Source: Mycolicibacter hiberniae (lineage in GTDB: Bacteria > Actinomycetota > Actinomycetes > Mycobacteriales > Mycobacteriaceae). Taken from it: DNA of 64,000 bases. The stretch lies in contig NZ_AP022609.1 in assembly GCF_010729485.1 (NCBI RefSeq), positions 3,596,001 to 3,660,000 of the forward strand, in the 5' to 3' direction. A program made the translations under genes and the position numbers. The notes under the pieces were generated by a model. The model saw only the letters and a program-made list of their open reading frames with translations. It did no database searches and had not been told where the DNA came from. Each line of letters opens with the position of its first letter. Position 1 is the first letter of the stretch. Of this stretch, positions 1-64,000 are shown one piece after another.

Positions 1-673
1 GGGTCTGGCGCCGCACCTTCTGCCAGGTCTCCCGCAGCATTTCCCGCTTGTCGGCCAACCCGATCTCACCGGCGCGGATGCGTTCGGCTTCCAGTTCGTG
101 CACCGCGACTCCGTACTGGAACAGCACCATCAGCAAGAAGGCGTACAGCGGGTTGCCCAGGAAGTAGGGCTCCCAGGGCTGCTTGTCGCTCATCCGCAGG
201 ATGCCGTAGCCGACGTCGCGGTCCATCCCGACGATGTTGGTGTAGGTGTGGTGCATGTAGTTGTGCGAGTGCCGCCACTGATCGGCGGGGCAGGCAGTGT
301 CCCACTCGAAATGCTTGCCGTACAACGCCGGTTCGCCCATCCAGTCGTACTGGCCGTGCATGACGTTGTGACCGATCTCCATGTTGTCGAGGATCTTCGA
401 CAAGCCGAGCATGGCCGTGCCGGCCAGCCAGGCCGGCGGGAGGATGCCGAAGAACAGCAGGGCGCGCCCGCCGACCTCCAAGGCGCGCTGCGCCTTGATG
501 ACGCGATGGATGTAGTCGGCGTCACGCTCGCCGAGGTCGTCGAGGACACGCTGACGCAGGGCGTCGAGTTCGGCGCCGAAGGCGTCGAGCCGCGCGGGCT
601 GGTCGGTGCGAACAACCTCGGTGAGCTGTTCGGGCGCCGTCACCTGGTCGGGGGTCAGAACTGATACGGACAT
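1..673 (-). CDS. desA3: Membrane fatty-acid desaturase, DesA3-type (3' end outside window)
   Basis: About 224 N-terminal residues of an integral-membrane, di-iron fatty-acid desaturase, probably the Rv3229c (DesA3) type that makes oleoyl chains from stearoyl-CoA. Visible: a hydrophobic stretch around residues 70-92, the first histidine box GHNVMH (101-106) and the second box HSHNYMHH (135-142). The C-terminal histidine box lies beyond the window edge. The start ATG at 673 is chosen because AAGGAG sits six bases before it. It follows the ferredoxin reductase gene by only 13 bases on the same strand, so the two form an operon supplying oxidase and electron donor, as Rv3230c-Rv3229c do in M. tuberculosis. 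Truncation is caused by the window boundary, not by mutation. Confidence 0.9.
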   Translation of the reverse strand, partial: MSVSVLTPDQVTAPEQLTEVVRTDQPARLDAFGAELDALRQRVLDDLGERDADYIHRVIKAQRALEVGGRALLFFGILPPAWLAGTAMLGLSKILDNMEIGHNVMHGQYDWMGEPALYGKHFEWDTACPADQWRHSHNYMHHTYTNIVGMDRDVGYGILRMSDKQPWEPYFLGNPLYAFLLMVLFQYGVAVHELEAERIRAGEIGLADKREMLRETWQKVRRQT

Positions 674-686
674 GGTTGGCTCCTTT

Positions 687-1736
687 CTAGAGGTCGATCT
701 CAACGTCACCGACGGGCACCGAAACGCAGATCTGGATGTCTTCGCTCTCCGCACTGGAAAGCGCTCCCGTGATCAGGTTGCGAACCGTGCCCACGGATTT
801 GCGGCACGTGCAGCTGTGGCAGATGCCCATCCGGCAGCCGCTGGCCGGTTTCAGTCCGGCGGCTTCGGCCTGTTCCAACAGGGGCCGGCCGTCATCGACC
901 ACCGCGACGGTGCTGTCGAGGAATGTCACCCGCCCACCGGAGGCGCCGGCCGGCGCGAACTCCGGCGGCACGAAGCTCTCCGAGATCGCGTCGGGGCGCT
1001 GCTCGCGCACCGCTGCCACCAGGCTGGGTGGACCGCACACATAGACCGCCTCGGCGTCTGGCATGGCGGCCTGCAGGTGTTCGGCACCGAAATGGCCCCG
1101 CAGGTCGCCGGCGTCGGGCATGCGGGTGTAACCGTGCAGGACGCGGACTCGCGGCATGGCCGAGAGTTCGTCGCGGTAGCAGGCCTCCTCACTACTGCGG
1201 GCGTAGTGCAGGAACGCCACCCGGCCCGCGTATCGCTCGGCGTTGAGCGTGCGCAGCATCGACATCACCGGGGTGATGCCGCTGCCACCGGAGATCAGCA
1301 GAATCCGGCGGGGGCGGATCGCGGGAAGTACGAAGTCACCGGCGGGCCGGTCCAGGCCGACGACCATCCCGGGCCGGGCGTTGCGGTAGAGGTGCTCCGA
1401 GACCAGGCCCCCTTCGTGGCGGCCGATGGTGAGCTCGAGCAGCCGCTGGCCCTCGGCGCTTGCCGGCGAGTAGCAGCGGGTGCGCCGGCGCCCGTCAATG
1501 TCGACGGACAGGTTGACGTGTTGGCCGGCCTTGAAACCAGCGAACGCGTCGTTGGGTTGCAGGAGCAGCGTCACGCTGCGCGGGGTACTGCGGCGGACCT
1601 CCACCACCCGGGCGCGGGCATGTCGCGACCATGTCGGCGACACCAGTTCGGTGTAGCGGTCGACCCCGTGGGGGCCGGTGAGCAGATCGACCAGGCTGGA
1701 ACCCAGGACCCGCCGCGTCAACGTTTGAGTGAACAT
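687..1736 (-). CDS. Desaturase-associated ferredoxin/NADPH oxidoreductase with 2Fe-2S domain (Rv3230c-like)
   Basis: 349-residue flavoprotein reductase that would pass electrons from NADPH to the neighbouring DesA3-type desaturase. Visible in order: an FAD-binding barrel with the RCYS signature (near residue 87), a GGSGITP nucleotide-binding loop (about 150), a CGPP motif near the end of the NAD(P) domain, then a plant-type ferredoxin domain with the cysteine cluster GCRMGICHSC and a distal cysteine in ICVSV. Domain order FAD-NAD-2Fe-2S and length match Rv3230c. It starts in a promoter region shared with the divergent TetR gene, where GTGAAC half-sites overlap the start codon, so repression by that TetR is a reasonable inference. 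Confidence 0.9.
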   Translation of the reverse strand: MFTQTLTRRVLGSSLVDLLTGPHGVDRYTELVSPTWSRHARARVVEVRRSTPRSVTLLLQPNDAFAGFKAGQHVNLSVDIDGRRRTRCYSPASAEGQRLLELTIGRHEGGLVSEHLYRNARPGMVVGLDRPAGDFVLPAIRPRRILLISGGSGITPVMSMLRTLNAERYAGRVAFLHYARSSEEACYRDELSAMPRVRVLHGYTRMPDAGDLRGHFGAEHLQAAMPDAEAVYVCGPPSLVAAVREQRPDAISESFVPPEFAPAGASGGRVTFLDSTVAVVDDGRPLLEQAEAAGLKPASGCRMGICHSCTCRKSVGTVRNLITGALSSAESEDIQICVSVPVGDVEIDL

Positions 1737-1811
1737 ATGTACACAGTGAACACTCGTTCACAACGAGTCAAGGCTTCTTTGCCCGATGTGTTACGCTTCA
1801 CAACAGTGAAC
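1729..1811. promoter_or_regulatory. Array of GTGAAC half-sites in divergent reductase/TetR promoter
   Basis: Half-sites GTGAAC at 1729-1734 and 1746-1751, GTTCAC at 1756-1761, TTCAC at 1797-1801 and GTGAAC at 1806-1811. They make two inverted repeats: GTGAAC-4-GTTCAC (1746-1761) and TTCAC-4-GTGAA (1797-1810). The first lies just upstream of the minus-strand reductase start, the second on the TetR start codon. The spacing suits a TetR-family dimer, so this looks like an autoregulated divergent operator. The motif is seen; the binding protein is inferred. Confidence 0.6.
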
Positions 1812-2525
1812 AGTCGTACGCCGAATTCCAGAAGTGGGCGCACGCGGCCACCGCGGACCGAGCGTGCAGCCCGCCCTGAGCGTCCGCCGCGCCCCGAGCA
1901 GCAGCCGGAGCGGGTTTCCCGCGAGGAACGCAAGGAGGTCACCCGCCGGGCCATCATCGGCGCGGCGCTGACCCTGGTGGACGAACGTAGCTTCAGTGCG
2001 CTGAGCCTGCGCGAGGTGACACGGGCTGCGCACATCGTTCCGGCCGCTTTCTATCGCCATTTCGAGTCGATGGACGCCCTGGGTCTGGTGCTCATCGACG
2101 AGTCGTTTCGGGCACTGCGTGAGACTCTGCGCGAGGCCCGGGCCGGCGGCGTGGACCCCAGCCGGATCATCGAGTCCTCCGTGGATGTCCTGGTCGAAAG
2201 CGTCAGCTCCCGCCGGGAGTACTGGCGGTTCATCAACCGGGAGCGCTTCGGCGGAATGACCGTGCTGCGCTACGCGATCCGCACCGAGATCCGGCTGATC
2301 ACCTCCGAACTTGCCACCGACCTGGCGCGCTTCCCCGCATTCAGTGCCTGGAGCTCCGAGGATCTCAACATCCTGGCGGGACTGTTCGTCAACGCGATGA
2401 TCGTCACCGCCGAAGCCATCGAAGACTCCCCCGATCCCGAGACGCTCACCGAGATCAAAAGCGTTGCGGTCAAACAACTTCGAATGATCGCAGTGGGCGC
2501 CGGCGGCTGGCGCAGCAAGCCCTGA
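1806..2525 (+). CDS. TetR/AcrR-family regulator beside the desaturase operon
   Basis: 239-residue TetR-family repressor. After an Arg/Pro-rich N-terminal tail (residues 1-45) comes a helix-turn-helix (SFSALSLREVTRAAHI, ending in VPAAFYRHFESMDAL), then an alpha-helical ligand domain. Start choice: GTG at 1806 has TACGCT eight bases upstream, which suits a leaderless transcript; GTG at 1746 is also in frame and would add 20 residues, but it lies inside the candidate operator. Divergent from the desaturase-reductase operon, so the likely job is control of that operon in response to an acyl ligand, by analogy with other desaturase-linked TetR proteins. The ligand is unknown. Confidence 0.8.
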   Translation: MNSRTPNSRSGRTRPPRTERAARPERPPRPEQQPERVSREERKEVTRRAIIGAALTLVDERSFSALSLREVTRAAHIVPAAFYRHFESMDALGLVLIDESFRALRETLREARAGGVDPSRIIESSVDVLVESVSSRREYWRFINRERFGGMTVLRYAIRTEIRLITSELATDLARFPAFSAWSSEDLNILAGLFVNAMIVTAEAIEDSPDPETLTEIKSVAVKQLRMIAVGAGGWRSKP

Positions 2526-2529
2526 ACCC

Positions 2530-3576
2530 GTGCGCCCCGCCGCTCGGAATGCCCCTGGGAAGCTGGCCGACGTCACCGGCCCGGGCATCACCGACAGGTG
2601 GGGCGCGACCTGCGCAGACCTCGGCGCGTCGGTGCTGGCGCCTAACGGAACGCTGGTGTCGGTGTTCGGCGACACCTTCGCCGGCGACCGTGTCGGCCAG
2701 GGCGATTGGCGCTCCCCGGTGATCCTGATCGGCACCGGCGACGCCACCCATCGGATCCGTTACCACCGGGCCGGCGGCATTGAGGCGCACTACGCCCGCC
2801 AACTGTGGCACTACCGGCACCGCGAACCGGTCTCGTGGCGCGACCGCGACGCCATCAGCACCGTGATCCCGTCGGATCTGCTCCGAGTGGAGCAGATGCT
2901 CTACTTGCACGCGATCGTCAACCGCGGCTTTGGCCACGTGGCGTGGACTGAGATCTGGCAGTCGGCCGACAACGGCGTCTCCTGGCACAACGTCGGAACA
3001 CGGTTTGCAGCCCGACTGCATCGCGGACACGCCCAGTGCTGGTCCTGGGACTACGACCCCGAAGACGGTTGGGTGTATGTGGTCTCGACCGGGTTCCAGC
3101 GCGACAAAGGCGTCATCCTGCAGCGCGTGCGCCCCGCACATCTCGGGGATCCTCGCAAGTACTCCGGCTGGGGCTATCGCGGCGAGCGCCGCGCATGGGG
3201 CCGCCCCCCGGTTCCGGTCACCCCACCCGGCGAGACCTGGGGAGAGCTGTCCCTGCGCCGGCTGGCCCCGCGCACCTGGGTTCTCGGCGGGTTCATCTCG
3301 TCGCACTATGCCCTGGGTTACCGGGTGCTGGAGTCGCCCGCGGCGGATCTGGCCGGGGCACGGCTGCAGCTTCCGCTGCTCGGTTGCGGCTGGGAGGACG
3401 AAGACCACGCACGCGGCATCGCCCAGCTCTACGGGGGCTACGTGCTGCCGCGTTCCCGGGTGGATCACCCCGGCGGGGTGGGCCTGATGGTCTCGCAGTG
3501 GCACACCGCGCGGGGCTGGCCCTACCGGGCGATGCAGTTCCGCGCGACATTGGTCAGCGACAGGGACGTTCCCTAG
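2530..3576 (+). CDS. DUF4185-domain protein (possible GH183-type D-arabinan hydrolase relative)
   Basis: 348-residue protein whose whole length looks like a DUF4185 domain, a beta-propeller-type fold found repeatedly in mycobacteria; members of this family have been described as endo-D-arabinanases (GH183). Features such as FGDTFAG near residue 49, repeated Trp/Asp-rich blades (WSWDYDPEDGW, YSGWGYRGERRAWG) and LGGFISSHYALGYRV support the family. There is no obvious signal peptide or membrane segment. GTG at 2530 lies four bases after the TetR stop, so translation may be coupled. Hydrolase activity is inference from family, not shown by residues that can be identified here with certainty. Its location beside a desaturase operon is unexplained. 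Confidence 0.7.
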   Translation: MRPAARNAPGKLADVTGPGITDRWGATCADLGASVLAPNGTLVSVFGDTFAGDRVGQGDWRSPVILIGTGDATHRIRYHRAGGIEAHYARQLWHYRHREPVSWRDRDAISTVIPSDLLRVEQMLYLHAIVNRGFGHVAWTEIWQSADNGVSWHNVGTRFAARLHRGHAQCWSWDYDPEDGWVYVVSTGFQRDKGVILQRVRPAHLGDPRKYSGWGYRGERRAWGRPPVPVTPPGETWGELSLRRLAPRTWVLGGFISSHYALGYRVLESPAADLAGARLQLPLLGCGWEDEDHARGIAQLYGGYVLPRSRVDHPGGVGLMVSQWHTARGWPYRAMQFRATLVSDRDVP

Positions 3577-3691
3577 TCCACAGGCGCCTGGACCCGCCGA
3601 CCCCTCGACGACAACGTTGATTCCTCAGTAACTTACTGGGCAAATGAGCGAACCGGGACGCTAAGCTTAATTTTTCCTGGGGGCTAGCTGC

Positions 3692-3697
3692 TAGCAT
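3692..3697 (+). promoter_or_regulatory. Candidate -10 box of first phosphodiesterase gene
   Basis: TAGCAT inside CTGCTAGCAT, about 40 bases before the start at 3738. The surrounding sequence (TTTTTC, CTGGG, CTGCTAG, AT) is echoed upstream of the third paralogue (TAGTAT at 6791), suggesting that the promoter was duplicated with the gene. Confidence 0.5.
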
Positions 3698-3737
3698 CAC
3701 CGCCAAGTGTCCGCAGACTCCGGTGAGGGAATTGATC

Positions 3738-5159
3738 GTGACAAAGGTGAAGCAGTTTCTGTGCGGTGCGGCCGTCGCCAGCCTGGTTGCGGGCTCGGGA
3801 GCAGCGGTAGGGGCCCAGGTGGGCCTGTCGTCAGTGACCGCCGACTGGATGCTCACCGCCGAGCACGTGTTGCTGATCGGTCTCGACGGCGTCAACCTCT
3901 CCAAGGTCTTGGAATACGCCTACAACGACGACAGCGGGTTCAAGACGGCCATGGAACAGGGCGTCACCGGAACCGCAAGCATCATCAACCACACGACGCT
4001 CTCCGGACCGTCCTGGTCGACGGTCCTCACCGGCGTGTGGGACGACAAGCACGGCGTCTTCAACAACATTTTCCGGTCCGAGCCGTACAACGCCTGGCCG
4101 TCGGTGTTCAACCTGATCGAGTACAACAAGCCCGAGATCAACACCACGATCATCAGCAACTGGGGATACCTCAACCAGCTGGCCGAGTCCGGGGGATACC
4201 CGGTCGACAACAACGTCTTCGTCCCGGCCGGGGACAGCCCGGCCGACAGTGACGCGGAAGTCACCGCGCTCACCATCGCCCAGATCCTGGGCACCGCGGA
4301 CAACCCCGATGACATCTCCAATTTCCTGTTCTCCTACCAGAGCCAGGCCGACCACGCCGGACACGAGTTCGCCGGCGGGTCGGAGGAGTACATGCAGGCC
4401 ATCATGAATCTCGGAGGCAACCTCCAGCAGATCCTGGCCGCAATCGCCCAGGTGCAGGCGATCACCGGGGACGACTGGTCGATCATCGTGACCACCGACC
4501 ACGGCCACCAGCAGACGGTGACCCTGCCCGGTCTGAGCATCGGCCACGGCTTCCAATCACCCAACGAGACGTCGTCGTTCGTCATCTTCGATCAAGCCGG
4601 CAACGATGCGACCGACGGCAGCCAGAACCTGAACTACTCGATCGCCGACATCACGCCGACGATCTTGTCGCTGTTCGGCATCTCGCTGCGCTCGGACTTC
4701 GACGGCGTCTCGCTGACAGACGACCCGGCCGTGCTGAACAGCCACGTCACGCCCGTCGATCTGGAACAGGCACTCCTGTCTGCGCTGGCGATGTATGGCT
4801 ACCCGAACATCGGCAACGACATCGAGCTCGCCATCCGGACTGTGGTCGGGTCCGTGCCGTACTTCATCGACAAGTTCATGACCGGGATCGACACATTCCT
4901 GCAGGGAATCGTCGACCAGGACATCTTCCTGATCAGTGGGCTGGCCGAGGGCGCTCAGCTGATCAACGGTTTCTTCGGCGGCCTGACCGTGGATGTCACC
5001 AACACGCTGGCGCACGGTGTTGCGTACCTGCTCGGCTCGGGCGTAGTCGCGCCCACGGACGCACCGCTGCCGCTGCCGGGCAGCGCCGAGTTCTCCGACC
5101 CGTCCCTGCTGGATATCGACCTGGCTGAGCTGTTCGACTTCGAGGCCCTGTTGGGCTGA
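3738..5159 (+). CDS. Secreted phosphodiesterase/alkaline phosphatase superfamily protein, paralogue 1
   Basis: 473 residues. N-terminal Sec-like signal (FLCGAAVASLVAG, likely cleavage after about residue 27, no lipobox). The catalytic domain belongs to the type I phosphodiesterase/nucleotide pyrophosphatase group of the alkaline phosphatase superfamily: first metal aspartate in LLIGLDGVN, probable serine nucleophile in LSGPSWSTVLTG, DHAGH, TTDHGH and GHGFQSP for the second metal set. A C-terminal extension of about 150 residues, with QGIVDQDIFLISGLA, is shared by all three copies and not recognised. GTG at 3738 is chosen over GTG at 3723 because both paralogues align there and GTGAGGG precedes it. 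Substrate unknown. It opens a tandem array of three genes. Confidence 0.8.
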   Translation: MTKVKQFLCGAAVASLVAGSGAAVGAQVGLSSVTADWMLTAEHVLLIGLDGVNLSKVLEYAYNDDSGFKTAMEQGVTGTASIINHTTLSGPSWSTVLTGVWDDKHGVFNNIFRSEPYNAWPSVFNLIEYNKPEINTTIISNWGYLNQLAESGGYPVDNNVFVPAGDSPADSDAEVTALTIAQILGTADNPDDISNFLFSYQSQADHAGHEFAGGSEEYMQAIMNLGGNLQQILAAIAQVQAITGDDWSIIVTTDHGHQQTVTLPGLSIGHGFQSPNETSSFVIFDQAGNDATDGSQNLNYSIADITPTILSLFGISLRSDFDGVSLTDDPAVLNSHVTPVDLEQALLSALAMYGYPNIGNDIELAIRTVVGSVPYFIDKFMTGIDTFLQGIVDQDIFLISGLAEGAQLINGFFGGLTVDVTNTLAHGVAYLLGSGVVAPTDAPLPLPGSAEFSDPSLLDIDLAELFDFEALLG

Positions 5160-5212
5160 TCCGCCGAAGCCGGCGGCGCCAACACCAACCACTTCGACCT
5201 GGAGACCCGATC

Positions 5213-6682
5213 GTGACAACAATCAAGAGATTCCTCTGTGGTGCGGCCGTCGCCAGCCTGGTCGCCGGCACGGGTTCGGTGGTGGGCACGCAGGTGGGCA
5301 TGTCCACCGTGACCGCCGATTGGCTGCTGGCCGCCGAGAACGTGCTGCTGCTCGGCACCGACGGAACCCGCATCGACAAGGTCCTCGAGTACGCCTTCAA
5401 CGACGACAGCGGCTTCAAGATGCTGGCGGACCGGGGCATTACCGCTGTCACCAGCCTCACCGGCCACCAGACGCTGTCCACGCCGTCATGGTCGACCATC
5501 CTCACCGGGGTGTGGGACGACAAGCATGGGATCGTCACCAACATCTACCGTCCGGAGCCGTACACAACCTGGCCGTCGGTGTTCAACCTGATCGAGTACA
5601 ACAAGCCGGAAATCGAGACCACGGTCATCTCCGGCCGGGGCCTGTTCACCGAGATCGCCTCCACGGGCAACTACCCTGCCGACAACATCGTCGCCATATC
5701 CGGCGGTTCCTCGTCGGCCGAGATGGATGCGCTGACAACCGGCGAGACCATCTCCCGGATTCTGGCGACCACCACCAATCCTGAGCTCTCGAACTTCATG
5801 TTCGCCTACCAGTCCCAGGTCGACCATGCCGGACACTCCTACGGCGCCGAGTCGGACGAGTACACGCAGGCCATCATCAACGTCGGCGGCAACCTCAAAC
5901 TGATCCTGGAGGCAGTGGCCCAGGCCGAGGCGGCCACCGGTGACAAGTGGACCATCATCCTGACCACCGACCACGGCCACCAGGCGAATCCGGAGCTGCC
6001 CGGTTTCAGCCTCGGACACGGACTCCAGTCACCTCATGAGACGACGAGTTTCATCATGTTCTCGCTGGCCGGGAACGAGGAGCAGGCCGGTGCCCAGAAC
6101 TTGGCCTACCAGACCGTCGACATCGTGCCCACGATTCTTCAGGCCTTCGGGATTCCCATGCGGTCGGACTTCGACGGCACCCCCATGCAGCTCGACCCGG
6201 AATTGCTCAACAGCACCGTCTTCCCCGATGACCTGAAAGCGGCGCTGCAGGCCGCAATCAACACCTACGGCTACCCGGACATCGGTACCCACCTCATGCT
6301 GGGACTTCGTGCGCTGGCGGGCGGTGCCGGCTACTTCATGCGGGACTGGGCCTTCCCCCCCGTCAACAACTTCCTGCAGTCGATCATCGACCAGGACATC
6401 TTCCTGATCAGCGGGCTGGCCCAGGGCGCCCAGTGGGTGTTCAACACCGTCGGCGGGTTCGTGATCGACGTGGCAAACGACTTGGGCCGCGCTGTCGCAT
6501 ACCTGACCGGAGCCGGCGCCACCCCGCCGAACGACGCACCGCTGCCGCTGCCGGCCGATTTCACCGGTTCCCTGGAGGCGTTGCTGGCCGACCAGACCTT
6601 GGCCGCCGTCGACCTCGGGGTCCCCGACCTGGTCGAGGTCGATGTGCCGCCGGTGCTCGACCTCGACGTGTTGGTGGACTGA
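5213..6682 (+). CDS. Secreted phosphodiesterase/alkaline phosphatase superfamily protein, paralogue 2
   Basis: 489 residues, 53 bases after paralogue 1 and probably co-transcribed with it, as no separate promoter resembling those of copies 1 and 3 is seen. Signal segment FLCGAAVASLVAG is identical to copy 1. Metal and nucleophile motifs: LLLGTDGTR, LSTPSWSTILTG, DHAGH, TTDHGH, GHGLQSP. The C-terminal extension again contains QSIIDQDIFLISGLA, ends in an acidic, Asp/Val-rich tail (VDLGVPDLVEVDVP), and is the most divergent of the three. GTG start in the context ATCGTGAC shared by all copies. Enzyme class is supported by motifs; substrate is not known. Confidence 0.8.
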   Translation: MTTIKRFLCGAAVASLVAGTGSVVGTQVGMSTVTADWLLAAENVLLLGTDGTRIDKVLEYAFNDDSGFKMLADRGITAVTSLTGHQTLSTPSWSTILTGVWDDKHGIVTNIYRPEPYTTWPSVFNLIEYNKPEIETTVISGRGLFTEIASTGNYPADNIVAISGGSSSAEMDALTTGETISRILATTTNPELSNFMFAYQSQVDHAGHSYGAESDEYTQAIINVGGNLKLILEAVAQAEAATGDKWTIILTTDHGHQANPELPGFSLGHGLQSPHETTSFIMFSLAGNEEQAGAQNLAYQTVDIVPTILQAFGIPMRSDFDGTPMQLDPELLNSTVFPDDLKAALQAAINTYGYPDIGTHLMLGLRALAGGAGYFMRDWAFPPVNNFLQSIIDQDIFLISGLAQGAQWVFNTVGGFVIDVANDLGRAVAYLTGAGATPPNDAPLPLPADFTGSLEALLADQTLAAVDLGVPDLVEVDVPPVLDLDVLVD

Positions 6683-6790
6683 CGCGGTCCACTCACGAAG
6701 CTTGGGCTTCCCGCTCTGCCGCGGGTTTTTCCACGGTTCCCTCGCGTGAGGAGACCTACCGAGAAACCTGAGTTTTCGCTGGGTAACTGC

Positions 6791-6796
6791 TAGTAT
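6791..6796 (+). promoter_or_regulatory. Candidate -10 box of third phosphodiesterase gene
   Basis: TAGTAT inside CTGCTAGTAT, 45 bases before the start at 6841, resembling the box upstream of paralogue 1 together with preceding TTTTC and CTGGG. Confidence 0.5.
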
Positions 6797-6840
6797 CTTC
6801 GAGCATCAGCCCCATCACTGCTGACAAAGGGGAACCGATC

Positions 6841-8286
6841 GTGATATCCGCCAAGAAGTTTCTGTCGGGAGTGGCCGTTGCAACCCTGGTTGCCGGCACC
6901 GGGGCCGCCGTCGGGACCCCGGTAGGGCTGTCGGCGACCACCGCCGACTGGTTGTTGGCCGCCGAGAACGTGCTGCTGATCGGTACCGACGGCACCAACC
7001 TGTCCAAGATCCTGGAATTGGCCTACGACGAGGGCAGCGGCTTCCGGACCCTGATGGACCAGGGCATCACCGGGGCGGCAACCGAGGTCAACCACACCAC
7101 GATTTCCGGCCCCTCCTGGTCGACGATTCTGACCGGCGTGTGGGACGACAAGCACGGCGTGATCAACAACGTGTTCTCGGCCGAGCCGTACAACTCGTGG
7201 CCCACGGTGTTCAACCTGCTCGAGTACTACCGCCCCGAGGTCAACACCTCGGTGATCGCCGACTGGGACTACATCAACGACATCGGCGAGGCCGGCGGCT
7301 ACCCGGCCGACAACAACCTCTTCGTCCCCTTCCAGGGGTCCTGGGCCGACACCGATGCCGAGGTCACCGCACAGACCATCTCCCAGATCCTCGCGACCAC
7401 GACCAACCCGGACATTCCGAACTTCATCTTCTCCTACCAGGTACAGGTCGATGAGGCCGGACACTCGTTCGGGGGCGGCTCCGCGGAGTACGCGCAGGCC
7501 GTCGTCAATGTCGGCGGGAACATCCAGCAGATCATGGATGCGATCGCGGCGGCCCAGGCCGAAACCGGCGACGGGTGGACCGTCATCGTCACCACCGACC
7601 ACGGCCACCAGCAGTCGCTGGGATTCGGTCACGGCTTCCAATCGCCCAATGAGACTTCGCAGTTCGTCATCTTCTCCCTCGCCGGAAATGAGGCGCAGGC
7701 GGGCAGCCAGAACCTGAACTACTCGATTGCCGACATCACGCCGACAATCCTGCAGATCTTCGGCGTTCCGCTGCGGTCGGACTTCGACGGTTCCCCGATG
7801 TTCACCGACCCGGAGATCACCGGAAGCCTGGTGGAGCCCGTCGACCTCAAGCAGGCACTGCTGTCGGCGATCTCGATGTACGGCTACCCCAACATCGGCA
7901 ACGACCTGGCGCTGGGCCTTCGCACCGTGGTCGGCACGATTCCCTACGTGCTCAACGGGCTGGTCACCGAGATCGACAAGTTCCTGCAGGGCATCGTCGA
8001 CCAGGACATCTTCCTGATCAGCGGGCTGGCCGCTGTCGGCCAACAGATCAATGACTTCTTCGGCGGCCTGACTGTGGACGTGACGCAGTTGATGGCGCGC
8101 GGCGTCGCCTACCTGACGGGATCCGGGGTGATCGCGCCGACCGACGCTCCGCTGCCCCCGCCGGGAAGCGCGGAGTTCTCCTGGCTGGATGCTCTGCTGA
8201 CCGACCAGGGCTTCGGCGGCGGGGACCTGGTCGACGCCGACGTGACTCCGCTGCTCGACCTCGATCTGGACGCACTGGCGGCCTGA
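6841..8286 (+). CDS. Secreted phosphodiesterase/alkaline phosphatase superfamily protein, paralogue 3
   Basis: 481 residues with its own candidate promoter. The signal segment is FLSGVAVATLVAG (Ser where copies 1 and 2 have Cys, so the cysteine is not a lipid anchor). Motifs: LLIGTDGTN, ISGPSWSTILTG, TTDHGH, GHGFQSP. The third-block motif is DEAGH rather than DHAGH, a substitution in a position that often binds metal in this superfamily; whether this changes activity is unknown. The shared C-terminal extension with QGIVDQDIFLISGLA is present and the tail is acidic. A 16-bp hairpin follows the gene. Confidence 0.8.
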   Translation: MISAKKFLSGVAVATLVAGTGAAVGTPVGLSATTADWLLAAENVLLIGTDGTNLSKILELAYDEGSGFRTLMDQGITGAATEVNHTTISGPSWSTILTGVWDDKHGVINNVFSAEPYNSWPTVFNLLEYYRPEVNTSVIADWDYINDIGEAGGYPADNNLFVPFQGSWADTDAEVTAQTISQILATTTNPDIPNFIFSYQVQVDEAGHSFGGGSAEYAQAVVNVGGNIQQIMDAIAAAQAETGDGWTVIVTTDHGHQQSLGFGHGFQSPNETSQFVIFSLAGNEAQAGSQNLNYSIADITPTILQIFGVPLRSDFDGSPMFTDPEITGSLVEPVDLKQALLSAISMYGYPNIGNDLALGLRTVVGTIPYVLNGLVTEIDKFLQGIVDQDIFLISGLAAVGQQINDFFGGLTVDVTQLMARGVAYLTGSGVIAPTDAPLPPPGSAEFSWLDALLTDQGFGGGDLVDADVTPLLDLDLDALAA

Positions 8287-8304
8287 CCCGCCCGACAACA
8301 CGCA

Positions 8305-8347
8305 CGTTGTGCCGCCAGGCGAGAGCATCTTGCCTGGCGGCACAACG
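8305..8347. terminator. Perfect 16-bp hairpin after phosphodiesterase cluster
   Basis: CGTTGTGCCGCCAGGC at 8305-8320 pairs perfectly with 8332-8347 across an 11-base loop. No long U-tract follows (CGCGTTTT). The stem type is common for mycobacterial intrinsic terminators and it lies 19 bases after the stop of paralogue 3. Confidence 0.7.
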
Positions 8348-8476
8348 CGTTTTGCGGTAATTCCGCACCCCTCGCCGAGGGCGCAGAGCGCTGCGATAGC
8401 GTCCTGACAGTCACCTGGGCCCTCGCCGGGCCAGGTCCCGGTCAGTGATCTCGTCCCCTGAAGGAGCGGTGGAACC

Positions 8477-9595
8477 GTGAAGACCCCCATCTGCGAGCAG
8501 TACGGCATCGACTTTCCGCTGTTCGCCTTCAGCCACTGCCGCGACGTGGTGGCGGCGGTGACGAACGCGGGCGGCTTCGGTGTGCTCGGCGGCGCCGCCT
8601 ACACCCCCGAACAGCTGGATCAGGAGCTGACCTGGATCGATGAGCAGGTCAAGGGGAAGCCGTACGGCATCGACATCATCGTCCCGGCAAAGTTCGAGGG
8701 CAAGGGCGAGAACCTGTCCGGCCGCCAACTCTCCGGCCGGATCCCCGACGAGTACAAGTCATTCATCGCAGATCTGCTGGCCCAACACGACATCGAGCCC
8801 GACGAGACCCCCCGCCTGGGATCGGCGTTGCTGGCCGGCAGCGCCGGCGAGCAACTGCTCGAAGTTGCCGTCTCCCATCCCATCCGCCTCATGGCCAACG
8901 CGCTCGGCGTCCCGCCGGACTACATGATCAAGTCCGGAAAAGACAACGGCATCCCGGTTGCGGCCCTGGTGGGCGCCAAGGAGCACGCCATCAAACAGGT
9001 GGCCCACGGCGTCGACCTCATCGTCGCTCAAGGCACCGAGGCCGGCGGGCACTGCGGCGAAGTATCGACGCTGGTCGTGGTCCCCGAAGTCATCGAGGCC
9101 ATCGATGACGCCGTGCCCGTGCTCGCCGCCGGGGGGATCGTCACCGGCCGCCAGATGGCGGCGTGCGTGGCGCTGGGCGCCGCCGGTGCCTGGACCGGTT
9201 CGGTGTGGCTCACCACCGAGGAAGCCGAAACCGCGCCGCACACCGTGCAGAAGATGCTCGCGGCCAGCTCGCGGGACACCATCCGCTCCACGGGGCGCAC
9301 CGGCAAGCCCGCTCGCCAGCTGGTCTCGGACTGGACGGACGCGTGGCGGCCCAACGAGAAGGGCCATCCGACGTTGCCGTTGCCGCTGCAGTCCATGCTG
9401 GCCGAGCCGACGCTTCGTCGCATCGACAAGCTGGCGGCCACCGGGCATCAGGGCGCGCAGGCCCTCTCGACCTACTTCGTCGGCCAAGGCGTGGGCCTGA
9501 TGAACAAGGTGAAGCCGGCGCGCGACGTCGTGTTCGAGTTCGCCCGGGACTACCTCGCCGCCGCTGAACGCCTCGGCGACACCGTCAGCGACTGA
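8477..9595 (+). CDS. Nitronate monooxygenase family flavoprotein
   Basis: 372-residue FMN-dependent TIM-barrel enzyme of the nitronate monooxygenase (2-nitropropane dioxygenase) family, which oxidises alkyl nitronates or related acids. Visible: N-terminal GIDFPLFAFSHC, AGGFGVLGG phosphate-loop-like segment near residue 37, QGTEAGGHCGE around residue 185 carrying the conserved histidine, and LAAGGIVTGRQMAAC plus GAAGAWTGS for FMN phosphate binding. GTG at 8477 is preceded by AAGGAG. The middle insertion (KFEGKGENLSGRQLSGRIP) is typical of long mycobacterial paralogues. Physiological substrate unknown. The gene stands alone between the phosphodiesterase array and a convergent GNAT gene. Confidence 0.85.
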   Translation: MKTPICEQYGIDFPLFAFSHCRDVVAAVTNAGGFGVLGGAAYTPEQLDQELTWIDEQVKGKPYGIDIIVPAKFEGKGENLSGRQLSGRIPDEYKSFIADLLAQHDIEPDETPRLGSALLAGSAGEQLLEVAVSHPIRLMANALGVPPDYMIKSGKDNGIPVAALVGAKEHAIKQVAHGVDLIVAQGTEAGGHCGEVSTLVVVPEVIEAIDDAVPVLAAGGIVTGRQMAACVALGAAGAWTGSVWLTTEEAETAPHTVQKMLAASSRDTIRSTGRTGKPARQLVSDWTDAWRPNEKGHPTLPLPLQSMLAEPTLRRIDKLAATGHQGAQALSTYFVGQGVGLMNKVKPARDVVFEFARDYLAAAERLGDTVSD

Positions 9596-9609
9596 GCCGC
9601 ACCGGCCGG

Positions 9610-10221
9610 CTAGGGCGTCTGCGGCTCCCGCCACATCTTCCACAACGTCGGGCCGCCGTTGGGCACCTTGATCTCGCCGATCACACGGAAACCGAACCGC
9701 TCGTAGTACGGCACGTTCTCCGCTTTGCTCGACTCGAGGTAGGCCGGGCACAACTCGGCGTCACAGCGATCCAGCCGCGGCTGCATGACGGCCTGCCCGA
9801 AGCCGCGCCCCCGCACCGCGGGGTCGCTGCCGATCACCGCCAGGTACCAGTGCGGCTCGTCGGGGTGGTTGGCATCCAGCAGATCGGTCAGGGCGCGGCC
9901 CTGGGAGAGCCGAAAGCCCAGAGACAAGAGCAACGACGGCACCATCCGCAGCTGCGACCACACCGACTGTTTCCAGCGGTTGGGCGGATCCCACAGCGCA
10001 GCCGCCCCGACATCCGCACCGTCGTACGCCACCTCGACTCCGCCGCCGGCCAGGTGGTGGAAGCGGGTCGAGGTGCCGAAGAACGTCGTCAGCTGTCCGG
10101 TGCGGGCGTCGTCATCGGGTAACAACCACATCGACACCGGGTCGTCGTAAAACGCCCGCCCCAAGGCCTGCGCCAGTGGTGTGATGTCCGGTTTGAGCGC
10201 GGGCCGCGCTTCGATTGCCAT
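9610..10221 (-). CDS. GNAT-family N-acetyltransferase
   Basis: 203 residues. A GNAT fold with the acetyl-CoA pyrophosphate loop DPAVRGRGFGQAVMQ near residue 130 and a C-terminal YYERFGFRV motif typical of the last strand and helix. N-terminal part has the usual FYDDPVSMWLLPDD. The start ATG at 10221 has TAATCT exactly six bases upstream on the minus strand and no Shine-Dalgarno sequence, which suits leaderless transcription. It converges with the nitronate monooxygenase gene with 14 bases between the stops. The acceptor substrate is not predictable. Confidence 0.85.
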   Translation of the reverse strand: MAIEARPALKPDITPLAQALGRAFYDDPVSMWLLPDDDARTGQLTTFFGTSTRFHHLAGGGVEVAYDGADVGAAALWDPPNRWKQSVWSQLRMVPSLLLSLGFRLSQGRALTDLLDANHPDEPHWYLAVIGSDPAVRGRGFGQAVMQPRLDRCDAELCPAYLESSKAENVPYYERFGFRVIGEIKVPNGGPTLWKMWREPQTP

Positions 10222-10615
10222 GCGGTTAGATTAATGTCTCGGGTCCGGCGGGTGCGCAGATTATTTGCGCGCGGGGGCGCTGGGCAGCGGCGTTCACGCC
10301 GGGCTTGCTTGCCGCACGCAGCCGATCCATCGGCTGCGGCCGCCTCGGTCCGCCGGTGATCCGCAGGCGAAATCCGGTACTGCACTAAGGAACTCATTCG
10401 GCTGTCCACCAAGGGGCTATGCCCCATCCGGCGACGACCACGGGCGCCAGGCCCGCCTTGCGGTGGGGGCGACGTTCTGGGCGGTCGGGACCAACACATC
10501 GGTTTCGCTCCCGCCCCACCAGCACCGGGGCCAACCAAACAGCCCGGGCGTTTACCCACCCGGTGACGGTATCCCTGGCTTAGCCTGGACCGAGATCGAA
10601 CCACAGGAGGAAGTA
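10222..10615. other. Intergenic stretch without a supported gene
   Basis: 394 bases between the GNAT gene and the glyoxalase-fold gene. Open frames exist on both strands but none shows family motifs or a convincing start. The only parts I can place are the leaderless -10 of the GNAT gene (TAATCT, minus strand, 10228-10233) and the AGGAGG ribosome site before 10616. The inner part has several GC-rich inverted repeats that could be decayed sequence. Confidence 0.4.
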
Positions 10616-10969
10616 GTGAGCGACCACGACATCCGGATGATCGTCTTGTCCACCGACAACCTGGACGAATCGATCAAGTTCTACAGCGAGACCCTGGGCA
10701 TGCCGCTGAAGTTTCGCGACGGGGCGCACTTCGCCGCCCTTGACGGCGGTTCGGTGACCCTGGCTCTGGCGACCGCGGTCGACCACCCCATCCACGGGCA
10801 GGTGGTGGTCGGCATCAAGACCGACGACGTCGACGGTGCGGCAAAGGCCATCGAAGCCAGCGGCGGCGGCATTGTGAAAGGCCCCTACGACGATGCCCAT
10901 GAGCGTCGGGCCGTGGTCTACGACAACAAGGGCAACGGACTGGTTTTCTATAAGCCGTTGGCGCGGTAG
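10616..10969 (+). CDS. Glyoxalase/bleomycin-resistance-fold (VOC) protein
   Basis: 117-residue single vicinal-oxygen-chelate domain. Pattern: IRMIVLSTDNLDESIKFY at the N-terminus, YSETLGMPLKF, then a second beta-alpha-beta half ending with YDDAHERRAVVYDNKGNGL, where the late acidic/His positions usually lie. GTG at 10616 follows AGGAGGAAGTA and is chosen over an upstream in-frame extension that has no ribosome site and no family similarity. One VOC module implies a dimer. Substrate unknown. Confidence 0.85.
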   Translation: MSDHDIRMIVLSTDNLDESIKFYSETLGMPLKFRDGAHFAALDGGSVTLALATAVDHPIHGQVVVGIKTDDVDGAAKAIEASGGGIVKGPYDDAHERRAVVYDNKGNGLVFYKPLAR

Positions 10970-11027
10970 GGGGATTTCCCTTTAGTCGCCGCGCTGCATT
11001 CGACCGGTGTGTCGCCGGATTCGAGTT

Positions 11028-11033
11028 TAACAT
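11028..11033 (+). promoter_or_regulatory. Leaderless-type -10 of small-protein family member 1
   Basis: TAACAT followed by CCGGATT (7 bases) and the GTG start at 11041. The same module TAnnAT-CCGCACT-GTG/ATG recurs before members 2, 3, 5 (diverged) and the short ORF at 15161. Confidence 0.6.
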
Positions 11034-11040
11034 CCGGATT

Positions 11041-11529
11041 GTGACGATGACACCGCCACCGTGGCCTGCGCCGCCGCCCGCCCAGTCACGGGGGCGGTCA
11101 ACAGCGATAGTTGCGGTGGTTGCTGCGTTGTTGGCCGCAGCCGCGTTGATAGTGGCAGTTGTTTCTCTGACCCGATCGGCGCCGGCCGCACTACCGGGTT
11201 TCACATCAGCACAGAAGGCCGATGCGAAGGACCGGCTCTGCGCTCGTTACAAGCTTGCAGCCAACGCGGAGCACATCGAGACGAACACGTCCAATAACAT
11301 TGCGCTCGCGCGCCTCTCGGCAACCAATGGTGCACTGATCCTTGAGACGGCTGCGATGGACCCCGCCTTGGACCTCCAGTACCGCGACGCGGCAAAAGCT
11401 CTGGCACTCAGTTATCAGACTCTCGTCGCCGTGGCCACTGGCAGCGAGGAGGATGACCCGCAGCTAGGTGCAGCGATCAACGACGCGAACGCTAAAGTTC
11501 GCGTGATGCATGAGCTCTGCGGCGATTAA
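11041..11529 (+). CDS. Small Pro-rich membrane-anchored two-cysteine protein, family member 1
   Basis: 162 residues, an unnamed mycobacterial family often labelled alanine/proline-rich membrane protein. Layout: N-terminal Pro-rich cytosolic tail (MTMTPPPWPAPPP), one transmembrane helix at about residues 22-45 (AIVAVVAALLAAAALIVAVV), then an exported domain of about 110 residues with LCARYKLA near residue 63, LARLSATNGALILETAA, DAAKALALSY and a C-terminal LCGD. Two cysteines, one in LC..Y and one in the last four residues, recur throughout the family and probably form a disulfide. No function known. First of a tandem array. Confidence 0.75.
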   Translation: MTMTPPPWPAPPPAQSRGRSTAIVAVVAALLAAAALIVAVVSLTRSAPAALPGFTSAQKADAKDRLCARYKLAANAEHIETNTSNNIALARLSATNGALILETAAMDPALDLQYRDAAKALALSYQTLVAVATGSEEDDPQLGAAINDANAKVRVMHELCGD

Positions 11530-11612
11530 TCCAGCGCCCCAGGTCTCTGTAATTGCGCTGGCGACTAAACGCGGTTCTAGCCCGGATGTAAACGCAGAAT
11601 CGCGTCGCGGGC

Positions 11613-11618
11613 TACCAT
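11613..11618 (+). promoter_or_regulatory. Leaderless-type -10 of family member 2
   Basis: TACCAT, then CCGCACT (7 bases), then GTG at 11626. Confidence 0.6.
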
Positions 11619-11625
11619 CCGCACT

Positions 11626-12111
11626 GTGACGATGACACCACCGCCTTGGCCCGCGCCGCCGCCTGGTCGACCCAGTGGCCGGCCGATCGCCGCGCTAACC
11701 ATCGGCCTTATCGCCACCGCTGTAGTGGCTATAGCGGGCGTTCTCATTAGCCTCAACCGGCCCGCCCCGCCCGTGGCCACGTACTCCACCGGCGAGAGGG
11801 CTGCGGCAAAAGTACAGTTCTGCGAGAGATACCGACTGGCTGTTCGCGCTTCCCAAATCGATACAGCCCCAGGCGGCGAGATTGCTTTGGCGCGTATTGC
11901 CATGGTCAATGGTGCCCAGATACTCGAAACGGCGGTTGCCGATCCATCGCTTGACGCCAGTCTCCGCGACGCTGGACAAGCGTTGGCACTGTCCTTCCAA
12001 ACCCAGGCAGCATTGGCCAGCATCGAAACCGGCATGTCGGCGACATGGCAGCAAATAGTTGACGACACGAACGCTAAAGATCGAGCGGTGAAGGCGCTGT
12101 GCGGTGAGTGA
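11626..12111 (+). CDS. Small Pro-rich membrane-anchored two-cysteine protein, family member 2
   Basis: 161 residues, same layout as the preceding gene: MTMTPPPWPAPPPG tail, transmembrane helix about 24-47 (IGLIATAVVAIAGVLISL), FCERYRLA, LARIAMVNGAQILETAVADP, and final LCGE. Its first seven codons are almost identical to those of member 1, whereas the exported part has diverged far more, so the N-terminus and promoter look like the conserved part of the cassette. 96 bases separate it from member 1, with an independent promoter. Function unknown. Confidence 0.75.
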   Translation: MTMTPPPWPAPPPGRPSGRPIAALTIGLIATAVVAIAGVLISLNRPAPPVATYSTGERAAAKVQFCERYRLAVRASQIDTAPGGEIALARIAMVNGAQILETAVADPSLDASLRDAGQALALSFQTQAALASIETGMSATWQQIVDDTNAKDRAVKALCGE

Positions 12112-12181
12112 GCACATAGATGGCCAGCTACGGCAGGTCGTGTAATGAGCAGTTCTCGGCTCCGGCGCCGGCACATCGAGT

Positions 12182-12187
12182 TACGAT
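12182..12187 (+). promoter_or_regulatory. Leaderless-type -10 of family member 3
   Basis: TACGAT, then CCGCGAT (7 bases), then GTG at 12195. The module is intact although the gene it serves is frameshifted. Confidence 0.55.
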
Positions 12188-12194
12188 CCGCGAT

Positions 12195-12670
12195 GTGAGC
12201 GTCTCGCCGCAGCCCTGGTCTGCAGCGCCACCAGCGCCCCCGCCCCGCCAGCTGGGTATCGTTTTCCCCTACTCAGTACCGCCTTGACGGTGGTGGCCCT
12301 GGTGGTAGCCGTCGCGGCATTTGCCCGGGCTACGCCCCGCCCGACTTATACCGCTGCAGAGAAGGCGGCAGCTGGGGAAAAGCTATGCAACCAGTACAAA
12401 CTCGCGGGGCGCGCTGCGCACGTCGAAACCCGAGCCGACGGGGATACCGCACTGGCGAGGATTTCCATGGTCAACGGAGCGCTCATCCTTGAGACTGCCG
12501 CCTCAGACCCGGCCATAGACTCAAAATACCGCGAAGCCGCCCGCGAACTGGCGGATTCCTACCGAACAATGGCAGCTTCAGGCAGCATTGGCGGTCCGGA
12601 CGAATACCAGGATCTGATTAACATCACGAACGCCAAGTTATCAACAATGAAATCCCTGTGCGGCGACTGA
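12195..12670 (+). pseudogene. Family member 3, frameshifted after the Pro-rich tail
   Basis: GTG at 12195 opens a family-like tail (VSVSPQPWSAAPPAPPP) but this frame stops at about 12285. The rest of the protein (transmembrane LTVVALVVAVAAF, LCNQYKLA, LARISMVNGALILETAASDP, final LCGD) continues in the frame one base back, to 12670. The switch falls in or just after the C-rich tract at about 12233-12249. Loss of one base there would explain it. Alternatives: sequencing error in the tract, slippage-based phase variation, or a start at TTG 12284 giving a 128-residue form with no cytosolic tail. The downstream frame shows no other damage, which favours a recent or reversible event. Confidence 0.65.
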
Positions 12671-12762
12671 GCGAACCAGCCGCCCACGCCGCGTGGACCA
12701 GGATTTCTTCAGCCGCGCTGCGCGCCACCAAATGAACGTGAGCGCGGTGCCCGGGCGCAGTC

Positions 12763-12768
12763 TATATT
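12763..12768 (+). promoter_or_regulatory. Leaderless-type -10 of family member 4
   Basis: TATATT, then CGCGAC (6 bases), then GTG at 12775. No Shine-Dalgarno sequence is present. Confidence 0.55.
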
Positions 12769-12774
12769 CGCGAC

Positions 12775-13254
12775 GTGAACACGAATTCGCCGCATTTGCC
12801 TGCATCACTTCCCCCCGCCCGCGCGGGGCGCCCGGCCATAGCGCTCGCGGCGTTAGCGGTCCTGATTTCAGCCACGGCATTGATGGTCGCGCTCACCCGG
12901 CCGTCAGAAGGTGCGGAGCGGCCCTTCACGGCTACTCAGAGGGCTGACGCGAAGGACCATCTCTGCCGCAGTTACAGGCTGGCAGCCCACGCGGAACATA
13001 TCGAGACCAATATGCCGGACAACGCAGCACTCGGGCGTCTGTCTGCTACCAATGGCGCATTGATCCTTCAAACTGCCGCAGCCGACCCAGCTGTTGAAAC
13101 CAAATATCGCGATGCAGCCCGCAACCTCGCACTCAGCTATCAAAAGCTCGTTGCGATTGCTACCGGTAGAAACGCTAATGACCCGGAAATCACTGATGCG
13201 ATCGCGGACGCGAACGCCAAAGACAGAGTGATGGTGGAGCTGTGTGGAGAGTGA
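12775..13254 (+). CDS. Small membrane-anchored two-cysteine protein, family member 4
   Basis: 159 residues. The tail here is MNTNSPHLPASLPPARAG rather than the PPPW type; the transmembrane helix follows at about 20-42 (AIALAALAVLISATALMVAL). Exported part closest to member 1: LCRSYRLAAHAEHIETN, LGRLSATNGALILQTAAADP, DAARNLALSYQKLVA, final LCGE. It is likely a duplicate of the member 1 lineage with a replaced N-terminus. Function unknown. Confidence 0.75.
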   Translation: MNTNSPHLPASLPPARAGRPAIALAALAVLISATALMVALTRPSEGAERPFTATQRADAKDHLCRSYRLAAHAEHIETNMPDNAALGRLSATNGALILQTAAADPAVETKYRDAARNLALSYQKLVAIATGRNANDPEITDAIADANAKDRVMVELCGE

Positions 13255-13639
13255 CGCCACTTAACGGCCAATCGGCCTTCGCCAGGGCTACGCTTCTGTT
13301 GATCGGCGCAACGCGCTAATCGCAATCGACGCTTCTGGCGGGATCCCGCTGTAGACCGCACGCGCCGACAGACGCTAACACGCCATGCCGGAGGTTGATC
13401 TCCTGACGGTTGCCTTAATTGTAGAGAGCAGTACGTGGCCTCAGTTGACGACATGAACGCCAAGGACCTGGTCATGCTGCGGATATGCGGCAGGTAGCCA
13501 AGGCGTATCTGGCAGGTATCGAATTCCTCAAAATACAATAGCGGGGTTTGCAGACCACTCGTTCGAGCTTAACCCTGATAGGTGCCGGCACTAAAGCGGC
13601 CGCCCCTTCCTAGCAAGGGGCGGCGATACCCTCCGAAAG
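13255..13639. other. Gap in the tandem array holding a decayed family copy
   Basis: 385 bases between members 4 and 5. The only recognisable coding trace is the C-terminal fragment at 13435-13497. The rest carries no homology I can see, but its length is close to what an extra family member would occupy. Confidence 0.5.
13435..13497 (+). pseudogene. C-terminal remnant of a further family member
   Basis: Frame reading VDDMNAKDLVMLRICGR then TAG. It aligns with family C-termini such as INDANAKVRVMHELCGD and IADANAKDRVMVELCGE, keeping the terminal cysteine. Nothing of the membrane helix or LC..Y segment is recognisable upstream, so this is what remains after deletion or decay of a complete copy. 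Confidence 0.65.
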
Positions 13640-14122
13640 GTGACCATGTTGCCGCCCTCCTGGCCTGAGACGTCCCCCGTTTGTGCGCACAGCCGGTCCA
13701 CACTGCTAGTACAGACCTTCACGGTGATCATTTCGTTGGCCGCGCTTACCCTGGGAATTGTGGCGGTCAATCGGCCCTCTTCCTCACCTGCCTACACCGA
13801 GGCGCATAGAGCTGCGGCGCTGTCGATGCTTTGCGAGCGATACAGGCTTGCCGCCGAGAGCGTGAAAATTGAGACGACGACCCCCGACAACGCTGCTTTG
13901 GCGCGAATTGCTCTAACAAACGGTGCCGTTATGCTCGAGACCGCTGGAGCAGACCCTGCACTCGACGCATCCGTGCGTGATGCTGTTCGTGAACTGGCGC
14001 TGGGGTACCAGGATTTAACGGCGATGGGAACCGCCGGCATTGTGAATGAATCTCAGTTCGAGTCCCGCATGGACGCCGTCAATGACAAAAATCGCGTGCT
14101 GAAGGAGGTCTGCAGACGGTGA
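13640..14122 (+). CDS. Small membrane-anchored two-cysteine protein, family member 5
   Basis: 160 residues. Tail MTMLPPSWPETSP, transmembrane helix about 25-46 (TVIISLAALTLGIVAV), LCERYRLAAESVKIETT, LARIALTNGAVMLETAGADP, DAVRELALGYQ, and a C-terminal VCRR. Here the LCG motif is altered but the cysteine is kept. TACCCT at 13627 lies seven bases before the GTG start, so the leaderless layout holds; AAAGG directly abuts the start and is too close to act as a ribosome site. Function unknown. Confidence 0.75.
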   Translation: MTMLPPSWPETSPVCAHSRSTLLVQTFTVIISLAALTLGIVAVNRPSSSPAYTEAHRAAALSMLCERYRLAAESVKIETTTPDNAALARIALTNGAVMLETAGADPALDASVRDAVRELALGYQDLTAMGTAGIVNESQFESRMDAVNDKNRVLKEVCRR

Positions 14123-14385
14123 TCGGCGCCCAACGGACTGGTACGTCACCTACGCCACTTCAAGCAGGTTCACTGAACGGAGCGAGGCTAAACAGCCGGG
14201 CGGCCCTCATTTCCAGCGACAGGCGGCGCTGTTCGAATACCGCGCGGTGCTCGGCATCGCAGCGGGAACAAAGTCGGTGATCGACAATCTCCCGGTGTAG
14301 ATAGGTATAGGGTCGGGCCAAAGGTGGGATCAGGCTTCTCGGAGACAACGATGGCGCTCGTCGTGGCTATGGAAGGGCTTCCCGC

Positions 14386-14871
14386 ATGACTTCCAAACTG
14401 GCCCTTAGCGCTACACCGCCCCATGAGATTGCGCCGCCCCACCGGTCGTCACGCCTTCTCATCCCAATTCTCGTTGCACTTTCGGTTTCCGCTTTGGTCG
14501 TGGCAATCGTGGCGCTAGTCCGGCCAACCCAACCTTTGACTTCCGTTCATACGGAGCAGCAACGCATCGCCGCGAAGGCACACCTGTGCGAGACGTACAG
14601 CCTCGCGGCGGACGCTGAGCACGTTGAAACCAACGGCGACGACCCCGCTTTGGCACGCATTTCACTGGTGAACGGGGCCGGCATGCTCGAATCGGCGACT
14701 TCTGACCCTGCGCTCGAGGCCGAATATGGCGCCGCTGCAAAAGCGCTGGCGCAGTCGTATCGGGCGATGGCAGCCGGAGCGTCACTGGGCTCTGAAGACT
14801 CCGTGTATAAGTCGGCACTCAAAGCTGTGATTGCCCAAGAGAGCGTGCTGAAGCTTTTTTGCGGGCAGTGA
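14386..14871 (+). CDS. Small membrane-anchored two-cysteine protein, family member 6
   Basis: 161 residues. Tail MTSKLALSATPPHEIAPPH, transmembrane helix about 26-48 (LLIPILVALSVSALVVAIVAL), LCETYSLAADAEHVETN, LARISLVNGAGMLESATSDP, AAAKALAQSYRAMA, and C-terminal FCGQ. Unlike the others it lacks the TAnnnT box directly before the start; instead GGAAGG lies nine bases upstream of the ATG, so it is probably translated from a leadered mRNA. Upstream, 14123-14385 shows no gene. Confidence 0.75.
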   Translation: MTSKLALSATPPHEIAPPHRSSRLLIPILVALSVSALVVAIVALVRPTQPLTSVHTEQQRIAAKAHLCETYSLAADAEHVETNGDDPALARISLVNGAGMLESATSDPALEAEYGAAAKALAQSYRAMAAGASLGSEDSVYKSALKAVIAQESVLKLFCGQ

Positions 14872-15147
14872 ACTGATTTTTCGCCGGCATCTTTGAACCA
14901 GCCCTTGGCGTCGCGTGCCGTTGGTCGCGGTGGCGTCCCCCGCGGTCAGCCGCTTTAGGGCTAGGCCGTCCGCATCCGACGGAGGCCTGTGGGTGGCCGC
15001 CCCCGCAGGCCCCACACATAGCGTTTGCCTGTCGGTACTTCCATCCCCGCTGCACATAGGGCGGATCCACGAGCCCACCTGGGGCTAGCAAATTTCGCGC
15101 GCAGACCCTGCAGTCACACGATGTAAGCGAGAATTCGGCAGGAAGAT

Positions 15148-15153
15148 TAACAT
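15148..15153 (+). promoter_or_regulatory. Leaderless-type -10 before the short ORF and EspK-like gene
   Basis: TAACAT, then CCGCACT, then ATG at 15161. The 13 bases TAACATCCGCACT match the modules of family members 1 and 2 almost exactly, so the small-protein promoter cassette also drives the following operon. Confidence 0.6.
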
Positions 15154-15160
15154 CCGCACT

Positions 15161-15307
15161 ATGGCCACCCCAGAACCGGACCGGCTGGCAACGTCGGATG
15201 TCCCTCCCCGGCGCGACGGGCGCGGCTTAACTCTCAGTGGGTATGTGGCTTCGGCCGCTGCGGCTAACGCCGAAGAGCGCAACCCGAAAGCTTCCTGCTG
15301 TGACTGA
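15161..15307 (+). CDS. Short leader-like ORF overlapping the EspK-like gene
   Basis: 48 residues: Pro/Arg-rich N-terminus (MATPEPDRLATSDVPP), an Ala-rich middle (YVASAAAANAEE) and a CCD terminus. It starts at the position where the family cassette places the start codon, and its stop overlaps the GTG at 15300 of the next gene by eight bases in another frame, an arrangement that allows translational coupling. It may be a real small protein, a leader peptide, or the N-terminal stub of a family member fused to foreign sequence. No homologue recognised. Confidence 0.45.
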   Translation: MATPEPDRLATSDVPPRRDGRGLTLSGYVASAAAANAEERNPKASCCD

Positions 15308-17654
15308 TCTACCCCCCGGCAAATGGTCGACTTACCTAGTTGGAGCGTGGTGGCCCGCGCCTCCAACCGAGGTGACTAACAGTGTCCAGCACTGGTCGTT
15401 TCAGTCGAGCGCTAAGGAGCAGGAGGCCGTCGAACTCCAGTCTTTTACGCAGAGCGTTAGCGCTAGGAACAGCGGGCTGACGACCGAAGACGAGTTGATT
15501 CGCCTCCGAATCGGCTACAACCGTCTTGCGAGCGCCGCTGAGCACTGTCGCAGCAAGAGCGTCGCGTGCGACAGCGTCGCCAGGGCCGTTATCGAACTGC
15601 GCCGAAATCTGACCAACGTCGCCAACCGCTATAACCCGCTCATCGACAACCTGGTAGCGAAGAACACCCCCGAGTCGCTAGCCGAAGCTGTCAGTCTCAC
15701 CTCCGACGCCAATGCCGAATCTGGCAAGCACAGTGCCGATGCCATCAGCAAGATCACGGCGGCCACCGAGCAAATGTTCGTAGATTTGGGCATCGAGGGG
15801 GAAGCCCAGCGATGGTTGCAAGACAACGGCGCAAAGATGACTCCGGAGAGCTCCCCCATACCCTCCAGCGACGAATTGGTCAGAGCAGCTGCTGGGACGT
15901 CGGATCTTCCTTTTCCGTTCGGTACCGGAGACATGAACGATCACGCCGAGACCAGCGGGCTACCGTTCCCGTTCGGCATGCTGGAGCGGTCAAACACATC
16001 AAAACCTGCTGACAGCAGCAGTTTAGAGTCGAGTGCCTACGACGTCAGCCGAACACCCGCCACACTCGATAACAGCGGAGGCGTAGTTGGCGGAACCGGC
16101 ACCAAAGGAACACCCACCCCACCCGCCACCAGTGCCATAACAGCCGGCGGAATCGGCACCAAAGGAACACCCACCCCACCCGCCACCAGTGCCATAACAG
16201 CCGGCGGAATCGGCACCAAAGGAACACCCACCCCACCCGCCACCAGTGCCACAGCAGCCGGCGGAACCGACATAGGTCCGCCGCCCTTGTCCACCCCCGG
16301 CGCTCCCACCCCCGGCGTAACGGGCGGCATCACTTCCGGGGGCGCCATGCCGCCGCCCATGGCCTCTGCCATGCCGGGCGTCGGCGCCCCTGGCGGCTCG
16401 CCTGAGGGTGCGATGTCGCCCGGGCTTGCCACCGGCGGGCAAGCCCAGGCGTTTGCGTCGGGCATGCCCGGCGGTCCATCGGGACCCGGCGGGTCGCCCC
16501 CGCCGCTGCCGCCCGGCGGACCCGGGCCGGCAGGCCTGGGCCAACCGCCGCAGCTTCCACCCTCCCCGCCGGTGACACCGATGGCAGGCGGTGCGCTGGG
16601 CAACCTGGCCCAACTGGCCACTTCAGGCGCCGAGGCCGCCCCTGCGGCCCCGGCCGGGAGCTCTGCCCCGCTACCGCCGGCGGCGCCACCGCCGGTCACA
16701 GCCGGCTCGGCCGCCGTACCGGCGGGGCCGTTTGCCGCCGCCCCGGTAGCCCCGTCGGGACCGTTGCCCGGCTACGGCGCGGACCTGCGCCCGGCCGCCG
16801 CGGCGATCCCCACCACACCCACCGCGCCTGCGGGACCGGCCGGTCCAGCGGTCCAGCCGGCGCCCGGTAGCGCGCCTGCACCGGGTGGTCCGGCCGTGGC
16901 CCCCTCCGGCAGGCCCAGCGGTGTCGGCGGGCAGTCCGGCGCATCGGTGGCCGGCGGGATTGCCGCCGGCAGCACCGCCGGAGCCGGGGCCGGCACCGCC
17001 GCTCGGCGCCTGGCCGAGCACCAGGATCTGCAGCGCAAAGTCGACGCCGTGGCCCGCCAGGCTCCGCACCTGGCCTGGGCGGTCGGCCTGCGCGACGACG
17101 AGACCACCGTCGTAGTCGCGACCGACCTGGCCGGCGGCTGGATTCCGCCGACCGTCCTACTCCCCCAAGGGTTGACGCTGCTGGATCCCGCCCAGCGCCG
17201 CCGCGACACCGGCGCGGTTGATCTGCTGGGTGCCGTGATCGCAGCCGTTGCCCACCACCCGAATACCTACGTCGGCGAGGCGGGACCCGAGGACCCGATT
17301 CCCGGAAGCGGGGAGCGTGCTCGCTTCGGCCACCACGTCGAGGAACTCGGCCCCACTCTGATCGATCTCGCGACAACCAACAGCCGCCTGCCCCGGATCG
17401 TGCAGACCGTCGCGCGCGCCGTCGCCCGCCGATCCGGGGTCGCGGACAACGAGATCGAGCTGTTTCGGCAGGTCCTGACCGACACCGAGGCGCGCATCAA
17501 GGCGTCCTACCCGCACCATGCGCCCCGAGACGTAACCGACTGGATGTTGTTGGCGGCCATCGACGCCCTGATCGACGGGAGTCAAGAACTGGCCGGCTAC
17601 CACCTGGCCTGGTACCAGGCCACCGCGGTGCGACCGGGAGGGGTAACGCCATGA
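15300..17654 (+). CDS. EspK-like Pro/Gly-rich ESX-associated protein
   Basis: 784 residues from GTG 15300 (an in-frame ATG at 15237 exists but overlaps the short ORF and adds unrelated residues). Three parts: (1) residues 1-220, helical, beginning DLPPGKWSTYLVGAWWPAPP, resembling the N-terminal helical domains of ESX-secreted Esp proteins; (2) residues about 265-560, low-complexity Pro/Gly/Ala linker including three 19-residue repeats; (3) residues about 560-784, a folded domain (DLQRKVDAVARQAPHLAWAV, TVVVATDLAGGWIPP, VLLPQGLTLLDPAQ) like the DUF5632/DUF5631 C-terminal region of EspK (Rv3879c). Role in type VII secretion is inferred. No ESX core gene is in the window. Part 1 is clearly lower in GC than part 3, so the gene may be chimeric. 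Confidence 0.65.
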   Translation: MTDLPPGKWSTYLVGAWWPAPPTEVTNSVQHWSFQSSAKEQEAVELQSFTQSVSARNSGLTTEDELIRLRIGYNRLASAAEHCRSKSVACDSVARAVIELRRNLTNVANRYNPLIDNLVAKNTPESLAEAVSLTSDANAESGKHSADAISKITAATEQMFVDLGIEGEAQRWLQDNGAKMTPESSPIPSSDELVRAAAGTSDLPFPFGTGDMNDHAETSGLPFPFGMLERSNTSKPADSSSLESSAYDVSRTPATLDNSGGVVGGTGTKGTPTPPATSAITAGGIGTKGTPTPPATSAITAGGIGTKGTPTPPATSATAAGGTDIGPPPLSTPGAPTPGVTGGITSGGAMPPPMASAMPGVGAPGGSPEGAMSPGLATGGQAQAFASGMPGGPSGPGGSPPPLPPGGPGPAGLGQPPQLPPSPPVTPMAGGALGNLAQLATSGAEAAPAAPAGSSAPLPPAAPPPVTAGSAAVPAGPFAAAPVAPSGPLPGYGADLRPAAAAIPTTPTAPAGPAGPAVQPAPGSAPAPGGPAVAPSGRPSGVGGQSGASVAGGIAAGSTAGAGAGTAARRLAEHQDLQRKVDAVARQAPHLAWAVGLRDDETTVVVATDLAGGWIPPTVLLPQGLTLLDPAQRRRDTGAVDLLGAVIAAVAHHPNTYVGEAGPEDPIPGSGERARFGHHVEELGPTLIDLATTNSRLPRIVQTVARAVARRSGVADNEIELFRQVLTDTEARIKASYPHHAPRDVTDWMLLAAIDALIDGSQELAGYHLAWYQATAVRPGGVTP
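16092..16262 (+). repeat. Three tandem 57-bp repeats inside the EspK-like gene
   Basis: Units begin at 16092, 16149 and 16206, followed by a degenerate start at 16263. Each encodes GIGTKGTPTPPATSAITAG or a near variant, in frame. The units are almost identical at DNA level, so the number is likely to vary between strains. They lie at the border between the lower-GC N-terminal part and the very GC-rich linker. Confidence 0.9.
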
Positions 17655-18604
17655 CCGATGACTTCGTTCGGCATTACGGCGAGGATTTCTTGCGCATCGC
17701 ACTGTCGCGTCCCCCAGCGGCTATCCCGCCGGGCCCGGTCCATCCCGGCGGGTCATCGCCCGTGGATGCCACGATGGCGGCCTTCGGGGCCGCGACCAAC
17801 CTGAACCTGGTCGAGACCAACACCGGACTCGCCGAAGACCACGCGGACCGCGCCGGCCACGCCGCCGACGCTGCGCAAAAGTTCGCCAACCACGAGGCCG
17901 ACGCGGCGGCGCGATTTCGCAGCGTCGCCGCCGAAGCCGGCCCCGCGATGGCCGGGCAGGGACCGCAGGAGTCCATGGGCGGGGCCATGCAGGGCGTCAC
18001 CAGTGCCATGCAGGGCATTACCGGAGCGCTCGGCGGGGCACTCGGCGCCGTGGGCAAACTGCCGCAGGAGCTGATGCAGGCCGGTCAAGGAGCGTTGTCG
18101 CCGCTGATGAGCGCGGCGCAGTCGTTGAGCAAAGGCGGGCTTGGCGGCGCCACATTGGCTTCCGACTTCGATGCCGATCCCGGGTTGGAAGGCGGTGGCT
18201 TCGGCTCCGGAGGAACCGGCGGCGGGCTGGGCGCGGGCACCACGCCGGCCAGCAACCTGGGCCCGCCCCCGGTTCCGGGAACGTCGGCGCCCACTACCCC
18301 CACCGGCTCCCTGCGCGGCACGACAATGGCCGGGCCGGCAGGCGGCGCTCCGGCAACGGGTGGGGCCGGCGGCGGAATGATGCCGATGATGCCCGGCGGG
18401 GCAGGTGCCGGCGCAAAGGGCAAAGAGGACAAGACCGACGCGAAGCGTATTGCCGCTCCCGGCGTGCCGAACGGTCAACCCGTCAAGGGCCGCACCACAG
18501 CTCCGCCCAATGTTCCGGTGACCAAGTCCGTCGCCAAAGACGTCGGACATCCCGGCATCACGCCACTCAAACGCATTGTCGACAAGGACGATTCAGCGAC
18601 GTGA
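17651..18604 (+). CDS. ESX-associated-like protein with helical N-terminus and Gly/Pro-rich tail
   Basis: 317 residues, overlapping the EspK-like gene by ATGA. Residues about 40-100 are Ala-rich amphipathic helices (NTGLAEDHADRAGHAADAAQKF) of the type seen in EspC/EspF-like and other type VII substrates; 100-170 are Gly/Met/Gln-rich (AMQGVTSAMQGITGALGG); the rest is disordered, with GGGMMPMMPGGAGAGAKGK and a basic C-terminus (DAKRIAAPGVPNGQPVKGR). The PMMPGG and KR-rich end recall C-termini of ESX-1-associated proteins. Tight coupling with the upstream gene suggests that the two products act together. Function unproven; could also be a cytosolic partner. Confidence 0.55.
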   Translation: MTDDFVRHYGEDFLRIALSRPPAAIPPGPVHPGGSSPVDATMAAFGAATNLNLVETNTGLAEDHADRAGHAADAAQKFANHEADAAARFRSVAAEAGPAMAGQGPQESMGGAMQGVTSAMQGITGALGGALGAVGKLPQELMQAGQGALSPLMSAAQSLSKGGLGGATLASDFDADPGLEGGGFGSGGTGGGLGAGTTPASNLGPPPVPGTSAPTTPTGSLRGTTMAGPAGGAPATGGAGGGMMPMMPGGAGAGAKGKEDKTDAKRIAAPGVPNGQPVKGRTTAPPNVPVTKSVAKDVGHPGITPLKRIVDKDDSAT

Positions 18605-18624
18605 TACGTCCCCGTCGACGGGGG

Positions 18625-25520
<6,896 letters not shown>

Positions 25521-25526
25521 CTGGGG

Positions 25527-27437
25527 TTAGACCTCGTCGGGGTAGGCGTTTGGGCCGGTCGTGCCGCCACGCAGGCTGCCGTCGAGATAGGCGGCCCGGC
25601 AGGCACTGCGACCGATCTTGCCGCTGGACGTCCGGGGCACGGTGCCCGCCGACACCAACAGCACGTCGCGCACGGTCACCCCGTGGCGCACCGCGATGGC
25701 GGCGCGGATGTCGTCGGCGATGGGCTGGTAGTCCAGCTTGTGGGCGCCCGGGGCGCGCTCGGCCACGATCACCAGCTGTTCGGAGCTGTCCTCGGGGTCA
25801 AACTTCAGCCCGGAATGCGGGTTGTCGAACGCGGACTGCGGCAACTGGTTGGCCGGCACCGAGAACGCCGCCACATAGCCGGCCCGCAACGCGCGGCTGG
25901 CCTCCTGGGCGGAGTACTCGAGGTCCTGCGGGTAGTGGTTGCGGCCGTCGACGATCACCAGGTCCTTGACGCGGCCGGTGATGTAGAGGTCGTCCTTGTA
26001 GTAGGCGCCGTAGTCGCCGGTGCGCACCCAGAAGCCGTCCGGGTCGGCTCCCTCGGCGCGCGAGGGGCTGGTCCGCGACTTGAGCACGTTCTGGAACGTA
26101 TCGGCCGTCTCCTCATCACGGTTCCAGTAACCGACGCCCATGTTGTTGCCCTGCAGCCAGATCTCACCGATCTGGCCGTCGGGCAGCTCGGCGCCGGTCT
26201 CGTAGTCGACGATCACCGCCCACTGGTCCACCGAGACCCGGCCGGCCGAAGCCTGGGCGACCGCGTTGGGGGCGTCGGCGGGAACCTCGATGAAGCGGTT
26301 GCCGTTGTTGAGCTCCTCGCGATCGACATAGACGATGCTCGGGCCCTCGTCGGGCGGGGTGGTGGACACGAACAGGGTGGCCTCGGCCAGTCCGTAGGAC
26401 GGCTTGATCGCCTCCTCGCGGAAGCCGTACGGACCGAACGCCTCGTTGAACCTGCGCACCGACGCTGCGGACACCGGCTCGCTGCCGTTGAGGATCGCCC
26501 GGACGTTGCTCAGGTCCAGCGGCGGGTCGCCCTCCTTGGGCAGGCCGCGGGCGGCGGCGTGCTCGAAGGCGAAGTTGGGGGCCACCGAGAAGCACTCTCC
26601 GGTGTCGCCCTCCTTGCGGGCCATCTCCTTGATCCACCGGTAGGGCCGGCGGACGAAGGCGGCCGGTGTCATGAAGGTGAACTGCTGGCCCATGACACAC
26701 GACAGCAAGATGGTGACCAGGCCCATGTCGTGGAAGAACGGCAGCCAGGTCACACCGCGGTCGCCCTCGCGCCCCTTGAGCGAGTCCAGCAGCTGGACGA
26801 CGTTGGTCGGCAGGTTCAGGTGGGTGATCTTCACGCCGGTGGGCGTGCGCGTGGACCCGGAGGTGTACTGCAGGTAGGCGATGGAGTCACGGGTGACTTC
26901 GGGCATCTCCCACGTCGAGCCGACCTCGACCGGCACCGCGTCGACCGCGATCACGCGCGGGCGGGCATTGGCCGGGCGGCTGCGGAAGAACTTCCGAACG
27001 CCCTCGGCCGAGTCGCTGGTGGTGAGCACCGCCGAGGGGGTGCAGTCGTCGAGCACCGCGTGCAGCCGGCCCACGTGACCGGGTTCGCTCGGGTCGAACA
27101 GCGGCACCGCGATGCGGCCGGAGTACATGATCCCGAAGAACGACACCAGATAGTCCAGGTTCTGCGGGCACAGAATCGCGATGCGGTCGCCGGGCTGGGT
27201 GACCTGCTGCAGCCGGGCGCCCAGGGCGCGGTTGCGGGCACCGAATTCCGACCAGGACAGCTCCCGGGCCACGCCGTCGCGCTCGGTGGAGTAGTCGAGG
27301 AACCGGTACGCCACCTTCTCACCGCGAAGCGCAGCCCAGCGCTCGACGGTCTTCACCAGGTTGGCGTTGTCCGGGAACCGGATCTTGCCGTCCTTGACAA
27401 AGGGGTTGTGGTAGGCGGCCTGTGTTACCGGGGCCAT
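25527..27437 (-). CDS. fadD32: Long-chain fatty-acyl-AMP ligase FadD32
   Basis: 636 residues. Activates meromycolic acid as acyl-AMP and loads it on the N-terminal ACP of Pks13. Visible: AMP-binding P-loop [13 protein letters not shown] near residue 177, [42 protein letters not shown], and C-terminal lysine region SSGKIGR. The FAAL-type insertion between the N-subdomains ([10 protein letters not shown] to [10 protein letters not shown]) is in place. The start is ATG 27437, with AGGAG six bases upstream, in preference to the in-frame TTG one codon earlier. First gene of the fadD32-pks13-accD4 operon; upstream, minus-strand TTAAGAGC occurs twice within about 20 bases (27587-27608), a possible promoter element. 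Confidence 0.97.
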
Positions 27438-27679
27438 CAAAATCTCCTGTCGCGAACATACGTTCAGTCAACTGCCGGGCGCGTCGGGTCGCGCTGGTGC
27501 GCTACATCACGGGCCCGGGACCTCACAGATGGTAGTGGGTTACCGCAACCCGGCGATGCGCTGCTGCCGTGCGACCATGAGCCGCCGCTCTTAAATTGCT
27601 CTTAATGTTAGAGGCCGGTGCGCCCCATGCCAAATCACACGGTACCGCGTGTGACGCCGGTCTCCGGGTACACGCGGCG

Positions 27680-28747
27680 TCAGCCGTGCGGCGGATGCGG
27701 CGCATTGGCGACCATGTCCCGTGCCCAGTTCAGGGTCCACTCGGTGGCGGACGCGCCGTCGCTGCTCCAGAAGTCCGGGGTGGCGTACATCGCGTGCACG
27801 GGCTGGCCGGCCCCGCCGGCCAGCGCCTCGAGCGTGGCGGGCAGCTTGCCGACGCTGAACGCCTCGCGGGGCGCGGCGCAGATCAGGTCACCGCGCGCGC
27901 AAATCTCGTTCGTGCGCTTCGCGAGGTCACCGAACCCGCCGTCGCGCGCACCGGTCATGGTCAGGCCCATCCCGGACAGGATCGGCAGCTCGTGCAACGT
28001 GACCTCCGCACCCTGCCCCGGCGGGGTCGGCGGCACATTGACGCCGCCGGCGCTGCCGTCCTGGCGGCGGCCGTCGGCGATCAGCGTGACGCCCAGGACC
28101 AGATCCTCGTCGACCGGGCCGCGTCCGTTGCCGATGTCACTGGCGACGTCGCCGGCGATCACCGCGCCCTGCGAAAAGCCGATCAGCACGTAGCTGGTCA
28201 GCGGGCAGCGGTCATTCATCTCGGTCAGCGCCTTGACCGTGGCACGCGTGCCTTCGGCACGGCTGTCGTTGTAGCTCATCTGCTTGTCGGCCGACAGCGG
28301 ATTGTGGAACTGCGCGGTGTAGGGGACGGTGTAGGTCTGCAGCCGCGCCCCGTCGAACTGATCGGCCAGCGGGCGGGTGACGGTGAGCAACAGCGCCCGG
28401 GGGAACTCGGTGGGGTTCAGCGGGTCATCGGTCAGTGAGGACTCCCAGGTGCCGGGCACCGCCACCAGCTGCACATCGGGGCAGCTGGCGTCCTGGAAGG
28501 CCGGGCGCGGCTTCTTGGGCCGCGACGGCACCGAGCTGGTCGGCGGGACGCCCGCGCCGGGCTGGTCGGCGATCGGCGGAGTGGCCGGGCGCCTGATCCA
28601 GATCACCACAGCCACAATCACCAGGGCCACCACCAAAGCCATCGCGCCAGCGGCGATCCAGGCAAGGACGCGGCGGCGGTTCGCCGGCGACTTACGGGCT
28701 GACTTGCGGGGAGACTTCCGCGGGGACTTCCGTGCTTTGTTGGCCAT
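27680..28747 (-). CDS. Cutinase-like membrane-anchored lipolytic enzyme (Rv3802c homologue)
   Basis: 355 residues. Homologue of the essential Rv3802c, a phospholipase/thioesterase of the mycolate envelope located in the mycolic locus. Layout: a very basic cytosolic tail with repeated KSPRK-type units (residues 3-24), transmembrane anchor (about 28-50, [20 protein letters not shown]), Pro-rich linker, then the alpha/beta hydrolase domain with catalytic serine in [11 protein letters not shown] and a late histidine in [11 protein letters not shown] 28747 is chosen since the product then begins MANKARK, like the M. tuberculosis protein; four more codons upstream are in frame. The tail is longer than in M. 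tuberculosis. Confidence 0.92.
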
Positions 28748-28785
28748 ATCGCCTATCACGGTACAGATCGGCGACGGCGCGCACC

Positions 28786-28840
28786 GACTCTGCGCCCACC
28801 AGGCGAACTACTCGAACTTGGGACTGGTGGGCGCAGAGTC
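28786..28840. repeat. 55-bp palindromic element, copy A
   Basis: GACTCTGCGCCCACCAG at 28786-28802 pairs perfectly with 28824-28840; the 21-base loop contains ACTCGAACTT. Its reverse complement matches the 55-bp element at 40775-40829 in stem, length and loop (AAGTTCGAGT at the same offset). It lies between fbpD and the Rv3802c homologue, where it could also end transcription. A mobile or REP-like repeat is the best description. Confidence 0.75.
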
Positions 28841-28851
28841 AACGCCGAAAG

Positions 28852-29745
28852 TCAGCGGATTGCACCGACGATGTCGCCGACCATCGCACCCAGCTGCGAC
28901 GACCACGAGCCCCAGCCGTTGTCCCCGGGCGAGAAGTCGAAGTGCGCGTTCTTGCCGCGCACCTGGCGATACTGCGCATGGAAGTAGCGGCCACTGCCGG
29001 CCGCCTCGGCGGGGTCGCCGATCATCGCGGCCGGGTTCGAGGCACCACCGCTCGGGCTGTAGATCCAGACCCGGGTGTTGTTCTGCGCCAGCAGGGTGGC
29101 GTGCACGGTCGGGTCATGCCACTTCCACCGGCCCAGCTGGGGCGCTCCCCACATGCCGTTGGGGTCCAGTCCGCCGAAGTTCTGCAGGCCGGCGCTGATC
29201 ACGCCGCTCTCGGTGGTGTTGGCCGGCCCCAGGAAGCCTGACATCGCTCCGGCGAACCCGAACCGGTCGGGGTGGAACGTGGCCAGCGCTAGGGCCCCGT
29301 AGCCACCCTGGGACGCACCGACCACGGCATGGCCGCCCGGCGCCAGGCCCCGGTTGGCCGCCAGCCAGTCCGGCAGCTCCGTGGACAGGAACGTGTCCCA
29401 CTGCTTGCTGCCGTCCTGCTCCCAGTTGGTGTACATGCTGTAGGCGCCGCCCGCCGGGGCGACGACCGAGACGCCCTTACCGGCCAGTGTGTTCATCGCG
29501 TTGCCCGCGGTCACCCAGTTGCTCAGGTCGGGGTGGGCGTCGAACGCGTCGAGCAGGTACACCGCATGCGGGCCCTGGTTCAGGAACGCCACCGGAATGT
29601 CGCGGCCCATCGCCGGCGACGGGACCATCAAGTTCTCGAACTGTGCGGCGTGCGCGGTCGAGCCGACGATTGCGCCCCCGCCCCACAGGCCCAGCATCAG
29701 TACGGCCACACACAGCGCCCGCAACACCTTCGACAGTCCGCTCAT
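28852..29745 (-). CDS. fbpD: MPT51/FbpD, non-catalytic antigen 85 family protein
   Basis: 297 residues with signal peptide (residues 1-29, cut after STAHA). Secreted alpha/beta-hydrolase-fold relative of antigen 85, known to bind fibronectin but to lack mycolyltransferase activity. Serine elbow VGASQGGYGAL is kept, but where FbpA has the catalytic histidine segment GTHSWEYW this protein has DNGWGSW, without histidine. ATG 29745 is preferred over the in-frame codon at 29799 because GAGGTGGAG precedes it and a proper signal peptide follows directly. Shares two promoter motifs with fbpA. Confidence 0.95.
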   Translation of the reverse strand: MSGLSKVLRALCVAVLMLGLWGGGAIVGSTAHAAQFENLMVPSPAMGRDIPVAFLNQGPHAVYLLDAFDAHPDLSNWVTAGNAMNTLAGKGVSVVAPAGGAYSMYTNWEQDGSKQWDTFLSTELPDWLAANRGLAPGGHAVVGASQGGYGALALATFHPDRFGFAGAMSGFLGPANTTESGVISAGLQNFGGLDPNGMWGAPQLGRWKWHDPTVHATLLAQNNTRVWIYSPSGGASNPAAMIGDPAEAAGSGRYFHAQYRQVRGKNAHFDFSPGDNGWGSWSSQLGAMVGDIVGAIR

Positions 29746-29764
29746 CTCCACCTCGCTCGTCGGC

Positions 29765-29829
29765 ACAGCTTTTGTGATGGTTCGACCCACTGGTCGCACA
29801 CGCCCTGACCCCGGGGGTAGTCAACCACA
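29765..29829 (-). promoter_or_regulatory. fbpD promoter region with motifs shared with fbpA
   Basis: ACAGCTTTTGTGA (29765-29777) and GTAGTCAACCACA (29817-29829), plus-strand reading. Both 13-base strings occur exactly also upstream of fbpA (31055-31067 and 30984-30996). On the minus strand the second contains TTGACT, a usable -35. The order and spacing of the two motifs differ between the genes, so this is not simply a copied promoter. Confidence 0.55.
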
Positions 29830-29917
29830 CGACGCTTGCTGCCAGGACGGGAAACGACCGACGGCGGCGACCCAGGAGGTCGCCGCCGTCGGCGGTACTT
29901 CTATGTGCGTTGCGGGA

Positions 29918-31067
<1,150 letters not shown>

Positions 31068-31187
31068 CAACCGGCGCTGGTGCTCCACCCCGGCATTCCA
31101 GCCGGTGAGACCGGCCAAAAGGGGGTGGCTGGCCGGTCCGCATAATGACGTCCGTCACAATTTCGCGCAGGCGGAGACCAGCACGTC

Positions 31188-33104
31188 TCAGGGCACCTCC
31201 GGCGGCATCCCGGTGTATTGCGGTCGCGTCGGTTCCGGCACGGCCAGCCCGCAGCGGATCAGTTCGTCGCGCGGGACTCGCTCGATCCGGTATCGGGTGT
31301 AGCTCGGCGAGTGCAACAGATTGGACAGGAACCGGCGCGGCCCCATCGGCGCGCGCACCGAGCCCAGCACCGCCGCGGTGTCCGGGCAGCGTAGGGCGGC
31401 CTCCGCCTGGGCGATCCAGTCCTGGTCCAAGTAGCCCGGGATGAGCGGATACCACTTGACCCACGGCCCGTCGGCCACCACCCAGTCCCGGAACAGGTCC
31501 TTGTCATGGCCGATCCGGCCGTGCTCCAACCGCCCGGTGTGCGCCGCGATCGGGTTGGCCAACCCGATCTGGTCCAGCAACCGCACGTCGAGGCCGGTGT
31601 TCATGCCCAGCATGCCCAAGTTGGTGAAGAAGACGGTGTGGGGTCCGGTTGCGCCCGGACCCGGATCGGTCTCAACGCCGAGACCGGGGGGCACCGGCAA
31701 GATCGCGGGCACCACGTCCCATTGGTCGTAATTGCCCGACGGCAGCAACAGGGCGCCGTCGGGGGTGGCGGCGATCGTGGTCAGGACGGCGCGCATGCGC
31801 GGATAGCCGAGATAGTCCGCGCCGGTCAGCGGGTGGGCCTGGCCGGTCGCCTGGGAGTAGAACCGGCGCTCGTCGACGATTCCGGAGTAGGTGACGCGGG
31901 TGGCGTCATAACCCATACCCGGTGAATTGGCCGCCCACAACGCCCATCCGGCCACCGCCAGCCACAGCAGGCCGACGGCGCCGCTGAGCGGGTAACCGGC
32001 CTCCCGGCGATAGCGGGCACCGTCGGGCAGCAGCACCGGAATGACCGCCACCGGGGCCACCATGCAGAACAGCGGCGCCAGCAGCACCCGGCCGTGCATG
32101 AAGTCCCCGCCCTGACGCACCCAGTAGAGGGCCTGGACCAGTCCGCTGGCCACGAAGAAACAGACCACCGCCCCGGGACTTTGCACCAGCCGGGCCCACG
32201 GGCCGACACCGGGGGGAACCGGACGCCGGGGCCGATGACGGACCGCGGAACCGACCCACAGCGCCGCACCCAGCGCGGCGAGCAGCACGGTAGGCACCCA
32301 CAGCGCGTAGGGAGCGTTGAAGTTCGCCAGGTAGATCATGCCCTGCGACCACTTGTCCCCGGCTGCATCCTTGGCCAGTGCGGTTCCCGGCACCAGGAGG
32401 CCGTAGTAGCCCATCCGGAAGATCTGATACGCCACCGGCAGCGCCCCGCCGGCCAGCAGGATCTGCAACCGGCGGCGCCAGTCGGGCGCGGCCACCAGCA
32501 GCATGACCAGGGCGCCGCCGCCGATCAGCGCCAACTCGGGACGCACCAGCACACTGAAGCCGGCCACGAACGCCAGGCAGGCGGTGAACCACGCGCCCCG
32601 GGCCCGCGAGCGCGGCATGCGCAACGCCTGCGACCAGCAGACCAACATCCACCACAGCAAGCCCAGGTAGGCCAGCACCAGACCGGTCTCCAGACCGGAG
32701 GTGGCGAAGTCCCGCGCTGGGGGCAGGGCGATGTAGACCAGCGCCCCGGCCGGCAACAGCAAAGCGCGGCGGCCCTGCAGGCCGGGCGCGTACAGCCGGG
32801 CGGCGCCCAGCATCAGCATGGCCACCCCGGCCAGACTCAGTGCCAGCGCAAAGGCCAGTGCCACGTATTCCATCCGCAACGGCCCGCCGAGCCAACTGCC
32901 CACATACATCAGGTACGTCCAGGCCGTGGAGGTATTGGCCTCCACCCGCTCTCCGGCGTTGAACACCGGCCCGTTGCCGGCCAGCAGGTTGCGCACGGTG
33001 CGCAGCACGATCAGCCCGTCGTCGGAGATCCAGCGTCGCCGCCACGCTCCGATGGCGAACATCGCCAGCACCACCGCCAGTCCGGCCCAGGAGCTCAGCC
33101 GCAC
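31188..33104 (-). CDS. aftB: Arabinofuranosyltransferase AftB
   Basis: 638 residues, near the 627 of M. tuberculosis Rv3805c. GT-C membrane enzyme that adds the terminal beta-1,2 arabinofuranose of arabinogalactan from decaprenyl-phosphoarabinose. About ten membrane helices in the N-terminal two thirds, GT-C acidic loop RRRWISDDGLIVLRTVRN directly after the first helix, and a periplasmic C-terminal domain (GPWVKWYPLIPGYLDQDW). Start GTG 33104 gives VRLSSWAGLAV, matching the M. tuberculosis N-terminus; GTG 33203, overlapping the ubiA end, would add 33 residues. A CCGGACC-GTAG-GGTCCGG hairpin lies between ubiA and this start. Confidence 0.93.
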   Translation of the reverse strand: MRLSSWAGLAVVLAMFAIGAWRRRWISDDGLIVLRTVRNLLAGNGPVFNAGERVEANTSTAWTYLMYVGSWLGGPLRMEYVALAFALALSLAGVAMLMLGAARLYAPGLQGRRALLLPAGALVYIALPPARDFATSGLETGLVLAYLGLLWWMLVCWSQALRMPRSRARGAWFTACLAFVAGFSVLVRPELALIGGGALVMLLVAAPDWRRRLQILLAGGALPVAYQIFRMGYYGLLVPGTALAKDAAGDKWSQGMIYLANFNAPYALWVPTVLLAALGAALWVGSAVRHRPRRPVPPGVGPWARLVQSPGAVVCFFVASGLVQALYWVRQGGDFMHGRVLLAPLFCMVAPVAVIPVLLPDGARYRREAGYPLSGAVGLLWLAVAGWALWAANSPGMGYDATRVTYSGIVDERRFYSQATGQAHPLTGADYLGYPRMRAVLTTIAATPDGALLLPSGNYDQWDVVPAILPVPPGLGVETDPGPGATGPHTVFFTNLGMLGMNTGLDVRLLDQIGLANPIAAHTGRLEHGRIGHDKDLFRDWVVADGPWVKWYPLIPGYLDQDWIAQAEAALRCPDTAAVLGSVRAPMGPRRFLSNLLHSPSYTRYRIERVPRDELIRCGLAVPEPTRPQYTGMPPEVP

Positions 33105-33180
33105 CGACGGGCTGTAGGCGATCGCCGGCCAGCCCAGCGGCCGGACCCTACGGTCCGGTGTCGCTCCTGGTGGGAGTCGG

Positions 33181-34104
33181 CTAGCCGAAGGCGACGGCAA
33201 CACCGATGGTTCCGATCCAGGCCAGCGCCATCAGCTGCATCACCCGGTCACGACGCAGGATGTCTTCGGGCTCGCCGGCCATGCCGCCGTCGACGTCGAC
33301 GGCGTATCGCAGGATGGCGATGGTGATCGGAATGATCGACACCGCGTACCAGGAGCCCGAACCGCTGTCGCGTTCGAAGGCGAAGAGGCTGTAACAGACC
33401 AGCATGGCGGTGGCCGACGCCGTCCATACGAAGCGCAGGTAGGTGCCGGTGTAGCTCTCCAGCGATTTGCGGATCTTGGCACCGGTCTGCTCGGCGATCT
33501 GCAGTTCGGCGTAGCGCTTGCCGGCCGCCATGAAAAGCGATCCGAATGCCATCACCAGCAGGAACCATTGGGACAGCGGGATGCTGGCGGCCACGCCTCC
33601 GGCGATGGCCCGAATCAGGAATCCCGAGGAGACGATGCAGATGTCCAGCACCGCTTGGTGTTTGAGACCGAAGCAGTAGGCCAGCTGGATGGCCAGGTAG
33701 ATAGCCATCACCAGCGCCAGGTTCGGGGTCAGCCACCAGGAGATGCCCAGCGAGACCGCGCTCAGCGCCACCGCCAGGACGTAGGCCAGCCCCACCGGAA
33801 CCACTCCGGCGGCGATCGGCCGGAACCGCTTGGTGGGATGCGCCCGATCGGCCTCGACGTCCTGGGCGTCGTTGACCAGATACACCGCGGAGGCGGCCAG
33901 GGAGAACACCACGAAGGCGATCAGCGACTTGCGCGCCAGGTCGGCGTAGTCGTAGTGGACGCCGCCGCCGAGCGCGGCCAGTGGGGCCGCGACCACCAAC
34001 ACGTTCTTGACCCACTGGCGGGGCCGGATCGCCTTGATGACGCCGGACAGCAGGTTCCCCGGCGGGCCGAGCTCGGAGGTTCGATCTTGGGTGTCTGCGC
34101 TCAT
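33181..34104 (-). CDS. ubiA: Decaprenyl-phosphate phosphoribosyltransferase UbiA (Rv3806c)
   Basis: 307 residues. UbiA-superfamily membrane enzyme that joins phosphoribose pyrophosphate to decaprenyl phosphate, the first step to the arabinose donor DPA. Nine predicted helices; first aspartate motif NDAQDVEADRAHPTKRFRP near residue 73, second acidic region YAVDVDGGMAGEPED near residue 275. AIRPRQWVKNVLV at the N-terminus is highly conserved. ATG 34104 overlaps the stop of the upstream PAP2 phosphatase gene by four bases. Its product is the direct substrate for that phosphatase. Confidence 0.96.
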   Translation of the reverse strand: MSADTQDRTSELGPPGNLLSGVIKAIRPRQWVKNVLVVAAPLAALGGGVHYDYADLARKSLIAFVVFSLAASAVYLVNDAQDVEADRAHPTKRFRPIAAGVVPVGLAYVLAVALSAVSLGISWWLTPNLALVMAIYLAIQLAYCFGLKHQAVLDICIVSSGFLIRAIAGGVAASIPLSQWFLLVMAFGSLFMAAGKRYAELQIAEQTGAKIRKSLESYTGTYLRFVWTASATAMLVCYSLFAFERDSGSGSWYAVSIIPITIAILRYAVDVDGGMAGEPEDILRRDRVMQLMALAWIGTIGVAVAFG

Positions 34105-34651
34105 CGCGAGTCTCCAGAGTCGTCCAGGCGGATTGCCGCGGCGGCGACCGCGGCGCCCACCAGCGCGCCGGTGGCGACGTCACTGGGGTAATGCACGCCG
34201 AGCACCATCCGCGACAGCGCCATCGGCGGCACCACCAGGGCCGGAAGGGCCCGCGCCGGAAGCCCGGCCGCCCGGCCCAGCAGGATGGCCGCCGCCGCGG
34301 TGGAGGTGGCGTGCGCCGAGGGGAAGCTCAACGCGCTGGGAGTCCCGACGTTGATGGCGATCGCCGGATGGTTCGGGCGCTTGCGGCGCACGATGCGCTT
34401 GATGATCACCGCGGCAGCGTGCGCGGCCAGGGTGCCGGCGCCGGCCAGCAACCACGACCGGCGCCGCTGCGGCTGCGCCAGCGCGCCGAGCGCCGCTACC
34501 GCCAGCCAGCCCAGACTGTGTTCGCCGAAGTGCGACAACGCCCGCGCAGCGGGCAGCACGCCGGGCCGCCCGGCCAACGCCGACTGCACGGCGACCAGCA
34601 CGGCGTCCTCGCCGTGCGGGGGAATCGCGTCGGGGTCCAGGGCGTGTTCCC

Positions 34652-34655
<4 letters not shown>
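34101..34655 (-). CDS. PAP2-type decaprenylphosphoryl-phosphoribose phosphatase (Rv3807c homologue)
   Basis: 184 residues. Membrane PAP2 phosphatase thought to dephosphorylate decaprenyl-phosphoryl-5-phosphoribose made by UbiA. The three phosphatase motifs are visible: KRIVRRKRP (about residue 91), SFPSAHATS (about 117) and SRMVLGVHYPSDVATG (about 151). Several hydrophobic helices. ATG 34655 overlaps the glfT2 stop (ATGA); a longer open frame reaching 34883 lies within glfT2 and lacks family similarity. Sits between glfT2 and ubiA in a fully overlapping operon. Confidence 0.93.
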
Positions 34656-37875
<3,220 letters not shown>

Positions 37876-38017
37876 TCACGATTCGATCTCGTCACTCTTT
37901 TCACACAAGTCACACGCGTACCGTCAGTCACGTAGGGCAGATATCAAGTGCAGTAAACGCCACGACGGCCGCGGCAGAACCGCAGGTTGACGGGCAAAAC
38001 ACATTGAGGAGACTTCC

Positions 38018-38866
38018 GTGCCGAACCGACGTCGACGCAGGCTCTCGACAACCATGAGCGCAGTCGCCGCCCTGGCGGTCGCGAGTCCGTTCGCAGTTAT
38101 CGCTGTATCTGAGCTGGTCGCTCACGACAGCGCCCCTCAACACCACGACTTCGTCGCGGCCTCGTCCGTGGCCGACTTGCCCGGTGAGCTGATCACCGCT
38201 CTCTCGCAGGGCCTGTCCCAGTTCGGGGTCAACCTCCCGCCGGTGCCGGGATTCACCAACGGCGCCGCCTCGACCGGGCTCTACCCGAGCGCCACGACCG
38301 GGACCTATCCCGGCCTGACGTCGCCGGGCCTGGGCACACCGGGACTCACCTCGCCGGGCCTGGGCACACCGGGGCTCACCGACCCGTCGCTGACCACCCC
38401 GTCGCTGTCGACGCCGCCGCTGGGCACGCCGGGAGTGTCGACCACCTCCGGCCTGACCACGCCCCCGCTGTTGACCGACTCGTCGCTGACCAGCCCGGGT
38501 CTGACCAGTCCCGGCCTCACCAGCCCCGGATTGACCAGCCCCGGTCTCACCAGCCCCGGCCTGACCAGCCCGGGTCTGACCACTCCGGACACCGGCCTGC
38601 TCGGGTCCGACGGTCTGCCGCTCACCTCGCCGGTGGGCCTGGACCCCGGCCTGGACGGCACGTACCCGATCCTCGGCGACCCGTCGCTGGGGATGCCGGA
38701 GCCCGCCAGCGGCGGACTGGTCAGTGACCTGATGAGCGCGGCCAACCAGTTGGGCGCCGGCCAGGCCATCGACTTGATCAAGGGTGTGGTGATTCCCTCG
38801 ATCGCACAGGCAGCGCAGGGCGCTGGGCCGGCGGTCGCCGCCCCGCCCCCGCCGCCGTTGCCCTAA
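38018..38866 (+). CDS. erp: Exported repetitive protein Erp (PirG)
   Basis: 282 residues. Cell-surface virulence-associated protein of mycobacteria. Basic N-terminus and signal-type hydrophobic segment (about 13-33), a conserved region (DLPGELITALSQGLSQFGVNLPP), a central domain of PGLTS-type pentapeptide repeats (residues about 95-190, with six uninterrupted units near 165-195), and a conserved C-terminal domain (SDLMSAANQLGAGQAIDLIKG) with a Pro-rich end. The repeat number differs among species, so this region is species-specific. GTG 38018 follows GAGGAG. Divergent from glf with 277 bases between. Confidence 0.93.
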   Translation: MPNRRRRRLSTTMSAVAALAVASPFAVIAVSELVAHDSAPQHHDFVAASSVADLPGELITALSQGLSQFGVNLPPVPGFTNGAASTGLYPSATTGTYPGLTSPGLGTPGLTSPGLGTPGLTDPSLTTPSLSTPPLGTPGVSTTSGLTTPPLLTDSSLTSPGLTSPGLTSPGLTSPGLTSPGLTSPGLTTPDTGLLGSDGLPLTSPVGLDPGLDGTYPILGDPSLGMPEPASGGLVSDLMSAANQLGAGQAIDLIKGVVIPSIAQAAQGAGPAVAAPPPPPLP

Positions 38867-38895
38867 CCGGACACACAGCGGAGCTGTTCCGCCCG

Positions 38896-38952
38896 ACGGC
38901 ACCGCAGAGTCGGCCCGCACCTGGCGGGCACCGGAAGACTCTGCGGTGCCGT
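38896..38952. terminator. Nested hairpin after erp with CGCAGAGTC arms
   Basis: ACGGCACCGCAGAGTC at 38896-38911 pairs perfectly with 38937-38952; within the loop GCCCGC pairs with GCGGGC. It lies 29 bases after the erp stop. The core CGCAGAGTC/GACTCTGCG is also the core of the 55-bp palindromes at 28786 and 40775, but with the two arms in swapped order. Confidence 0.65.
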
Positions 38953-39020
38953 TAACCCTGTCCGGGTACCGGCCGGGCACCCGTCGCGTGTCGCATCATC
39001 TACAACACGTGACACATACG

Positions 39021-39026
39021 TAACAT
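39021..39026 (+). promoter_or_regulatory. Leaderless-type -10 of the amidase gene
   Basis: TAACAT, then CAGTGC (6 bases), then the GTG start at 39033. No ribosome-binding site precedes the start. Confidence 0.5.
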
Positions 39027-39032
39027 CAGTGC

Positions 39033-40766
39033 GTGCCAACCCGTCGTCGTCCCCCGCCGACGATCAAGCTGACCGCGACTCTCGCGACCGTGCTGATCCT
39101 GCCGTGGACACTGAACTCCGGGGCAGCTACGAAGGCGCCGCGAGCTTCGGAGGCCGCCCCGAGCGCCGCCGCGACCAAGCTGAGCCAACAACCCCTGGAC
39201 GAACTGGAACCGGGCGTCACCGTCCGAGAGATCACCCAGGACGAACCGTTCACCATGGTGGCCCTCACCGGCGCTGACCTCAGCGGGACCTCGGCCCGCA
39301 TCCGCGCCAAGCGCCCCGACGGGACCTGGGGTCCCTGGTATGCGACCGCGCACGAGACCAAACACGAGGCACCGGGGTCCCGCCGGCCCGACGCGCCCGC
39401 CCCCGGCCCGGAGGGCACCGAACCGGTATTCGTCGGCCGAACCACCGCCGTACAGATCGCGGTGACCCGGACCGCTCCGATCGCGCCCAGCACCGGGTCG
39501 ACGGCCAAACCCCGCGGCGCCGGTCCGTCCGCCCCGGGCGAGGCGGCCAGGGCGCACCCGCCCGCGAAGAAATCCGCGCCGGCCGATCTCGGCTACGTGC
39601 CGGCCACCGCCGCGCAGCCGCTTGCCCAGAACATCTCCGCGGTGCTGATCACGCCGCCGAAAACCCCCGCCGACGCCCAGTGGCAACCGCCGCGGGCCGT
39701 ACTGGCGCCGGGCCAGCCGCCGAACATCATTCCGCGCAGCCACTGGGGCGCCGGGGCCTATGGCCGGTGCGGCAAACCCGTGGAGAGTGGGCCGGTCCAC
39801 GCGGCCGTGGTGCACCACACCGCAGGTTCCAACGACTACGCCCCCGAAGACTCCGCGGAGATCATCCGGGCGATCTACGCCTACCACACCCGCACCCTGG
39901 GCTGGTGCGACATCGGCTACAACGCACTGGTGGACAAGTACGGCCAGGTTTTCGAGGGCCGGGCCGGCGGCCTCACCCGCGGCATCATGGGCAGCCACGC
40001 AGGAGGGTTCAACAGCAACACCTGGGGGGTGACCTTGATCGGCACCTTCGACGACGCACCTCCCCCGCCGATCCAGCTCGAGTCCGTTGGCCGGCTGCTG
40101 GGCTGGCGGCTGGGACTGGACCGCACCGACCCGCGCGGCATGGCCCAACTGACCTCCGCCGGTGGTTCTTTCACCAACGTTCCGCGGGGTGCATCGCTGA
40201 CGTTGCCCTCGATCATCGGCCACCGCGACCTCGACGCCACCGAATGCCCTGGCAACCAGGGATACATCGCTCTCAACGCGATCCGCGAGATCGCCGCCCG
40301 ATTCAACGAACCACCCGGGCCCGAAGACCTCGCCCGGGTGATGGAGGGCGGCGCCATCCACACCCGCTGGCTGGAGTTGGGCGGCGCGGAGGGCATGCTC
40401 GGAGCGCCCACCTCGCCGGAGGCGATCGGCGAGGGCTCCACCAAGTACGCCACGTTCGAACACGGCGCGGTGTACTGGTCGCCGGAGACCGGCGCACAGC
40501 CCATCACCGGGGCGATCTACGACGCCTGGGCGTCGCTGGGCTATGAGCGCGGCGTGCTCGGCCTGCCGACCAGCGCCGAGATCCCTGAACCGGAGTGGGT
40601 GGGGCAGAACTTCCAGCACGGCACGTTGAACTACAACTGGGCCAGCGGAGCGGTGATCCGAGTCGTCGACGGTGTCGCCGAAGAGCTGCCCCCGCCGCCG
40701 CCGGAGGGACCACCGGTGCAGCTCGAGCGCTTCTCTCGGGTGATCGATCCCTTCGCCGGCGAGTAG
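39033..40766 (+). CDS. Secreted N-acetylmuramoyl-L-alanine amidase/PGRP with LGFP repeats (Rv3811 homologue)
   Basis: 577 residues. Signal segment about 12-32, variable Pro/Ala-rich region to about 225, then an amidase_2/PGRP domain: PNIIPRSHWGAG, zinc histidine in VVHHTAGSNDY, catalytic-type tyrosine in CDIGYNALVDKYGQVFEGR, and GHRDLDATECPG with the remaining His and Cys zinc ligands. C-terminal LGFP-like repeats (LGGAEGMLGAPTSP, LGYERGVLGLPTSAE) probably bind the mycolyl-arabinogalactan envelope. It would cleave peptide stems from muramic acid. All three zinc ligands are present, so activity is likely. Confidence 0.9.
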   Translation: MPTRRRPPPTIKLTATLATVLILPWTLNSGAATKAPRASEAAPSAAATKLSQQPLDELEPGVTVREITQDEPFTMVALTGADLSGTSARIRAKRPDGTWGPWYATAHETKHEAPGSRRPDAPAPGPEGTEPVFVGRTTAVQIAVTRTAPIAPSTGSTAKPRGAGPSAPGEAARAHPPAKKSAPADLGYVPATAAQPLAQNISAVLITPPKTPADAQWQPPRAVLAPGQPPNIIPRSHWGAGAYGRCGKPVESGPVHAAVVHHTAGSNDYAPEDSAEIIRAIYAYHTRTLGWCDIGYNALVDKYGQVFEGRAGGLTRGIMGSHAGGFNSNTWGVTLIGTFDDAPPPPIQLESVGRLLGWRLGLDRTDPRGMAQLTSAGGSFTNVPRGASLTLPSIIGHRDLDATECPGNQGYIALNAIREIAARFNEPPGPEDLARVMEGGAIHTRWLELGGAEGMLGAPTSPEAIGEGSTKYATFEHGAVYWSPETGAQPITGAIYDAWASLGYERGVLGLPTSAEIPEPEWVGQNFQHGTLNYNWASGAVIRVVDGVAEELPPPPPEGPPVQLERFSRVIDPFAGE

Positions 40767-40774
40767 CCCTCGTT

Positions 40775-40829
40775 GACTCTGCGCCTACCAGGAAGAAGTT
40801 CGAGTGCAGTGCCTGGTGGACGCAGAGTC
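40775..40829. repeat. 55-bp palindromic element, copy B
   Basis: GACTCTGCGCCTACCAG at 40775-40791 pairs with CTGGTGGACGCAGAGTC at 40813-40829 with two weak positions. The loop has AAGTTCGAGT at the same offset as in the reverse complement of copy A (28786-28840); both are 55 bases. It separates the convergent amidase and HAD genes and includes two of three bases of the HAD stop codon. Confidence 0.75.
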
Positions 40830-41676
40830 AGCGAAGGAAAATCCGTTCCAGCACCCGCGCCAGGCCGTCTTCGCTGTTGGGGGCGGTGATCTCGGCCGCG
40901 GCCGCCAGGACGTCGGGGTGGGCGTTGCCCATCGCCACACCGTGGCCCGCGCGAACCAGCATCGGCAGGTCGTTGGGCATGTCACCGAACGCCACCACCT
41001 GCTCGACGTCGATCCCCAGCGGAGCGATCAGCTCCTCGAGCCCGCTGGCCTTGGTGATCCCCGCCGGCACCACTTCGAGCAGTCCGTTGTTGGTGGAGTA
41101 GGTGATTTCGGCTGCGGTTCCGACGTGCGCCGCAAGCTGCGCCGCCATGTCGGCGCTGGACGCCCCCGCCTTGCGGACCAGCAGCTTGATCGCGGGCTGG
41201 GACAGTAGGTCCTCCAGGGACACCTCGGTGTTGTCGGGGTTCAGCCAGGCGTGTTCATAGCCGGGCGAGCTGACGAACTGCGGGGTTGCCGCGTCATGCG
41301 CGCGCTCGCCGATACGCTCCACCGCCAGGCCCGCTCCCGGCAGCGCACGGCCGACGACTTCGGCCAGCTTGACCAGGTTGTCGGCCGACAGCGTCCGCGC
41401 CGACACCACCCGGTCGGTGGCCGGGTCGTAGATCACCGCCCCGTTGGCGCACACCGCCATCGGTGCGAACCCGAGCGCGTCGACCACCGGCGCGATCCAC
41501 CGCGGCGGGCGACCGGTTGCCAGCACGAAATGCGCGCCGGAGTCCACGGCCGCGTGCACCGCGGCCCGGGTCCGGGCGGTGATGGCTTCGTTGTCGTCGA
41601 GCAGGGTGCCGTCGACATCGCTGGCGATCAGCGCGGGGCGGCCGCTGCGGCCAGTCATCGACACGGCCTCGGCCAC
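40828..41676 (-). CDS. HAD-superfamily Cof-type phosphatase (Rv3813c homologue)
   Basis: 282 residues. HAD phosphatase with the large C2B cap of the Cof type: motif I ASDVDGTLLDD (about residue 18), motif II VLATGRPP, motif III lysine in TKASGLEEL, and motif IV GDMPNDLPML. These enzymes remove phosphate from sugar phosphates or similar metabolites; substrate not predictable. Start GTG 41676 or ATG 41658; the second gives a product beginning MTGRSG. Follows two acyltransferase genes on the same strand, as in M. tuberculosis. Its stop codon lies within palindromic element B. Confidence 0.88.
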   Translation of the reverse strand: MAEAVSMTGRSGRPALIASDVDGTLLDDNEAITARTRAAVHAAVDSGAHFVLATGRPPRWIAPVVDALGFAPMAVCANGAVIYDPATDRVVSARTLSADNLVKLAEVVGRALPGAGLAVERIGERAHDAATPQFVSSPGYEHAWLNPDNTEVSLEDLLSQPAIKLLVRKAGASSADMAAQLAAHVGTAAEITYSTNNGLLEVVPAGITKASGLEELIAPLGIDVEQVVAFGDMPNDLPMLVRAGHGVAMGNAHPDVLAAAAEITAPNSEDGLARVLERIFLR

Positions 41677-41691
41677 GGTGCGCGCACTGCC

Positions 41692-42468
41692 TTACAGCTC
41701 CGTGCCGGGAGGGTCGGCCCGATGGCCACCTGCACTCTTACGCTTCCGTTCCGCCAGTTCCTGCTCTTCCAAAATCCTAGCCTCCTCCGGGGTGGGCGCT
41801 GCTCCGCCGAGTCGTCGGGGCACCCAGAATTCACCGGCCGGATGCGGGTAGTCCTGCTGCACCGCAGCCAGTATCGGCGACATGTGCTCGCGCAGCCGGG
41901 CGGTGAGCGCCGCGGCGTCCCCGCAGGGGGCCAGTGGCTCCCCCACCTGCACGGTGACCGGTACCTTGCTGGCCACCAACCGCGCGCGCGGGTGATCCTT
42001 GGTCCAGAGCCGGTGCGCACCCCACACGATCAGCGGGATTATCGGCACCTGCGCCTCCAGGGCCATCCGGGCCGCCCCGGATTTGAACCGCTTGAGCTCG
42101 AAGCTGCGGCTGATGGTGGCCTCGGGATACACGCCCACCAACTCTCCCGAGCGCAACGCGGCGACCGCATGCCGGTAGGCGTCGGCGCCGGCCGCCCGGT
42201 CCACCGGGATGGTGCGGGTGTGGCGGATCAGATAGTTCACCACCGGCACCCGCTGCATCTCGGCCTTGATCATGAACCGCATCCGGCGGCCCCGGTAATA
42301 CGCCGCCAACCCGGCCGGCAGGAAGTCCACGTAACCGGTGTGGTTGATCGCGATCACCGCGCCGCCCCGGGCCGGAATGCGTTCCAGTCCCCGATAGTCG
42401 ATCCGAGCGCCGGCGATCTTCACCGCGCTCAACGCCGTGAACTCCAACGCTCGGAAGACGGGCTCCAT
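41692..42468 (-). CDS. PlsC-type 1-acylglycerol-3-phosphate acyltransferase, paralogue 1 (Rv3814c/Rv3815c-like)
   Basis: 258 residues. Lysophosphatidic-acid-acyltransferase family. Catalytic motif INHTGYVDFLPAG (NHX4D variant, about residue 41), arginine block VYPEATISRSFELK, and PIIPLIVWG. About 60 percent alike to the gene upstream, nine bases away, so this is a tandem duplication; M. tuberculosis has three copies. Role in phospholipid or glycolipid acylation is inferred from the family. C-terminal tail is charged and variable (EEQELAERKRKSAGG). Confidence 0.88.
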   Translation of the reverse strand: MEPVFRALEFTALSAVKIAGARIDYRGLERIPARGGAVIAINHTGYVDFLPAGLAAYYRGRRMRFMIKAEMQRVPVVNYLIRHTRTIPVDRAAGADAYRHAVAALRSGELVGVYPEATISRSFELKRFKSGAARMALEAQVPIIPLIVWGAHRLWTKDHPRARLVASKVPVTVQVGEPLAPCGDAAALTARLREHMSPILAAVQQDYPHPAGEFWVPRRLGGAAPTPEEARILEEQELAERKRKSAGGHRADPPGTEL

Positions 42469-42477
42469 GGCAGGGCG

Positions 42478-43266
42478 TTATTCAGCGGCGCCCGTCGGGC
42501 TCGGCGGCTGCTGCTGGCGGGCGGCCCGCTGCTCGGCTTTGCGGGCTGCTTCGGCGGCGTCGAGTTCGAGCGCTTCGGCCGGGGTGGGGGCACCGCCACC
42601 GAGCCGGGCCGGCACCCAGAAGGCTCCAGCAGGGTGCTCGGGGTAGGCGTCCTGGGCCTGCTCCAGCAGGTGCTGCATGCGGGTCTGCAACAGAGCGCGC
42701 AGATCTTCGACCGGCGGGGTCGGGGGAATCGGCTCGCCGATCGTCACCGAGATGGGCACCTTGCTGCGACCGAGCCGCTTCGGGTGATCCTTGGTCCAGA
42801 CCCGCTGGGCGCCCCACACGATGTGCGGGATGATCGGCACCTGCGCCTCGATCGCCATCCGCGCGGCGCCGCTCTTGAACTCCTTGAGCTCGAAACTGCG
42901 GCTGATCGTCGCCTCCGGATAGACCCCCACCAGTTCACCGGCCTTGAGGTACTCCACGGCGGTGGCATAGGACTCCGCCCCCTGGCTGCGATCCACCGCA
43001 ATGTGGCGGCAGCCGCGCATGATCGGGCGGGTCAACCGGTTGTCGAAGGTTTCCTTCTTGGCCATGAATCGCACCCGCCGGCGCGGCTTCGCGTCATAGG
43101 AGGCAACCCCAGCAAAGAGGAAGTCGAGGTATCCGGTGTGGTTGATGGCAATCACCGCGCCGCCGGTCGCGGGCAGGTGCTCTCTGCCGGTGACGGTGAT
43201 TTTCAGGCCCTCATAACGCCACAACGTGTGCGCGGCGAACGCGATAGTCCCATACCAAGGCTCCAC
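42478..43266 (-). CDS. PlsC-type 1-acylglycerol-3-phosphate acyltransferase, paralogue 2 (Rv3816c-like)
   Basis: 262 residues. Motifs INHTGYLDFLFAG (about residue 40), VGVYPEATISRSFELKEF, PIIPHIVWGAQRV. The tail is Ala/Gln-rich (EAARKAEQRAARQQQPP), differing from paralogue 1. First gene of the run acyltransferase-acyltransferase-HAD phosphatase on the minus strand. Divergent from the MBL/Rieske gene with 83 bases between starts. Confidence 0.88.
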   Translation of the reverse strand: MEPWYGTIAFAAHTLWRYEGLKITVTGREHLPATGGAVIAINHTGYLDFLFAGVASYDAKPRRRVRFMAKKETFDNRLTRPIMRGCRHIAVDRSQGAESYATAVEYLKAGELVGVYPEATISRSFELKEFKSGAARMAIEAQVPIIPHIVWGAQRVWTKDHPKRLGRSKVPISVTIGEPIPPTPPVEDLRALLQTRMQHLLEQAQDAYPEHPAGAFWVPARLGGGAPTPAEALELDAAEAARKAEQRAARQQQPPSPTGAAE

Positions 43267-43349
43267 AGCACCAAAGCCTAGGCGATGGGGCCGGCTGCGC
43301 CGCCGGTAAGCTCGGATGGGATCTCTTTGAGCGTCGGGAGAAGAATCAC

Positions 43350-44909
43350 GTGCAGGTCACCAGCGTCGGGCACGCCGGCTTCCGGATCGAGACCGCTGCC
43401 GGCAGCATCTTGTGCGACCCCTGGGTGAATCCGGCCTACTTCGGATCATGGTTCCCCTTCCCGGATAACTCTTCGCTCGACTGGGACGCCCTCGGCGACT
43501 GCGATTACCTCTATATCTCGCATCTGCACCACGATCACTTCGATCCGCGCCACCTGGCGGCCCACGTCAACAAGGACGCGGTGGTGCTGTTGCCCGATTA
43601 CCCGGTGCCCGACCTGCGCCGGGAGCTCGAAGCTCTGGGTTTTCACCGCTTCTTCGAGACGGCCGATTCGCAACGGCACACGGTGCACGGCCCCAGGGGC
43701 GACCTCGACGTGATGATCATCGCGCTGCGGGCCCCCGCCGACGGCCCGATCGGCGACTCGGGGCTGGTGGTCTCCGACGGGGTGACCACCGTGTTCAACA
43801 TGAACGATTCCCGCCCGATCGACCTGGATGTGCTCCAGGCCTTCGGCACCGTCGACGTGCACCTGCTGCAGTACTCCGGGGCGATCTGGTACCCGATGGT
43901 CTACGACATGCCGGCCCGGGCCAAGGAGGCGTTCGGGATCCAGAAGCGGCAGCGGCAGATGGACCGCGCCCGCCAATACGTCGCCCACGTCGGAGCCACC
44001 TGGGTGGTGCCCTCGGCGGGTCCGCCGTGCTTCCTGGACCCAGAGCTGCGCTATCTCAACGACGATCACGACGATCCGGCGAACATCTTTCCCGACGAGG
44101 TGGTGTTCCTCGATCAGTTGCGTCGCAACGGCCACGACGGCGGGTTGCTGATGATTCCCGGCAGTACCGCCAGCTTCACCGGTTCGCAGTTGGATTCGCT
44201 GACACACCCGTTGCCGCAGGCAGACGTCGAGGCGATCTTCACCACCGGCAAGGCGGACTACATCGCCGACTACGCGCAGCGGATGGCGCCGGCGCTGGCC
44301 GCCGAGAAGGCCTCCTGGGCGCCGGCTGCCGGTCCGGCAATGCTCGAACCGCTACGGGACCTGTTCGAGCCGATCATGGCGCGCAGCAACGAGATCTGCG
44401 ACGGCATCGGCTATCCGGTCGAGCTGGTGCTCGACGGCCCCGGGCACACCGAGACGGTGGTGCTGGACTTCCCCAAACGGATGGTGCGCGAGCCGATTCC
44501 GGGTGAGAAGTTCCGGTACGGCTTCGGCATTCCGCCCGAGCTGGTGCGCACCGTGCTGCGTGACGGCGAGCCGGACTGGGTCAACACCATCTTCTTGTCC
44601 ACGCGGTTCTCCGCGTGGCGGGTCGGCGGCTACAACGAGTACCTCTACACGTTCTTCAAGTGCCTGACCGAGGACCGCATCGTCTACGCCGAAGGCTGGT
44701 TCGGTGAAAGTCATGACGACTCGGCGACCATCACCTTGGGCGACTGGCAGATTCAGCGCCGCTGCCCGCACATGAAGGCCGATCTGTCGAAGGTGGGCGT
44801 GGTGGAGGGCGACATCTTGACCTGCAATCAGCACGGCTGGGAGTGGGACCTCAAATCGGGGCGCTGCCTGACCGCCAAGGGCCACGAACTGCGCTGCGAG
44901 AAACTGTGA
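43350..44909 (+). CDS. Metallo-beta-lactamase fold plus Rieske domain protein (Rv3818 homologue)
   Basis: 519 residues. N-terminal metallo-beta-lactamase fold of the UlaG-like class: GHAGFRIETAAGSILCDPW, then metal motif SHLHHDHFD (about residue 52) and TVFNMNDSRP. C-terminal Rieske 2Fe-2S domain in the last 60 residues: C-x-H in RRCPHMKAD and C-x2-H in LTCNQHGWEWD. This combination recalls CMP-N-acetylneuraminate hydroxylase, but substrate and partners are unknown. GTG 43350 follows GGGAGAAG. Overlaps the next gene by GTGA. Confidence 0.88.
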   Translation: MQVTSVGHAGFRIETAAGSILCDPWVNPAYFGSWFPFPDNSSLDWDALGDCDYLYISHLHHDHFDPRHLAAHVNKDAVVLLPDYPVPDLRRELEALGFHRFFETADSQRHTVHGPRGDLDVMIIALRAPADGPIGDSGLVVSDGVTTVFNMNDSRPIDLDVLQAFGTVDVHLLQYSGAIWYPMVYDMPARAKEAFGIQKRQRQMDRARQYVAHVGATWVVPSAGPPCFLDPELRYLNDDHDDPANIFPDEVVFLDQLRRNGHDGGLLMIPGSTASFTGSQLDSLTHPLPQADVEAIFTTGKADYIADYAQRMAPALAAEKASWAPAAGPAMLEPLRDLFEPIMARSNEICDGIGYPVELVLDGPGHTETVVLDFPKRMVREPIPGEKFRYGFGIPPELVRTVLRDGEPDWVNTIFLSTRFSAWRVGGYNEYLYTFFKCLTEDRIVYAEGWFGESHDDSATITLGDWQIQRRCPHMKADLSKVGVVEGDILTCNQHGWEWDLKSGRCLTAKGHELRCEKL

Positions 44910-45241
44910 GCGGCGACTCCTACGACGACGGCCTGGTGGCGCTGGATCGCCGGGCAATCACGTTGCGCCGCTACCACTTCCCTTCCGGAACCGCCAAGGT
45001 GATCCCGCTGTCGGCGATCCGCCGTTATCGCACCGAGCCACTGGGCATGTTCACCCACCGCTTCCGGATCTGGGGCAGTTCGGATCTGCGGCGCTGGCTG
45101 CCGCTGGACGTCCGACGGCCGGTGCGGTCCACGCTGATCACCCTGGATCTGCAGGGCGACCCGTGGCCCCGGCCGGCCTTCACGCCGGCGGACCCGGAGA
45201 AGTTCCTGGCGCTGCTCGACGAACTGCGCGCCGACCGCTAA
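44906..45241 (+). CDS. Small conserved protein (Rv3819 homologue)
   Basis: 111 residues, no signal peptide or membrane helix. Sequence is basic and beta-rich (RRAITLRRYHFPSGTAKVIPL, YRTEPLGMFTHRFRIWGS), resembling PH-like bacterial domains of unknown role. GTG 44906 overlaps the Rieske gene stop (GTGA), so the two are translated together and may work together. Function unknown. Confidence 0.8.
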   Translation: MSGDSYDDGLVALDRRAITLRRYHFPSGTAKVIPLSAIRRYRTEPLGMFTHRFRIWGSSDLRRWLPLDVRRPVRSTLITLDLQGDPWPRPAFTPADPEKFLALLDELRADR

Positions 45242-45311
45242 CTCGCCCAACGTGCGCTCAGCCCGAATTTCAGGGGGATTTTTCGCGCTGGTTACACGCT
45301 CGGCGTCCTGG

Positions 45312-46874
45312 TCAGCGGTCGGCCAGGACCTGATGGGCGGCGTTATAGCCCGGGATGAAGGTGATCCCGGGCCCGCCGTGACAGCCCGCGCTGCCCAGAT
45401 ACAGGCCCTGCACGGGTAACGGCTGTCCCAAGAACCCGGTGGGCCCGGGACGATTCGGGCCGATCTGGTCGGGGTTGAGCAGGCCGTGGCAGTAATCGCC
45501 GCCGGGGGCACCGAACATGGTGCCCATGTGGCGCGGCGTGAAGGTGGTGTGCCGGGTGATGCTGCGCTCGAAATTCGGCGCCAGCCGGGTGATCTTGTCG
45601 ATCACCCGTTGGCCCATTTCCGCTTTCATCTGGCCGTAGTTCCCGTTGCCCTCGATGGGGAACCACAGCGCGAAGGCCGACGCGGCGTGCTTGCCGGGCG
45701 GTGCCAGTTCCGGGTCGTGCAGTGACGGGATCTGCAACACCACAGTCGGGTCGGCCGGAACGACACCGCGACGGGCCTGCTCCCATTGCTGCTGCACCTC
45801 CTCGGGTGTGCAGAAGATGCCCAGCGAAGCCTGCATCGCGGGCTCGTTGAGCATCTCGTAGGGAGCGGCGAACTCCGGTGCCTCGTCCAGGGCGAAATGC
45901 ATCTGCAGATAACTGCCCCGGTGGTCGATTCCGGCGTAGCGGGCGCGGATGTCCTCAGGCACCGAAGCCGCGTCGAGCAGCCGGGTGACGGTGACGTCGG
46001 GGGCGACGGCCGATACCACCACCGGCGCGCTCACGGTGTCGCCGCGTTCGGTGCGCACGCCGCTGACCCGCGATCCGGATTCCTCGACCAGGATCTCGGC
46101 CACCGCGGTGCGCAGCCGCAGCTGTCCCCCCAGTGCGGTGAACGCCCCGCAGAGGTGTCCGGTAAGGGCCCCGATCCCCCCGCGCAGCTTCTTCATCAGG
46201 ACGGTGTTCTCGTCGGGCACCCCCAGGCCGAAGGCCAGGGCGGCGGCACTGCCGGGGGTGGCCGGTCCGCGGTAGAGGGTGTTGACCGCCAGCACGGTGA
46301 AGGAGCCGCGCAACGCCGCATGCTTCTCCCGGTCAGGCAGATACCGGTCCAGCACGTCGGTGACCGAGCCGAACAGCATGTCGTCGATGGCGGAGCGTTC
46401 GAATTCGTTTGCGGCGCAGGCATACATTTCGTCAAGCGACTTCGGCGGGCGGCCCGCCTCGAAACGGCCCAGCGCCCGGGTGGGGGCTTGGCTCCAGGCC
46501 AACAGGCCGGCCATGCCGTTGACCGCCTCGGCGCCGTGCACCTCACTGAGGTGGGTGAACATCTTCATCGGATCGGCGTATTGGATCAGCGGGGCGTCGC
46601 CGATGCCCCGCATTGCCACCGACATGACCTCGAGATCGACGGCGTCCAGACCGTCCAGGCCCAGCTCCGCACTGACCACGGCCGACGTCGGGAACTGCAC
46701 CGAGCCGGCGATCTCGAACCGGTAGCCGTCGAACAGCTCCACCGTCGACGCCATCCCCCCGGCGTAGCGCCCGGCCTCCAGGCACAGCGTGCGCAGTCCG
46801 GCGCGCTGCAGGATGACCGCCGCGGCCAGACCGTTATGCCCGGCCCCTATGACGATCGCGTCGTAATCGGTCAT
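45312..46874 (-). CDS. FAD-dependent phytoene-dehydrogenase-like oxidoreductase (Rv3829c homologue)
   Basis: 520 residues. Rossmann FAD motif IVIGAGHNGLAAAVILQRAG at the N-terminus, EAGRYAGGMAST, and a C-terminal FAD-binding segment LYLGSAGCHGGPGITFIPGYNAA as in CrtI/phytoene desaturase relatives. No carotenoid genes nearby, so the substrate is probably a different lipid or isoprenoid. The gene is preceded by a perfect 12-bp palindrome, and its neighbour on the same strand is a TetR regulator, as in Rv3829c-Rv3830c. Confidence 0.88.
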   Translation of the reverse strand: MTDYDAIVIGAGHNGLAAAVILQRAGLRTLCLEAGRYAGGMASTVELFDGYRFEIAGSVQFPTSAVVSAELGLDGLDAVDLEVMSVAMRGIGDAPLIQYADPMKMFTHLSEVHGAEAVNGMAGLLAWSQAPTRALGRFEAGRPPKSLDEMYACAANEFERSAIDDMLFGSVTDVLDRYLPDREKHAALRGSFTVLAVNTLYRGPATPGSAAALAFGLGVPDENTVLMKKLRGGIGALTGHLCGAFTALGGQLRLRTAVAEILVEESGSRVSGVRTERGDTVSAPVVVSAVAPDVTVTRLLDAASVPEDIRARYAGIDHRGSYLQMHFALDEAPEFAAPYEMLNEPAMQASLGIFCTPEEVQQQWEQARRGVVPADPTVVLQIPSLHDPELAPPGKHAASAFALWFPIEGNGNYGQMKAEMGQRVIDKITRLAPNFERSITRHTTFTPRHMGTMFGAPGGDYCHGLLNPDQIGPNRPGPTGFLGQPLPVQGLYLGSAGCHGGPGITFIPGYNAAHQVLADR

Positions 46875-46924
46875 CGATCCGCCCTTCCCGCTTTCCGGGA
46901 ACGCTGGCAGGCGGGCCTAGTTTT

Positions 46925-46936
46925 GTCAATATTGAC
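46925..46936. promoter_or_regulatory. Palindromic operator candidate upstream of the FAD oxidoreductase
   Basis: GTCAATATTGAC, a perfect 12-bp palindrome 51 bases before the oxidoreductase start and just after the TetR stop. A related half-site (TTTTGACAAAA, about 47619-47629) lies upstream of the TetR gene. Likely binding site of that regulator. Confidence 0.5.
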
Positions 46937-46940
46937 GTAA

Positions 46941-47573
46941 CTAGAGGTTGCGCAGCGAGTTCAGGGCCGCGCGGCACATCCGGGCCAGCTCGGCCAGTGA
47001 GCGGTCCTGCCCGAGCATCCAGACCTCCATCGCGGCGAACACGGCCGCCGCGATGCAGCGCGCGGTCACCGCCACCGGCAGCGGATCGCCTGCTTGCTGC
47101 GCCGGCCCGGGCCGCGCCTCGCCGTCGGCGGTCCGCGCCGCGCCGCCGGGTGCGGTGGCCCGCAGCCGCTCAGCCACGGCGTCTGCGAAGTCGGTCTCCA
47201 CCTGTCGCATGTGGCGCACGATGCGTTCCGGATCGAGCTCCTCGGCGCGCAGCGCGGCGATGCGCGTCACCGCTTCGACGTCATAGGGAAACGCGAAGAT
47301 CGCCGCCTGGACCGACTCGATCATCGGCTCACCCGGCGGGCGCGCGGCCAGGGCGCTGCGAAACCACTGCAGCCCGGCGTCGTAGTCGGCGAACAGAAGG
47401 TCGTGCTTGGAGGTGAAGTGCCGATAAAACGTTCGCAGCGACACGCCGGCGTCGGCGGCGATCTGTTCGGCGCAGGTGTCCTCGACGCCTTGGGCCAAAA
47501 AGCGCACGAGCGCGGCCTGGCGCAACGCTTCACGGGTGCGTTCGCTGCGCGCAGTCTGGGGCGCTCGGGGCAT
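46941..47573 (-). CDS. TetR-family regulator (Rv3830c homologue)
   Basis: 210 residues. Helix-turn-helix CAEQIAADAGVSLRTFYRHF around residues 38-57 with the usual preceding TREALRQAALVRFLAQG. The C-terminal ligand domain is helical, with MRQVETDFADAVAERLRA. Start ATG 47573 gives MPRAPQTARSERTRE; TACGTT lies seven bases upstream on the minus strand with no ribosome site, suggesting a leaderless start. Probably controls the oxidoreductase directly downstream and itself. Ligand unknown. Confidence 0.88.
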   Translation of the reverse strand: MPRAPQTARSERTREALRQAALVRFLAQGVEDTCAEQIAADAGVSLRTFYRHFTSKHDLLFADYDAGLQWFRSALAARPPGEPMIESVQAAIFAFPYDVEAVTRIAALRAEELDPERIVRHMRQVETDFADAVAERLRATAPGGAARTADGEARPGPAQQAGDPLPVAVTARCIAAAVFAAMEVWMLGQDRSLAELARMCRAALNSLRNL

Positions 47574-47658
47574 GCGGGTAAACGTACCGCAGCGCGCCAC
47601 GGCCGCCGGTAACGGCAATTTTGACAAAACTGAGCGCGGGCGGTGAGAGACTGCCCGC

Positions 47659-48195
47659 ATGATCTCGCTCATCGTGCATGCGGTCCTCGGCCTGGCGACC
47701 ATCTGGTGGATCGTGTCTTCCAACCGGTCCGTTTTTGCGAAACCGTCTGGCGGCGAACTCTTCTCGCCGCTGGAGATGGTGTTCTACGCGGTCGGAATCG
47801 CCCCGATCGTGCTGGGGTGGTACTTCAACATCCGGTTCGTCAACGAGTACGCGCACGGGCCCAACCACAATCCGATCTGGGGACCGGGCAGTTGGACGCA
47901 CTACATCCAGCTGATGTACACCAATCCAGCGGCCGGATCGGCCAGCCAGGACTACACGATCATCAATGTCGTTCTGCTGCCGCTGTTCACCATCGTCGAC
48001 GGCTACCGCCGCGGGCTGCGGCGGCCGTGGCTCTACTTCGTTTCGAGCCTGTTCACCAGTTGCGCGTTCGCCTATGCCTTCTACTTCGCCACCATCCAGC
48101 GCCAGCACCGGCACGCCAAGGCCGCGGCGTCGCGCGCGACGAATCCGGTTACCGCTCAGCGACCGGGCGGCTCCAGCACGTCCACCCCGACGTAG
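47659..48195 (+). CDS. Four-to-five helix membrane protein of the DUF2834 type
   Basis: 178 residues. Hydrophobic helices at about 3-20, 36-58, 98-118 and 125-150, with conserved-looking loop [18 protein letters not shown] and [22 protein letters not shown]. It resembles small DUF2834 membrane proteins; in M. tuberculosis Rv3831 is found at the corresponding place, but I cannot confirm orthology. Divergent from the TetR gene; its last 40 bases overlap the 3' end of serS on the opposite strand. Confidence 0.7.
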
Positions 48196-49418
48196 GGCAC
48201 CAGTGCCTGCGGGACCCGCACGCTGCCGTCGGGCTGCTGGTGGTTCTCCAGGATCGCCACCAGCCACCGGGTGGTGGCCAGCGTGCCGTTGAGCGTGGCG
48301 GCGGTCTGCGGCTTGCCGTTCTCGTCGCGGTAGCGGGTTGCCAGCCTGCGGGCCTGGAAGGTGGTGCAGTTCGAGGTGGACGTCAGCTCCCGGTAGGTGC
48401 CCTGCGAGGGCACCCACGCCTCACAGTCGAACTTGCGGGCGGCCGAGGATCCCAAATCTCCTGCGGCCACATCGATCACCCGGTAGGGCACTTCGATGCG
48501 GGCCAGCATCTCGCGCTGCCAGCCGAGCAGCCGTTCATGCTCGGCTTCGGCGTCTTCGGGTCGGCAGTAGACGAAGCCCTCCACCTTGTCGAACTGGTGC
48601 ACCCGAATGATGCCCCGGGTGTCCTTGCCGTAGCTGCCGGCTTCCCGCCGGAAACACGACGACCACCCGGCGTAGCGCAACGGCCCGCCGGACAGATCCA
48701 GAATCTCGTCGGAGTGATAGCCGGCCAGCGGCACCTCGGAGGTGCCCACCAGGTAGAGGTCGTCGGCCTCCAGCCGATACACCTCGTCGGCGTGGGCGCC
48801 CAGGAAGCCGGTGCCCGACATGACCTCCGGGCGGACCAGGGCCGGAGTGATCATCGGGGTGAACCCGTTGTCGACCGCCACGCGCACGGCCAGCTGCAAC
48901 AGGCCCAGCTGCAACAGGGCGCCGCGGCCGGTGAGGAAGTAGAAGCGCGAGCCGGAGACCTTGGCTCCGCGACCCATGTCGATCAGGCCCAGCGCCTCGC
49001 CCAGCTCGAGGTGGTCACGCGGGCGCTCGATGGCCGGGGGCTCGCCGACGGTGTCGATCACGGCGAAGTCGTCCTCACCGCCCGGGGGCACTCCGTCGAT
49101 CACGACGTTGGCGATCGCCATGTGCGCGGCGGTGAGGGCCGCTTCGGCTTCGCCTTGGGCTGCTTCGGCAGCCTTGACCTGCTCAGCGAGTTCCTTGGCC
49201 CGGGCCAGCAGGGCGGGGCGTTCCTCAGCGGACGCGGCCCCCACGGAGCGGCTGGCCGTCTTCTGTTCGGCACGCAACGCATCGGCCGACGCGATGGCGG
49301 CGCGTCGTGCGGAGTCGGCGGCCAGCAGGGCGTCCACCAGGGCCGGGTCCTCGCCGCGAGCCACCTGAGAGCGTCGGACACGGTCGGGGTCTTCACGCAG
49401 CAGCTTCAGGTCGATCAC
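48156..49418 (-). CDS. serS: Seryl-tRNA synthetase
   Basis: 420 residues. Charges tRNA-Ser. N-terminal two-helix coiled-coil arm (residues about 28-100, [19 protein letters not shown] and further), then class II core with motif 1 ([15 protein letters not shown]), motif 2 [13 protein letters not shown] plus [14 protein letters not shown], and motif 3 [22 protein letters not shown] 49418 has TAGGGT six bases upstream on the minus strand, pointing to leaderless transcription. Full length. Confidence 0.97.
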
Positions 49419-49501
49419 GGCAAAACCCTACAACCACAGCTGGTGGCATCACTTTCGCATCATTTGTCACGCCGCCGCGGCTGCCTGTCAGAATGGACGC
49501 G

Positions 49502-50611
49502 ATGTCACAGGCAGTCGACCAGGAGAGTCCCCCCGCCAAGCGGGGACCTTGGCGACGGGTGCTTCCGGCCACCGCGACCCGGCGCGCCCTGCTGTTGACC
49601 GCCCTGGGCGGGCTGCTGATCGCCGGTTTCGTCACCGTTGTCCCGGTGTTGGGCGAGGGCAGCGGCGGGTTGCTGGGCCGTCTGAATGCGCAGCCGGCGC
49701 CCGGAACGGGGGGCAAAGGGACCGGCCCCGCCTTGGGCCTGGGCACGGTCAAGGGCAACGAGGCGATCGATCGCGCAGTTGCCGGTGACTGCCTGAACTG
49801 GCCGGAGGACGACCTGGACGCGGCGACGATCGTCAGCTGCGCCGAGGAACACAAGTTCGAGGTGGCCGGGCCCGTGGACATGAAGATGTTCCCGGGCTCG
49901 GAGTACGGCCCGGACGCACCACCGCCGTCGATGGCCCGTATCGAGCAGATCACCCAGGAACAGTGCGAGTCCTCGGTGCGCCGGTACCTGGGCGTCAAGT
50001 TCGACCCGCACAGCAAGTTCGTCGCCAGCATGCTGTGGGCCGGCGAGCGGGCGTGGCGGCAGCACGGTGAGCGACGCATGCTGTGCGGCCTGCAGCTGCC
50101 CGGCGTGGGTGGGCGGCAGACCGCGTTCGTCGGCAAGGTGGCCGACATCAACCAGTCGAAGGTGTGGCCGCCGGGCACCTGCCTGGGTATCGATCCGGCC
50201 ACCAACCAGCCCAACGACGTTCCCGTCGACTGCGCGGCGCCGCATACCAAGGAGGTCACCGGCACGGTCAACCTGGCCGAACGGTTCCCCGACGCCCTGC
50301 CGTCCGAGCCCGAGCAGGATGCGTTCATCAAAGAGGCCTGCACCCGGCTCACCGACGCCTACCTGGACCCGGTCCAGCTGCGCGACACGACGCTGACGCT
50401 GACTTATGCCACCGTCTCGCTGCCCAGCTGGGCGGCGGGCAGCCGCGAGGTGGCCTGCAGCCTCGGGGCCACGTTGGGTAACGGGGGCTGGGCCGCGCTG
50501 ATCAACAGTGCCCGCGGCCCGCTGCTGATCAACGGTCAGCCGCCGGTCCCGCCGCCGTCCATCCCCGCGGAGCGGCTGAACCAACTGCCCGCCGGTAGCC
50601 AGCCGCGGTGA
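49502..50611 (+). CDS. Membrane protein with septum-formation domain (Rv3835 homologue)
   Basis: 369 residues. Short cytosolic tail, one transmembrane helix (about 30-50, ALLLTALGGLLIAGFVTVV), then an extracytoplasmic part with two related halves, each having a GDCLNW or GTCLGID start, a cysteine in VSCAEEHKFEV or VDCAAPHTKEV and a later cysteine, as in the Septum_form family. Cysteine pairs are probably disulfides. Start ATG 49502; ATG 49493 is in frame too. GTGA overlap with the following zincin gene indicates an operon. Role in division is only inferred from the domain name. Confidence 0.85.
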   Translation: MSQAVDQESPPAKRGPWRRVLPATATRRALLLTALGGLLIAGFVTVVPVLGEGSGGLLGRLNAQPAPGTGGKGTGPALGLGTVKGNEAIDRAVAGDCLNWPEDDLDAATIVSCAEEHKFEVAGPVDMKMFPGSEYGPDAPPPSMARIEQITQEQCESSVRRYLGVKFDPHSKFVASMLWAGERAWRQHGERRMLCGLQLPGVGGRQTAFVGKVADINQSKVWPPGTCLGIDPATNQPNDVPVDCAAPHTKEVTGTVNLAERFPDALPSEPEQDAFIKEACTRLTDAYLDPVQLRDTTLTLTYATVSLPSWAAGSREVACSLGATLGNGGWAALINSARGPLLINGQPPVPPPSIPAERLNQLPAGSQPR

Positions 50612-50958
50612 GTGTCCAGATGGACCCGGGCCGGTTCGACGATCTGGTCGCCGACGCGCTGGACCTGATCCCTGCGCCGCTGGCCAATGCCTTCGACAAC
50701 GTCGTGATCCTGGTGGAGGACCGCAATCCCGAGGAGCCCGACCTGCTGGGACTCTACGAAGGGATCGCACTGACCGAGCGCGATTCGAGCTACGCCGGCT
50801 CGCTGCCCGACACCATCACCATCTACCGCGACGCGCTGTTGGAGATGTGCGAATCCGAGGAGGAGGTCGTCGACGAAGTCCGGATCACGGTGATCCACGA
50901 GATCGCTCATCACTTCGGCATCGACGACGACCGGCTGCACCAGCTCGGCTGGAGCTGA
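50608..50958 (+). CDS. Small zincin-type metallopeptidase (Rv3836 homologue)
   Basis: 116 residues, the size of the minimal zincin family (DUF1025). Catalytic site VIHEIAHHFGIDDDRL: HExxH glutamate and histidines followed by the third ligand Asp. No signal peptide, so cytosolic. GTG 50608 overlaps the stop of the septum-domain gene. Peptidase activity plausible, substrate unknown. Confidence 0.9.
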   Translation: MSVQMDPGRFDDLVADALDLIPAPLANAFDNVVILVEDRNPEEPDLLGLYEGIALTERDSSYAGSLPDTITIYRDALLEMCESEEEVVDEVRITVIHEIAHHFGIDDDRLHQLGWS

Positions 50959-51012
50959 TGCCGCTCGGCGCGCCGGTTCGGTGTTGTCGGCGCCCAGTGC
51001 TAAGAACGATCC

Positions 51013-51201
51013 ATGGATGACCACTGCCGAGACTGCCGGGCAGGGCTGGAGCACTGCCACGGCTCACTCATCCACCATCTGCACCAGGCGGCGGAGTGCA
51101 CCGAGGACGGGTGCCCGGGTGAGGTGCTGCCCCACGCGCTCGCCCTGGACTGCGAGGCGGTCGGATGCCGCTGCGCTCAGGTGCACGCGCTGGCGGTCTA
51201 G
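51013..51201 (+). CDS. Cys/His-rich small protein
   Basis: 62 residues with seven cysteines and seven histidines (DDHCRDCRAGLEHCHGS, CTEDGCPG, CEAVGCRC). Pairs CxxC and CxC suggest metal binding, most likely zinc. Codon use is GC-rich at third positions as in real genes. It converges on the phosphoglycerate-mutase-like gene with two bases between the stops. I believe similar short proteins occur in other mycobacteria, but function is unknown. Confidence 0.65.
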   Translation: MDDHCRDCRAGLEHCHGSLIHHLHQAAECTEDGCPGEVLPHALALDCEAVGCRCAQVHALAV

Positions 51202-51203
51202 CT

Positions 51204-51893
51204 CTAGCCCATCGGATCGGTGTCGGAACGCAACGCGTCGCCCACCGGGTCGGCGCCGGGCTCGGGGTAGAACGGCGGCGTCAGCGATCCCCACTGCACG
51301 CAGCTCCAGCGGCCGTCGGTGATCGGCGCCAGCACCACGGCGGTGGCGTTGTCCAGGTGATGATCCAGGGCGAAGGAGCCGTCCACGCCGGCGAGCGTGG
51401 CCGCGGCCAGCCGGATCGCCGCGCCGTGGCTGACCACCACGATGTCGCCGGTCCAGTCGTCATCGTCGAGGTAACGCCTGCGCAGGTCGGTCACCACCGG
51501 CAGGTAGCGGTCGAGAACCTGCTCGGCCGACTCGCCACCGGGCAACGCGATGTCCGGCTCGCCGGAGTGCCAGCGCTGGTAGATCGCGTTGAACTCGGCG
51601 ATCGCCTGATCGTCACTGCGGTTCTCCAGGACGCCGGCCTGAACCTCGTGGATGCCTTCGACGACGCGGGCCGTCACGCCCAGCCGGCCACTGATCTCGG
51701 CGGCGGTCTGCACCGCGCGGGTCGCCACCGAATGGGCCACCAGCATCGGGCGGTGCACACCTTGAGCCGCGAACCCCCTGGCCTGGTCGCGGCCCAGCGG
51801 GGTGAGCTCGGAACCGGGCGGGCGGGTGTCCAGGCGGCGGTCCACGTTGCCATAGGACTGGCCGTGCCGTAACAGCACCAATCGCCCGCTCAT
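51204..51893 (-). CDS. Phosphoglycerate-mutase-like histidine phosphatase (Rv3837c homologue)
   Basis: 229 residues. Histidine phosphatase: N-terminal LVLLRHGQSYGNVDRR with the phospho-accepting histidine, arginine in HSVATRAVQTA, glutamate in GIHEVQAGVLENR and second catalytic histidine in VVVSHGAAIRLA. Branch is the broad-specificity phosphatase type rather than glycolytic mutase. ATG 51893 overlaps the pheA stop (ATGA). A longer frame through to 52778 lies within pheA and is not supported. Substrate unknown. Confidence 0.9.
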   Translation of the reverse strand: MSGRLVLLRHGQSYGNVDRRLDTRPPGSELTPLGRDQARGFAAQGVHRPMLVAHSVATRAVQTAAEISGRLGVTARVVEGIHEVQAGVLENRSDDQAIAEFNAIYQRWHSGEPDIALPGGESAEQVLDRYLPVVTDLRRRYLDDDDWTGDIVVVSHGAAIRLAAATLAGVDGSFALDHHLDNATAVVLAPITDGRWSCVQWGSLTPPFYPEPGADPVGDALRSDTDPMG

Positions 51894-52753
51894 GCCCGCG
51901 CCCCGCATGTCGCCGGTCCGACAGGCCACGATCCCAGGTAGCGGACCTCGGCGCAGCTCTGGCGCAGCGCCTGCAGGGCCTGCGCGACCGCCGCGTCCTC
52001 GATGTGGCCCACGCAGTCCAGGAAGAACAGGTAGGTACCCAGCTCGGTGCGCGTCGGCCGGGACTCGATTCGGGTCAGATCGATTCCGCGGCTTCCGAAC
52101 TCGGTCAGGGCGGCCGCCAAAGCTCCGGGCGCGTTCTCCAGGCGCAGCACCACCGACGTCCGGTCGGCGCCGGTGCGCGGCGGGGGCGCCGCCGGGACGC
52201 CCACCAACACGAAGCGCGTGCGGGCGTTGGGTTCGTCGATGACGCCCTGAGCCAGGGCGGCCAACCCGCGCTGCTCGGCGGCCAGCGCGGTACTCACCCC
52301 GGCGTCCGCCTCGCCCTCGCAGACTTGTTGCGCGGCCGCCGCATTGGAATTCGCCGGCACCACCTGGGCCAGCGGAAGATGCTCGGCCAGCCAGTGCCGA
52401 ACTTGAGCGGCGGCAACCGGGTGAGCGGCCACCGTGCGGATATCGCCCGTCTTGCGTCCGGGCGCGACAACGATGGAAAACGCCACGCCCAAGGCCGTTT
52501 CGGCGAAGATCTGCAACGGCGACCCGGAAGCGAGCCCATCGAGGGTGGGTGTCACGCCGCCCTCGATCGAATTTTCGATCGGCACGCACGCATAGTCGGC
52601 GGCGCCGGTACGCACCGCGTCGAGGGCAGCCGGGGTGCTCTCGACCGGTAGCGGAACAGGGTCGGCGCCGGGAACCCGTCCGGCGCCGGTCAACGCGAGC
52701 AGCGCCGCTTCGGTGAAGGTCCCCGCCGGGCCGAGATAGCTGATGCGGGTCAC
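51890..52753 (-). CDS. pheA: Prephenate dehydratase
   Basis: 287 residues. Converts prephenate to phenylpyruvate in phenylalanine synthesis. N-terminal catalytic domain ISYLGPAGTFTEAAL, VPIENSIEGGV (about residue 57), and TRFVLVG with the key threonine; C-terminal ACT domain with GALAAALTEFGSRGIDLTRIESRP for phenylalanine feedback control. No chorismate mutase fused, as expected in actinobacteria. GTG 52753 has TAGGGT six bases upstream on the minus strand, so leaderless transcription is likely. Confidence 0.95.
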   Translation of the reverse strand: MTRISYLGPAGTFTEAALLALTGAGRVPGADPVPLPVESTPAALDAVRTGAADYACVPIENSIEGGVTPTLDGLASGSPLQIFAETALGVAFSIVVAPGRKTGDIRTVAAHPVAAAQVRHWLAEHLPLAQVVPANSNAAAAQQVCEGEADAGVSTALAAEQRGLAALAQGVIDEPNARTRFVLVGVPAAPPPRTGADRTSVVLRLENAPGALAAALTEFGSRGIDLTRIESRPTRTELGTYLFFLDCVGHIEDAAVAQALQALRQSCAEVRYLGSWPVGPATCGARA

Positions 52754-52851
52754 CGGACAACCCTATCGGCCACACCACGCCAACGCGTCAACGTGCGGGT
52801 GGACTCGCGCACCGGCTTCGCTTTTCCGGTTGCGGCCACCCGCGTCATTAA

Positions 52852-52870
52852 TTAAGTTAGGCTTACCTCA
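52852..52870. promoter_or_regulatory. IdeR iron box upstream of the DUF2470 gene
   Basis: TTAAGTTAGGCTTACCTCA matches the IdeR consensus TTAGGTTAGGCTAACCTAA at 16 of 19 positions, 15 bases before the gene. Rv3839, the M. tuberculosis counterpart, is known to be IdeR-controlled. Confidence 0.8.
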
Positions 52871-52885
52871 CTTGAAAGGGGATCG

Positions 52886-53725
52886 ATGCGCACCACCGCC
52901 GTAGCAACCGTCCCGACCTCCGCCGAGCGGATTCGCAGCGCCTGCATCCGAGGCCAAGCACTCCTGGCGATCGCCGATCGCGCCGACGCCGCGCCCGTCA
53001 CTGCGCCGGTCTGCCACCTGATGAGCGACGGGAACGTGGTGGTCACCGTTCCGGTCGGGGATCCCGTCGTCGACGCCGCCGCCGGCTCCGGCGTGCCGGC
53101 GATGCTCGAACTGACCGACCATGCACCGTTGCGGCTACGCGAGCGGGTCCGCGCCCTGGCGTGGATCCGGGGCCTGCTGCGCCCGGTGCCCGGCCACGAG
53201 ATCCCCGCGGTGCTCGACCGGATCGCCGCGGTCGCCCCGGATCCGGCGCTGCTGCAGGTGGTCTCGCCGCGCTCGGCAGGCCGGTTCCGCGACACGACCG
53301 GACCGGACGGCAACGAGTCGGAGATCACCTACACGCTGTTACGGCTGAGTCCGGAGTCGGCCGTGCTGGCCGACGCCACGGGCGCCGAGGCGGTCGACGT
53401 GCGCGACCTGCTGGCCGCCCGCCCGGACCCGTTCTGCGCAATCGAGGCGCACTGGCTGCAGCACCTGGACTCGGCGCACCCGGAGATGGTGGCCCGGCTC
53501 GCCGCCGCCAAACTCCCGCCACAGCTGCGACGCGGACAGGTGCGCCCGCTGGCCGTCGACCGCTATGGCATATGGCTGCGGGTGGAGGCCCACGACGAAG
53601 ACCGCGACGTCCGGCTGACCTTTCTGCGGCCGGTCGCCGATGTGTCGAGCCTGAACCGCGCGGTCCGCGCGCTGCTGGGCTGCCCGTTTCTCAACGGGCT
53701 GCACCCCCGCCGCCCAACGCGGTAG
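52886..53725 (+). CDS. DUF2470/heme-iron-utilisation-fold protein, IdeR regulated (Rv3839 homologue)
   Basis: 279 residues. Two-part protein: N-terminal flavin-reductase-like barrel (TAPVCHLMSDGNVVVTVPVGDPV) and a C-terminal DUF2470 domain (EAHWLQHLDSAHPEMVARLAA, VDRYGIWLRVEAHDEDRDVRLTFLRPV), as in proteins linked to heme or iron handling. ATG 52886 follows AAAGGGG. The IdeR box directly upstream places it in the iron-starvation regulon. Biochemical activity not known. Confidence 0.85.
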   Translation: MRTTAVATVPTSAERIRSACIRGQALLAIADRADAAPVTAPVCHLMSDGNVVVTVPVGDPVVDAAAGSGVPAMLELTDHAPLRLRERVRALAWIRGLLRPVPGHEIPAVLDRIAAVAPDPALLQVVSPRSAGRFRDTTGPDGNESEITYTLLRLSPESAVLADATGAEAVDVRDLLAARPDPFCAIEAHWLQHLDSAHPEMVARLAAAKLPPQLRRGQVRPLAVDRYGIWLRVEAHDEDRDVRLTFLRPVADVSSLNRAVRALLGCPFLNGLHPRRPTR

Positions 53726-53741
53726 CGGCTACCGTGGCGAG

Positions 53742-54494
53742 GTGACCGAGCCGGCGACCGCGCGACGCGTCCTGCGTCTGGAAATCGTCCTGGTCCTGGC
53801 GGTCACCTACGGACTGAGCGCCCTGACGGCAGTTCTGCAGCTCGCCGACGCGGTGCTGCGAGACCTCAGCGCGCAGCGGATCCCGCTGAACCCGCGCCGG
53901 TCGTATTTCGACTGGGTCGACCTGGGCCTCAACGCCGCGTGGGCACTGCAACTGATTGCCTGGGGAGCGCTGGCGCTCTACCTGCTGTGGCGAAGCGGAT
54001 TCGGGCCCGGCCGCATCGGGCTGAACGGTTGGCCCCGCCGCGTCGACCTGGCCGGCGGGCTCGGGCTGGCCGCCCTGATCGGTCTGCCCGGGCTGGGGCT
54101 GTACCTACTGGCACGCACTCTGGGCCTCAATGCCGACGTCGTTCCCGCGGCACTCAACGACACGTGGTGGCGCGCCCCGATGCTGACCGTGATCGCGTTC
54201 GCCAACGGGTTCGCCGAGGAAGTGATCGTCGTCGGTTACCTGCTGACCCGGTTACGCCAGCTGCGGGTCTCGCCATGGGTGGCCTTGACCTGCTCGGCCC
54301 TGCTGCGGGGCACCTACCACCTCTACCAGGGCTTCGGCGCCGGGCTGGGCAACATCGCCATGGGGCTGGTGTTCGGTTACGCCTGGCAACGCAGCGGCCG
54401 GCTGTGGCCGCTGATCCTCGCCCACGGCCTGATCGACACCGTGGCGTTCGTCGGGTATGCGCTGTTCGCCGGGAAGCTGGGCTGGCTGCGCTGA
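53742..54494 (+). CDS. CPBP-family intramembrane metalloprotease
   Basis: 250 residues, about seven hydrophobic helices. Motifs of the CAAX/CPBP family: ANGFAEEVIVVGYLLTRL (EE with downstream R, about residue 152), GTYHLYQGFGAGLGN (motif 2 with histidine) and ILAHGLIDT (motif 3). All catalytic glutamate and histidine positions are present. GTG 53742 lies six bases after TACCGT, leaderless type. Family includes prenyl-protein and bacteriocin-immunity peptidases; substrate unknown. Confidence 0.88.
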   Translation: MTEPATARRVLRLEIVLVLAVTYGLSALTAVLQLADAVLRDLSAQRIPLNPRRSYFDWVDLGLNAAWALQLIAWGALALYLLWRSGFGPGRIGLNGWPRRVDLAGGLGLAALIGLPGLGLYLLARTLGLNADVVPAALNDTWWRAPMLTVIAFANGFAEEVIVVGYLLTRLRQLRVSPWVALTCSALLRGTYHLYQGFGAGLGNIAMGLVFGYAWQRSGRLWPLILAHGLIDTVAFVGYALFAGKLGWLR

Positions 54495-54520
54495 TGGCGC
54501 GCGGTACGTAGATTGGGCAG

Positions 54521-55702
54521 GTGAACGGCGATCGCAGGCAGGGCCAGCCCTGGCACTCCGCACCGCCGCGCCGGGAGCCGCCGCCGCTGCTGTATCGCGA
54601 CGCCGCCCCCCGCCCGGGCTCGCCGGGACATCCGGCAGCGGGCTACCAAAGGTCGGCGCCTGGGAGCGTGCCGCGCCCGGCCACGCCGCCGGCGCGACCT
54701 GCGGGTGCGCGAACCCCGGCCGCACGCCCTCGCACCGCGCACCGGCGCCGATCCTGGCCGCGCCGCCTGGCGGTGCTCGCGCTGCTGGTGGTGCTGCTCG
54801 GGGCGGCGGGCCTGCTGAGCGCCGCGGCGTGGCTCGACACCACGCTGCAGCGGACCGTGGCGTTCTCCGCCTATGACGACCGCCCGGCACCGGGCCGCGG
54901 GACGACCTGGCTGCTCGCGGGCTCGGACAGCCGCGCCGATCTGAGCCCGCGCGAGCAGCAGGACCTCAGTACCGGTGGCAACATCGGCGACGGGCGGACC
55001 GACACGTTGCTGGTCGTCCATCTGCCCAGCCCGGGGTCGGGCTCGCCGGCCACCGTGGTGTCGCTGCCCCGTGACTCCTACGTCACGATCCCCGGCTACG
55101 GCCAGGACAAGATCAACGCCGCATATCCCCTCGGCGGCGCTCCCCTGCTGACCCGGACGGTTGAGCAAGCCACCGGGATCCGACTGGACCACTATCTCGA
55201 GATCGGTTTCGGCGGCTTCGCCGCGCTCGTCGACGCACTCGGCGGCGTCACGATGTGCCCACCAGAACCGATCGACGACGCGCTGGCCGGCCTCGAGCTG
55301 CCCGCCGGGTGCCAGACCCTGGACGGCGCGGCTGCCCTGGGGTATGTGCGGAGCCGGGCCACCCCGCGCGCCGACCTGGACCGGATGGAGCACCAGCGAC
55401 TGTTTCTGTCGGCGCTGTCGGCCCGCCTCGCCGATCCGGTCGTGTGGCTCGATCCGCTGCGCTGGTACACCGTGCCCCGCGCCGCCGCACACGCGGTGCG
55501 CCTCGACGACGGTTCGGGCGTCATGGACCTGACCGCCTTGGGCTGGGCGCTGCGCGGCACCGCCGTCACCCTCACCGTGCCGATCGGAGGCTTCGTTCAG
55601 ACCGCCGCCGGGGACGCGGTCGTGTGGGACCGCCCCGAGGCCGCGACGCTATTCGATGCTTTACGCCGGGATATGCCACCTTCGGAGGGGCCGGAGAATT
55701 AA
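54521..55702 (+). CDS. LytR-CpsA-Psr family cell-wall ligase
   Basis: 393 residues. Pro/Arg-rich cytosolic tail (1-76), transmembrane helix (about 84-106, LAVLALLVVLLGAAGLLSAAAWL), then the LCP domain: GSDSRADL, DTLLVVHLPS, SLPRDSYVTIPGYGQDKINAAY (polyprenyl-phosphate arginine/lysine), ALVDALGGVTMCPP, ALGYVRSRATPRADLDRMEHQR. LCP proteins attach wall polymers such as arabinogalactan to peptidoglycan; which one here is not known. Rv3840 in M. tuberculosis is a short protein of this family at the same site. GTG 54521 has TAGATT six bases upstream. A hairpin overlaps the stop. Confidence 0.88.
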   Translation: MNGDRRQGQPWHSAPPRREPPPLLYRDAAPRPGSPGHPAAGYQRSAPGSVPRPATPPARPAGARTPAARPRTAHRRRSWPRRLAVLALLVVLLGAAGLLSAAAWLDTTLQRTVAFSAYDDRPAPGRGTTWLLAGSDSRADLSPREQQDLSTGGNIGDGRTDTLLVVHLPSPGSGSPATVVSLPRDSYVTIPGYGQDKINAAYPLGGAPLLTRTVEQATGIRLDHYLEIGFGGFAALVDALGGVTMCPPEPIDDALAGLELPAGCQTLDGAAALGYVRSRATPRADLDRMEHQRLFLSALSARLADPVVWLDPLRWYTVPRAAAHAVRLDDGSGVMDLTALGWALRGTAVTLTVPIGGFVQTAAGDAVVWDRPEAATLFDALRRDMPPSEGPEN

Positions 55703-55719
55703 GTACTACCTAATTCTCC
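55693..55719. terminator. Hairpin at the end of the LCP gene
   Basis: GGAGAATTA at 55693-55701 pairs with TAATTCTCC at 55711-55719 over a nine-base loop. It includes the stop codon. The loop region ATTAAGTACTACCTAAT is itself near-palindromic and could overlap an iron box for bfrB. Confidence 0.5.
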
Positions 55720-55746
55720 AGCGGCTTTATGCAACCCTATCTTTAC

Positions 55747-55765
55747 TTAGGGAAAGCTGACCTGA
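55747..55765. promoter_or_regulatory. IdeR iron box region upstream of bfrB
   Basis: TTAGGGAAAGCTGACCTGA matches 14 of 19 positions of the IdeR consensus; a weaker overlapping site continues to about 55779. In M. tuberculosis IdeR activates bfrB through several tandem sites, so this layout fits iron-dependent activation. Confidence 0.65.
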
Positions 55766-55818
55766 GTAAGCCTCGCCTTGGGTGCGCACCCCACTTGACC
55801 AGGGGTAGCATCGCGATC

Positions 55819-56355
55819 ATGATCGAGACCGACCTTCACACAACGAAATTCCACGCGCTGCTTCAAGAGCAGATCTACCACGAATTCACCGCGGCGCAGC
55901 AATACGTTGCGGTCGCGGTATATTTCGACGGCGAGGATTTGCCGCAATTGGCGAAGTTCTTTTACGCCCAGGCCGTCGAGGAACGTAACCACGCGATGAT
56001 GCTGGTGCAGTACCTGCTCGACCGCGACATCCGGGTCGAGATTCCCGGCGTCGACGCGGTGCGTAACAACTTCGACGGCCCGCGGGATGCGCTGGCGCTG
56101 ACGCTCGAGCAGGAGCGCAGTGTCACCGAGCAGATCAGCCGGCTCACCAGCGCCGCCCGCGATGAGGGTGATCACCTCGGCGAACAGTTCATGCAGTGGT
56201 TCCTGCGCGAGCAGGTCGAAGAGGTGGCCCTGATGACCCGCTTGCTCCGGGTCGCCGACCGTGCCGGGCACAACCTGTTCGAGCTGGAGAACTTCATCGC
56301 CCGCGAGATCACCGTGGGCCAGGAGGCCGGCGCGCCGCGTATCGCCGGCGCCTGA
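55819..56355 (+). CDS. bfrB: Ferritin BfrB
   Basis: 178 residues (181 in M. tuberculosis). Ferritin-like iron storage protein without heme. Ferroxidase ligands: E in LLQEQIYHEFTAAQQYVA, the E-x2-H pair in VEERNHAMM, and EQFMQWFLREQVEEVA. Four-helix bundle followed by a long C-terminal segment typical of BfrB. ATG 55819 is preferred because the family begins ..TKFHALLQ; upstream codons are in frame but lie in the regulatory region. IdeR sites upstream indicate induction under high iron. Confidence 0.95.
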   Translation: MIETDLHTTKFHALLQEQIYHEFTAAQQYVAVAVYFDGEDLPQLAKFFYAQAVEERNHAMMLVQYLLDRDIRVEIPGVDAVRNNFDGPRDALALTLEQERSVTEQISRLTSAARDEGDHLGEQFMQWFLREQVEEVALMTRLLRVADRAGHNLFELENFIAREITVGQEAGAPRIAGA

Positions 56356-56371
56356 TCCCCGCGCTGATCCG

Positions 56372-57184
56372 TCAGCCCGCCCGCAACCGCGCCTTGGTTC
56401 GGGCGGGCTGATTGGTCGCGATCCAGGCGACGCCGACGTCGCGACAGAAATCGACGTCCTCTGCGCGGTCCACGGTCCAGCAGTACAGCGCGCGGCCCCG
56501 CGCGGCGGCCTGATCCACCAACTCGGGGCGTTCCCGCAGCGTCTCGATCGAGGGACCGATCGCCGTCGCTCCCACCGTCGTCGCCGCCCCGCCGCCTAAA
56601 TACCGGGCACCGGACCCGAGCAGCACGGTCGGCAGCAGGGGCGCGGCGCGACGAATCCGCCACACCGCCGCCGCCGAAAATGACATGACCACCGCCCGGG
56701 ACCGCGAGGCCGATGCCGGCGCGGCGAGCCCATAACGCTGGAGCAGCGCGAGCACCTCGCGCTCGACCATCGAGCCGTACCGCACCGGATGCTTGGTCTC
56801 GATGAAGATCTTCACCGGCCGGCGCCAGTCCAGAACCAACGCCACCAGCGCGTCGAGCGTGAGCAGGCCGGTATCGCCGATGGCGGGCTCGGACGTACCG
56901 GCTTGCCCGCCGGGGTGCCAAGCGCCGAAATCGAGGCTCTGCAGCTGCGACAGCGTCATCTCGCTGACCAGGCCGGCACCGCTGGAGGTCCGATCCACCC
57001 GCCGATCGTGCACACAGACCAGGTGGCCGTCACTGGTCAGCCGTACGTCGCACTCGACGCCGTCCGCGCCCTCCCGCAACGCCAAGTCGTAGGCGGCCAG
57101 CGTGTGTTCCGGCCGGTCGGCAGAGGCACCCCGGTGCGCGACCACAAACGGGTGCTCCGAGACGACATCGGCGGCCGGGGTCAT
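56372..57184 (-). CDS. glpQ1: Glycerophosphodiester phosphodiesterase GlpQ1
   Basis: 270 residues. Hydrolyses glycerophosphodiesters to glycerol-3-phosphate and alcohol. GDPD motifs: VAHRGASADRPEHTLAAY (catalytic H and first metal residue), GADGVECDVRLTSDGHLVCVHD with second catalytic histidine and metal acids, and FIETKHPVRYG. No signal peptide. Start ATG 57184 gives MTPAADV; 12 upstream codons are open but unlike the M. tuberculosis protein. Convergent with bfrB, 16 bases apart. Confidence 0.93.
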   Translation of the reverse strand: MTPAADVVSEHPFVVAHRGASADRPEHTLAAYDLALREGADGVECDVRLTSDGHLVCVHDRRVDRTSSGAGLVSEMTLSQLQSLDFGAWHPGGQAGTSEPAIGDTGLLTLDALVALVLDWRRPVKIFIETKHPVRYGSMVEREVLALLQRYGLAAPASASRSRAVVMSFSAAAVWRIRRAAPLLPTVLLGSGARYLGGGAATTVGATAIGPSIETLRERPELVDQAAARGRALYCWTVDRAEDVDFCRDVGVAWIATNQPARTKARLRAG

Positions 57185-57188
57185 GGGC

Positions 57189-58259
57189 CTATGCTGCCGG
57201 TTCCCGCCCGTCGGGCTCAAGAGTCGGCGCCGGCGTTTTCTGCGGTGGCTGCTGCGCCGCCCGCCGCGTCACCGCGGGCTCGGTGGCGCCACCGTCTGCC
57301 ACCACCACCCAATGGTGCGAGGGCCGGCCGATCGACCGCCGCTCGAATCCCTCGACCACCCGGGCGGCGGCCACCACCGCCGCCAGACCGAGCAGATATG
57401 CGAGCACCGTGGCCACGATGTTGTTGGCAATGCCCTGGGCGCCGTCGGCCCAGCTGGTTGCCGTGGCGAAGATCGCGACGGCGGTGCTGGCCCCCCACAC
57501 GGCCCACCACACCACAATGGGCTTGCGCAGTCGGGCCAGCCGGTGCTCCCGCTTGGCCAGTTCCAGAACGAAGACCGGAGCCCAGGCCAGGTTGACCACC
57601 GGCACCAGACACCCGGCCCACAGCGCCCAAGCGGGGCGCGTCTCAGGCCGATGCAGCCGCGCGAAGGTCGCCGATCGGCGGGCCAGCAGCCAGCGGGTCA
57701 GCACCACGGCGCAGCCGACCACCGCCGCGATCGCGGCGAGCCCGGCCAACCGTCCCAGCCACACCGCCCCGCCCGCGAGCAGGGGATTGAGCAGCCTGGT
57801 GCGATTGACGATCATCAAGACGTAGATCAGCGCGTGAACCAGGGCCGCCACTCCCAAAGCCGCAACGGCTGCGCCGAACGCCCGCTCCAGAGAACGTGTC
57901 GTGGGCACGGGCCGCTCTCCCGAGTGCGCCTGTGCAGCAGCGCGAACCGGCGCGCCCATCAGCGTCCAGCGCGGCATCACCTCATAACGCGGCGTCGGTC
58001 CGAGCGGGCGGCGCTGCGCAGGCAGCGGAGGCGGCGGGCCGGGCCGCACCGCGATCCAGCGGTACCGCAGACCCGGCTTCGGTGCCGCCGGCGCGGGCGC
58101 GGCCGGCGGTGCGGGTGGCCCCGGCGGGGTCCACTGCAACTGGGCTTCCTGCTCGGGTGTCAGCGGCGCCCACAGTGCGCCGTTGCAGCGCGGGCACCAG
58201 GCCCGTTGACGGTCGCGCACGTTCCACCGCGTGTTGCAGCGGGAACACACCTGGATCAC
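57189..58259 (-). CDS. DUF4328 membrane protein with zinc-ribbon N-terminus (Rv3843c homologue)
   Basis: 356 residues. N-terminal zinc ribbon (CSRCNTRW, then WCPRCNGALW, residues 5-28), a Pro-rich linker to about 80, and about seven membrane helices covering the DUF4328 domain. Function unknown; the cytosolic ribbon suggests a regulatory or scaffold role. GTG 58259 has TAGGCT six bases upstream on the minus strand. Only four bases after it (downstream) begins glpQ1, so the two are co-transcribed. Confidence 0.85.
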   Translation of the reverse strand: MIQVCSRCNTRWNVRDRQRAWCPRCNGALWAPLTPEQEAQLQWTPPGPPAPPAAPAPAAPKPGLRYRWIAVRPGPPPPLPAQRRPLGPTPRYEVMPRWTLMGAPVRAAAQAHSGERPVPTTRSLERAFGAAVAALGVAALVHALIYVLMIVNRTRLLNPLLAGGAVWLGRLAGLAAIAAVVGCAVVLTRWLLARRSATFARLHRPETRPAWALWAGCLVPVVNLAWAPVFVLELAKREHRLARLRKPIVVWWAVWGASTAVAIFATATSWADGAQGIANNIVATVLAYLLGLAAVVAAARVVEGFERRSIGRPSHHWVVVADGGATEPAVTRRAAQQPPQKTPAPTLEPDGREPAA

Positions 58260-58656
58260 CGCACCAGCCTAATGGGTGCCGACGTGTCAGTCCGGGTTTG
58301 CCCGACCACCGGCCTACTCGGCACCCGGTCAGCTACCACTGGCTATCCACAGTTTCCACAGGGTTATCCACATCCGCGGCGCGGGTCGCAGGCCTCGTGA
58401 TGTGCCCGTTATATAGGGCACGGCGCATCGATTGTGGATAACGCGCCGCCGAACGAGGGCAGCGACTAACAGCACCGAGCGAAATCGCTTGATCGGCTAA
58501 GCGTCGCCGACGGGCCGCAAACACATCGACGCAGGTAAGTAGGGTTATCGTAGGGAATTTTTCCACGGGCCGCACAAAGCGCTATGATCGCCGTCACAGT
58601 AGCGGTGTGATGCGCCTCACGCGGGTGGGCGCGCGGCGAAGTAGGGGGCTGGAAGC
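58260..58656. other. Gene-free AT-richer stretch containing DnaA boxes and promoters
   Basis: 397 bases between divergent genes. Left edge: leaderless -10 of the DUF4328 gene. Then a DnaA-box cluster (58343-58441), a TTATATAG box at 58409-58416, a second hairpin-poor AT-richer part with TTATCGTAG near 58545, and TATGAT about 75 bases before the small ORF at 58657, probably its promoter. No coding frame is convincing. Confidence 0.55.
58343..58441. promoter_or_regulatory. Cluster of DnaA-box-like nonamers
   Basis: CTATCCACA (58343-58351), GTTTCCACA (58352-58360), TTATCCACA (58364-58372) and, on the other strand, TGTGGATAA (58433-58441). Two are perfect matches to the E. coli-type TTATCCACA, the others differ at one or two positions. 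dnaA and dnaN are not nearby, so this is not expected to be oriC; a DnaA-titrating or DnaA-regulated site is more likely. Confidence 0.6.
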
Positions 58657-58815
58657 ATGACGGCACGCCCGATCGGATCCGGATCCGTGGTGTCGGGGTC
58701 CGCTTGGCATTCGGGATCGTCGACCTACAAGCGCGCCTACCTGTTGGCGTCGTTGCGCGCCGGACTGATCGCTTTGGTACTGCTGTCCTTCCTGCTTGCG
58801 CTCGTCCTGACCTGA
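58657..58815 (+). CDS. Small C-tail-anchored membrane protein
   Basis: 52 residues. Polar Ser/Gly-rich N-terminal half (MTARPIGSGSVVSGSAWHSG, then SSTYKRAYLLASLRA), then one hydrophobic helix up to the end (GLIALVLLSFLLALVLT). ATG preceded by GGGGGCTGGAAG, and TATGAT further upstream could be the -10. Third positions are GC-rich. No recognised family. It lies between the DnaA-box region and sodA. Confidence 0.6.
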   Translation: MTARPIGSGSVVSGSAWHSGSSTYKRAYLLASLRAGLIALVLLSFLLALVLT

Positions 58816-59012
58816 ACCCCGCTGCCAGGCACTGGCCCCCCGGCCGGCGTGCCCGGTTGTTGCGGTACGTGCAGTGTTAGAGCAGTGTTGGACGAGGTGG
58901 GTCACCACACCGCGACCCTGGTCCGGTGGGGTGGCGCCAGACCATCAGCACCTGTCGACAATGATCAACGGTGATCGACACCGGATCAGCACTGACCGAA
59001 GGAAGGAACCCC

Positions 59013-59633
59013 GTGGCCGACTACACCTTGCCGGACTTGGACTGGGATTACGGAGCCCTTGAGCCGCACATCTCGGGTCAGATCAACGAACTGCACCACA
59101 GCAAGCACCACGCCGCCTACGTGGCCGGCGTCAACAGCGCGCTGGCGAAGCTCGAAGAGGCTCGCGCCAACGACGACCACGCCGCCATCTTCTTGAACGA
59201 GAAGAACCTGGCCTTCCACCTCGGCGGCCACGTCAACCACTCGATCTGGTGGAAGAACCTGTCCCCCAACGGCGGCGACAAGCCGACCGGCGAGCTGGCC
59301 GCCGCCCTCGATGACGCGTTCGGCTCGTTCGACAAGTTCCGTGCGCAGTTCACCGCAGCCGCCAACGGCCTGCAGGGTTCGGGCTGGGCGGTACTGGGCT
59401 ACGACACCCTCGGCAAGAAGCTGCTGACCTTCCAGCTCTACGACCAGCAGGCCAACGTGCCGCTGGGCATCATTCCGCTGTTGCAGGTCGACATGTGGGA
59501 GCACGCCTTCTACCTGCAGTACAAGAACGTCAAGGCCGACTACGTCAAGGCATTCTGGAACGTGGTCAACTGGGCCGACGTGCAGTCTCGCTTCGAGGCC
59601 GCCACGTCGAAGACCTCGGGGCTGATCTTCTAA
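59013..59633 (+). CDS. sodA: Superoxide dismutase [Fe/Mn]
   Basis: 206 residues (207 in M. tuberculosis). Removes superoxide; exported in mycobacteria without a classical signal. Metal ligands His in [12 protein letters not shown], His in [10 protein letters not shown], and [11 protein letters not shown] (Asp and His). Near-complete identity with mycobacterial SodA in these blocks; metal (Fe or Mn) cannot be settled from sequence. GTG 59013 has GGAAGGAA upstream; the in-frame ATG/GTG at 58971 would add 14 unrelated residues. Followed by a 13-bp hairpin. Confidence 0.97.
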
Positions 59634-59653
59634 GTCGTATCAACGGCCCGGCT

Positions 59654-59682
59654 GGGGCGTCGCGCCATCGGCGCGGCGCCCC
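59654..59682. terminator. Hairpin after sodA
   Basis: GGGGCGTCGCGCC and GGCGCGGCGCCCC pair over ATC with one G-T wobble, 21 bases after the sodA stop. GC-rich stem without U-tract. Confidence 0.7.
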
Positions 59683-59833
59683 GCCTAGTCTCTATACCGT
59701 CTCAATTCCCACTCGTCCGCCGTGTCCGCTTGAATCGCCCTGACCGGTGCCGCATGCTGGCAGACAACCCACCCGCTGAAAATGCGAGCAGGCGCGTCAA
59801 GCCAACAAGCCACAATGTCGCGGAGGGTGCGCG

Positions 59834-60364
59834 ATGGAGACGACAGGACCCGGACGGGCGATCGAAGTTGCCCCTTTCCACTCCGGGGGCGAGCTTCACG
59901 GATTCGTGGTGTTCGGCCGGTGGCCGGATTCGACCAAGGAATGGGCTCAACTGCTCAGTGTCGCGGTCCGGGTAGCATCGATGCCTGGATTACTCACTAC
60001 CACAACGATTTTCGGCACACACGAAGATTTCCCGGACAACCCGGGCGCAGTCGGGTTACTGCTGGCCGAGGGCACCGTCACCGGCGAGTCGGCGATCCCC
60101 CCGGGGTGTTTCGCCGGTCGCCAGCCGTCCGCGTTGCTGATGCTGCATCCGCCGTCGGAAACCATTCCCTCACTGCCCGAATGCCGGGGGGCGGCCTCGG
60201 GATGCGTACTGCTTCCGGGCCTGCCCCACCTGGGACTGCAGCATCGGGCGGCCTGGGTCGAAGCCGATGCCGACGGCACCGTCACCTCGCTGGTGAGCCG
60301 AGTCGGTGTCGACCCCGTCAGCCATCCCGATACCGCGATACTGGCCATGCTGCTTGCCGCATAA
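59834..60364 (+). CDS. Conserved hypothetical protein (Rv3847 homologue)
   Basis: 176 residues (177 in M. tuberculosis). No signal or membrane segment. N-terminal VAPFHSGGELHGFVVFGRWPD and central LLLAEGTVTGESAIPPGCFAGRQPSALLMLHPP contain no motif that I recognise. GGAGG lies about eight bases before the ATG. Conserved place between sodA and the UPF0016 gene suggests a link with oxidative stress, no more than that. Confidence 0.8.
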   Translation: METTGPGRAIEVAPFHSGGELHGFVVFGRWPDSTKEWAQLLSVAVRVASMPGLLTTTTIFGTHEDFPDNPGAVGLLLAEGTVTGESAIPPGCFAGRQPSALLMLHPPSETIPSLPECRGAASGCVLLPGLPHLGLQHRAAWVEADADGTVTSLVSRVGVDPVSHPDTAILAMLLAA

Positions 60365-60380
60365 GGGGTTTTGCACTCAA

Positions 60381-60400
60381 GATTTCGGCTTGCCGAAATC
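60381..60400. terminator. Hairpin after the Rv3847-like gene
   Basis: GATTTCGGC and GCCGAAATC with a two-base loop, perfect nine-base stem, 16 bases after the stop. Confidence 0.55.
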
Positions 60401-60466
60401 GCCCGGCGGCTGGCGAACCGGCCCGCAGCGTCACTAGCCTCGGCAGCTGACGAAAGGTCGTCGCGC

Positions 60467-61156
60467 ATGCTCGCCGCCGCTCTGATCAGCTTGGCCGTGG
60501 TGTTCGCCGCTGAGCTCGGCGACAAGTCGCAGCTGATCACCTTGACCTACGCCCTGCGGCACCGGTGGTGGGTGGTGCTCAGCGGGGTGGCCATTGCCGC
60601 GTTCGCCGTGCACGGAATCTCGGTGACGGTCGGGCACTTCCTCGGCCTGACGTTGCCGGCCCGCCCGATCGCAGCCCTCGCCGGCGTGGCCTTCATCGGT
60701 TTCGCGGCCTGGACGTGGCGCGACGGTACCCGCCCCGGCTCCGGGCAGGCCACCGTCGGTGAGCCGCGCTTCGCGCTGTTGGCGGTCGTGTCCTCGGTGC
60801 TGCTGGCCGAGCTGGGCGACAAGACGATGCTGGCCACGGTCGCGCTGGCCAGCGACCGTGACTGGCTGGGCGTGTGGCTGGGCGCGACGGTGGGAATGGT
60901 GCTGGCCGATGCGGTGGCGATCGCCGCCGGAGCGGTGCTGCACCGCCGGTTGCCCGAACACTCCCTGCATGCCGCGGCGAGCCTGCTGTTCCTGGCGTGC
61001 GGGTTGTGGATTCTGTTCGACGAGGCGCTCGGCTGGCGGACGGTGGCCGTCGCCGTGGTCGCCGCGCTGGCGGCCGTGGCGTCGGCGTCCGCACTGTGGC
61101 GGGCGTCGCGCCGCCGTTCCGCAGCGGCCGCCGGAGACGATTCCACCGGCCGGTAG
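60467..61156 (+). CDS. UPF0016/GDT1-family transporter, probably Mn2+ exporter (Rv3848 homologue)
   Basis: 229 residues. Two homologous three-helix halves, each with the family signature: AELGDKSQL (about residue 16) and AELGDKTML (about residue 110). The acidic and hydroxyl residues bind divalent ions, and bacterial members export manganese. Six or seven membrane helices and a basic C-tail (WRASRRRSAAAA). The start is ATG 60467; the frame is open upstream but unrelated. Position near sodA fits manganese/oxidative-stress context. No yybP-type riboswitch is recognisable in the 100 bases upstream. Confidence 0.88.
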   Translation: MLAAALISLAVVFAAELGDKSQLITLTYALRHRWWVVLSGVAIAAFAVHGISVTVGHFLGLTLPARPIAALAGVAFIGFAAWTWRDGTRPGSGQATVGEPRFALLAVVSSVLLAELGDKTMLATVALASDRDWLGVWLGATVGMVLADAVAIAAGAVLHRRLPEHSLHAAASLLFLACGLWILFDEALGWRTVAVAVVAALAAVASASALWRASRRRSAAAAGDDSTGR

Positions 61157-61494
61157 CAAATCCCCCTGACGGCCTAATCGGCGGGGCAGCTTGCGCTTGG
61201 CCGGAGCGCCTTCCGACGACGCGGACCCGCCGACTAAGCTTGCCGTTGCGCTTCGTTCGCCAACGAGGCCGCAATTGTGCTTGGTACTACACGAGAATTG
61301 GACTGCAGCGACCGCTAAGGCCAACGATTGGGCTGCGCCAAACCCTTTCTCGTACATCAAGATCGAATTCGCTACGCGAACACTCTTGGTTGTGTCGGTA
61401 ACTATCGCTACGATGATCAGCAAATCATCAGGCGTTTCTGCTCCGCCCGCGCAGAGCGCCTCGACCGCCTGCCTACCCCATGGAGGTCCTATCG
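61157..61494. other. Upstream region of espR
   Basis: 338 bases without supported ORF, AT-richer than its surroundings. ATCAGCAAATCATCAGG and similar tracts close to the gene, and TACGAT near 61410, are promoter candidates. EspR is known to bind its own promoter region in M. tuberculosis, and this length would accommodate several sites, but none can be assigned from sequence alone. Confidence 0.45.
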
Positions 61495-61893
61495 ATGAGC
61501 GCGTCGTTCGCCGTCCGCTTGAACCGCCTTTTCGATGTGGTCTATCCACCCGGACGTGGACCGCACACGTCCGCGGAGGTGATCGCGGCGCTCAAAGCGG
61601 AGGGCGTAACGATGTCGGCCCCTTACCTGTCTCAGCTCCGCTCGGGTAACCGGACGAACCCGTCCACCGCCACCATGGCCGCATTGGCCAACTTCTTCCG
61701 GATCAAGCCTGCGTTCTTCACCGACGACGAGTACTACGCCAAGCTCGACGCGGAGCTGTCCTGGCTGGACAGCATCCGCGATGCCGGGGTACGCCGCATC
61801 GCAACCCACGCCGTCGGCCTCTCCCCCGAGGCCCAGGAAGACGTTCTGGCCCACATCGACGAACTGCGCCGCAAGGAGCACCTCAGCGCCTGA
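61495..61893 (+). CDS. espR: Nucleoid-associated transcriptional regulator EspR
   Basis: 132 residues, same as M. tuberculosis. Nucleoid-associated regulator of the espACD operon and many cell-wall genes. N-terminal XRE-like helix-turn-helix with extra helices (LNRLFDVVYPPGRGPHTSAEV, MSAPYLSQLRSGNRTNPS, TMAALANFFRIKPAFF), C-terminal dimerisation domain (DAGVRRIATHAVGLSPEAQ, IDELRRKEHLSA). ATG 61495 is selected because GGAGG lies eight bases upstream; an ATG at 61480 contains that ribosome site. Likely also regulates ESX-linked genes such as the EspK-like pair, but that is inference. Confidence 0.96.
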   Translation: MSASFAVRLNRLFDVVYPPGRGPHTSAEVIAALKAEGVTMSAPYLSQLRSGNRTNPSTATMAALANFFRIKPAFFTDDEYYAKLDAELSWLDSIRDAGVRRIATHAVGLSPEAQEDVLAHIDELRRKEHLSA

Positions 61894-61957
61894 GGCGCCG
61901 GCGGCGCGATTAGGGTGACTTGATCGGTTTCAGCGAGACACCGGGGAGGCGGCCGGG

Positions 61958-62617
61958 ATGGGCCTGTTCAGAAAACGCAAGAGCCGCGCGACCCGGCGGG
62001 CCGAGGCCCGCGCGCTGAAAGCCGGCGCCAAGCTCGAGGCTCGGCTCGCAGCCAAGGGCGAGGCGAAACGCTTCAAGGCTGCCCAGCGCGCCCAGGACCG
62101 CGCACTCAAAGCGCAGATCAAGTCGGACCGCACCCGCGACCGCACCGCGCTCAAAGCGGCCGAGAGTCAACTCAAAGCCGCCCGCGACGGCCGGCTGCTG
62201 TCCCCGGCCCGAGTCCGCCGGACCCTGGTGGTCGCCAGGATGCTGGCTCCCGTCCTCGTACCGCTGGTGTATCGAGCCGCGATGGCGGTACGCGGACTGA
62301 TCGACGAGCAGCGGGCCGCCGGGCTTGGGGTGCCGCTGGCCCGCATCGGCGAATTCTCCGGCAACCTGGCCCCGCTCTCGGCACGGATCGCGGGCGCGGA
62401 GAAGACCCTGCGGCTGGTGCAGGACCGCAAACCCAAGGACCCCGAGACCAAGCAGTTCGTCGCGGCGATCACCGAACGGCTGTCGGACCTGTCGACGGCG
62501 GTGACCGCTGCGGAGACCATGCCGGTTGATCGGCGCCGGGTCGCCGCCGCGGCCATCGGCGACCAGCTCGATGGCATCGACGCCGATCTGATGGCCCGGC
62601 TGGGGCTGCCGGTATGA
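61958..62617 (+). CDS. DUF6474-type basic protein (Rv3850 homologue)
   Basis: 219 residues. N-terminal 75 residues almost only Lys, Arg, Ala (ALKAGAKLEARLAAKGEAKR), forming a long basic helix; then a hydrophobic segment (VVARMLAPVLVPLVYRAAMAV, about 92-112) and a helical C-terminal half (LSARIAGAEKTLRLVQDRKP). Basic helix could bind nucleic acid or membrane surface; function unknown. GGGGAGG precedes the ATG. ATGA overlap with the next gene. Confidence 0.82.
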   Translation: MGLFRKRKSRATRRAEARALKAGAKLEARLAAKGEAKRFKAAQRAQDRALKAQIKSDRTRDRTALKAAESQLKAARDGRLLSPARVRRTLVVARMLAPVLVPLVYRAAMAVRGLIDEQRAAGLGVPLARIGEFSGNLAPLSARIAGAEKTLRLVQDRKPKDPETKQFVAAITERLSDLSTAVTAAETMPVDRRRVAAAAIGDQLDGIDADLMARLGLPV

Positions 62618-63288
62618 GCGGCGGGATGCGCGCCCTGGCGCTGGCCGTCGCGATCGCCGCGGGTTCGTTCGCCGGCGCCGGTTCCGCGTGGGCACACGTG
62701 CACGCCAGCAGTCCCGGCGCGGTGCGGGGCGCGGTCGCAATGGTGACGTTCGAGGTGCCCAATGAGTCTCCGAACGGTTCGTCCACAACGGAACTCACCG
62801 TCACACTGCCCGACGTCGCCTCAGCTCGCACCGAAACCAAGCCCGGCTGGACGGCGCGCCTGGACCGCGACCCGAAATCGGGGGCGGTGCGCTCGGTGAC
62901 CTGGACGGCCACCGACGGCGGCATCGGTGTTGACCAGTTCGGGCTGTTCCGGATAGCGATGCGGCTGCCGGACGCCGACACGGTGAACTTCCCGTCGGCG
63001 CAGCGATACGCCGACGGCACCGAGGTGCGCTGGGATCAGCCTCCCCCGGCCGGTGGGGGCCAGGCAGAGCACCCGGTGCCCACCCTGGCGCTGGGGTCTG
63101 GACCGGCGCCCAGTTCTGAACACCACGCCCAACATCCGGAGCCCGCGGTGTCGGCCGGCCCGGCGCCCGGCGCCGGAACCGAGGCCACGCAGCATTCCGC
63201 CGATAACTCGGCCCGCCTGCTCGGCGGCGCAGCCCTGCTGGTCGCCGCGCTGGCCGCCGCGATCGCCCTGGCCAGGCGGCGGGCATGA
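62614..63288 (+). CDS. YcnI-like (DUF1775) copper-linked exported protein
   Basis: 224 residues. Signal peptide 1-27 (cut after SAWA-HVHASSPG), leaving the N-terminal histidine that is a metal ligand in YcnI proteins, then the cupin-like DUF1775 domain with WDQPP near its end. Pro/Ala/His-rich linker, C-terminal transmembrane helix (about 200-220, LLGGAALLVAALAAAIALA) with RRR stop. Overlaps both neighbours by ATGA. Paired with a CopC-domain protein, so role in periplasmic copper handling is plausible. Confidence 0.85.
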   Translation: MSGGMRALALAVAIAAGSFAGAGSAWAHVHASSPGAVRGAVAMVTFEVPNESPNGSSTTELTVTLPDVASARTETKPGWTARLDRDPKSGAVRSVTWTATDGGIGVDQFGLFRIAMRLPDADTVNFPSAQRYADGTEVRWDQPPPAGGGQAEHPVPTLALGSGPAPSSEHHAQHPEPAVSAGPAPGAGTEATQHSADNSARLLGGAALLVAALAAAIALARRRA

Positions 63289-63821
63289 GGCGGGTGCTGC
63301 ACACCGTGCTGGCGGCGGTGTTTGCGCTGGGCATGCTGTCGGCAAGCGTCGGCGTCGCCGCGGCGCACGCCGTGCTGGTCTCGACCGACCCGCCGCGCGA
63401 TGCGGAGCTGTCGCGCGGACCCGACCGGGTCAGCGCCACCTTCAACGAGCAACTGCAGGCCGACTTCGCCGCCATGACCGTCGTGGGGCCCGACGGTCAC
63501 CTGTGGTCCACCGGGGAAACCCAGGTGACCGGCGCGGTCGCCAGCGTCGCGGTGCGCCCGCTGGGACCGGCCGGCACCTACACCGTCCACTTTCGGGTCA
63601 CCTCCGCAGACGGGCACGTGGTGTCCGGATCGTGGCCGTTCCAGCTGACGGAAGCCGGCACCGGGGAGCCGGGACCGGCGGTCGGCGACCGCTCGGACGC
63701 CGCACCCGCCGTGGGACACCGCGACGCCGACGCGCCCGCTGACATGCCCGTTTGGCCTTTCGTCGCCGGCGCGGTGGCGCTCGTCGCGGCCGGTCTGTGG
63801 TTCAGCCGCTCCCGCTCCTGA
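63285..63821 (+). CDS. CopC-domain exported copper-binding protein
   Basis: 178 residues. Signal peptide 1-27 (cut before HAVLVSTDPP), mature N-terminal histidine as in CopC copper sites, CopC beta-sandwich (RVSATFNEQLQADFAAMTVVGPDG), second-site histidine in SADGHVVSGSWPFQL. Linker, then a C-terminal membrane helix (PFVAGAVALVAAGLWF). No CopD domain is fused. In operon with the YcnI-like gene. Confidence 0.87.
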   Translation: MRRVLHTVLAAVFALGMLSASVGVAAAHAVLVSTDPPRDAELSRGPDRVSATFNEQLQADFAAMTVVGPDGHLWSTGETQVTGAVASVAVRPLGPAGTYTVHFRVTSADGHVVSGSWPFQLTEAGTGEPGPAVGDRSDAAPAVGHRDADAPADMPVWPFVAGAVALVAAGLWFSRSRS

Positions 63822-63911
63822 TTGTTCGGGCCGGCGGTCACCGAGGGCAGATGCTGGCATGATGGGAACGTTGCCGGTTTCCGCGACCAGAACCCGCAGA
63901 GGAGCTGCCGT

Positions 63912-64000
63912 ATGACCGAACCGCAAGGCCAGCCCGATCCCGATCCCACCGCCTCGGCTCCCGAGTCGGTGACCCCCGCTGGCGCAGACAAGCCCGCAGA
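63912..64000 (+). CDS. hns: hns-like nucleoid protein, N-terminal fragment (Rv3852 homologue; cut by window)
   Basis: First 29 codons only: MTEPQGQPDPDPTASAP and following Pro/Ser/Ala residues, like the N-terminus of Rv3852 (MPDPQDRPDSEPSD...). GAGGAG lies nine bases before the ATG. The Lys/Ala/Pro repeats and membrane anchor expected further on are outside the window. Assignment rests mainly on gene order after espR-Rv3850. Confidence 0.65.
   Translation, partial: MTEPQGQPDPDPTASAPESVTPAGADKPA

What the first reader, a model, noticed from the sequence alone, without database searches (positions are those of the whole stretch)
11028..15160. Tandem array of small two-cysteine membrane proteins, each with its own copied leaderless start module
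Five intact genes (11041, 11626, 12775, 13640, 14386), one frameshifted (12195) and one remnant (13435) share a Pro-rich tail, one membrane helix, an exported domain and two conserved cysteines. Before five of them, and before the ORF at 15161, a TAnnnT box lies 6 or 7 bases ahead of the start codon, often with CCGCACT or a close variant in between. Promoter and start codon thus appear to travel with the gene as a cassette, giving each copy independent expression. Exported domains diverge more than N-termini. This looks like an expanding, rapidly changing surface-protein family next to type VII-linked genes; no function is known to me.
Basis: partly seen in the sequence, partly recalled or inferred. 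Interest (0 to 1): 0.75.

Follow-up and report, generated by a model that had tools for sequence, protein, structure and literature searches.

The report
Variable exported protein heading EspK-like operons
The array is a set of old duplicates of a small membrane-protein gene that in related mycobacteria is the first gene of an operon with a type VII secretion chaperone-like gene, and in several of those relatives the outward-facing part of the protein looks as if it had been exchanged by recombination.

Summary
Window 11041-15307 holds five intact copies, one frameshifted copy, one remnant and, I argue, an eighth, internally deleted copy (ORF 15161) of a small two-cysteine membrane protein; six starts lie 6-7 bases behind a TAnnnT box. 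No Pfam, NCBIfam or PADLOC model names the small protein. In related genomes this gene is the head of a translationally coupled operon: small gene, EspK-like chaperone (DUF5632/DUF5631), EspJ-like gene; the window operon appears to start at 15161. In four other arrays the repeat unit is small gene plus an EspK-like piece. Start mode is clade-specific: 57 of 94 members carry the leaderless box, 31 a Shine-Dalgarno-like site. That exported domains diverge more than N-termini is false in the window and in most arrays tested, but true in 3 of 11. In some pairs of relatives the exported domain is saturated at synonymous sites beside a near-identical EspK-like gene, which points to recombinational replacement. 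The window copies are old paralogues under birth and death, not a recent expansion. Function is inferred: a membrane partner of an EspK-type secretion pathway with a diversified outward domain; an immunity array is the main rival.

The parts
11041..11529 (+). family copy 1 (intact, 162 aa): Pro-rich tail, membrane helix, exported domain with Cys67 and Cys160
   Evidence: best window match of 22 fetched proteins of other genomes at >=60% identity
11028..11033 (+). TAACAT box, 7 bases before GTG 11041
11626..12111 (+). family copy 2 (intact, 161 aa)
11613..11618 (+). TACCAT box, spacer CCGCACT, before GTG 11626
12195..12670 (+). family copy 3, broken: start and Pro-rich part in one frame, helix and exported part (12284-12670) in another
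12182..12187 (+). TACGAT box before GTG 12195
12775..13254 (+). family copy 4 (intact, 159 aa)
12763..12768 (+). TATATT box, 6 bases before GTG 12775
13441..13491 (+). 3' remnant of a family copy (last ~17 codons recognisable)
   Evidence: tblastn with copies 1, 2 and 4, E 0.003-0.013
13640..14122 (+). family copy 5 (intact, 160 aa)
13627..13632 (+). TACCCT box before GTG 13640
14386..14871 (+). family copy 6 (intact, 161 aa); no TAnnnT box and no strong Shine-Dalgarno site at its ATG (GGAAGG lies 9 bases upstream)
15148..15153 (+). TAACAT box, spacer CCGCACT, before ATG 15161; inferred promoter of the operon below
15161..15307 (+). 48-codon ORF, read as an internally deleted family copy that keeps the start module and the 3' end overlapping the EspK-like start
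   Evidence: not supported by DNA similarity alone
15300..17654 (+). EspK-like gene: N-domain, long Pro/Ala/Gly linker, DUF5632 (17013-17261) and DUF5631 (17337-17621)
   Evidence: Pfam; phmmer to 5imu, named in PMC9811218 as Rv3899c 184-410, E 2.2e-64
17651..18604 (+). EspJ-like gene (317 aa; the label is my recollection), start overlaps the EspK-like stop by 4 bases
   Evidence: 68 homologous ORFs in 79 related loci

Best explanation
The array is made of old tandem duplicates of the first gene of a three-gene coupled operon: small membrane protein, EspK-like chaperone, EspJ-like protein. Shown: the family, the operon order, overlapping stops and starts, the start modules, the anatomy of other arrays, and in several relatives a mosaic in which the exported four-helix domain differs far more than the DNA on either side. 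Inferred: the inner tail and helix dock on the conserved EspK-like/T7SS side; the outward domain, held by a disulfide between the two invariant cysteines, meets a variable partner outside; new versions arise by homologous recombination between copies through conserved 5' and 3' ends. Extra copies upstream are spare versions that are used, exchanged or lost.
For: Synteny: 31 of 69 full DUF5631 matches (28 of 35 genomes with DUF5631, of 60 searched) have a family gene upstream on the same strand; the nearest is 1841-2469 bp away in 30 of 31, i.e. directly before the EspK-like gene (nine partial DUF5631 matches left out). 36 of 40 named EspK-like loci hold a family hit in a flank of at most 2.3 kb; three of the four misses are cut by contig ends. 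Stop/start overlap in three other genomes and M. heraklionensis. Units of small gene plus EspK-like piece in M. lacus, M. attenuatum, G026 and G045. Replacement: in the G045 array identity is 0.84-0.96 from -60 to +240 and 0.45-0.54 over the next 360 bases, synonymous distance 0.06-0.25 against 1.6 or more. M. attenuatum vs M. gastri: synonymous difference 0.70 in the exported domain, 0.32 in the anchor, 0.13 and 0.10 in the EspK-like N- and C-domains; L084 vs L082: 0.72 exported, 0.30 and 0.35. 23 of 31 pairs with EspK-like C-domain >=0.90 identical have exported domains <0.70.
Against: No contact between the proteins is shown. Constant 5' part with variable exported part holds in 3 of 11 arrays, and in one of these (G009) the 5' synonymous distance is 0.73, so constraint rather than exchange may explain it. 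Over 31 close pairs the anchor varies as much as the exported domain (medians 0.59 and 0.61). A disordered EspK linker segment varies at least as much: in two of three pairs it, not the small gene, is the densest block of differences. Covariation of exported domain and EspK-like N-domain beyond phylogeny is weak (partial r 0.175, 9 of 999 permutations). The window array shows neither exchange nor EspK pieces. 35 of 98 family hits are not near DUF5631. PDB fold matches are only generic four-helix bundles.
Confidence: 0.48

Rival explanations
1. Immunity array: the small proteins are membrane immunity proteins against polymorphic type VII (or other) toxins of competitors, kept as strings of non-identical copies like esaG, tipC or tsaI of firmicutes; the EspK-like gene is only a neighbour.
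For: Strings of non-identical paralogues next to a T7SS-type gene, in some arrays a conserved 5' membrane part with a variable rest as reported for TsaI, and partner-gene pieces between copies (PMC9484751 passages).
Against: The gene is tied to an EspK-like gene even as a single copy. No toxin domain is recognised by Pfam in the EspJ-like protein (one sub-threshold TrbL match, E 0.23). The exported domain can change while the EspK-like N-domain does not.
Confidence: 0.22
2. Surface variation: the exported domain is a phage- or host-facing domain that is varied to escape recognition; the link to EspK is only shared transcription.
For: Outward-facing domain differs while neighbours are conserved in some clades. 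PMC4770551 (passage) lists Rv3901c and Rv2081c as lineage-specific diversity hotspots, but their membership in this family was not shown here.
Against: Exposure beyond the inner membrane is not shown. The coupling to EspK-like genes is widely conserved, which escape alone does not explain.
Confidence: 0.15
3. Ordinary birth and death: a dispensable membrane gene duplicates and decays; the mosaic reflects comparison of different old paralogues that sit next to EspK after deletions, without selection for variety.
For: Three of eight window copies are broken; window copies are old and unevenly kept; dN/dS is below 1 in the pairs printed; the anchor often varies as much as the exported part.
Against: The sharp change at +240 inside G045 genes, with synonymous distance 0.06-0.25 on one side and 1.6 or more on the other, needs recombination within genes; the family is kept as operon head in 36 of 40 named EspK-like loci.
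Confidence: 0.15

Closest known systems
EspK (Rv3879c) and relatives Rv3899c, Rv2082, Rv0029 (DUF5632/DUF5631)
   Same: The window gene 15300-17654 has DUF5632 and DUF5631 and matches 5imu at E 2.2e-64; PMC9811218 (passages) shows that EspK's C-domain holds EspB and resembles Rv3899c, Rv2082 and Rv0029.
   Different: That is the partner gene, not the array protein. No WXG100 match lies in the window, and EspB binding is untested.
Rv3901c-Rv3900c-Rv3899c of the tuberculosis complex
   Same: PMC7283319 (one passage) calls rv3899c-rv3900c an interrupted coding sequence, intact in M. canettii, M. kansasii and M. marinum, i.e. one EspK-like gene; by gene order that I recall, Rv3901c lies where the small gene should be. 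Proteins named M. canettii belong to the family (P0157, P0172).
   Different: M. tuberculosis sequence was not returned by the search, so homology of Rv3901c or Rv2081c is a lead, not a test.
T7SS immunity arrays esaG / tipC / tsaI of firmicutes (PMC9484751, passages)
   Same: Tandem non-identical copies, conserved blocks with variable rest, recombination between paralogues (esaG, tipC), partner-gene fragments in the array (tsaI).
   Different: Here the array gene is first in a chaperone-like operon, no toxin gene is recognised, and there is one membrane helix with a two-cysteine exported domain.
Leaderless genes of mycobacteria (PMC3898074, passages)
   Same: TANNNT box just ahead of the start codon; 22-26% of expressed M. 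tuberculosis genes are leaderless there.
   Different: Leaderless starts are rare among type VII genes there (4 of 52) and absent from 49 expressed PE/PPE genes; in this family one group has Shine-Dalgarno-like sites instead.

Membership tests
EspK-like (DUF5632/DUF5631) for 15300-17654 | C-terminal DUF5632 and DUF5631 | tested here: met
   Pfam E 9.8e-32 and 1.5e-35, over cut-off; 5imu E 2.2e-64
EspK-like (DUF5632/DUF5631) for 15300-17654 | N-domain with WxG-type motif joined by a low-complexity linker | tested here: inconclusive
   N-domain and Pro/Ala/Gly linker present by sequence and found in related loci; no structure compared
EspK proper | lies in an ESX cluster beside its client EspB | tested here: not met
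   none of the 23 WXG100 matches of the genome lies in the window; filed as EspK-like only
EspK proper | binds an EspB-type client | not testable with these tools
   no complex prediction or binding assay available
T7SS immunity arrays | tandem non-identical paralogues with conserved blocks and recombination | tested here: met
   in relatives; not in the window array itself
T7SS immunity arrays | adjacent toxin gene with recognisable toxin domain | tested here: inconclusive
   none seen by Pfam in the EspK-like or EspJ-like proteins; unknown domains cannot be excluded
T7SS immunity arrays | neutralises a cognate toxin | not testable with these tools
   needs a bench assay
Leaderless genes | TANNNT box 6-7 bases before the start codon, beyond chance | tested here: met
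   52 of 72 family hits, about 2 expected from 308 candidate starts; but 6 of 38 in the named set
Leaderless genes | transcription start at the first base of the start codon | not testable with these tools
   no RNA data held
Pfam / NCBIfam / PADLOC families | curated model that names the small protein | tested here: not met
   no match over cut-off, none in PADLOC at E 0.1; of 75 members scanned, seven families match one member each, best E 0.00059. One of 108 fetched proteins, P0075, bears a precomputed label PF27150, which one search did not reproduce

The most novel reading that the evidence does not exclude
Mycobacteria have a recombination-driven exported-domain exchange system at the head of EspK-type type VII chaperone operons: a promoter-tail-helix module, leaderless in several clades, carries interchangeable four-helix outward domains, with tandem arrays of small-gene plus EspK pieces as stock, and the exchanged domain sets specificity towards competitors, phages or hosts.
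Probability: 0.22. Interest if true: 0.8.

Novelty: new variant of a known kind. Interest (0 to 1): 0.56.

Why it matters
To my knowledge the clients of EspK-type chaperones outside ESX-1, including the Rv3899c/Rv2082-type operons, are unknown. A conserved, coupled membrane partner whose outward domain is often replaced gives these operons a testable role and suggests what the diversity is for. It also bears on why genes at such loci were reported as diversity hotspots in tuberculosis genomes, if those are the same family.

Tried and rejected
DNA alignment of ORF 15161 with window copies: not above shuffles. EspK remnants between window copies: none found by tblastn at E 1. Structure of the small protein: confident model (mean pLDDT 86), but only generic four-helix bundles match; Borrelia surface proteins among them were not used as evidence. 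EspJ-like protein: low-confidence model (pLDDT 60.8), no match at E 0.001. A strict cognate-pair model for exported domain and EspK-like N-domain: weak and contradicted by some pairs. In one search the profiles of L043 and the window are alignment artefacts and were dropped; those of L039 and L047 show no sharp step. Defence models: none. Family outside the genus group: 8 genomes in 3 other genera of 151 genomes searched, several matches partial; that search scored at most 24 candidates a genome and missed G011, which one search had found. DUF2563 lies elsewhere in the genome. M. tuberculosis sequence by name: not returned. Papers: searches listed nothing whose title or abstract start describes this array or the domain exchange; that is a statement about those listings only. 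PMC3064675 gave one table entry, not used.
Full report
WHAT IS THERE. The window is G000:C1:3596001-3660000 of a complete 4,396,654-bp genome. Between a glyoxalase-type gene (10265-10969) and a carboxyltransferase gene on the other strand (18625-20178) lie five intact copies of a 159-162 aa protein, one copy broken by a frameshift, one 3' remnant and, I argue, an internally deleted copy at 15161. No curated model names the small protein (P0075's precomputed label PF27150 was not reproduced). The AlphaFold2 model (75 sequences, mean pLDDT 86) has a helix 19-45, by its sequence the membrane helix, then four helices 56-80, 87-105, 112-132, 140-160; Cys67 and Cys160 are invariant in 75 sequences. 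Export of the C-terminal part and the disulfide are inferred from the charge pattern and the paired cysteines.

START MODULES. A TAnnnT box ends 7 bases before five starts and 6 before one; 14386 has none. Chance for any ATG/GTG in the window is 24 of 3655. In 41 loci of the window and relatives, 52 of 72 family hits have such a box at some in-frame start against about 2 expected from 308 candidate starts, and against 26 of 390 other large open frames of the same loci, which are not verified genes. Against a universal module: among 40 named loci fetched by the EspK-like gene, only 6 of 38 hits have it. Of all 110 hits, 94 remain after dropping five loci of genomes seen twice and hits without an N-terminus: 57 have the box, 31 a Shine-Dalgarno-like site instead, 6 neither. 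The mode therefore differs between groups. In M. tuberculosis 22-26% of expressed genes are leaderless, but only 4 of 52 type VII genes (PMC3898074, passages).

THE OPERON. The ORF behind the array carries DUF5632 and DUF5631 and matches PDB 5imu at E 2.2e-64; PMC9811218 (passages) names 5imu as Rv3899c(184-410), the best structural match of the EspB-binding domain of EspK. 47 of 60 genomes of the genus group have the family. Of 69 full DUF5631 matches in 35 of the 60, 31 have family genes upstream on the same strand, the nearest 1841-2469 bp away in 30 and 3036 bp in one (nine partial DUF5631 rows left out). Many of the other 38 appear to be a second, Rv0029-like type near the replication origin; that is my reading of their positions. 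36 of 40 named loci hold a family hit. In M. lacus, G046 and G059 the EspK-like start overlaps the stop of the small gene, and in M. heraklionensis the end reads TGC GGT GAC TGA with the GTG inside it. In the window the same place reads TGC TGT GAC TGA at the end of the 48-codon ORF 15161, whose box lies before the same CCGCACT spacer as that of copy 2. The EspK-like stop overlaps the next start by four bases. That third gene has 68 homologous ORFs in 79 related loci; its model shows a helical front and a disordered rest; the label EspJ-like is recollection of the ESX-1 neighbour and was not tested.

ARRAY ANATOMY. In M. lacus (G029), M. attenuatum (G057), G026 and G045, small genes are followed by longer or shorter EspK-like pieces, though not every small gene has one. 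In M. attenuatum and G026 the last unit has all three genes; in M. lacus all parts are there but the EspK-like frame is interrupted; in G045 the EspJ-like match lies upstream of the array. In M. lacus several truncated EspK-like pieces end at about the same DUF5631 position and one runs in frame into a small gene (863-codon ORF). In the window no EspK-like piece remains between copies.

DIVERGENCE. In the window the N-terminal part and helix are 32% and the exported part 46% identical on average, with synonymous distances above 1.4 or saturated in the exported part. Each copy is the best match of proteins from other genomes at 60% identity or more: 22, 4, 5, 4, 7 and 2 proteins for copies 1, 2, 3, 4, 5, 6, out of 224 compared, the window's own six entries left out. 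This is an old family under birth and death. Of 11 arrays compared, 3 show the reverse pattern (M. lacus 86% and 70%, G045 91% and 49%, G009 92% and 36% for 5' and exported part); the other eight do not. In G045 the 5' part is also close at synonymous sites (0.06-0.25 against 1.6 or more); in G009 it is not (0.73), so there constraint may explain it. In G045 and G009 identity falls at +240, to 0.45-0.54 and 0.37-0.57 over the next 240-360 bases. Single-copy counterparts show it too: G024 against G004, anchor 0.97 and exported 0.40. In that group the variable block runs from about +230 to +1600, through the EspK-like N-domain and linker, with conserved DNA on both sides, in 6 of 7 pairs; G024-G053 is milder. 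In others the EspK-like N-domain is conserved between two variable blocks: M. attenuatum (L111) against M. gastri (L112) has 0.88-0.92 at the start, 0.58-0.73 in the exported part, 0.90-0.99 in the N-domain, 0.41-0.63 at +1080 to +1350 in the linker, mostly above 0.9 after; synonymous difference 0.32, 0.70, 0.13 and 0.10 for anchor, exported, N- and C-domain. Differences are clustered in each of three pairs (0 of 1000 permutations), but the densest block is the linker in two and the small gene in one. Over 31 non-duplicate pairs with C-domain identity of 0.90 or more, medians are anchor 0.59, exported 0.61, N-domain 0.83, C-domain 0.92, so the constant anchor is a feature of some clades and the whole small gene is variable in others. 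Saturated synonymous distance in one stretch next to small distance on its sides is best explained by recombinational replacement.

HOW IT PROBABLY WORKS. Shown: operon head, coupling, modules, mosaic. Inferred: the inner tail and helix stay compatible with the EspK-like chaperone or the secretion machine, while the outward domain meets something that changes: a competitor, a phage or a secreted effector. The T7SS immunity arrays of firmicutes (PMC9484751, 12 of 24 passages) are the nearest known pattern. I keep immunity as a rival because the gene is tied to an EspK-like gene even in single copy and no toxin domain is seen.

LINK TO TUBERCULOSIS GENOMES. PMC7283319 (one passage) states that rv3899c-rv3900c is an interrupted gene intact in M. 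canettii, M. kansasii and M. marinum. By recalled gene order Rv3901c would be the small gene. PMC4770551 (passage) names Rv3901c and Rv2081c as lineage-specific diversity hotspots, and PMC6558051 (passages) puts Rv2081c and Rv2082 in the 99th percentile of diversity. I could not compare these sequences, so the link is a lead.

Noticed in passing
L038:11186-11734 (genome 3920185-3920733), also L052 in M. heraklionensis: A distant single relative of the family (182 aa, leaderless-type box, E 3.4e-7) lies between genes that look to me like DprE1/DprE2 and arabinosyltransferases and a long PE_PGRS-like ORF; in the window's genome its nearest DUF5631 match is about 35 kb away.
   Followed up: partly
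L039:9326-11917 (M. lacus): An 863-codon open frame runs from an EspK-like gene with truncated DUF5631 straight into a family gene, whose leaderless-type box lies inside the EspK-like frame.
   Followed up: partly
L058, L059, L066, L048: In these loci an EspJ-like gene lies upstream of the small gene instead of downstream of the EspK-like gene.
   Followed up: no
window 16092-16265: The EspK-like linker holds three near-perfect 19-residue tandem repeats (GTKGTPTPPATSAITAGGI type); a linker segment is also a hypervariable block between close species.
   Followed up: partly
G029 (M. lacus), G057 (M. attenuatum), M. gastri (L094, L109, L112): These genomes carry more DUF5631 matches (10 in G029 including pieces, 4 in G057) or EspK-like loci (3 in M. 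gastri) than the two per genome that is usual.
   Followed up: no
G102, G149, G184 (genus group g19): Single weaker matches to the family outside the window's genus group (best E 6.9e-14); their surroundings were not read.
   Followed up: no
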